From a virus: 28,149 bases of DNA. The notes under the pieces are model-generated. The model was not told the DNA's origin. It saw only the letters and a list, made by a program, of their open reading frames with translations, and searched no databases. Shown one piece after another: positions 1 to 28,149 of the stretch (the first letter of the stretch is position 1; each line of letters begins with the position of its first letter). A program made the translations under genes and the position numbers. The stretch is from IMG/VR virus record IMGVR_UViG_3300035205_000287, positions 1 through 28,149 of that record; one strand, 5' to 3'.

Positions 1-252
1 CAAGACTTCGGTATAAAAGTCCTTGAATTGTCGTAGCTGATAAGTGTTACTGACTACTGACAAATGTCTTTCGTCATCCTTTCTCACCACTTCCAATCTG
101 TTAGGAATCTTTTTTCCCCTTCGGTCAAAGATGTCCCTTGTCTCCACTTCAAAGTTTAGACAGTTCGGTATGTCTGATGACAATAAACCAGATGCTATAG
201 CTGGTCTGTCATCTACTTCGGTAGTTGCCACTCTTAATGGTTGTTGTATCAT
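1..252 (-). CDS. DUF932 (phage/plasmid-like) protein, N-terminal part, cut by window edge
   Basis: An open frame runs leftward from an ATG at 252 to the first base of the window, giving 84 codons with no stop. AAGGAG lies just upstream (spacing about 6). The protein begins MIQQPLRVATTEVDDRPAIA and later contains RDIFDRRGKKIPNR followed by DERHLSVVSNTYQLRQFKDF. The pattern of a short description of self, then 'L-x-VVS-x-xYxxxQxxxF', is that of the DUF932 family, found in many phages and plasmids and of unknown biochemical function. It is the last visible gene of the leftward set and follows the 68-aa gene by 10 bases. The missing C-terminus prevents comparison with the usual length (roughly 250-400 aa). 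The family call rests on motif recognition only. Confidence 0.7.
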   Translation of the reverse strand, partial: MIQQPLRVATTEVDDRPAIASGLLSSDIPNCLNFEVETRDIFDRRGKKIPNRLEVVRKDDERHLSVVSNTYQLRQFKDFYTEVL

Positions 253-262
253 TGTTTTCTCC

Positions 263-469
263 TTATCCTAATTCTATTTCCAGTGTATTATCAGCATCAT
301 CATTATATACTAATTTAACTGACTTGATTCTACTGCTGTCAAGTTTGTAATAGTCTCCATCCTTATCACTACTGAACATCATTAACTTTCCTTTAAAAGT
401 TATTTTTAAATTCTCTTTGTGATCGCCACTTATTTCTCTTAAATGACCTACTGTTGCTTTTGCACTCAT
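263..469 (-). CDS. hypothetical 68-aa protein
   Basis: The 68-residue protein starts MSAKATVGHLREISGDHKEN and ends in LEIELG. I chose the ATG at 469 rather than an in-frame TTG at 481, because the TTGGAGC sequence at 481-475 is then a well-placed Shine-Dalgarno (GGAG, 7 bases before ATG). The protein is mixed charged and beta-prone ('LKITFKGKLMMFSSDKDGD'), with no signal peptide or membrane segment. It sits between a tiny possible gene and the DUF932 gene, all leftward. I do not recognise the family. Confidence 0.7.
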   Translation of the reverse strand: MSAKATVGHLREISGDHKENLKITFKGKLMMFSSDKDGDYYKLDSSRIKSVKLVYNDDADNTLEIELG

Positions 470-580
470 TAATAGCTCCAATGTTTTTTGTTATGCGCTC
501 TATTTTTTTCATACCATTTCCATCCACTCACTCCTTCGCCGTTGTAGATATGAAACCATATTACATTTATCTTTTTGAAC

Positions 581-655
581 TTAAACAAGCCAACTCGCCA
601 TAAAATCGATTTTACTATGTTTCTCATATATCTTATCATATACTTTCCTTTTCAT
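581..655 (-). CDS. possible 24-aa peptide
   Basis: A short leftward frame from ATG 655 to TAA 581 encodes MKRKVYDKIYEKHSKIDFMA plus four residues (SWLV). TAGGAG stands 7 bases upstream of the ATG. It is basic and tyrosine-rich, without a clear membrane segment. The good ribosome site and leftward orientation favour a real gene, but a frame this short is weak evidence. No function can be suggested. Confidence 0.35.
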   Translation of the reverse strand: MKRKVYDKIYEKHSKIDFMASWLV

Positions 656-669
656 TTATTTGCTCCTAA

Positions 670-713
670 AGCAGTCCCTATCGAAAGGAGTAACTTTTAA
701 AGTAGGGACTGCT
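670..713 (-). other. hairpin with an 11-bp perfect stem and an anti-Shine-Dalgarno loop
   Basis: AGCAGTCCCTA (670-680) and TAGGGACTGCT (703-713) are perfect inverted repeats around a 22-base loop. On the minus strand, the direction of the surrounding genes, the loop contains ACTCCTTTCG. That is the exact complement of CGAAAGGAGT, the Shine-Dalgarno motif before the genes starting at 3654 and 3500. There is no T-run on the minus side (TTTAGGAGC follows), so a simple terminator is unlikely. It lies 9 bases after the 23-aa membrane peptide gene. The structure is visible; the antisense role is inference. Confidence 0.6.
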
Positions 714-722
714 CTCCTCTAG

Positions 723-794
723 CTAGAAACTATAATAAGCTACCATTGCTATTCCTATTATTGCTACTGTCAGTATTATAATCCATTCAGGCAT
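723..794 (-). CDS. 23-aa single-pass membrane peptide
   Basis: The leftward ATG at 794 gives MPEWIIILTVAIIGIAMVAY plus YSF, then TAG. Nearly the whole peptide is one hydrophobic helix (residues 4-21) with a Pro-Glu cap, so it should insert in the inner membrane. GGGAG lies about 6 bases upstream, inside the end of the preceding gene, and the ATG overlaps that gene's TGA (ATGCCTGA), which suggests coupled translation. It is one of at least four tiny membrane proteins in the leftward set. The function is unknown; small phage membrane peptides can act in lysis timing or host modification, but nothing here decides. Confidence 0.6.
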   Translation of the reverse strand: MPEWIIILTVAIIGIAMVAYYSF

Positions 795-1011
795 TTTGAA
801 CTCCCTTCATCAGCTTGTCATCATCTCTATAATGCTCATCTATTTGTTCCTGACTTGGCTCAAGATCACTCGGATCAGGTTCCCTGTCAGGTGCATTGTT
901 CACGCTGTTCCATATGTCCTTTTCATTAGGATGAATCTTTAGAAATTCTTTTAGTTTCATACAGGATGCATCTTCTTCGACTTGCATCAACCAGTCTTTA
1001 ACCTTGCCCAT
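787..1011 (-). CDS. hypothetical 74-aa acidic protein
   Basis: The protein starts MGKVKDWLMQVEEDASCMKL and ends DDDKLMKGVQNA. The frame is open further upstream to 1080, but I place the start at the ATG at 1011 because it overlaps the stop of the preceding membrane peptide as TAATG, a typical coupled junction. The first 23 codons of the longer frame lie entirely inside that other gene. The protein is soluble, helical at the N-terminus and strongly acidic at the C-terminus (many D, E and P). No family is recognised. Confidence 0.65.
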   Translation of the reverse strand: MGKVKDWLMQVEEDASCMKLKEFLKIHPNEKDIWNSVNNAPDREPDPSDLEPSQEQIDEHYRDDDKLMKGVQNA

Positions 1012-1124
1012 TACAGTACCAGATACCATAGCAGAGATAGTGCATAGCCTATTGCCCCACCTATTATTATCCATACGCATACTGCCGTTACATCAATAAT
1101 CTTTTCTTGCATTTTTTCATTCAT
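1011..1124 (-). CDS. 37-aa single-pass membrane peptide
   Basis: Reading leftward from ATG 1124 gives MNEKMQEKIIDVTAVCVWII, then IGGAIGYALSLLWYLVL and TAA. There is a charged 9-residue N-terminus and one transmembrane segment (about residues 12-36) with a G-x-x-x-G-like small-residue face (GGAIG). The strong site CGAAGGAGTGAGTG precedes it. That Shine-Dalgarno is the last codons of the preceding gene, whose C-terminus TKE-stop is encoded by the same bases. The stop overlaps the next ATG (TAATG). This frame explains the start region better than the overlapping longer frame in another phase. The function is unknown. Confidence 0.65.
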   Translation of the reverse strand: MNEKMQEKIIDVTAVCVWIIIGGAIGYALSLLWYLVL

Positions 1125-1127
1125 CAC

Positions 1128-1334
1128 TCACTCCTTCGTTACTTTCTTGTTAATTGCCTGTGCAGTAAATATTATTCCTATCCATATAGGAGCTGATACC
1201 ACGCTTATTACTAGCGTAGGATTCAATCCTATGGTCAATAGAGATACTATTACTACTATACCCAGCATAAGATATATCAATACGAAACTGCCTACGCTGT
1301 TTGCCTTTCTATGATATCTTTCTTTGATGTTCAT
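1128..1334 (-). CDS. 68-aa two-pass membrane protein
   Basis: ATG 1334 has AAGGAG 6 bases upstream. The N-terminus MNIKERYHRKANSVG is basic. It is followed by a hydrophobic segment at about residues 15-36 (FVLIYLMLGIVVIVSLL) and a second at about 42-61 (VISVVSAPIWIGIIFTA), then a basic tail NKKVTKE. The topology is therefore probably N-in and C-in with a short loop. The next gene starts 3 bases after its stop. I cannot name a family; a small two-pass protein in a phage could be holin-like, but here it is among early-type genes far from any lysin. Confidence 0.7.
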   Translation of the reverse strand: MNIKERYHRKANSVGSFVLIYLMLGIVVIVSLLTIGLNPTLVISVVSAPIWIGIIFTAQAINKKVTKE

Positions 1335-1482
1335 AGTTCTCCTTTCTTTCTTTTGTTATCCATTCTCTGTATGAATATTTCTTAAGATCAAGAATACAAT
1401 CACAAATCCAATAAATCCGATTTCTTATTTTCTTTATTTTTAGTTTTGTCTTAAATATTTTTACTTGTAATTTATATTTCAT
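1309..1482 (-). CDS. possible 57-aa basic protein
   Basis: A leftward frame from ATG 1482 to TAG 1309 fills an otherwise empty 160-base gap and ends 26 bases inside the next gene. It begins MKYKLQVKIFKTKLKIKKIR and is extremely lysine and isoleucine rich. This fits coding in an AT-rich genome, but it is also what AT-rich noncoding sequence can give. The upstream bases (AAAGCAGTAG) are a poor ribosome site. Support is context and an open frame only. Confidence 0.3.
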   Translation of the reverse strand: MKYKLQVKIFKTKLKIKKIRNRIYWICDCILDLKKYSYREWITKERKENYEHQRKIS

Positions 1483-1494
1483 CTACTGCTTTCT

Positions 1495-1845
1495 TTACCA
1501 TTTCTCCTCCTTTATACTAAATAATCTTTTTACAAATATACTACCTATTTTTGTTAATTTAATTTCTTTCATTCGTTGATCGTCCTTTCCAATATGATTT
1601 TTAGTAATCCAATTTTTGCCTCGTCTGTATTTTCTTCCCATACCACTGGACAGCATTGTGCAATTTCTATGAACAGTATATCTTTCAAAGCTATACTTAT
1701 TTTGAATGTCTAATAAAGATACAGGATTACCTTTTGCTTTAAATAATTCTAGAAGAATTATAAGTTGAACTATAGGAATTGTTCTATGTTTTTCTTCTGA
1801 TTGAACCTCATGTACTATGGTTAAAAAATTTTCTACATTACTCAT
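1495..1845 (-). CDS. MarR-like winged-helix DNA-binding protein
   Basis: This 116-aa protein has the layout of a winged-helix regulator. A helical segment (TIPIVQLIILLELFKAKG) is followed by a helix-turn-helix (VSLLDIQNKYSFERYTVHRN, then CTMLSS). The wing and final helix are DDQRMKEIKLTKIGSIFVKR, close to the MarR-type 'DxRxxxxxLTxxG' wing. It therefore probably binds DNA, perhaps as a dimer, and could set the early/late switch or act on a host promoter; the target is not visible. The ATG at 1845 is preferred over a GTG at 1857 that would overlap the Shine-Dalgarno GAAGGAG. That site is the last of three related elements, two of them in hairpins, so its translation may be structurally controlled. 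Confidence 0.6.
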   Translation of the reverse strand: MSNVENFLTIVHEVQSEEKHRTIPIVQLIILLELFKAKGNPVSLLDIQNKYSFERYTVHRNCTMLSSGMGRKYRRGKNWITKNHIGKDDQRMKEIKLTKIGSIFVKRLFSIKEEKW

Positions 1846-1851
1846 ATCTTG

Positions 1852-1923
1852 ACTCACTCCTTCGGTATGTACTGCCTCACTCCTTCGGCAGTTGTTTTCG
1901 GTTCACATACCTCACGCCTTCGG
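1852..1923 (-). promoter_or_regulatory. leader with three Shine-Dalgarno elements, two displayed in hairpin loops
   Basis: Read on the minus strand the order is ACATACC, loop GAAGGCGTGA, GGTATGT; then ACTGCC, loop GAAGGAGTGA, GGCAGT; then ACATACC, GAAGGAGTGA, GTC and the winged-helix gene's ATG. The two stems (7 and 6 bp) differ in sequence but carry nearly the same 10-base loop. The first GGTATGT could pair instead with the second ACATACC, giving two mutually exclusive folds around the real ribosome site. The pattern suggests translational control of the regulator gene; no ligand or protein partner can be deduced. Confidence 0.55.
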
Positions 1924-1968
1924 TATGTTCACCCTGTCCCCCGTTCTTTTTTTAAAAAATAAACTGTT

Positions 1969-2026
1969 CGCAAGGCGTTAGGATTTTCCCAAATCTTTGA
2001 TTTGGTGGAAATACTTACGCCTTGCG
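1969..2026 (-). terminator. long hairpin after the 196-aa gene, likely terminator
   Basis: CGCAAGGCGT (1969-1978) and ACGCCTTGCG (2017-2026) pair perfectly. Pairing continues inward with few mismatches to a tip CAAATC-TTT-GATTTG (1990-2004), about 20 bp in all. It starts 10 bases after the stop of the leftward 196-aa gene, and on the minus strand is followed by AACAGTTTATTTTTT. It therefore probably ends or attenuates leftward transcripts before the winged-helix gene. The same 15-base tip recurs at 3926-3940 in the large RNA. Confidence 0.6.
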
Positions 2027-2035
2027 TAGTAGTAA

Positions 2036-2626
2036 TTATGAATTAGTTATTTGATTTTCAGGAATACTTTTTTGTATTGCTACTCTTTCGCACTCCTTAT
2101 CAATATTTATTACATAATCAACTTCCTCTTGCGACCATTTGTCAGCACTTTTGGAATTGATTACTTTAACGGCATTGTTTTGCATAGGTGGTAATGGAGT
2201 CCAAGTTTCCCCACAATGAGCTTGATGTGCTTCAACCAGAGCATCCTTAATGCCGTTCATAAAATTTCTTACACAGATGTTATCAATCTTTCGTTCTTTG
2301 AGATCGTTTTTGTCTGCGTTTTCAATGTCGCCTACAGGATTCTGAAGAAATTTTGCTTTTCTATCAATTCCTTTATTCCAGTCAGTTCTTTTCTTTGACT
2401 GGTTATGACTGCCCATTGTCCATCCACTTACAAGATATTTAAATGCTTCAGCAAGAGGATGTTTCTTTTCCATATTTTTGTCATAGCTTTCGACTTTATG
2501 AGACAAAACTGACAAAGCACCGATTGCCTTCTTGACAATCTTGTATGCTTCATCGTGAGCTTCCCATGAATCGCTAACCCTGTTTAGTTGGGCTTCGCTT
2601 ATCTGTCTTTGTTTCTTTACAGTCAT
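2036..2626 (-). CDS. hypothetical 196-aa protein
   Basis: ATG 2626 follows AAGGAG with 8-base spacing. The protein begins MTVKKQRQISEAQLNRVSDS and is hydrophilic and mostly helical, with no membrane segment. A central part is basic (NQSKKRTDWNKGIDRKAKF), and a later part holds HQAHCGETWTPLPPMQNN. I recognise no catalytic motif; the H-x-x-H-C grouping is not a convincing metal site on its own. It is the largest gene of the leftward set, overlaps the end of the 62-aa gene by 53 bases and is closed by a strong hairpin. A DNA- or RNA-binding role would fit the composition but is not shown. Confidence 0.75.
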   Translation of the reverse strand: MTVKKQRQISEAQLNRVSDSWEAHDEAYKIVKKAIGALSVLSHKVESYDKNMEKKHPLAEAFKYLVSGWTMGSHNQSKKRTDWNKGIDRKAKFLQNPVGDIENADKNDLKERKIDNICVRNFMNGIKDALVEAHQAHCGETWTPLPPMQNNAVKVINSKSADKWSQEEVDYVINIDKECERVAIQKSIPENQITNS

Positions 2627-2762
2627 TAGCTTTCTCCTTTTTGTTAATCTTCAGTTTAAGTTCATAAGGCAATCGGTTAATCACCTTATTTCCATTTCGT
2701 CTTATAAAATCAATATCATCTCTGAATAGATTGGATATTAATTTCAATCCGTTAACTATCAT
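2574..2762 (-). CDS. hypothetical 62-aa basic protein
   Basis: ATG 2762 has GGAG 7 bases upstream, inside the end of the membrane peptide gene, which it overlaps (ATGATAGTTAA). The product MIVNGLKLISNLFRDDIDFI continues with a very basic C-terminal half (KLKINKKEKANDCKETKTDK). It overlaps the next gene by 53 bases, a long overlap but supported by good ribosome sites on both genes. The short hydrophobic N-terminus is amphipathic rather than a membrane span. The function is unknown. Confidence 0.55.
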   Translation of the reverse strand: MIVNGLKLISNLFRDDIDFIRRNGNKVINRLPYELKLKINKKEKANDCKETKTDKRSPTKQG

Positions 2763-2892
2763 ATTTTTTCTCCATTTCTATTAGCTCAAATTTATTGATT
2801 TTATATTCACTATACAAGTATAAGGTGAATGTACCCAATGCTCCTAATACGAGCAGAAGATATAATAGAGCTATTGTTAAAATCATTTTCAT
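2752..2892 (-). CDS. 46-aa single-pass membrane protein
   Basis: The leftward ATG at 2892 (GGAG 8 bases upstream) gives MKMILTIALLYLLLVLGALG, then TFTLYLYSEYKINKFELIEM and a charged tail EKKYDS. There is one transmembrane helix (residues 3-26) with no lipobox or obvious cleavage site, then a cytoplasmic or periplasmic charged tail of about 20 residues. The ATG overlaps the preceding stop as ATGA, and its own stop overlaps the next ATG. The coupled junctions on both sides make a real gene likely. The function is unknown. Confidence 0.6.
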   Translation of the reverse strand: MKMILTIALLYLLLVLGALGTFTLYLYSEYKINKFELIEMEKKYDS

Positions 2893-3083
2893 AATTTATA
2901 CTCCTCTCTTTTGGGACTAACTCCCCATACGGCAAACATTTCTTGCTCTATTATTTCCATCTGATCGTCATTTTCAGACTCTTGAGCATATACATATTGG
3001 ATTGCCAATGTTTTAAATCGTTCATTATGATTATATAAATATTCATACGATGCATAACCATTTGTTATAACCGATTGATTCAT
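2889..3083 (-). CDS. hypothetical 64-aa protein
   Basis: ATG 3083 is preceded by AAAGGAGTACAAT. The product starts MNQSVITNGYASYEYLYNHN and ends FAVWGVSPKREEYKL. It is soluble, rich in tyrosine and acidic residues (ESENDDQMEIIEQE), and without recognised motifs. It follows the SLOG gene by 12 bases and overlaps the membrane peptide gene by 4 bases, so the three are probably translated together. Confidence 0.7.
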   Translation of the reverse strand: MNQSVITNGYASYEYLYNHNERFKTLAIQYVYAQESENDDQMEIIEQEMFAVWGVSPKREEYKL

Positions 3084-3095
3084 ATTGTACTCCTT

Positions 3096-3500
3096 TCAAA
3101 ATGTAGATTTAAATAAATTATTAAATTTGCAGATATAAGTTTTCTTGCGTAGCTGTTTGGCTATAGTAAGAGTGCTTTTAGTACCTCTTGACCTACCATC
3201 CCAAAACGCAATTATTATATCTGCATAATTAACGATTTCCTGATTCCTTAATGGACCAGCTTTCTTTCCATACAAACTCCAATTTGCATGAAATATCTTT
3301 ATGCTACAGCCATTATTTCTTGCGTATGTTTCACATAGCTGGTCAGCTCCACTTGCTCCACCAGATACAAACTCAACTTTAAGATGTTGAGGATGTTCAA
3401 AATCATAATGACTTAATATTTCTTGAATAGTGGAGCTTAATTTATTATAATCTGTAAAATGTCGTGAGCCGACAACTGCTACTTTAAATCGATTTAGCAT
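3096..3500 (-). CDS. SLOG/DUF2493 (YspA-like) nucleotide-binding protein
   Basis: The 134-aa protein has the full DUF2493 signature. It has an N-terminal strand and loop KVAVVGSRHFTDY (6-18), the nucleotide-binding FVSGGASGADQL (44-55), then HANWSLYGKKAGPLRNQEIV (71-90) and the second site DIIIAFWDGRSRGTKST (94-110). The fold is Rossmann-like, of the SLOG superfamily that includes DprA and lysine-decarboxylase-like (LOG) proteins. Members bind nucleotides or nucleotide-derived ligands and are often linked to conflict or signalling systems. The precise ligand of phage versions is not established. The start ATG 3500 has the CGAAAGGAGTACAAC site and overlaps the end of the 56-aa gene by 17 bases. 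Confidence 0.85.
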   Translation of the reverse strand: MLNRFKVAVVGSRHFTDYNKLSSTIQEILSHYDFEHPQHLKVEFVSGGASGADQLCETYARNNGCSIKIFHANWSLYGKKAGPLRNQEIVNYADIIIAFWDGRSRGTKSTLTIAKQLRKKTYICKFNNLFKSTF

Positions 3501-3654
3501 CCCGTTGTACTCCTTTCGTGTTTTTAAAATAATCTTTCGTTACTCGTTTAGATTTTAAGTTTATTATACAATCGGGATGGTCTTTATCTCGAGTAGGAGA
3601 TTTCGGATCGATTTCCCAATATGTGTAAATGTAATATTTAGTTTTAATAACCAT
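3484..3654 (-). CDS. hypothetical 56-aa basic protein, first gene of the leftward set
   Basis: Reading leftward from ATG 3654 gives MVIKTKYYIYTYWEIDPKSP, then TRDKDHPDCIINLKSKRVTK and a basic tail ending in RDAKSI. CGAAAGGAGTTCAC precedes the start and matches the site of the next gene. The protein is small, aromatic at the N-terminus and lysine-rich, and may be nucleic-acid binding; no family is recognised. It overlaps the SLOG gene, whose ribosome site lies within its coding sequence. Its promoter should lie between 3655 and about 3760, under the 5' part of the divergent RNA. Confidence 0.65.
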   Translation of the reverse strand: MVIKTKYYIYTYWEIDPKSPTRDKDHPDCIINLKSKRVTKDYFKNTKGVQRDAKSI

Positions 3655-3700
3655 AGTGAACTCCTTTCGTTATTTAGATTAAAAATTACAAGGTCAGAAC

Positions 3701-4416
3701 GACATCAAAATAGGACTAGTGGAGCTTCCAAAATGTGCCATAAGCACAGTTTGGTTAGTGTAGCTGAAGTAAAGTGCTAATTTGGTTTCAGTAGATGTTA
3801 AATTTGCGTTTGTACCATCTTTAAGATTTACGCAGAATCGAGCAAATTGTTATCATCTATCTAACAGTAATTACCGAAAAAAGAGCCGAACTTTAGTTCG
3901 GATGGAGCGAAAGGTTAGGAGACTTCAAATCTTTGATTTGTTATGTCGAGCTACCTTTACGGATAGAAAGTGATTACGCAAATTAGTGCTTTACTTTAGG
4001 GACTATTCTATTTTGATGTTAAACTATTAGCGTGGCTAGCCAACTGTGGGAGATTCCGAATGTCTCCTTTTGGTTCGTTTTGGAAACGAACTTAAGGCAT
4101 TTTAGGGTGTTTTTGCTCCACACTACGCCTTTGGTTCTTTTCTAAAGAACAGAAGAAGGGTGTGCCTCGTCTAGAATTTGGACCTGACCTCTTGTTGTTT
4201 CAGGTTCAAATTGTAGATAACGGGCTTGGAGCGAAATACATATTTCCCTAAAACTGCCGAACAGACTTACTTGTAATTTCAAGCGAAGATGAATTGAATT
4301 GCCCCTTGTGGGCTTGGAATCGAGATTCCAATTTAATTTAGCGAGGTTGAAATTACTATGCCTTTGGCATTTAAGCTCCCGATATAGTGGCAAGGTTCGA
4401 TACCTTGATACTATAT
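3701..4416 (+). ncRNA. candidate large structured RNA (about 720 nt) in the divergent gene-free region
   Basis: No credible gene covers 3655-4495. Hand folding gives two domains.
Domain 1: closing helix 3701-3715/4006-4020 (15 bp); hairpin 3728-3754; 21-bp helix 3764-3784/3979-3999; inside it, helices 3791-3797/3854-3860, 3801-3807/3842-3848, hairpin 3886-3901, and helix 3910-3915/3953-3958 around hairpin 3926-3940.
Domain 2: hairpins 4073-4091, 4094-4131, 4134-4150 and 4170-4217 (13 bp plus 4). GGAGC/GCTCC (4228-4232/4375-4379) encloses 10-bp helix 4273-4282/4347-4356, a three-way junction (4291-4300/4330-4339 with hairpins 4301-4313 and 4314-4331) and hairpin 4358-4370. T-loop hairpin 4382-4416 ends it.
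G.U pairs in these helices would be A.C on the other strand, so the plus strand is the likely RNA. Ends are approximate. The family is unassigned. Confidence 0.65.
4382..4416 (+). other. hairpin with a tRNA-type T-loop
   Basis: ATATAGT (4382-4388) pairs with ACTATAT (4410-4416). Inside it CAAGG (4391-4395) and CCTTG (4403-4407) enclose TTCGATA, exactly the length and pattern of a tRNA T-loop (TTC-R-A-N-N closed by G-C). Two bases on each side separate the stems, so it is not a tRNA acceptor/T-arm stack, and no D-arm or anticodon arm fits upstream. It is probably the 3' terminal element of the large RNA, where a T-loop could dock to a distant loop. An attachment site copied from a tRNA 3' end is an alternative I consider weaker. 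Confidence 0.5.
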
Positions 4417-4448
4417 TTAGATGTGAGTTAAATTGATGACGAATTGTC

Positions 4449-4477
4449 TTGACAAGGGTTTTTTGAGGAACTATTCG
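4449..4477 (+). promoter_or_regulatory. weak promoter or terminator candidate before the late genes
   Basis: TTGACA at 4449-4454 is followed after 17 bases by TATTCG (4472-4477), a poor match to a sigma-70 -10 box. The same stretch holds TTGTC-TT-GACAA followed by GGGTTTTTT, which looks like a short-stem terminator for the preceding RNA. Both readings are weak, and one or the other may apply. The small terminase gene begins 19 bases later. Confidence 0.25.
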
Positions 4478-4495
4478 TGAGAAGGCACATCAATA

Positions 4496-4858
4496 ATGAA
4501 CAATTTAACTCATAAACAAAAAGCGTTGGTTGATACGCTAGTAACGAGAGGTGGCAGTATCAAGGATGCATCACAAATCGCTGGATATGCAAAGGGTGAA
4601 GCTGGTCGAGTAGTAGCTAGTAGAACGCTACGATTACCACAGGTACAGAAGTATATGATGGAGCGTATCGCCAACACTATAGGAACGGGAGCTATTACTG
4701 CTTCACGAAAGCTGGTTGAATTATCGGAAGGTGCAAGGAGTGAGTATGTACAACTAGAAGCCAGTAAGGATATACTGGATCGGGTAGGCATACGACAACC
4801 AGACAGAGTACAAGCTGAAGTAATAGGCGACATTAAAATCAACATAGACTTAAGATAA
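4496..4858 (+). CDS. terminase small subunit
   Basis: This 120-aa protein starts MNNLTHKQKALVDTLVTRGG, followed by DASQIAGYAKGEAGRVVASR, the usual N-terminal helix-turn-helix of small terminases ('LTxKQxxFVxxxxxxGGxxxxAAxxAGY'). It continues with a central helical oligomerisation part and the family-like end YVQLEASKDILDRVGIRQPD. The small subunit recognises phage DNA and hands it to the motor subunit; here the motor gene is five genes downstream. The ribosome site GAAGG lies 10 bases before the ATG. It is the first gene of the rightward set and is flanked on both sides by structured noncoding sequence. Length is normal for the family. Confidence 0.85.
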   Translation: MNNLTHKQKALVDTLVTRGGSIKDASQIAGYAKGEAGRVVASRTLRLPQVQKYMMERIANTIGTGAITASRKLVELSEGARSEYVQLEASKDILDRVGIRQPDRVQAEVIGDIKINIDLR

Positions 4859-5114
4859 GCCATAGCACACGAATAAGTGGAGCTTTAGCTCCTCTATTGG
4901 CGAAATTGCTATGGAATCGCCCATTAACGAATGTCCTTCGGGAAAACGAAGGGGGGGGCAAAAGTTGTAAAACTTTTGGTATTATCCCTCTTGGACAAGC
5001 AATTTTTCTTCTAAAAAGTTCGTTCCTGTGAGTTGCTAAAAAGGTATTTAGGATTTATGACTGTTCCTCTCGGTAGAATCAATCTATCGCTTTAACCTAA
5101 CAGAAGGATACATA
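4859..5114 (+). other. gene-free interval with clustered hairpins
   Basis: These 256 bases carry no convincing gene. CCATAGCA (4860-4867) pairs with TGCTATGG (4907-4914) around a GGAGC-TTTA-GCTCC hairpin (4879-4892). CCTTCG/CGAAGG (4935-4940/4947-4952) and CAAAAGTT/AACTTTTG (4959-4966/4971-4978) form two more. A run of eight G (4951-4958) sits between the last two. From 4979 to 5100 only weak pairing is seen (AGCAA with TTGCT at 4998-5037). It may be a leader, a processing region, or DNA recognised by the adjacent terminase. Confidence 0.5.
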
Positions 5115-5273
5115 ATGACTGATACAAAGGAAGCTGTTGCAAAAGCACCAGAAGAAGATAAAACAATCAAAACAAAAGACTATGACAAGGATTATGCATC
5201 CCTGAGGGAGAAGATGATAAGGATAAATTCTAATCAGGAGGAAAGTGAGGATAGAAGTGCCGAAAGTAGGTAA
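5115..5273 (+). CDS. hypothetical 52-aa charged protein
   Basis: ATG 5115 is preceded by AGAAGGA with 6-7 base spacing. The product begins MTDTKEAVAKAPEEDKTIKT and continues KDYDKDYASLREKMIRINSN to an acidic end (EESEDRSAESR). It is almost entirely charged and helical, and is probably a short coiled-coil or disordered protein. It overlaps the next small basic gene by 17 bases. Small charged proteins between the two terminase genes are common in marine podovirus-like phages, but their role is unknown. Confidence 0.6.
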   Translation: MTDTKEAVAKAPEEDKTIKTKDYDKDYASLREKMIRINSNQEESEDRSAESR

Positions 5274-5379
5274 GAAAAACTATCCCTATACGGCAAAGGG
5301 TATGGCGAGAGCTAAAGCTGCTGCCAAAAGAAAAGGGAAAAGGGTTTCCTATGCCAAGAAGTCAAAAGGCAAAAGGTAG
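5257..5379 (+). CDS. 40-aa basic phage protein (MPKVGKK type)
   Basis: The frame begins at GTG 5257 (GAGG 6 bases upstream; an earlier GTG at 5245 is too close to GGAGG). It reads MPKVGKKNYPYTAKGMARAK, then AAAKRKGKRVSYAKKSKGKR. The pattern 'MPKVGKKxxPYTxxGMxxAKxxAKxxGKxV' recurs in short basic proteins of many aquatic phages. It has about 17 Lys or Arg in 40 residues, so nucleic acid binding is likely. It overlaps the nuclease gene's start by 29 bases. The family association is from recognition; the function is inferred. Confidence 0.65.
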   Translation: MPKVGKKNYPYTAKGMARAKAAAKRKGKRVSYAKKSKGKR

Positions 5380-5686
5380 TAGGGTAGAAAGAGAGATCGT
5401 CAAGCTCTTTGAGGGAGCTGGATTCAAGGCGAGGCGACAGCCGTTGTCGGGGGCGTTGCCACAGTTTCCCCACGATGTTTATATCCACGACCTGTTCACA
5501 GGCTCTACGGCAGAGGTGAAGGCGAGGAAGGATGGAAAGGGTTTCACCCAGTTGGAGAGGTGGAAGGGATCGGCTGATCTCTTGATTCTCAAGAGAAATA
5601 ATGCTACTCCTTTCGTCTGTGCCGACTGGAATTTTTTTAAAGGTCTTTTAGATGTCTATAGACGATCAAGTGAATTTGGAGAATAG
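5351..5686 (+). CDS. PDDEXK nuclease, Holliday-junction-resolvase-like (Hjc type)
   Basis: This 111-aa protein has the compact PDDEXK core. The N-terminal helix KGSRVEREIVKLFEGAGFKA (8-27) carries the conserved Glu (13 or 15), followed by RRQPLSGALPQFPHDVYI with the metal-binding Asp42 and STAEVKARKD with the E55-x-K57 pair. The order and spacing match archaeal Hjc and related phage resolvases, which cut branched DNA. In a phage next to the terminase this would trim replication or recombination junctions before packaging. The gene is noticeably GC-rich (about 5390-5560) compared with its neighbours. The start ATG 5351 has GGG 6 bases upstream; the end overlaps the next gene. Confidence 0.8.
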   Translation: MPRSQKAKGSRVEREIVKLFEGAGFKARRQPLSGALPQFPHDVYIHDLFTGSTAEVKARKDGKGFTQLERWKGSADLLILKRNNATPFVCADWNFFKGLLDVYRRSSEFGE

Positions 5687-5867
5687 GAAAATATTTGACA
5701 TATCCCTCCAAGACAGAAACAGATTAAGGAAGATCGTAAAGAAGATTCATATGAGGCATTTTCCCATAGAGGCAGTTACTGACAAGGAAGCTGACAAGAT
5801 CATAGAATCATTGGGACCCAAGATTCAAGAGGATTTAATAAAGAAATACATCAGTCAGGTTAAGTGA
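5652..5867 (+). CDS. hypothetical 71-aa protein
   Basis: ATG 5652 lies 8 bases after AAAGG, inside the nuclease gene. The product begins MSIDDQVNLENRKIFDISLQ, then DRNRLRKIVKKIHMRHFPIE and a helical end (DKEADKIIESLGPKIQEDLI). It is all-helical by appearance, mixed charged and soluble. The stop overlaps the large terminase start as TGATG. Its position just before the motor gene suggests a packaging accessory, but I recognise no family. Confidence 0.7.
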   Translation: MSIDDQVNLENRKIFDISLQDRNRLRKIVKKIHMRHFPIEAVTDKEADKIIESLGPKIQEDLIKKYISQVK

Positions 5868-7399
5868 TGCCTGAACTGACCTACAAGCCTGACGGATTGA
5901 CGCTAAAAAATTTTTTACGCTCCAATGATTTCTTTCGGGGGATTCGAGGTCCTGTGGGATCAGGAAAATCTGTTGCCTGTTGCATAGAAATATTCAAGAG
6001 GGCGATAGAACAGCAGAAGAACAAGAATGGTTTTCGCAAATCGAGATGGGCTGTCATCAGAAACACCAATCCCCAATTAAAAACAACCACCATCAAGACT
6101 TGGCTGGACTGGTTTCCTGAAAATGACTGGGGCCATTTCAGGTGGTCTGTGCCTTATACCCACCACATCCTTAAGAACGAGCTGGATTTGGAGGTTATCT
6201 TCTTGGCGTTGGACAGACCAGAGGATATGAAGAAACTTCTATCATTGGAATTGACGGGTGTATGGATCAATGAGGCACGGGAGATACCGAAAACCATCAT
6301 TGATGCGTGTACTATGCGTGTAGGTCGCTATCCCTCTATGCGAGACGGAGGGGCGAGTTGGTATGGAGTTGTCTGCGACACCAATGCTCCTGAAGAAGAT
6401 CATTGGTGGGCTATTATGGCTGGTGATGTACCAGTTCCTGACCACATCTCAAGAGATGAGGCGTTGATGCTGGTGAAACCTGACAACTGGTCCTTCTTTG
6501 CACAGCCTTCAGGTATGAAAGAGATAAGGGAGAAGGATGGAACTTTAACGGGCTATGATTCAAGCGACATAGCAGAGAATAAAAAAAACCTGACACCTAA
6601 ATATTACAACAACATCATCAAGGGAAAAACAAAAGGATGGATTGATGTCTATGTTCTCAATAAACTGGGAAGCATAGAGGAGGGAAAGCCCGTGTTCTAT
6701 TCTTGGAAAGAGGAATTACATTTGGCTGGAGAGAATCTTATGCCCAATCTGCAATCACCGATCATCATTGGTGTTGATTTTGGTCTGACACCAGCAGCCG
6801 TCTTTGGTCAACGCACAGTAACGGGAAGATGGAACATTCTTCACGAACTTGTGTGCTTTGATATGGGAACTGTTCGATTCGGGGAGCTTCTCAAGGCAGA
6901 CATTACAAAATATTTTAGAAACTGTGAGGTGGAAATTTACGGAGACCCGGCTGGGGACTTTCGTTCGCAGACTGATGAGAGAACGCCATTTCAAATATTA
7001 CGCAATTCTGGTTTACGAATAGCCCCAGCTCCGTCAAATGACATCTCACTACGAATTGAAGCCGTTGAAAACGCACTTTCTCGATTAATAGATGGAAAAG
7101 CTGGTTTTTCATTGGATAAAAGATGCCTGAACCTGAAGAAAGGGTTTAATGGTGGCTATCATTACAGAAGATTGCAGACTTCGGGGGATCGATATGACGA
7201 GAAGCCATACAAGAACAGGTATTCTCATATCCATGATGCATTGCAATATCTTTTAATGGGGGCTGGTGAGGGCAGAGCCTTGACTTATGGCAAAGGAAAC
7301 TACAAGCCCAAAATAGCCAAGACAACTTGGAATGTTTTTGATAGACCAAAGCCTAATAAAAAGAAAAAGCAATGGAACATATTTTCTATCAATGGGTGA
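5867..7399 (+). CDS. terminase large subunit (packaging motor)
   Basis: This 510-aa protein powers DNA translocation into the prohead and cuts the concatemer. The N-terminal ATPase has Walker A GPVGSGKS (28-35) and a Walker B-type strand LTGVWINEARE with the catalytic Glu. The C-terminal RNase H-fold nuclease has three acidic sites: IIIGVDFGLTPAAVFG, VEIYGDPAGDFRSQ and HIHDALQYLLMGAGE. The length compares with 586 aa for T7 gp19. The ATG at 5867 overlaps the previous stop (TGATG) and is preferred to a GTG one codon earlier. It precedes the portal by three small genes, an order unlike T7 where terminase genes come last. Confidence 0.95.
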   Translation: MPELTYKPDGLTLKNFLRSNDFFRGIRGPVGSGKSVACCIEIFKRAIEQQKNKNGFRKSRWAVIRNTNPQLKTTTIKTWLDWFPENDWGHFRWSVPYTHHILKNELDLEVIFLALDRPEDMKKLLSLELTGVWINEAREIPKTIIDACTMRVGRYPSMRDGGASWYGVVCDTNAPEEDHWWAIMAGDVPVPDHISRDEALMLVKPDNWSFFAQPSGMKEIREKDGTLTGYDSSDIAENKKNLTPKYYNNIIKGKTKGWIDVYVLNKLGSIEEGKPVFYSWKEELHLAGENLMPNLQSPIIIGVDFGLTPAAVFGQRTVTGRWNILHELVCFDMGTVRFGELLKADITKYFRNCEVEIYGDPAGDFRSQTDERTPFQILRNSGLRIAPAPSNDISLRIEAVENALSRLIDGKAGFSLDKRCLNLKKGFNGGYHYRRLQTSGDRYDEKPYKNRYSHIHDALQYLLMGAGEGRALTYGKGNYKPKIAKTTWNVFDRPKPNKKKKQWNIFSING

Positions 7400-7758
7400 T
7401 TTACTTTTATAGCCCAAAGAAATTAAGATGGTGGCAACGCTGGTTCAAAAAAGGATTTCACCATTGTGGAGCAATCCGATATGATCCAGAAAAAAAGATA
7501 TGGATTAATACTGAAATGATTTTCAGCAAGATTATCATTGAGGTTATAACAAGAGATGAGATGATGGATATGCTTGATAATGTCAGACGGATGAATGGAA
7601 GAATTGTTCAACTGACTGTAGAAGAAAAGGATATGCAAACAACGGACTGCTGGATCAAGGAGCATACTTGCGTGAGCTTCATTCAGAAACTTTTGGGAAT
7701 GAGAAAATGGTTTATATTTACTCCCTATCAGCTATATTGTGCGTTGAATAAGTCATAG
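7372..7758 (+). CDS. conserved-looking 128-aa protein with Cys/His motifs
   Basis: The frame starts at ATG 7372, overlapping the terminase by 28 bases with no good ribosome site; a GTG at 7396 is an alternative. Key stretches are WQRWFKKGFHHCGAIRYDPE, a central strand-rich part with TRDEMMDMLDNVRR, and the end HTCVSFIQKLLGMRKWFIFT then PYQLYCALNKS. The 'F-x-H-C' and 'x-C-V-x-x-x-K-x-x-L-G-x-x ... TPYQLY' pattern is seen in small proteins next to terminase or portal genes in marine phages. The placing of Cys and His suggests a papain-like/NlpC-P60-like fold, but an active site is not proven. Confidence 0.6.
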   Translation: MEHIFYQWVIYFYSPKKLRWWQRWFKKGFHHCGAIRYDPEKKIWINTEMIFSKIIIEVITRDEMMDMLDNVRRMNGRIVQLTVEEKDMQTTDCWIKEHTCVSFIQKLLGMRKWFIFTPYQLYCALNKS

Positions 7759-7788
7759 AATATGGATTATTTCAGCTAAAGGTTTAAT

Positions 7789-8001
7789 ATGGGTTCATTA
7801 TTCGGCACAAAATATCAGGAAACGGAGCAAGACAAGCTCATTAAACGGCAGATGAAGGAAGAAGAAGAAGCCAAAGCAAAGAAAATAGAGGATGAAAAGA
7901 AAAGAAAGTTAAGAATTGCTGCTGGTATGGTTGGTCCTCGATCCCTGATGACAAGAGCTGGTGGTTCAGGAATGTTTGATCCTGAAGGAGAGAAATATTA
8001 A
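7789..8001 (+). CDS. 70-aa charged protein (MGSLFG...RSL type)
   Basis: AAAGG lies 7 bases before ATG 7789. The protein has a glycine/aromatic N-terminus MGSLFGTKYQ, a long Lys/Glu helix (IKRQMKEEEEAKAKKIEDEK) and a C-terminal GMVGPRSLMTRAGGSGMF. This build, with a short hydrophobic head, a charged helix and a 'GxRSLxTxGGxG' tail, is typical of small proteins placed between terminase and portal in podovirus-like phages. Their function is unsettled. The stop overlaps the next start as TAATG. Confidence 0.65.
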   Translation: MGSLFGTKYQETEQDKLIKRQMKEEEEAKAKKIEDEKKRKLRIAAGMVGPRSLMTRAGGSGMFDPEGEKY

Positions 8002-8825
8002 TGGCACGAATGAGGCGTAAATTTGCAGATAGACCAACTAAAACTAAAAAAGTTGGAGCTCCCGACACTAAAGGTAGTCCCAAAGATGATAAACAATCAC
8101 AAACTGATGCTGGAAAAAAATATGTAACAAAAAAACTGGGACTGACAAAACAGAAACATCCGACCGAAGGAATTGTTGGCACGACTGCTGCAGCTCTTAA
8201 GGGCAAGGACAAGAAAATGTATGGAACAGAGGCATCCCAAGCAACAAATGAATATTTAGAAAAAATAGGTGAAGCCCAAAAAGGAAGTTATTTCATACAA
8301 GTAGGTGGAAACTTTGAACGGGTGTCCAAAGAGGAGCATAAAAAAAGAACTGCTGCTGGAGAAAAAGGAAGCATATCCTATATATTAACTTCCAAAGGAA
8401 AAGAAATGAAATACGGAAAGTCTGGTACGGCTATGGGATCAGGAGATCCAACGGGAATTATGACATCAACTCAAATTTCAGAGGAGATGTTCCTTAAGCA
8501 AAAAAAAATACAAGGAATAACACTAGGCGTGTTGTCGTTATTCGTTCCAACGATTGGTGGAACTCTGATGAGAATGTCTGCTGCTGATGCCATACAGGCA
8601 AAGTATGGAGAGTATGGTGGAACAGGAGGGCAGTTTGGAACTTATCAGACAGGAGGAAAAAAATTTCCTGATGAAAAAAAAGTAAGCGAAGATAAACAAA
8701 TAGCAGCTTCCACGATTGTTGGTGGCACGGGAGTTACGGGAGACAAGGTTGCTTCGGCTGGAAAATCCCTTAATCTTGCAGCTCATCTGATGGGCAAGAG
8801 TGCAAAGATAAGAAAAATTATTTAA
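8001..8825 (+). CDS. hypothetical 274-aa Lys/Gly-rich protein
   Basis: This gene is coupled to the previous one by TAATG. The N-terminal ~70 residues are very basic and low in complexity (MARMRRKFADRPTKTKKVGA). A middle part carries SYFIQVGGNFERVSKEEHKK. One hydrophobic stretch (about residues 172-190, GITLGVLSLFVPTIGGTLMR) could span or associate with a membrane, and the C-terminal region is Gly/Thr-rich. The position before the portal suggests a minor virion or head-assembly component. I recognise no domain. Codon use resembles the neighbours. Confidence 0.6.
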   Translation: MARMRRKFADRPTKTKKVGAPDTKGSPKDDKQSQTDAGKKYVTKKLGLTKQKHPTEGIVGTTAAALKGKDKKMYGTEASQATNEYLEKIGEAQKGSYFIQVGGNFERVSKEEHKKRTAAGEKGSISYILTSKGKEMKYGKSGTAMGSGDPTGIMTSTQISEEMFLKQKKIQGITLGVLSLFVPTIGGTLMRMSAADAIQAKYGEYGGTGGQFGTYQTGGKKFPDEKKVSEDKQIAASTIVGGTGVTGDKVASAGKSLNLAAHLMGKSAKIRKII

Positions 8826-8826
8826 T

Positions 8827-10395
8827 ATGGCGTATGTAGACTTGCAAGAACCAATGGGAGTTCAAACAACTTCCAAACTTGAAAAGGTTTTAAGAAAATA
8901 TAGAGAGGCAGAAATTCTTCGGGATAACTGGAAGCACAAGTATGAGGAAGCGTATGAATACACTATGCCTCAACGGGAATCCTTCTTTGATGAATCGGCT
9001 GCTGAAAGAAGAACAGATAAGATATTTGATGAAACGGCTGTTGTAGGAATACAGGAGTTCGCATCACGGCTACAGGCTGGAATGGTTCCAACTTTTGCAA
9101 GATGGGCGAACCTAGAAGCTGGAATGGAAATTCCACCAGAGGCGACAGAGGAAGTCAATACACATCTTGACAAGATTACAAATTATATTTTTGAGCTGTT
9201 AAGCAGCTCTAACTTTAATCAGGAAGTTCACGAATGTTTTATGGACTTGGCTGTAGGCACAGGCGTACTTATGATAGAGGAAGGCGATTCCGTTAATCCA
9301 ATTAACTTTAATGCCGTTCCCTTACCACAAGTATCCCTTCTCAACGGACCAGCCAACAAGGTGGATACTGTCTTTAGAAGAAGGAAATGCAAGTTTTCTT
9401 TAGTTCCTGTCTTATACCCTGATGCAATAATACCTGAATCACTTTCAAGCCAAATGGACCCTGAAAAGAACTGCCTGATTATAGATGGCGTTTATCGGGA
9501 CTATTCGGATATGAATATGGAAAAATACAAACGCTGTGTAATACTTCACGAAGCAAAACAGATAATTTTAGAGGAAGAATACGAAGGCGTAGGATCAAGT
9601 CCATATGTTGTGTTCAGGTGGAACAAGGCATCAGGCGAAGTATATGGTCGAGGACCAGTATTTAATGCTATGGCTGCAATTAAAACTTGCAATCTGACAG
9701 TTCAATTAATTTTAGAAAACGCCCAACTTGCCGTATCAGGAATTTACCAGATTGAAGATGATGGTGTCGTTAATCCCGACAACATATCTTTAGTACCTGG
9801 CACTCTCATTCCGATAGCACCCGGCAGTAGGGGGTTGTTGCCGATTGAAGCTGCTGGTCGATTTGATGTAGCTCAATTAGTATTGGAAGATATGAGAGGC
9901 AACATCAAAAAAGCTCTTTATATGGAAACTTTGGGCAGACCTGAAGGCACTCCTATGACTGCGACTGAAGTAGCTGAACGAATGGCTGATCTTTCTAGGC
10001 AGATTGGATCGTCTTTTGGAAGATTACAGGCAGAATTTGTTCTTCCTACATTAAGAAGGGTAATTAGAATCCTAGTGAAACAAGGCAGAATTGAGATGCC
10101 CCTTGTTAATGGCAGAGAAGTGAAGGTACAAGCCGTTTCTCCTCTATCAAGAGCGCAATTCAATCAGGATATTACAGATATTAATAGATTTAATGAAATT
10201 ATAGGTACAACTTTTGGTCCACAAATGCTAAACTTGATCGTTAATCAGGAAGAATTAGCTAGACATCTAGCTAAATTAATGAATATTCCTGAAAAACTAT
10301 TAAGAGATAAGGCAGAACAGCAACAGATGGCAGATGAAATAGCACAAATGGCACAAGCTGGCCAAATGAACGGACAAGAAGTTGCCCAGCAATAA
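8827..10395 (+). CDS. portal (head-tail connector) protein, T7 gp8-like
   Basis: This 522-aa protein is close to the length of T7 gp8 (536). It has the typical start LRKYREAEILRDNWKHKYEE then AYEYTMPQRESFF, followed by FQEFASRLQAGM-type helices (here IQEFASRLQAGMVPTFARWA). The stem/clip part holds YVVFRWNKASGEVYGRGPVF, and the long C-terminal helices contain TEVAERMADLSRQIGSSFGR and a Gln-rich tail. It forms the dodecameric ring through which DNA enters and leaves. ATG 8827 sits 1 base after the previous stop, without a clear ribosome site, so reinitiation is likely. The end overlaps the Bbp19-like gene by 14 bases. Confidence 0.92.
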   Translation: MAYVDLQEPMGVQTTSKLEKVLRKYREAEILRDNWKHKYEEAYEYTMPQRESFFDESAAERRTDKIFDETAVVGIQEFASRLQAGMVPTFARWANLEAGMEIPPEATEEVNTHLDKITNYIFELLSSSNFNQEVHECFMDLAVGTGVLMIEEGDSVNPINFNAVPLPQVSLLNGPANKVDTVFRRRKCKFSLVPVLYPDAIIPESLSSQMDPEKNCLIIDGVYRDYSDMNMEKYKRCVILHEAKQIILEEEYEGVGSSPYVVFRWNKASGEVYGRGPVFNAMAAIKTCNLTVQLILENAQLAVSGIYQIEDDGVVNPDNISLVPGTLIPIAPGSRGLLPIEAAGRFDVAQLVLEDMRGNIKKALYMETLGRPEGTPMTATEVAERMADLSRQIGSSFGRLQAEFVLPTLRRVIRILVKQGRIEMPLVNGREVKVQAVSPLSRAQFNQDITDINRFNEIIGTTFGPQMLNLIVNQEELARHLAKLMNIPEKLLRDKAEQQQMADEIAQMAQAGQMNGQEVAQQ

Positions 10396-10657
10396 AGAAA
10401 AGACAACATATCGGTCTATTGATGGATTTGTGCGTTCCCCTGATGATGAAAGAAGATTAAATCACGCTGTAACTTCTGTGTTTAAAGGTGATGAAGGAAG
10501 ATTGGTTCTTAACTATCTGAAAAGCATATCAATAAACGCTGTGAGTGGTCCTGAAATTGGGGCTAACCAATTATTCCACAAAGAAGGAATGAGATTCTTG
10601 GTAGCCATAATTGAGGACAGGATAACCAAACACAACAAGGAGAATAAAAGTGGCTGA
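10382..10657 (+). CDS. Bbp19-like small phage protein
   Basis: The 91-aa product contains HAVTSVFKGDEGRLVLNYLK and, after a variable stretch, LFHKEGMRFLVAIIEDRITK. The pattern 'FxxxxGxxVLxxLxx ... xxEGxRxLVxxI' is that of the Bbp19-type family often found between portal and scaffold genes in podovirus-like phages. The family has no settled function; position implies a head-assembly accessory. It overlaps the portal by 14 bases and the scaffold by 8, consistent with tightly coupled translation. Confidence 0.6.
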   Translation: MPSNKEKTTYRSIDGFVRSPDDERRLNHAVTSVFKGDEGRLVLNYLKSISINAVSGPEIGANQLFHKEGMRFLVAIIEDRITKHNKENKSG

Positions 10658-11375
10658 CGAAGAAACTGTTTCACAAGAAACGCAAACACCACAAAGACCA
10701 GAATACATCCCAGAAAAATTTTGGGATACGAATAAAGGAGAGCCTAATGTAGAGGCAATGGCTTCCTCCTACAACTCCCTTGAACGAAAATTTGGACAAC
10801 GAACGGAAGATTTATCAAAATCAATCCGTGAGGATATGGAAAAGGAACGAATAACAAATGCTCCTGAAAAGTATGAAGTTAATCTGCCTTCTGACATACC
10901 CGAAGATGTTGAAGTCAATATCGATCAAGACCAACCCTTGCTCCAATGGTGGCAAGGATTCGCCAAAGAAAAAGGATTAAATCAAGGCGAATTTAATAAA
11001 GGAATAGATGCTTTCATTAAAAGTGAATTATCTTCTATGCCTGATCCTAATGAAGAAATGCGTAAGTTGGGCGACAACTCCAAAGAAAGAGTTGAAGCTG
11101 CTGACATATGGGCTAAAAAATACCTTACAACAGGAGCTTACGATCAACTGAAAGGTATTGTTCAAACTTCAGAAGGAATTAAGGCAGTAGAGGAGATTAT
11201 GTCTTTAAACAAGTCTGCTCCCATACCGAAGGATTCTGCAATAGATCACGAACCAGATGAAATGGACTTGCGTTCTATGATGAAGGACCCTCGTTATTGG
11301 GACCCGAATGAAAAAGATGATTCTTACATAAGGAAAGTAACTGACCTTTATGCCAAAAAATATAAAGATAAGTAA
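10650..11375 (+). CDS. capsid assembly (scaffolding) protein
   Basis: The frame starts with GTG 10650 (AAGGAG 7 bases before). The 241-aa protein is acidic and helical, as expected of a scaffold: MADEETVSQETQTPQRPEYI, then PEKFWDTNKGEPNVEAMASS and YNSLERKFGQ, the 'RPEYIPEKFW...LAxSYxxLE' pattern of many phage scaffolds. The middle contains WWQGFAKEKGLNQGEFNKGI; the C-terminal part has EEMRKLGDNSKERVEAADIW and the basic, Lys/Tyr-rich end IRKVTDLYAKKYKDK that would contact the shell. It is shorter than T7 gp9 (307). It lies directly upstream of the protease-like and capsid genes. Confidence 0.85.
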   Translation: MADEETVSQETQTPQRPEYIPEKFWDTNKGEPNVEAMASSYNSLERKFGQRTEDLSKSIREDMEKERITNAPEKYEVNLPSDIPEDVEVNIDQDQPLLQWWQGFAKEKGLNQGEFNKGIDAFIKSELSSMPDPNEEMRKLGDNSKERVEAADIWAKKYLTTGAYDQLKGIVQTSEGIKAVEEIMSLNKSAPIPKDSAIDHEPDEMDLRSMMKDPRYWDPNEKDDSYIRKVTDLYAKKYKDK

Positions 11376-11706
11376 AATCAAAGTTGGATACCAAGATATT
11401 TCTCTTGGTATCCAATCTACAAGTTTCCAAAGCCCCAACGATTCCTACGGAGAGTTTGATCACAGGAAAAATACAATCAACATTGTCGAAAACTTAAGTG
11501 ATTTAGACTATTGTTGCACCCTTTTGCACGAAATTATCCACGCAATAGTCTATTACTATGGACTGACAGCGACTGGACAGCCATTGGATAACGATAACAA
11601 GGAAGAAGTTGCCGTCAATAACATCAGTAATGGTCTGACTGCTGTTCTTAAGGACAATCCCCTTGTTCTTGATGAAATAAAGAAAAGACTAAATAATGTG
11701 CGTTGA
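11350..11706 (+). CDS. zinc-metalloprotease-like protein (HEIIH) between scaffold and capsid
   Basis: This 118-aa protein carries CTLLHEIIHAIVYYYGL, an HExxH zinc motif at residues 60-64 with Glu61 as the expected base. KEEVAVNNISNGL follows, where Glu85 or Glu86 could be the third ligand, as in compact zincins. The preceding strand YGEFDHRKNTINI (33-45) matches the edge strand of ImmA/IrrE- and SprT-like peptidases. Placed between scaffold and major capsid genes, it could act in head maturation or scaffold removal, or cleave a host protein. It overlaps the scaffold by 26 bases and has no strong ribosome site. The catalytic assignment is from motif; the role is inferred. Confidence 0.75.
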   Translation: MPKNIKISKIKVGYQDISLGIQSTSFQSPNDSYGEFDHRKNTINIVENLSDLDYCCTLLHEIIHAIVYYYGLTATGQPLDNDNKEEVAVNNISNGLTAVLKDNPLVLDEIKKRLNNVR

Positions 11707-11810
11707 ATTTCAAGCCTAATACAACATATAGATTTCCTCATAGCCTTTAAAGAAACTCAATAAGCCCGTGAGGGACAACTTATCTGATTCTTATAAAGAT
11801 AACTGGTATG

Positions 11811-11829
11811 AACTTTAAAGGAGATTTTA
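11811..11829 (+). promoter_or_regulatory. strong ribosome binding site of the capsid gene, T7 gene 10-like
   Basis: AACTTTAAAGGAGATTTTA lies directly before the capsid ATG at 11830, with AAAGGAG 6 bases upstream. The AACTTTAA stretch followed by GGAGAT closely resembles the leader of T7 gene 10, known for high translation. It fits the need for hundreds of capsid subunits. Upstream (11707-11810) is noncoding, with only a 6-bp hairpin (11780-11785/11797-11802). Confidence 0.6.
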
Positions 11830-12675
11830 ATGAGTTCGACTATTAACAATGCCTTTATCACTCAGTTTGAGGCTGAAGTGCATATGGCATATCAACGGAT
11901 GGGATCAAAACTTAAGAACCTTGTTCGTGTAGTTAATGGTGTATCAGGAGAATCGGTTAAGTTTCAAAAAGTTGGTACAGGCTCTGCCTCAACGAAAGCA
12001 AGACACGCTGAAGTTGTGGCTATGAATATTAGCCATACCAATGTAACTGCGACATTAGCTGACTACTATGCATCTGACTATGTAGACAAGCTCGACGAGT
12101 TAAAGATCAACATTGACGAAAGATCAGTGATTGCAAACAACGCTGCTTATGCTCTTGGTAGAAAGACGGATGACATTGTATTAACTGCAATGGCTTCTGC
12201 TACAACTCTAGCAAATAATGCTGGAGCTTCTGGTGGTTCACCAGCTACCGATATGAACATAGACAAGTTCAAAGAAATGCAAGAACTGTTCGGAACAAAT
12301 AATGTTCCTGATGATTCTGCTAGATACTGGGCTATTGGACCGAGCCAATGGTCAGATTTACTAGCTGATAATCAATGGACCCAAATGGAATATTTAGGAA
12401 ACAAGGAATTACCTTTTGCTGGTATGAATTATACTGCAAAACGATTCGTTGGATTCTTGGTATTTGTCCATTCTGGTCTAAAGACATCAGGTTCAACTGA
12501 TAGGCACACTGTTGCGTGGCATAAGTCGTCTATGGGACTTGGCGTAGGTACTGATGTAAGAACCGAAGCCAACTACATCCCAGAAAAAGTATCACATCTA
12601 TTGACATCTTATTTGTCAATGGGATCAATACTTATTGACACTAATGGCATTCGCATACAGAAAGCCGCTGAATAG
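11830..12675 (+). CDS. major capsid protein
   Basis: This 281-aa protein follows the strongest ribosome site in the window and a 123-base leader. The N-terminal arm MSSTINNAFITQFEAEVHMA, then AYQRMGSKLKNLVRV and GVSGESVKFQKVGTGSAS, are typical of podovirus-like capsid proteins. The P-domain helix DERSVIANNAAYALGRKTDD and the late motif MGLGVGTDVRTEANYIPEKV with MGSILIDTNGIRIQKA also fit. It builds the icosahedral shell with an HK97 fold. It is shorter than T7 gp10A (345). There is no obvious N-terminal delta-domain for removal, since the scaffold is a separate protein. Confidence 0.9.
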   Translation: MSSTINNAFITQFEAEVHMAYQRMGSKLKNLVRVVNGVSGESVKFQKVGTGSASTKARHAEVVAMNISHTNVTATLADYYASDYVDKLDELKINIDERSVIANNAAYALGRKTDDIVLTAMASATTLANNAGASGGSPATDMNIDKFKEMQELFGTNNVPDDSARYWAIGPSQWSDLLADNQWTQMEYLGNKELPFAGMNYTAKRFVGFLVFVHSGLKTSGSTDRHTVAWHKSSMGLGVGTDVRTEANYIPEKVSHLLTSYLSMGSILIDTNGIRIQKAAE

Positions 12676-12690
12676 AAAGGAGAATATATT

Positions 12691-12942
12691 ATGGCTTATG
12701 AAACTACCAATCCTGTGAAAAAAATATCACAGATGGGCGATAGTAATGCTCTCTGGTACTATACAGACGGAGATGCTATCGGCGATATAGATGATGCTGA
12801 TTATTTTCTAAATAGTGGGGTCCACGACCTTACTGCTGGAGACATAATCTTTGTAAATAGTGGTGGTTCAAATGGTGTTGTAGATATATTAATTGTATCT
12901 GCTGCGTCAACTTCAACTGTTACTACAGTCATACTAGCGTAA
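12691..12942 (+). CDS. 83-aa head-associated small protein
   Basis: AAAGGAG lies 8-9 bases before ATG 12691. The protein MAYETTNPVKKISQMGDSNA continues LWYYTDGDAIGDIDDADYFL and ends in beta-rich ITVSAASTSTVTTVILA-like sequence (as written ILIVSAASTSTVTTVILA). The pattern 'MAYxTxNPxxxxxxxxxxxxWxYxxxD...DYF...xxxGDxxxV' is common directly after capsid genes in diverse phages. It is probably a capsid-associated or decoration protein, though most relatives are annotated only as hypothetical. A strong hairpin follows its stop. Confidence 0.65.
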   Translation: MAYETTNPVKKISQMGDSNALWYYTDGDAIGDIDDADYFLNSGVHDLTAGDIIFVNSGGSNGVVDILIVSAASTSTVTTVILA

Positions 12943-12954
12943 AACTAATTAACT

Positions 12955-12975
12955 GGGGGCAGCTTGTCTGCCCCC
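12955..12975 (+). terminator. GC-rich hairpin after the capsid genes
   Basis: GGGGGCAG (12955-12962) and CTGCCCCC (12968-12975) make an 8-bp GC-rich stem with loop CTTGT. It stands between the head and tail genes, where T7 has its partial terminator after gene 10. No T-run follows (TAGATGATATATT), so it may attenuate, be an RNA-processing signal, or stabilise the capsid mRNA 3' end rather than stop polymerase fully. The next gene starts 14 bases later. Confidence 0.55.
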
Positions 12976-12988
12976 TAGATGATATATT

Positions 12989-13588
12989 ATGGCAGTAACC
13001 AAAGTAGACATAGCAACCAGAGGTTTAATTATGATAGGCGCACAGCCTATTTCGTCATTTACGGATGACAGTACAGAGGCTTTAGTTACAAATAACATTT
13101 ACGAAGAAATTATAGAATCAAGTTTAACAAGACATAGGTGGAGATTTTCCACTGGTCAAAAGCAACTTTCCTTACTAACGGATACTCCTGTCGGAAGATG
13201 GGCTTATGCTTACCAAATACCAACCGATCCCCTTGTGTTACAAATCATTGCCGTTACAGTCAATGATTTTAATATTAATTACAATCGGTATGAAGATAAA
13301 ATATATGTAGATGACTATGGTAGCAGTAGCACTTTAGTTATGGACTATATTTTCAGGCAAGACGAAAGCAAGTTTCCTCCCTACTTTCGTCTTGCCCTTG
13401 AATTTCAACTTGCCAGTATATATGCTGGAGCTATTGCTAGGGATACAGCTATGATTAAGGAATTTTCAGAAAGAGCTGAAAGGCAGTATCTGATTGCCAA
13501 GAACATAGATTCCCAAGAAACAACAACCAATAAGCTGGATACAAACAGGTTCATTAGTTTAAGGCAGTCTACAAGAACGGCAATTTAA
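12989..13588 (+). CDS. tail tubular protein A (T7 gp11-like)
   Basis: The 199-aa length matches T7 gp11 (196). It starts MAVTKVDIATRGLIMIGAQP then ISSFTDDSTEALVTNNIYEE, the standard adaptor opening 'xxxRALxxIGxxxIxSFxDxSxEAxxxxxxYxxxxxxxL'. RHRWRFSTGQ-like sequence follows (here TRHRWRFSTGQKQLSLLTDT). It forms the ring that joins the portal to the nozzle. There is no recognisable Shine-Dalgarno before ATG 12989; the bases upstream belong to the GC-rich hairpin and TAGATGATATATT, so initiation may be leaderless-like or dependent on hairpin processing. The downstream gene starts 1 base after its stop. Confidence 0.88.
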   Translation: MAVTKVDIATRGLIMIGAQPISSFTDDSTEALVTNNIYEEIIESSLTRHRWRFSTGQKQLSLLTDTPVGRWAYAYQIPTDPLVLQIIAVTVNDFNINYNRYEDKIYVDDYGSSSTLVMDYIFRQDESKFPPYFRLALEFQLASIYAGAIARDTAMIKEFSERAERQYLIAKNIDSQETTTNKLDTNRFISLRQSTRTAI

Positions 13589-13589
13589 A

Positions 13590-15806
13590 ATGTCAAGAAC
13601 ATTAAGAACTGTGCTAACGCATTTTTCTTCAGGTGAACTTGATCCTGTTCTTTCATCTCGTACAGATGCTAAAGCCTATTTTGAAGGACTGCAACAATGC
13701 AGAAACTGGCTACAGCTAGACACAGGTGGTGTTATGCGTAGACCGGGAACGGAATACAAGGCAACTTTAGTTGGGGATGCGAGAATCCTTCCTTTTGTTT
13801 TTAGTGAGGATGAAATTGCTATCTTTGCTTTTACGAATAACAGGCTGGACATCTATAATTCAGTTGGTGCTTCAATACAGTCTAACATTACTTCCAACTG
13901 TGAATGGTCAACGGCAGAATTATTCGAGCTGAATATAGCCCAGTTTGGCGATACTGTTTTTATCTGTCATAGAAATAATCCAATTAAGAAGATTAAAAGG
14001 GCGAGTGCTTCTTCATTTGCCGTTAGTAACTTTGCTTTTGAGGAAGATACTTCCGTTACAGTTGGTGGCGTTAATAAAAGCGAACAGCCTTTTTTTAAAT
14101 ATGCCGATAGTGCAATTACGCTTACTCCATCAGCGACAAGTGGAACAAGCGTAACTGTAACTGCTAGTGCAAGTACCTTTGTGGCAGACCACGATGAAAC
14201 CTATATAAACATAGGTGGAAAACAATGCTACATTACAAGCTATGATAGTGCCACACAGGTAACTGTCAAGGTGCTGGAAACACTTGCTGGAACAAGTGCA
14301 ACGGCTGACTGGGATGAACAGTTAATATCTGCTGTTCACGGATACCCACAAGCAGTAACTTTTCACGATAACAGGCTATGGCTGGGTGGCGTTAAGGACA
14401 AGCCTTCCAGTATTTTAGCAAGTAAGATAGGTGAATATTATAATTTCAATGTAGGAACAGGAGCTGCGACTGATGCGATTGATGTTGCGATTGCTGGTGA
14501 TAAAGTCAATGAAGTCAGGCATATGTTTTCAGGAAGAAACTTTCAAATTTTTACGGATGCTGGTGAATATTACATTCCAACATCAACCGATACGGCTGCA
14601 ATAACCCCCACGAATATTGTATTTAGACGACAAACATTATATGGAAGTAATAGAACCAAGCCTGTTTTATTTGATGGAGGTACTTTGTTTGTTCAAAAAA
14701 ATGGAAAAGCTGTAAGGGAATTTGTTTTTTCAGAAGTAGAAGGTGGATATAAATCCACCAACCTTTCTGTTCTTTCAGCTCCCCTCATAGATACGCCAAA
14801 GGACATAGCAGCCATTACAGGAACAGCCAACAGACCAGAGAACTACGCCCTCTTTACAAATAGTGGTGCAACCAATGGTGGAAAAGTAGCCGTCTTTCAC
14901 AGCATCAGGGATGAAGAAGTGCAAGGATGGGGAATGTGGGAAACAAGAACAGGCGATACATTTCATTCTGTTACATCAGCTAATGAAAACTTATATTGTG
15001 TGGCAAAAAGAGAAGTTGGTGGATCAACTTCCTATCTGCTGGAAAAATTCGGAGAGGATGATTCCACTAATCTTGACTGCCAAACAACGACAACAGTCTA
15101 TCAGAAAGGAACTCCGTTAGTTAATGGGGCTTCCCAGACAGGATCATCATTAACTGTGGATGGATTTACATCCCTTCCAGCCGTAGAGGAAACCTTTACA
15201 ATAGCTGGAAACGCCACAGTTTATACAATCAATGCCGTTACTGTTACAGCAACAGGACACACATTATCATTGGATCAGTCTTTAGCTGCTACTCCATCTG
15301 ACAATGCAGTCATTACAGTCGTAAAAGGATTTATGCATACTGTTAATGCAATCTATGGAAACACAACAGCAATCAATGCCGTGTATGGAAACTCAAGTCT
15401 TGGCAGTTTTGCCGTTGATTCAAATGACAGGATTACCCTGACAGGAAATCCACAGCCGACAGGCGTAAAGGTAGGATTCAACTTCACACCCACTTTGGAA
15501 ACTATGCCCGTTGACAAGGAAGTGGAGGAAGGTCCTCTTTCTGGTGAATTTAGAAGAATAGTGCGTTGTGTTGTTGATATATCAAATGCATTAGATTTTA
15601 GGATAAAAGCCCCAAGTACAGGCACAGAACATGAATTGGTGATACAACAGGTGAATTTTACAGTAGGAGATGATTTAACACCCATAACGGACAGAAAGGA
15701 ATTTTTCTTTTTGGGATACAGCAGATCGCCTAGCGTTACCATAACACAGAATGATCCCTTGCCACTAAAGGTATTGGGAATGACATTGGAGTTGCAATTT
15801 AAATAA
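13590..15806 (+). CDS. tail tubular protein B (T7 gp12-like nozzle)
   Basis: This 738-aa protein (T7 gp12 has 794) opens with the diagnostic FSSGELDPVLSSRTDAKAYF, then GLQQCRNWLQLDTGGVMRRP and GTEYKAT ('GELxPxLxxRxDxxxYxxGxxxxxNxxxxxxGGxxRRPGT'). Beta-propeller-like strands follow (HGYPQAVTFHDNRLWLGGVK). A central part has YYIPTSTDTAAITPTNIVFR and QTLYGSNRTKPVLFDGGTLF. The C-terminal beta domain ends PSVTITQNDPLPLKVLGMTL. It makes the hexameric tail nozzle. The start is 1 base after the previous stop, with AAGAACGGCAATTTAAAATG upstream and no strong ribosome site. Confidence 0.92.
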   Translation: MSRTLRTVLTHFSSGELDPVLSSRTDAKAYFEGLQQCRNWLQLDTGGVMRRPGTEYKATLVGDARILPFVFSEDEIAIFAFTNNRLDIYNSVGASIQSNITSNCEWSTAELFELNIAQFGDTVFICHRNNPIKKIKRASASSFAVSNFAFEEDTSVTVGGVNKSEQPFFKYADSAITLTPSATSGTSVTVTASASTFVADHDETYINIGGKQCYITSYDSATQVTVKVLETLAGTSATADWDEQLISAVHGYPQAVTFHDNRLWLGGVKDKPSSILASKIGEYYNFNVGTGAATDAIDVAIAGDKVNEVRHMFSGRNFQIFTDAGEYYIPTSTDTAAITPTNIVFRRQTLYGSNRTKPVLFDGGTLFVQKNGKAVREFVFSEVEGGYKSTNLSVLSAPLIDTPKDIAAITGTANRPENYALFTNSGATNGGKVAVFHSIRDEEVQGWGMWETRTGDTFHSVTSANENLYCVAKREVGGSTSYLLEKFGEDDSTNLDCQTTTTVYQKGTPLVNGASQTGSSLTVDGFTSLPAVEETFTIAGNATVYTINAVTVTATGHTLSLDQSLAATPSDNAVITVVKGFMHTVNAIYGNTTAINAVYGNSSLGSFAVDSNDRITLTGNPQPTGVKVGFNFTPTLETMPVDKEVEEGPLSGEFRRIVRCVVDISNALDFRIKAPSTGTEHELVIQQVNFTVGDDLTPITDRKEFFFLGYSRSPSVTITQNDPLPLKVLGMTLELQFK

Positions 15807-16468
15807 TGGACCCGATAAGAACAGCTTATTTCATCTATAAGGGCTTGGGAATAGCCGACACTCTTATTTCAGGCAATGCTTATCGCAATAGGCTTAAAAA
15901 ACAAAGAAGTCTTAATGAACTCAAAGGTTTGAAAGATTGGAATGACACTTGGGATTTGGTGGTGGATGACCTTAAGGAAAACTATGCCGTTTTTTCTTCA
16001 TCAGGAGCTATAGCTGATCCAAGCTCAGGATCATTTGAAGCCATCCAAAAGGAAGTCGCAAAAAGAGGAGAAAAAGATTTAAATTGGATAGAGCTGATGA
16101 CAAAATCAATGACAGCAGAAATGAATTATAGAATAGACCAAAGCCGAAAGGCTGATAATTTTTCCATATTAAGAGACTTTGCAGAAATGGCATACTTTAA
16201 ATTTGATAGAAATTTAAATGTACAGCATAAAGAAATTCAAATGAGGGCTATGGATATAGAAAAGAAAAAAATACTTTATCCTTATAAGTATAGAACAGTT
16301 GGAGGAAAGGTTAAACTTCAATTTACATCCTCAAGGGACTTATTTGAAAATATGAATGTAGGTGGAAAATGGACAAAATTAAAACTTCCTAAATATAAAA
16401 TGGAATATCATTTTGGGAAAACTCCTATTTTTACAAGACAGATTAAGAAAGGTGGGGTGTACTGGTAA
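15806..16468 (+). CDS. internal virion protein, T7 gp14-like
   Basis: This 220-aa protein (T7 gp14: 196) is coupled by TAATG to the nozzle gene. After a short membrane-like N-terminus (TAYFIYKGLGIADTLISGNA) it has a charged helix, then ENYAVFSSSGAIADPSSGSF and QKEVAKRGEKDLNWIELMTK. This is the 'GxxRAxxAASGxxxDxGS...xxxxxxGExDxxxI' signature of podovirus ejection proteins that form the channel start across the outer membrane. The C-terminal third is basic (KYRTVGGKVKLQFTSSRDLF). Gene order nozzle, this gene, then two giant proteins is as in T7 12-14-15-16. Confidence 0.65.
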   Translation: MDPIRTAYFIYKGLGIADTLISGNAYRNRLKKQRSLNELKGLKDWNDTWDLVVDDLKENYAVFSSSGAIADPSSGSFEAIQKEVAKRGEKDLNWIELMTKSMTAEMNYRIDQSRKADNFSILRDFAEMAYFKFDRNLNVQHKEIQMRAMDIEKKKILYPYKYRTVGGKVKLQFTSSRDLFENMNVGGKWTKLKLPKYKMEYHFGKTPIFTRQIKKGGVYW

Positions 16469-19400
16469 TGGCTTTAACCAGAGGAAAAAAAAGAACAACT
16501 ACTCCAGTATCTGGTGAGTTCGCTAGAATGGGCGTACAGAAACCAGAACACTCGGCATTTTCTGTTTTACAAAGCGTTGTCAAGCCGATTCAAGACAGTT
16601 TAATTGCAAAAGAAAAATTTGATTTAGATGTTCTTCAAAGCAGTCATAAAAAATATATGTCTGATGCGAAGGATATGAGATTAATAACAGAAGAACAAAA
16701 AAGAAAATTTTTAGCTGATGAAAAAGAAAAAGCTAGATTGGATGCTGCTGAAAAGAAAGCACTAGCAAAACTAAAAAAAGACGAAGAAACATTAAGAAAA
16801 CAAATTTTTGATGCCAATCAAAAAAATGTTGAATCAAAACTTAAACTTCACATAAAGGATGATATACTTCGGACTGTTACAGCCTTACGGCTTGAACACG
16901 CTGGAAAGCCAACAGATTTCGCAGAAGCTATACAGTCATATAAAGATGGATATGTATCAGCAGACACCTTTCCAAAAAATTTATACAACAGCAAAGGAGT
17001 TGAACTAGGAGATTTCAGGCAATACTTTGAAGTAACCTTAAATGAAAAATACATTCCTCACTATGCGACAATGGCAACCAATCAAAGAAAGACATACGCT
17101 GTTACAAGTTGGAATCATAACAAGTTAAATTTTGATGCCACACTAAATGACATTACTGGTCAAATGGGACAGATTGGAAATGAACTGGCTTTTGAAACAA
17201 CTATGCCACACCAAACGCTTGTTACATCAAACACGATACAACAGATGGAGTTAATCCTAAAAGGAGCATATAACTCTTATGGTGAGTGGGTATCTTATAT
17301 GCAAGGTCTTACACAGGAATTTCCTGATAAATATCAGGCAGAAGATGTGGCAAATGAAATTAATAGAGTAAGGCAAACAATGGACAGCCATATGGTGGCA
17401 AACTTTGCCAAGCTCTTTATTACAGGAACAAAGGATACTGACACAGAACACGCAACTGCGATTGAATTTATTGATTCTTGGTATAATAATGAATTTAATG
17501 AAAACCACCCAACAGACATTGGTAAGGCAATGTATATGTGGACCTATACAGACCACGATCAAGGCGCACAGGATGCAATCAGATCATTCGCCCTTCAGGA
17601 AGTTAGTGCAAAAGTCAAGGTAGTCAACAAAAAGAATAGTGAAAAAATAGCCAACATAAACAAGGATTCAAAATTAATTAAAGCTAGATGGTATGATGAC
17701 GATAACATAATCGGAAATTTGAAATTTGACACCACTTCAGCTCATGTCCTCCCAAGCAGAGATGAAATTACATACGCCAACACAAGTTATGATGCAAGTG
17801 GGACAAAGACAGTTGATGAAATCGGCGTATCAGAAGATTTAAAAACTGTTTTTCAAAATGAAAAATTAACGGAGGACTTTAATAGCTTAAGAAAAGGCAA
17901 GAAGGATATTTATCAGATTATCCACGAAAATAGAAATTTCGGAGATGACCAACAAATTATAGATGCTTATTATCTTAATGTAATTGATGGTCCTTATAGT
18001 GGTTATGACATAATCAGCAGAACAACTCACGCACTTAACAACAATCAAGATATCAGGGATGATGATTTGATTAAAAACTTTATGTTGGCTTTTGAAGATA
18101 CGAATCAATATCCAACTTCTTTTTTACAGGCAGTTAATTCTCTTTCAAGTATGGACCCTAAAAATGAAAATCAGATGGAGGATTTTGCATCGCTTCTTCA
18201 CATCTTTAATTATAATAAATCAAAGAATGGTGGAATGGATGGACAAATTTGGGGAGCGTTGGATGCTGCAAACCAATATATAAAAAGTGGATCAGTAAAC
18301 AAAATCGCTGCCGTTGATATATTCTTAAGACATTTTGAAAAAAATACTGTGGAAGAAGATGTCATTAAGGATCAGGTTTATAACTATGACAGACAATGGT
18401 TTGATAATTTTGTTTATGATATAACAGATGAGGCAACAGATAAGAACGACTGGCTTCAAATTTTATGGAAACAATCATCTTGGATTCCTGAAAAACTTTG
18501 GGACTGGAATCCTGAAGATGACATAAATATAGAAAAAGAAAGCAATCTTTGGAAACAAGCCGACACTTCGTGGCGTAAAAGAAAGGCTTCTGAAGTTGAG
18601 GATGCCCTTAACACCAATAAAGCCTTGCTTGATTTTATGATTAGGGAGGAAGCCATACACCTTTATCAAAAATCTGACATAAACAGGGATGATGAAGGAA
18701 TGGAAAGACTATTTCGGTCTGCAGCCCAAAATGTATTTCAAAGATTGAATAAAGACATATGGTCATTTGATAACACTATGTTCAATGAAAATGCCCCTCA
18801 TTCTAGTGCTGCTCATTTAACGCAACACAGCATTATGAAGCATACTGGATGGAGTAAAGACATAATGTCAGGCAATGCAATACTGCAAATAATGGCTGTT
18901 ACAAATGCTATGAAACCTGATGAGGCTGCTGACTTTTGGGAAACAACCAACTGGCAATCAAAAATGGATAATCTCAATAATATGTGGATGGATAACAGAA
19001 TTAAATTTAAGTTTGATGAACGATCAAGGGACACTAATAATTTTCAATGGCATATTATGGTTGATGTTGATGGCAATGGAACTTGGAGGGCATTAAGAAA
19101 TCCCGAAAATTATGACTATTCTTGGTCGCCTTCGGGAGCAAGTCTTGTTGATAACGTAAATCAAGCATCTATAAAAACAGTACAAAGAAAAATTATTAAT
19201 GATTTTACAAACGATCAAATTGCTATGCTTTACGAAAAAAGAGAAAACAAAGACACAGGAGAAATAGAATTATGGACCAAGATAAGAGATGTGAGCTTAT
19301 CAGGAGCTACGGATATAGGATGGAGAAAAGTTGAATCAGGTGAAGTATCCCGTTTTGATATGGAAGTTTCCAATGCTCTTGGATGGTTGGTGTCTGTTGT

Positions 19401-20133
19401 AGGAAATGACATAGAAAGATTTAAGGATATATTCAGCGACTGGAAGGATGTTGATACCTTTGCTGAATATGCACAAAGAAACCAAGAAAAAGTTTTAGCT
19501 TACCAACAGCAGATTAAAGAAGAAATTGAAAATCCTGATCCGATAATATCGCAATCAAGATTCCAATCCCTTGTTGAAAAATTTGATGTTCCAAACTCAA
19601 ATCAAGTTGGAGATTATTTCTATATGTACGATCATAAGTTCATTGACAACAATTATAATGTACAATCCTATAAAGCGATAGGACCGGGTTTAATGTTACA
19701 AGAGGGTGGCTATGCTCCCAACGAATATAGTTTGCGTGGAACAGAAATACTTTTAACTGAATTTGGATACAACAAAAAAGAAATTGAAAAAATAATGACA
19801 GGAGAAATGGGAATTACAAAAGATGATTATGGAAAACTTATTGATAAGAAATACAAAGAAGCAGAGCTGATGTATAAGGATAATTATGATGATGTGATTA
19901 TTACACCATTCCAAAAGGAAATACTCATAGATATGATTGCAAGTATTGGTATAAGGTTTGTTCAACACGGAACCCCAATATATGATGCTATTCATAGCAA
20001 TAATCACTATCAGGTATATAATGAACTACAGGCATTAGCCCCATTCTATACAAACAAATCTCGCCACGCTTGGCATGTCAATATGTGGGCAACACAAAGC
20101 AACAGAGATAATGTTTATATGAAGGATTACTAA
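16468..20133 (+). CDS. large internal virion protein (T7 gp15-position) with lysozyme-like C-terminus
   Basis: This 1221-aa protein is coupled by TAATG. Residues about 45-130 form a strongly charged coiled coil (KFLADEKEKARLDAAEKKAL). The large middle is helical and rich in Trp and Asp/Asn, with no familiar motif. The last ~160 residues resemble a GH24 phage-lysozyme fold: YKAIGPGLMLQEGGY near 1069, then MGITKDDYGKLIDKKYKEAE, TPFQKEILIDMIASIGIRFV and NHYQVYNELQALAPFY. I could not place the catalytic E-x8-D-x5-T triad with confidence. It is much longer than T7 gp15 (747). Likely role: part of the ejected DNA channel, with local cell-wall opening. Confidence 0.7.
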   Translation: MALTRGKKRTTTPVSGEFARMGVQKPEHSAFSVLQSVVKPIQDSLIAKEKFDLDVLQSSHKKYMSDAKDMRLITEEQKRKFLADEKEKARLDAAEKKALAKLKKDEETLRKQIFDANQKNVESKLKLHIKDDILRTVTALRLEHAGKPTDFAEAIQSYKDGYVSADTFPKNLYNSKGVELGDFRQYFEVTLNEKYIPHYATMATNQRKTYAVTSWNHNKLNFDATLNDITGQMGQIGNELAFETTMPHQTLVTSNTIQQMELILKGAYNSYGEWVSYMQGLTQEFPDKYQAEDVANEINRVRQTMDSHMVANFAKLFITGTKDTDTEHATAIEFIDSWYNNEFNENHPTDIGKAMYMWTYTDHDQGAQDAIRSFALQEVSAKVKVVNKKNSEKIANINKDSKLIKARWYDDDNIIGNLKFDTTSAHVLPSRDEITYANTSYDASGTKTVDEIGVSEDLKTVFQNEKLTEDFNSLRKGKKDIYQIIHENRNFGDDQQIIDAYYLNVIDGPYSGYDIISRTTHALNNNQDIRDDDLIKNFMLAFEDTNQYPTSFLQAVNSLSSMDPKNENQMEDFASLLHIFNYNKSKNGGMDGQIWGALDAANQYIKSGSVNKIAAVDIFLRHFEKNTVEEDVIKDQVYNYDRQWFDNFVYDITDEATDKNDWLQILWKQSSWIPEKLWDWNPEDDINIEKESNLWKQADTSWRKRKASEVEDALNTNKALLDFMIREEAIHLYQKSDINRDDEGMERLFRSAAQNVFQRLNKDIWSFDNTMFNENAPHSSAAHLTQHSIMKHTGWSKDIMSGNAILQIMAVTNAMKPDEAADFWETTNWQSKMDNLNNMWMDNRIKFKFDERSRDTNNFQWHIMVDVDGNGTWRALRNPENYDYSWSPSGASLVDNVNQASIKTVQRKIINDFTNDQIAMLYEKRENKDTGEIELWTKIRDVSLSGATDIGWRKVESGEVSRFDMEVSNALGWLVSVVGNDIERFKDIFSDWKDVDTFAEYAQRNQEKVLAYQQQIKEEIENPDPIISQSRFQSLVEKFDVPNSNQVGDYFYMYDHKFIDNNYNVQSYKAIGPGLMLQEGGYAPNEYSLRGTEILLTEFGYNKKEIEKIMTGEMGITKDDYGKLIDKKYKEAELMYKDNYDDVIITPFQKEILIDMIASIGIRFVQHGTPIYDAIHSNNHYQVYNELQALAPFYTNKSRHAWHVNMWATQSNRDNVYMKDY

Positions 20134-23100
20134 TGGCTAATATAGTGGACAGACCATCTGAATTACCAGTCAGGGATTTATTAAAAGAAAAAAAAGAAAG
20201 AGAAAAATTTGACATACAAAAGATTATTAATTCTATTCAAGGGGTGGATAAAACACTTTCCAAAGTAGGTGAAACGCTTGTTCCAACAAGAGAGGATGAT
20301 ACTTTTGGTCATTATAGAAAGGTAGAATCGTGGAGCAAGGCAGACCTTGAAGCTGGTTATAAAATCAACGAACCAGAAACGCTTCAAGTAACGCAGAAAA
20401 AAAAGAAAGATTATGGTTTTGATGAAACCCTAACTTATGATCCTAAAAATAATTTTGCCCTTAAACAATGGAAAAATCCTGATATTGCAGATGTAAAGAA
20501 TAAGGAGCTGTTTCCATTTGATCCTAATAAAGAAGTAGAGAGAGAGCCTTACTTTAACTGGCTTACGGATTCATTGTTTGACCACCCTAATTGGGATTCT
20601 TTTTCAGAAGGGTGGTTTGATGAAAATGTAGCTGGTATCCTTTATAATGCTTCACTCGAAACTGACGATCCAAACACCTATATATCTGATCTTAACTACA
20701 GCTATTTAGATGATCCCCAGTTATATAATTTTATGGACAATATAGAATATTTTAAAAATTCAACAAGTGCCATTCGTACCAAGCAACTAATAAACAAATA
20801 TTTTGAAGAACTTCGGCACGAAAGAAATGGACCAGCTTATATAATAGGAAGAATATCAGGAGCATTAACTGATCCAACTTCTTTATTATGGTTCTCCCCT
20901 ATGGGAAAATATGTTTTTTCTGGTGGAAGAATGCTCTCTGCTGGGAAAGTAATGACAGCAGAAACTATACAAGAAACAGCAAAACACATTGGAAACCCAG
21001 ATAGAACAATGACAGAATCTGCTTGGATGGTAGGTGGAGCTGGTGTGTTCCCTCTTGTCTTTGGGAGTGGATTCAAAAATACCCTTTCATTTGCTGATAA
21101 GAAAAAATTTATAGAAGAAATGATAGCTGATAGTGAAATCAAGGACATTACAGGAGCTATTATTAATGGAAATAAAGTAAAATTTAAAACTGGAAGAACG
21201 CATAGATGGCATAATAAAGAAACAGGAGAAACAGAAACAATATCTGCAAAAACAATTAAGACAAAATTCAAGCTCAATAAAGACGGATCGCTTAATTATA
21301 AGAATGGAAAATGGAAAGAAAAAGGAGCTACTGTAGAATTGATGAAAGATGGTTCATTCACGATTACACTTAATGAAAGAATACTTAAAAATATGTGGAA
21401 GAACAAAACTTGGCAAAAGACTGTTATTGGAGATAGAAAATTTAAAGGAAAAAAACTAAAAAATATTTTAACCAACTACAATAAATTTAAAGAATTTATA
21501 ATTAATCACGAATTGGTCCATACTTATATTCGACCAAATCCCACAGAATTAAAAAATTGGAGCAAGACAGGACCTAAAGGAGAATTGTTTATTGGAAGAA
21601 CCCTTTATGAAAAAAGAATAAATAATATTGCATTAAAGCATCTTTCCAATAAAAACAATATGTGGACGCACGCAAAACATTTTGATGTCATCTCCAACAA
21701 GCAAAGATTTTTAGAGGAAATTCATTTAGAAAGATTTAAACCAACCCCTTTATCAAAAATTGGTGAGGGATCAAACTGGACACCAGTTACACGAATTATG
21801 AACTCAAATAATCTTGCTGCAATAAAAATTATGGAGCGACTGCTTCATCTTCCATACATCAAGATGAAAAATTTATTTGGTATTGCAACAGAACATTCAG
21901 TAGAGGAAATGATAAACCTTGAAAGGTTTATTCTTGCCGATACTATGAAAGAGGTTTTGCGACAACATTCAAAATTTAACAAAGGAAACAAATGGAAGGA
22001 TAGAATAACACAGCACGAATTTACCAAAAGAGTATCCCGTGCCTTAATAGATGATACTTATAGTGATAATGCACAAGTAATGGCAGCAGCTCATAAGGCA
22101 AGAGAGTTTTATAATCATTGGGCTAAAAGAATACAATCATCTAAAATTATGGAAAAAAGAGTTGAGGGGGAAATAGAATTTTTAAAATCAACTGCTGCTA
22201 CAATGGAGTACAAAACAAAAGTAAAAACAAATCATTATAGAGATATTCTAACAAAAGAAGAATGGCAAATATGGGAACGGGGAAACTATGAATATTTAAA
22301 ACCTTATGCCCAGAATATTTATAAGAAAGCTGAAATTAAAATCAATAATGAATTTAATAAATTGATGAAACAAAAGAGTAAGGAAAGTGCCTCTATTCGT
22401 GTCAAGTACGATAAAGAAGGAATACCCATCTATAAAGAATATAATATTTACCAAATTCAAAAGAAAATTACAGAGCTGGAAGATTATCTAAAAGCAATTA
22501 AAAAAAATGTTAGAAGAAAAAATTATTTAAATATCTTTGTTAAGAGAGATCGAATACTTGCTGATGAGGCTGGTTTTGATGCTTTCGCAAAAAAATCTAT
22601 TTTAAAGAAATATCCTGATATGACTGAAAATGAGATATTTCAAATACTTGAAAGTTTTAAAGGTGAACAATTATTTGAAAGAGCATCTCGTAAGGAAGTC
22701 AATCTTGCTGCAAAGCTAGAAGATGACTACAATATGAACATTATAATGGAGCCTGTTGGCTTATCAGGTCATTTAAAGGCAAGAAAACTTGATCTTGATT
22801 ATAATGAATGGATGAAAGCTGGTTGGATAGAAGATGATGTCCTTGCCCTAATGCAAGTTTATAACAGAAGCGTTGCTCCTGATATTCATTTGGCAAATAT
22901 TTTTGGTGATCAAACCATTTGGGGAGGTCATATGTCAAGAAGTTCAGGGCTAAATATGGGAATTAAAGATGTCATTTATGAATATAAAATACGATATGCA
23001 AAAGCAAAAGGAAATCCAAAAAAACAAAAAGCACTCCAAAGAGAAGCTGAAGATATTGTCCGTGATTTAGAAGCTGCAAGAGATTTACTTCGTGGCACAT

Positions 23101-24338
23101 ATGGAATACCAGATGATGCTACAAGAGTATTCAGTAAAGCCGTAAGAACATTTAAAAACTATAATGCCATTACACAACTGACGGGGGCTTTAGCAGCTCT
23201 CCCTGATTTAGCTCGTATGGTAATGACAAGTGGATTTCAAAGAACGCTTGGTGGTATGCTAGAACAATACTCTCACAGACAATGGAAAACAATAATGGAT
23301 ATGGGGATGAAAGAAGCCCGACTTGCTGGAGAGGGATGGGATATTCTTCTTGGAACAAGAGCTATGGCTTACGCTGACTTGGATAACATCTATGGTGTCT
23401 TTAACAAATTTGAAAGAGGTTTGCAAAAATTTACAGCTTGGTCATTTATTTTTAATTTGATGTCCCCGTGGAATCAATGGGTGAAGGCACAAGCTGGTAT
23501 TAATATTGGCAATCGTCTTATAGAAGAAAGCATTAACTGGAGTAAAGGAACCATTTCTGCACAGAATAAAATGAAATTAGCTGCATCAGGAATTGATGAA
23601 AGAATGGCTAACAAAATTGCCAAACAGTATAAAAAACACGGACAAGGAAAAGATGGATACTATAATGATCTTGAATTAAAAAATTTACGATTAGCTCAAT
23701 CTGAAATATGGGATGATTTAGAAGCAGCACAAGCGTTTAGAATATCTCTGCAAAGAGATATTAATATGACGATTGTTACACCCGGAAAAGGGGACACTCC
23801 CCTTTGGATGTCAACGGAAGCTGGTTCATTAATAGCTCAATACAAAAAATTCGGTATGGGGGCATTTAATCGTATGCTGGTTAGAGGGCTTCAGGAAAAT
23901 GATGCTAGTTTTTATGGAGGATTATTATCACTTCTTCTTCTTGGAATGGCTATTGATATGGTTCGTCATAAAGCATTTGACAGGGATTATAGCCAAACCA
24001 AATTATCAGAAAGAATTATAAATGGAATAGACCGATCAGGTATGTTGGGAATTTTTATGGATGTGAATAATTCCATTGAAAGAGTTATGAATAATAAGGT
24101 AGGATTAAGGTCTATGGTGGGGGCTAACAGACCATATGGTACTGATTCCTTTGATAAGGTGGGAGCTGTTCTCGGACCAACAGTTGGTCAGGGAGAAAAG
24201 CTATTTAATATAACAACAGACTGGATGTCAGGCAATCATAACAACCATACGGCTAGGAATGTGCGTAGATTAATACCTTTACAGAATGTATTTTACCTCG
24301 ATGGAATTTTCGACAGCTTCGAACAAGGAATAAAATAA
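20133..24338 (+). CDS. giant internal virion protein (T7 gp16-like) with HELVH motif
   Basis: This 1401-aa protein (T7 gp16: 1318) is coupled by TAATG. The C-terminal third looks like gp16-type ejection proteins: amphipathic and hydrophobic helices at about 1010-1035 (AITQLTGALAALPDLARMVM) and 1260-1275 (GGLLSLLLLGMAIDMV). It ends RRLIPLQNVFYLDGIFDSFE, a 'LPxQNxFYLxxxFD' end. At 459-463 lies HELVH within FKEFIINHELVHTYIRP, a zincin-type HExxH, followed by helical sequence; a third zinc ligand is not clear. T7 gp16 carries an N-terminal transglycosylase instead. It probably spans the inner membrane during ejection; protease activity is a hypothesis. Confidence 0.78.
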   Translation: MANIVDRPSELPVRDLLKEKKEREKFDIQKIINSIQGVDKTLSKVGETLVPTREDDTFGHYRKVESWSKADLEAGYKINEPETLQVTQKKKKDYGFDETLTYDPKNNFALKQWKNPDIADVKNKELFPFDPNKEVEREPYFNWLTDSLFDHPNWDSFSEGWFDENVAGILYNASLETDDPNTYISDLNYSYLDDPQLYNFMDNIEYFKNSTSAIRTKQLINKYFEELRHERNGPAYIIGRISGALTDPTSLLWFSPMGKYVFSGGRMLSAGKVMTAETIQETAKHIGNPDRTMTESAWMVGGAGVFPLVFGSGFKNTLSFADKKKFIEEMIADSEIKDITGAIINGNKVKFKTGRTHRWHNKETGETETISAKTIKTKFKLNKDGSLNYKNGKWKEKGATVELMKDGSFTITLNERILKNMWKNKTWQKTVIGDRKFKGKKLKNILTNYNKFKEFIINHELVHTYIRPNPTELKNWSKTGPKGELFIGRTLYEKRINNIALKHLSNKNNMWTHAKHFDVISNKQRFLEEIHLERFKPTPLSKIGEGSNWTPVTRIMNSNNLAAIKIMERLLHLPYIKMKNLFGIATEHSVEEMINLERFILADTMKEVLRQHSKFNKGNKWKDRITQHEFTKRVSRALIDDTYSDNAQVMAAAHKAREFYNHWAKRIQSSKIMEKRVEGEIEFLKSTAATMEYKTKVKTNHYRDILTKEEWQIWERGNYEYLKPYAQNIYKKAEIKINNEFNKLMKQKSKESASIRVKYDKEGIPIYKEYNIYQIQKKITELEDYLKAIKKNVRRKNYLNIFVKRDRILADEAGFDAFAKKSILKKYPDMTENEIFQILESFKGEQLFERASRKEVNLAAKLEDDYNMNIIMEPVGLSGHLKARKLDLDYNEWMKAGWIEDDVLALMQVYNRSVAPDIHLANIFGDQTIWGGHMSRSSGLNMGIKDVIYEYKIRYAKAKGNPKKQKALQREAEDIVRDLEAARDLLRGTYGIPDDATRVFSKAVRTFKNYNAITQLTGALAALPDLARMVMTSGFQRTLGGMLEQYSHRQWKTIMDMGMKEARLAGEGWDILLGTRAMAYADLDNIYGVFNKFERGLQKFTAWSFIFNLMSPWNQWVKAQAGINIGNRLIEESINWSKGTISAQNKMKLAASGIDERMANKIAKQYKKHGQGKDGYYNDLELKNLRLAQSEIWDDLEAAQAFRISLQRDINMTIVTPGKGDTPLWMSTEAGSLIAQYKKFGMGAFNRMLVRGLQENDASFYGGLLSLLLLGMAIDMVRHKAFDRDYSQTKLSERIINGIDRSGMLGIFMDVNNSIERVMNNKVGLRSMVGANRPYGTDSFDKVGAVLGPTVGQGEKLFNITTDWMSGNHNNHTARNVRRLIPLQNVFYLDGIFDSFEQGIK

Positions 24339-24345
24339 GGAAACA

Positions 24346-26010
24346 ATGGCAAGTATTACGATATCAGACACCTCGCCAAGAGTACAATATACGGCAACAA
24401 ATGGTCAAACTGCTTTTTCTGTGGCATTTGAATTTTTTAGTGCTACCGATTTAAAAGTCATACACACTAATTCTAGTGGCACAGATGCCACTTTAACTTA
24501 TGCTTCATCACCATCTAGTGCAGCACAATACTCGGTTGCTGGAGCTGGAGTTACTGGTGGTGGCTCTATCACTCTGGGTGGAGGGGCTACACTTAATGAC
24601 AAATATACAATTTACAGGGATTTACCCATATCAAGAAGCACGGATTTTCCAGCTTCAGGATCATTTCCCATTGAAACACTTAATACGGAACTAGATAAGA
24701 TTGTTGCTATGATGCAACAAAATGAAAGGGATTTTGGATATTCCCCAAGAGCTGCTGCTTCAACGGCAAACAGCTATGGATTAACATTTCCCAATCTAGT
24801 AGCAGATAAAATACTGTCTGTTAATTCGGCTGGAACAGCTCTTGAGTTTGACCAGTCAATAACTGATGTTTCTACTGTCGCTGGACTTGCAACTGAAATT
24901 GCTGCCCTATCTGCTGTTGACACGGAAATAGGATTGCTTGGCACTTCAGCAGTCATTACTGACTTGGGAATATTAGGAACTGCTGATGTTGTTACTGATC
25001 TATCTATTTTAGGAACTGCTGATGTTGTGTCCGATATGAACACACTCGCCACCTCTGACATTGTTAGTGATATGAATACTTTGGCAACTTCTGCCAATGT
25101 TACTGCAATGGGATTACTTGGTAATTCCACCACTGTAACGAATATGGGATTACTGGGAACTTCTGCAGTCATTACCGATATGAACTTACTGGGTACAAGT
25201 GATGTTGTAGCAGATATGGCTTTACTTGGCACAAGCGATTGTGTTGCCGATATGGCAATACTTGGTACTTCTGATGTTGTAGCTGATCTTAATACCCTTG
25301 CTACCTCTGCTATCGTTACTGATATGGATTTATTGGCAACTTCTGCAAATGTAACAGCTATGGGTTTATTGGGTACTTCAGCTAATGTAACTGCTATGGG
25401 ATTGCTTGGAACAAGTGCTGCTGTGGCTGATATGGCTCTCTTGGGAGATGCAGATGTCATAGCCGATATGGCTCTCCTTGCTGATGCTGATGTAATATCC
25501 GATATGAATACTCTTGCAACAAGTGATATTGTAAGCGATCTCAATACTCTTGCTACAAGCGATATAGTTTCTGATTTAAACACTTTGGCGACTTCTGATA
25601 TAGTTACCGACATTAATGTTTTAGCGACTTCGGACATTGTTTCCGATCTTAACACTCTTGCCACCAGTGATATTGTTTCTGATATTAATACTTTGGCGAC
25701 TAGTGATATTGTTTCCGACCTCAATACTTTGGCAACCTCTGATATTGTATCAGACCTTAACACTTTAGCGACAAGTGATGTTGTTGCTGATTTAAGTACT
25801 GTTGCCGATAATATTGCTGGAGTAAACAGTTTTGCCGATAGATACAGAGTAGGTTCAAGCGATCCTTCATCAAGTTTAGATGAAGGTGATCTCGCTTTTA
25901 ATACGACTTCAAACGCTTTTAAATACTATAACGGTTCAGCTTGGGTGGCTGTAACTGCACCAGATGTAACTTTAGCTGATGCAACTGCATTGGCGATTGC
26001 TTTAGGATAG
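24346..26010 (+). CDS. tail fibre protein, T7 gp17-like N-terminus with 12-residue repeats
   Basis: The 554-aa length is equal to T7 gp17 (553). Residues 1-150 match the T7 fibre attachment domain: VQYTATNGQTAFSVAFEFFS, then KYTIYRDLPISRSTDFPASG and SFPIETLNTELDKIVAMMQQ. Residues 198-485 are 24 tandem 12-residue repeats of type LATSDIVSDLNT. The end holds RYRVGSSDPSSSLDEGDLAF then NTTSNAFKYYNGSAWVAV, a small beta domain seen in many marine fibre proteins. There is no receptor-binding head of the T7 type, so the following fibre genes may supply it. AAGGAAAC precedes the ATG. Confidence 0.85.
   Translation: MASITISDTSPRVQYTATNGQTAFSVAFEFFSATDLKVIHTNSSGTDATLTYASSPSSAAQYSVAGAGVTGGGSITLGGGATLNDKYTIYRDLPISRSTDFPASGSFPIETLNTELDKIVAMMQQNERDFGYSPRAAASTANSYGLTFPNLVADKILSVNSAGTALEFDQSITDVSTVAGLATEIAALSAVDTEIGLLGTSAVITDLGILGTADVVTDLSILGTADVVSDMNTLATSDIVSDMNTLATSANVTAMGLLGNSTTVTNMGLLGTSAVITDMNLLGTSDVVADMALLGTSDCVADMAILGTSDVVADLNTLATSAIVTDMDLLATSANVTAMGLLGTSANVTAMGLLGTSAAVADMALLGDADVIADMALLADADVISDMNTLATSDIVSDLNTLATSDIVSDLNTLATSDIVTDINVLATSDIVSDLNTLATSDIVSDINTLATSDIVSDLNTLATSDIVSDLNTLATSDVVADLSTVADNIAGVNSFADRYRVGSSDPSSSLDEGDLAFNTTSNAFKYYNGSAWVAVTAPDVTLADATALAIALG
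24937..25800 (+). repeat. 24 tandem 36-base (12-residue) repeats in the tail fibre gene
   Basis: The coding sequence repeats every 36 bases, 24 times without a phase slip. The consensus is L-G/A-T-S-x-V/I-V-x-D-M/L-x-T/L. The first 15 units mostly read LGTS or LGTA; units 16-24 are nearly all LATSDIVSD[L/I]NT. Adjacent units with identical protein use different synonymous codons (for example CTTGCAACA, CTTGCTACA, TTGGCGACT). The array is therefore old and held by selection on the protein, not a recent DNA expansion. Confidence 0.95.
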
Positions 26011-26023
26011 GAAAGGAGAGAAT

Positions 26024-26374
26024 ATGGCTAATACTTTCAAAGTAAAAAGTAATGATGCAATGCCGACTTCGGCTGGAACGCCTCTGACATTATACACAGT
26101 TCCCAGTTCAACAACTGCGATTGTTCTTGGATTGATATTGGCTAATGTTCATAGTGCTTCTGTAACTGCAAGTGTTCAATTAGTTTCTGATACTTCAGAC
26201 ACAGAAACTAACCAAACAACTTGGCTCGTTAAAGATGTAAGCATTCCAGTTGGCAGTTCACTTGAATTATTAAGTGGCTCAAAATTAGTTATGCAAACAA
26301 CTGATGTCATTAAGATTGACTGTTCAGTTAGTGCAAAGATTGATGCATCATTATCCATAATGGAACAAACATAA
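26024..26374 (+). CDS. 116-aa beta-rich structural protein
   Basis: AAAGGAGAGAAT precedes ATG 26024. The product starts MANTFKVKSNDAMPTSAGTP then LTLYTVPSSTTAIVLGLILA NVHS, with later WLVKDVSIPVGSSLELLSG-type strands and the end KIDASLSIMEQT. The pattern 'xxYTVPxxxxAIVxGLxxANxxxxxVxVxVxLxD...xVPxGSSLExLxGxKLVxxxxD...SxME' recurs near fibre genes in marine myo- and podovirus-like phages. It is most likely a small virion surface or fibre-associated protein. It lies between two fibre genes, 13 bases after the first. Confidence 0.7.
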   Translation: MANTFKVKSNDAMPTSAGTPLTLYTVPSSTTAIVLGLILANVHSASVTASVQLVSDTSDTETNQTTWLVKDVSIPVGSSLELLSGSKLVMQTTDVIKIDCSVSAKIDASLSIMEQT

Positions 26375-26386
26375 TAGGAGAATAGA

Positions 26387-27229
26387 TTGGGATACATAGG
26401 ACAAGCACCAGCTAACAAAGTTGTTAAGACTGCTGACATTGAGGACAATGCTGTAACTTCGGCAAAAATAGATACTGATACTATTGCTGCTGGAGATTTA
26501 GCGGCAAACTCTGTTGACAGTTCAGAACTGGTAGATGGAAGTATTGATACTTCTCACATTGGAGCTTTACAAGTTACTGATGCAAAGATTGCTGCTATGG
26601 CAGCTTCTAAACTTACTGGTGCATTACCAGCAATTTCAGGAGCAAGTTTAACTTCACTCAATGCAACTAATTTAGGAAGTGGAACTGTTCCAACTGCAAG
26701 ACTAGGTAGTGGCTCTGCCTCTAGTTCAGTTTTTCTTTCAGGTGCAAATACTTGGATAGGAGCTGGTGGTGGCAAAATGGGTCAATTCCTTTCAACTACC
26801 AAAACAGATACCTTTGGAATTGTGTCAGATAGTGCATGGACAAGCATTACTGGATTTAGCGTAGACATAACTCCATCAGCAACCAGTTCCAAAATTTGGA
26901 TTTGGTATCATTTAGAACGATCTAATTATTCAAATACTCAAAATATGAGTACAAGACTTCGTAGAGATTCTACTGTTATTGGAGTAGGTACTGCTGCTGG
27001 TAGTAGACATGTAGTAACAACTGGACCGTACAAAGCAGAAAATAATTATAATATGCCGAATACACACGGATTTCTTGATAGTCCAAGTTCCACATCAGCA
27101 ATAACATATGATGTGCAAATACTTGGTAATGGGTCTGCACAACAAATTAATTATTATGGCTCTGACTCCGATACAGCTTTTTCAGGAAGAAGTGTATCAA
27201 CAATTTCAGTAATGGAGGTATTAGCATGA
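26387..27229 (+). CDS. second tail fibre / receptor-binding-type protein (TTG start)
   Basis: The frame starts with TTG 26387, supported by TAGGAG 8 bases upstream and by the protein start MGYIGQAPANKVVKTADIED, which matches the usual 'YIGxxP' fibre opening. Residues about 20-100 are a chain of short repeats (NAVTSAKIDTDTIAAGDLAA, DGSIDTSHIGALQVTDAKIA) probably forming a trimeric stalk, ending SSSVFLSGANTWIGAGGGKM. Residues 130-280 make a beta-rich head (KIWIWYHLERSNYSNTQNMS ... SGRSVSTISVMEVLA) of a jelly-roll type found in marine fibres. The stop overlaps the next start (ATGA). Confidence 0.78.
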   Translation: MGYIGQAPANKVVKTADIEDNAVTSAKIDTDTIAAGDLAANSVDSSELVDGSIDTSHIGALQVTDAKIAAMAASKLTGALPAISGASLTSLNATNLGSGTVPTARLGSGSASSSVFLSGANTWIGAGGGKMGQFLSTTKTDTFGIVSDSAWTSITGFSVDITPSATSSKIWIWYHLERSNYSNTQNMSTRLRRDSTVIGVGTAAGSRHVVTTGPYKAENNYNMPNTHGFLDSPSSTSAITYDVQILGNGSAQQINYYGSDSDTAFSGRSVSTISVMEVLA

Positions 27230-27516
27230 TTTCTATAATAAATGCAGTTTTAGCAATTAATCCATCGGCAAATCTTTCAGTTAATGCAGAGGATTTTAAT
27301 CAAATAACTTGGCTTGATGGAACACCAGAAATTTCAAAAGCAGATATTCAAGCTAAACAAGCAGAACTACAAGCAGAATATGACGCACAAGATTATGCAA
27401 GAAAAAGAAAAGCTGAATATCCAACCATAGAGGAATGTGTTCACTCAATCCTAGATGACGATTTAGAAAACTTACAAATTAAAAGACAAGCAGTAAAGGA
27501 GAAATATCCTAAATGA
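27226..27516 (+). CDS. XkdW-like small tail-associated protein
   Basis: The 96-aa product reads MISIINAVLAINPSANLSVN then AEDFNQITWLDGTPEISKAD and KQAELQAEYDAQDYARKRKA, YPTIEECVHSILDDDLENLQ. The 'ITWLDGTPEIxxxDIxAKxxELxAxYxAxxYARxRxxxYPxIEEQ' pattern is that of XkdW/tail-assembly-like proteins commonly encoded beside fibre genes. It may be a fibre chaperone or structural cap; the function is not settled. It overlaps the previous gene by 4 bases and the next by 4. Confidence 0.75.
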   Translation: MISIINAVLAINPSANLSVNAEDFNQITWLDGTPEISKADIQAKQAELQAEYDAQDYARKRKAEYPTIEECVHSILDDDLENLQIKRQAVKEKYPK

Positions 27517-28149
27517 GCTACATAGGCAGAGGCGTAGACGCAATAAGCAATGTCGAGAAACTCGATAACATCACCTTTGATGGTAGTGCAACCTACGCAC
27601 TGACAAAATCAAGTGCAGCTTTTACACCAGTAGGAGCTAACAATCTTTTAATATCTATTGATGGAGTTATCCAGCAAGGCAACTTCAGTGTTTCAACGAC
27701 CAACATAGTTTTTGATTGGTCACCTACTTCAAGCAACACTTGTAATTTCATTCTGCATTATGGTACTGGAGTTCTGAATGTACCAGCAGACGGAGCAGTA
27801 TCAACTGCAAAGATTGCCGCTGATGCTGTAACTGGAGCAAAGATTGCCGATGACCAAATAGATAGTGAGCATTATGTTGATGCAAGTATTGATAACGCAC
27901 ACTTGGCTGATGATGCCGTAGGAGTAGCCGAACTTTCTGCTACTGGTACTGCCTCATCTTCAACTTTTTTACGAGGAGATAATGCTTGGGCGAGTGCTGG
28001 TGGAGATAACACCCCTTATTTTCAAGTATATAAAAGTGCTAACCAAACTATTTCTCATGCGACATTCACAACAGTTACTTTTGATACAGAACAATACGAT
28101 AGTGGAAGTGCTTTTTCTTCGAATACATTTACTGCTCCAAGCACAGGGT
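27513..28149 (+). CDS. third tail fibre protein, C1q-like end, cut by window edge
   Basis: The frame starts at ATG 27513 in the ATGA overlap and stays open to the right edge (212 codons). The start MSYIGRGVDAISNVEKLDNI parallels the previous fibre's MGYIGQAP. A beta domain follows (NLLISIDGVIQQGNFSVSTT). The stalk-like repeats are DGAVSTAKIAADAVTGAKIA, and FLRGDNAWASAGGDN leads to YFQVYKSANQTISHATFTTV and FDTEQYDSGSAFSSNTFTAP. The last part matches the first strands of a C1q/TNF-like jelly roll, a common trimeric tip on phage fibres. The remainder of the head lies outside the window. Confidence 0.8.
   Translation, partial: MSYIGRGVDAISNVEKLDNITFDGSATYALTKSSAAFTPVGANNLLISIDGVIQQGNFSVSTTNIVFDWSPTSSNTCNFILHYGTGVLNVPADGAVSTAKIAADAVTGAKIADDQIDSEHYVDASIDNAHLADDAVGVAELSATGTASSSTFLRGDNAWASAGGDNTPYFQVYKSANQTISHATFTTVTFDTEQYDSGSAFSSNTFTAPSTG

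Follow-up and report, generated by a model that had tools for sequence, protein, structure and literature searches.

What lies in the non-coding stretch that divides this virus's genes by direction? The window analysed here is the whole of IMG/VR record IMGVR_UViG_3300035205_000287 (positions 1-28,149, 28,149 bases). Its genes are on the minus strand left of about 3655 and on the plus strand from 4496 onward, the latter including terS, a Holliday-junction resolvase-like gene, terL, and genes for a head-tail adaptor, the major head protein, tail proteins, and internal virion proteins. A first-pass annotation found no credible gene in the roughly 840 bases between them, and proposed instead a large, ornate phage RNA recalling GOLLD and ROOL but possibly of a new class. 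From its fold and from comparison with homologues, 3655-4495 very probably encodes a structured RNA on the plus strand. Its parts and the neighboring genes are listed in Table 1.

The absence of a gene was borne out. No open reading frame in 3655-4495 is conserved, and the indels that separate homologues have lengths not divisible by three; domain A, for example, is 327 nt long in the window but 307 nt in the relative L082. A protein-coding explanation was rejected because reading frames are not kept among the homologues. The region does fold well. Over 841 nt the minimum free energy is -264.8 kcal/mol, whereas shuffles average -206.4 and none of 20 was as low (z -7.0). The minus strand has a folding z of -6.3. 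Free-energy folding recovered all of the long helices proposed earlier, G-U pairs included: the 21-bp helix of domain A (three G-U), a 15-bp one at 3701-3715/4006-4020 (two G-U), and a 13-bp hairpin at 4175-4187/4200-4212 (one G-U). The three-way junction was found as well, as domain B (4096-4258), and domain C (4273-4356) is likewise branched. Sliding 240-nt windows did not single out the 5' half, where such a scan is uninformative because the long-range helices span more than 200 nt.

Two other stretches of the window are also folded. At 1850-2045, between genes of the minus-strand operon, folding is strong (z about -5 on both strands). On the minus strand, immediately before the gene that ends at 1857, this stretch has two tandem hairpins with a ribosome-binding-like loop, GAAGG(A/C)GTGA. 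A long hairpin comes next, and its CAAATCTTTGATTTG exactly repeats a hairpin of domain A (3926-3940). Beyond terS, 4859-5114 (about 250 nt) is again non-coding, has several hairpins, and is only mildly below shuffles (z -2.4).

Table 1. Features of the divergent region and its neighbors (window coordinates; ends of the folded part are predicted).
Feature	Position	Strand	Evidence or remark
YspA/SLOG-family protein gene, nearest sizeable divergent gene	3096..3500	-	Pfam YAcAr
Non-coding divergent region with probable structured RNA; folded part ~3690-4430	3655..4495	+	z -7.0; no Rfam match; homologues L082, L004, L085, L086
Domain A: closing helix 3701-3720/4002-4020, hairpin 3728-3754, 21-bp helix 3764-3784/3979-3999, inner branches 3785-3977	3701..4020	+	Covariation, constant G-U
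Linker hairpins 4027-4039, 4048-4068, 4072-4092	4027..4092	+	Folding; L082 has a different 147-nt block instead
Domain B: three-way junction, invariant internal loop GCCTCGTC / GATAACGGGCTT	4096..4258	+	Same fold in L004, L085, L086, helices replaced
Domain C: module with conserved CCC..GGGCTTGGRATCGAGATTCYAA	4273..4356	+	Present in L085, L086, L127; absent from near-identical L004, L128
3' hairpins 4358-4370 and 4381-4417	4358..4417	+	Folding; loop TTCGATA resembles T-loop
Promoter-like site TTGACA-17-TATTCG ahead of terS	4449..4477	+	TTGACA near terS in 64/72 relatives
terS, terminase small subunit	4496..4858	+	Pfam Terminase_2; PHROG 51
Holliday-junction resolvase-like gene	5351-5686	+	Encoded near the region

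Searching with TerS and TerL yielded 157 viral loci. Nucleotide homologues of the region are few: L082 (92-96% identity), the more diverged L004/L083, L085/L005, and L086, and L127 in one module only. Pattern scans for others returned only a 100% copy (L161) plus chance matches, and searching 50,697 phage records with the region gave chance matches only. L161 is a separate IMG/VR record of 10,925 bases (IMGVR_UViG_3300037195_001010), identical to the window over both the RNA region and terS, and may be the same virus.

The diverged homologues keep the architecture. Folded alone, L004 and L085 recover that of domain A overall, despite different helix sequences, and L004, L085, and L086 recover that of domain B, again with different helix sequences but with the internal loop invariant inside the replaced helices. 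In a plain sequence alignment of domain A, 95.8% of cells over 61 pairs are paired and 12 pairs have changed on both sides, six of them in the closing helix alone, although the small set, of four or five sequences from two close groups, limits the number of independent events. Controls with slid partners gave 0-2 two-sided pairs; the proposed pairs are thus not broken without compensation. At three positions a G-U pair is constant in all four sequences while neighboring pairs covary; two of these G-U pairs form a tandem U-G/G-U. For domains B and C, plain alignment put the helices out of register. It appears that the fold, rather than the sequence, would be under selection.

Close relatives differ in this region by whole blocks gained or lost. 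In five clean insertions (L086 vs L085, L085 vs L004, L127 vs L128, L022 vs L025, and L142 vs L143), 88-100% of the insert's paired bases pair internally, a share above that of most stretches of equal length in the same fold (combined p 9e-5); these five were picked, once the comparison table had been seen, by the small gap on the other side. Larger block replacements show no clear self-containment effect. Domain C is found in L127 although its TerS is only 63% identical and the remainder of its region is unrelated, which points to movement of this domain as a module by transfer. More generally, whole hairpin domains may be gained or lost at the locus as units among related phages.

Fast block turnover is also what would be seen if the hairpins had no function and template switching at a hot spot of recombination both made and repaired them. 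Quasi-palindrome correction can produce two-sided changes, and between close pairs the one-sided changes are about as frequent as neutrally expected, with two-sided ones in excess. It would not be expected, however, to preserve an architecture and an invariant internal loop through replacement of the helices around them, nor to have most relatives retain hundreds of non-coding bases at this locus in compact genomes, and such an origin seems very improbable.

A selected fold could be carried by either strand, and by RNA or DNA. In long helices defined solely by Watson-Crick pairs, G-T mismatches outnumber A-C ones by 75:13, against 66:56 in shuffles (three clusters, p 1.5e-6), and by 26:5 in the window's cluster alone (p 0.07), although these p-values are optimistic since related loci are not fully independent. 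Given this asymmetry, although one-sided changes between close pairs do not repeat it, and since enriched short words are strongly strand-asymmetric too, the folded species is likely to be the single-stranded plus strand. The constant G-U pairs speak for RNA rather than single-stranded DNA, as does the share of G-U in domains A and B (about 10% of pairs). In another cluster (L140, L142, L143, L145, and L149) the balance upstream of terS is reversed, as if the other strand folded (4:15, not significant).

If the folded molecule were instead DNA, the hairpins would form in extruded or single-stranded DNA and mark a site of packaging (cos/pac), of replication origin, or of promoter control, on which terminase or the Holliday-junction resolvase-like protein encoded nearby would act. 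The position immediately upstream of terS, like that of lambda cos, and the nearby resolvase-like gene would suit such an element, as would the sign change in G-C skew at the divergent region, though gene direction alone accounts for the latter. One-sided changes between close pairs show no preference for G-U (66 vs 78), again as might be expected of DNA. In five loci (L002, L003, L006, L007, and L088), at most about 450 nt upstream of terS, a promoter-like pair (TTTACT/TTGACT with TATAAT/TAAAAT) and the 3' arm of a long inverted repeat overlap, so the repeat may affect transcription start there.

Hairpin loops are part of this comparison as well. Upstream of terS in sister groups (e.g. L014, L022, L025, L040, L054, and L098), triloops are enriched for C(GNA)G, with 15 GNA vs one reverse complement, while GNRA and UNCG loops are almost absent; E. 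coli rRNA, used as a yardstick, has too few hairpins for this purpose. C-closed GNA triloops form very stable DNA mini-hairpins, so these loop frequencies keep a DNA element under consideration. GNA loops are, however, absent from the window's own cluster, where the tandem G-U pairs are constant within a helix, and neither these, the G-T:A-C asymmetry, nor the frequency of G-U in domains A and B is readily explained by DNA. It would also be surprising for a terminase site to have no common sequence when TerS across the group has 57-76% identity to that of the window. Overall we consider a DNA element unlikely. The C(GNA)G loops also prompted a comparison with N4-type virion-polymerase promoter hairpins, which were rejected because the large virion proteins have no polymerase match and the loops do not occur in the window's cluster.

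An RNA remains our preferred reading, and the region is not unique to this phage, but part of a hypervariable, modular locus found immediately upstream of terS across a group of marine phages. Across 72 non-redundant relatives, the 510 nt ahead of terS as a rule fold much more stably than their shuffles, with many z values between -3 and -18; TerL coding stretches, taken as controls, mostly do not. No sequence or fold element is common to all groups of these 72 loci except the TTGACA promoter-like site, which in 64 of them lies about 43-77 nt upstream of terS, between it and the fold. A 23-nt motif recurs in one sister group: each of the 13 loci examined that contain terS has it on the same strand, 315-528 nt ahead of that gene.

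Among cultured phages, the closest relative found was Pelagibacter phage EXVC031P Hodr (66% identity in TerL, 57% in TerS). Most of its relatives have an intensely folded gap immediately upstream of terS, with no sequence common across groups, and in Hodr itself a gap of about 340 nt (12037-12373, reverse strand of OQ414635) is dominated by one long hairpin (z -6.4). This inverted repeat (L159, OQ414635, 12007-12373; about 70 bp per arm) takes in the ribosome-binding site of the divergent gene, so that both directions carry a CCAAAGGAGG leader. Eight further relatives by TerS come from contigs assigned to MAGs, most of them marine; seven of these loci were folded, giving strong folds in L170-L172 and weak ones in L168, L169, L173, and L174. 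MEP301 was considered as a wider relative and rejected, its terS being inside an operon without such a gap; the locus thus looks specific to the window's group. No description of it was found in the literature, within the open part of PMC.

Taken together, we think it rather probable that ~3690-4430 is a fast-evolving, modular, stand-alone plus-strand phage RNA, most likely structural, made during lytic infection. It would be a non-coding RNA of about 700 nt with three independently folding domains joined by hairpins, lying in the divergent control region, pointing toward terS, and set apart from it by terS's own promoter-like site. This position and this separation are what make a stand-alone RNA the most likely form. 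It would presumably be transcribed and act in trans, and might have some role in packaging or lysis. The sequence scan of the window found no clear promoter upstream of the fold and no clear terminator downstream, which leaves room for a giant 5' leader on the mRNA of terS and the structural genes, controlling its stability, processing, or translation in cis. The fold is co-oriented with terS and adjacent to it, as a leader should be. The promoter-like site between the two in most loci would nevertheless yield a terS mRNA without the fold, and length and complexity are above those of usual leaders; this seems to us slightly less probable even than a DNA element.

Beyond the stand-alone RNA itself, it is a tentative possibility that the locus represents a new kind of RNA gene: a large, trans-acting structural RNA with a fixed address beside terS, in which hairpin domains are exchanged as cassettes and no sequence is kept group-wide. 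If so, its architecture would evolve by domain shuffling. To our knowledge few giant phage RNAs are known, with their functions open; that context aside, the locus offers a natural series for the study of large-RNA evolution by domain exchange. Its fixed address beside the packaging genes, its variants with and without particular domains, and a cultured relative with a similarly folded gap (Hodr, on Pelagibacter HTCC1062) allow direct tests of whether the RNA is expressed, how it assembles, and whether it takes part in packaging or lysis.

How the region compares to known systems can be partly answered by searches. In Rfam 15 no family matches it at gathering score, and none, the pRNA model included, at E<=5 in 3500-5150, consistent with the earlier suggestion of a new class. 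The GOLLD covariance model has no match in the window, in 30 relatives (at gathering score), or in five records at E<=10; there was no match to the ROOL model either, in a dedicated search whose control genomes contained no ROOL. In these partial contigs, no tRNA or tmRNA was found in the window or in seven relatives. The first-pass proposal is partly supported: covariation, constant G-U pairs, and strand asymmetry favor a large, ornate phage RNA, but membership in GOLLD or ROOL is not supported.

Of systems next to terS, lambda-like phages have cos/pac in a non-coding stretch immediately upstream, as here, but the present region differs in its covarying helices, constant G-U pairs, strand asymmetry, and lack of conserved sequence beside a conserved TerS. 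The phi29 pRNA, about 120-174 nt, is tied to a packaging motor that works without TerS; only position beside terS suggests kinship of role, and the region is several times larger. The closest likeness is to GOLLD (RF02032), a very large, ornate phage RNA with a variable 5' part, in some cases marine, and ROOL (RF03087), a large phage RNA with many helices, both of unknown function (PMC12286853). Size, phage setting, and complexity are similar in all three. GOLLD is often near tRNA islands and has a universally conserved 3' region, and both it and ROOL form multimeric RNA cages. For the region here no tRNA was found, and it sits upstream of terS; in contrast to GOLLD, the phage group has no universally conserved 3' domain, just the promoter-like site being common across groups, and in contrast to ROOL, domain composition varies among close relatives. 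While by available tests it is a member of neither, its size, setting, and complexity suggest that it would work most like GOLLD or ROOL.
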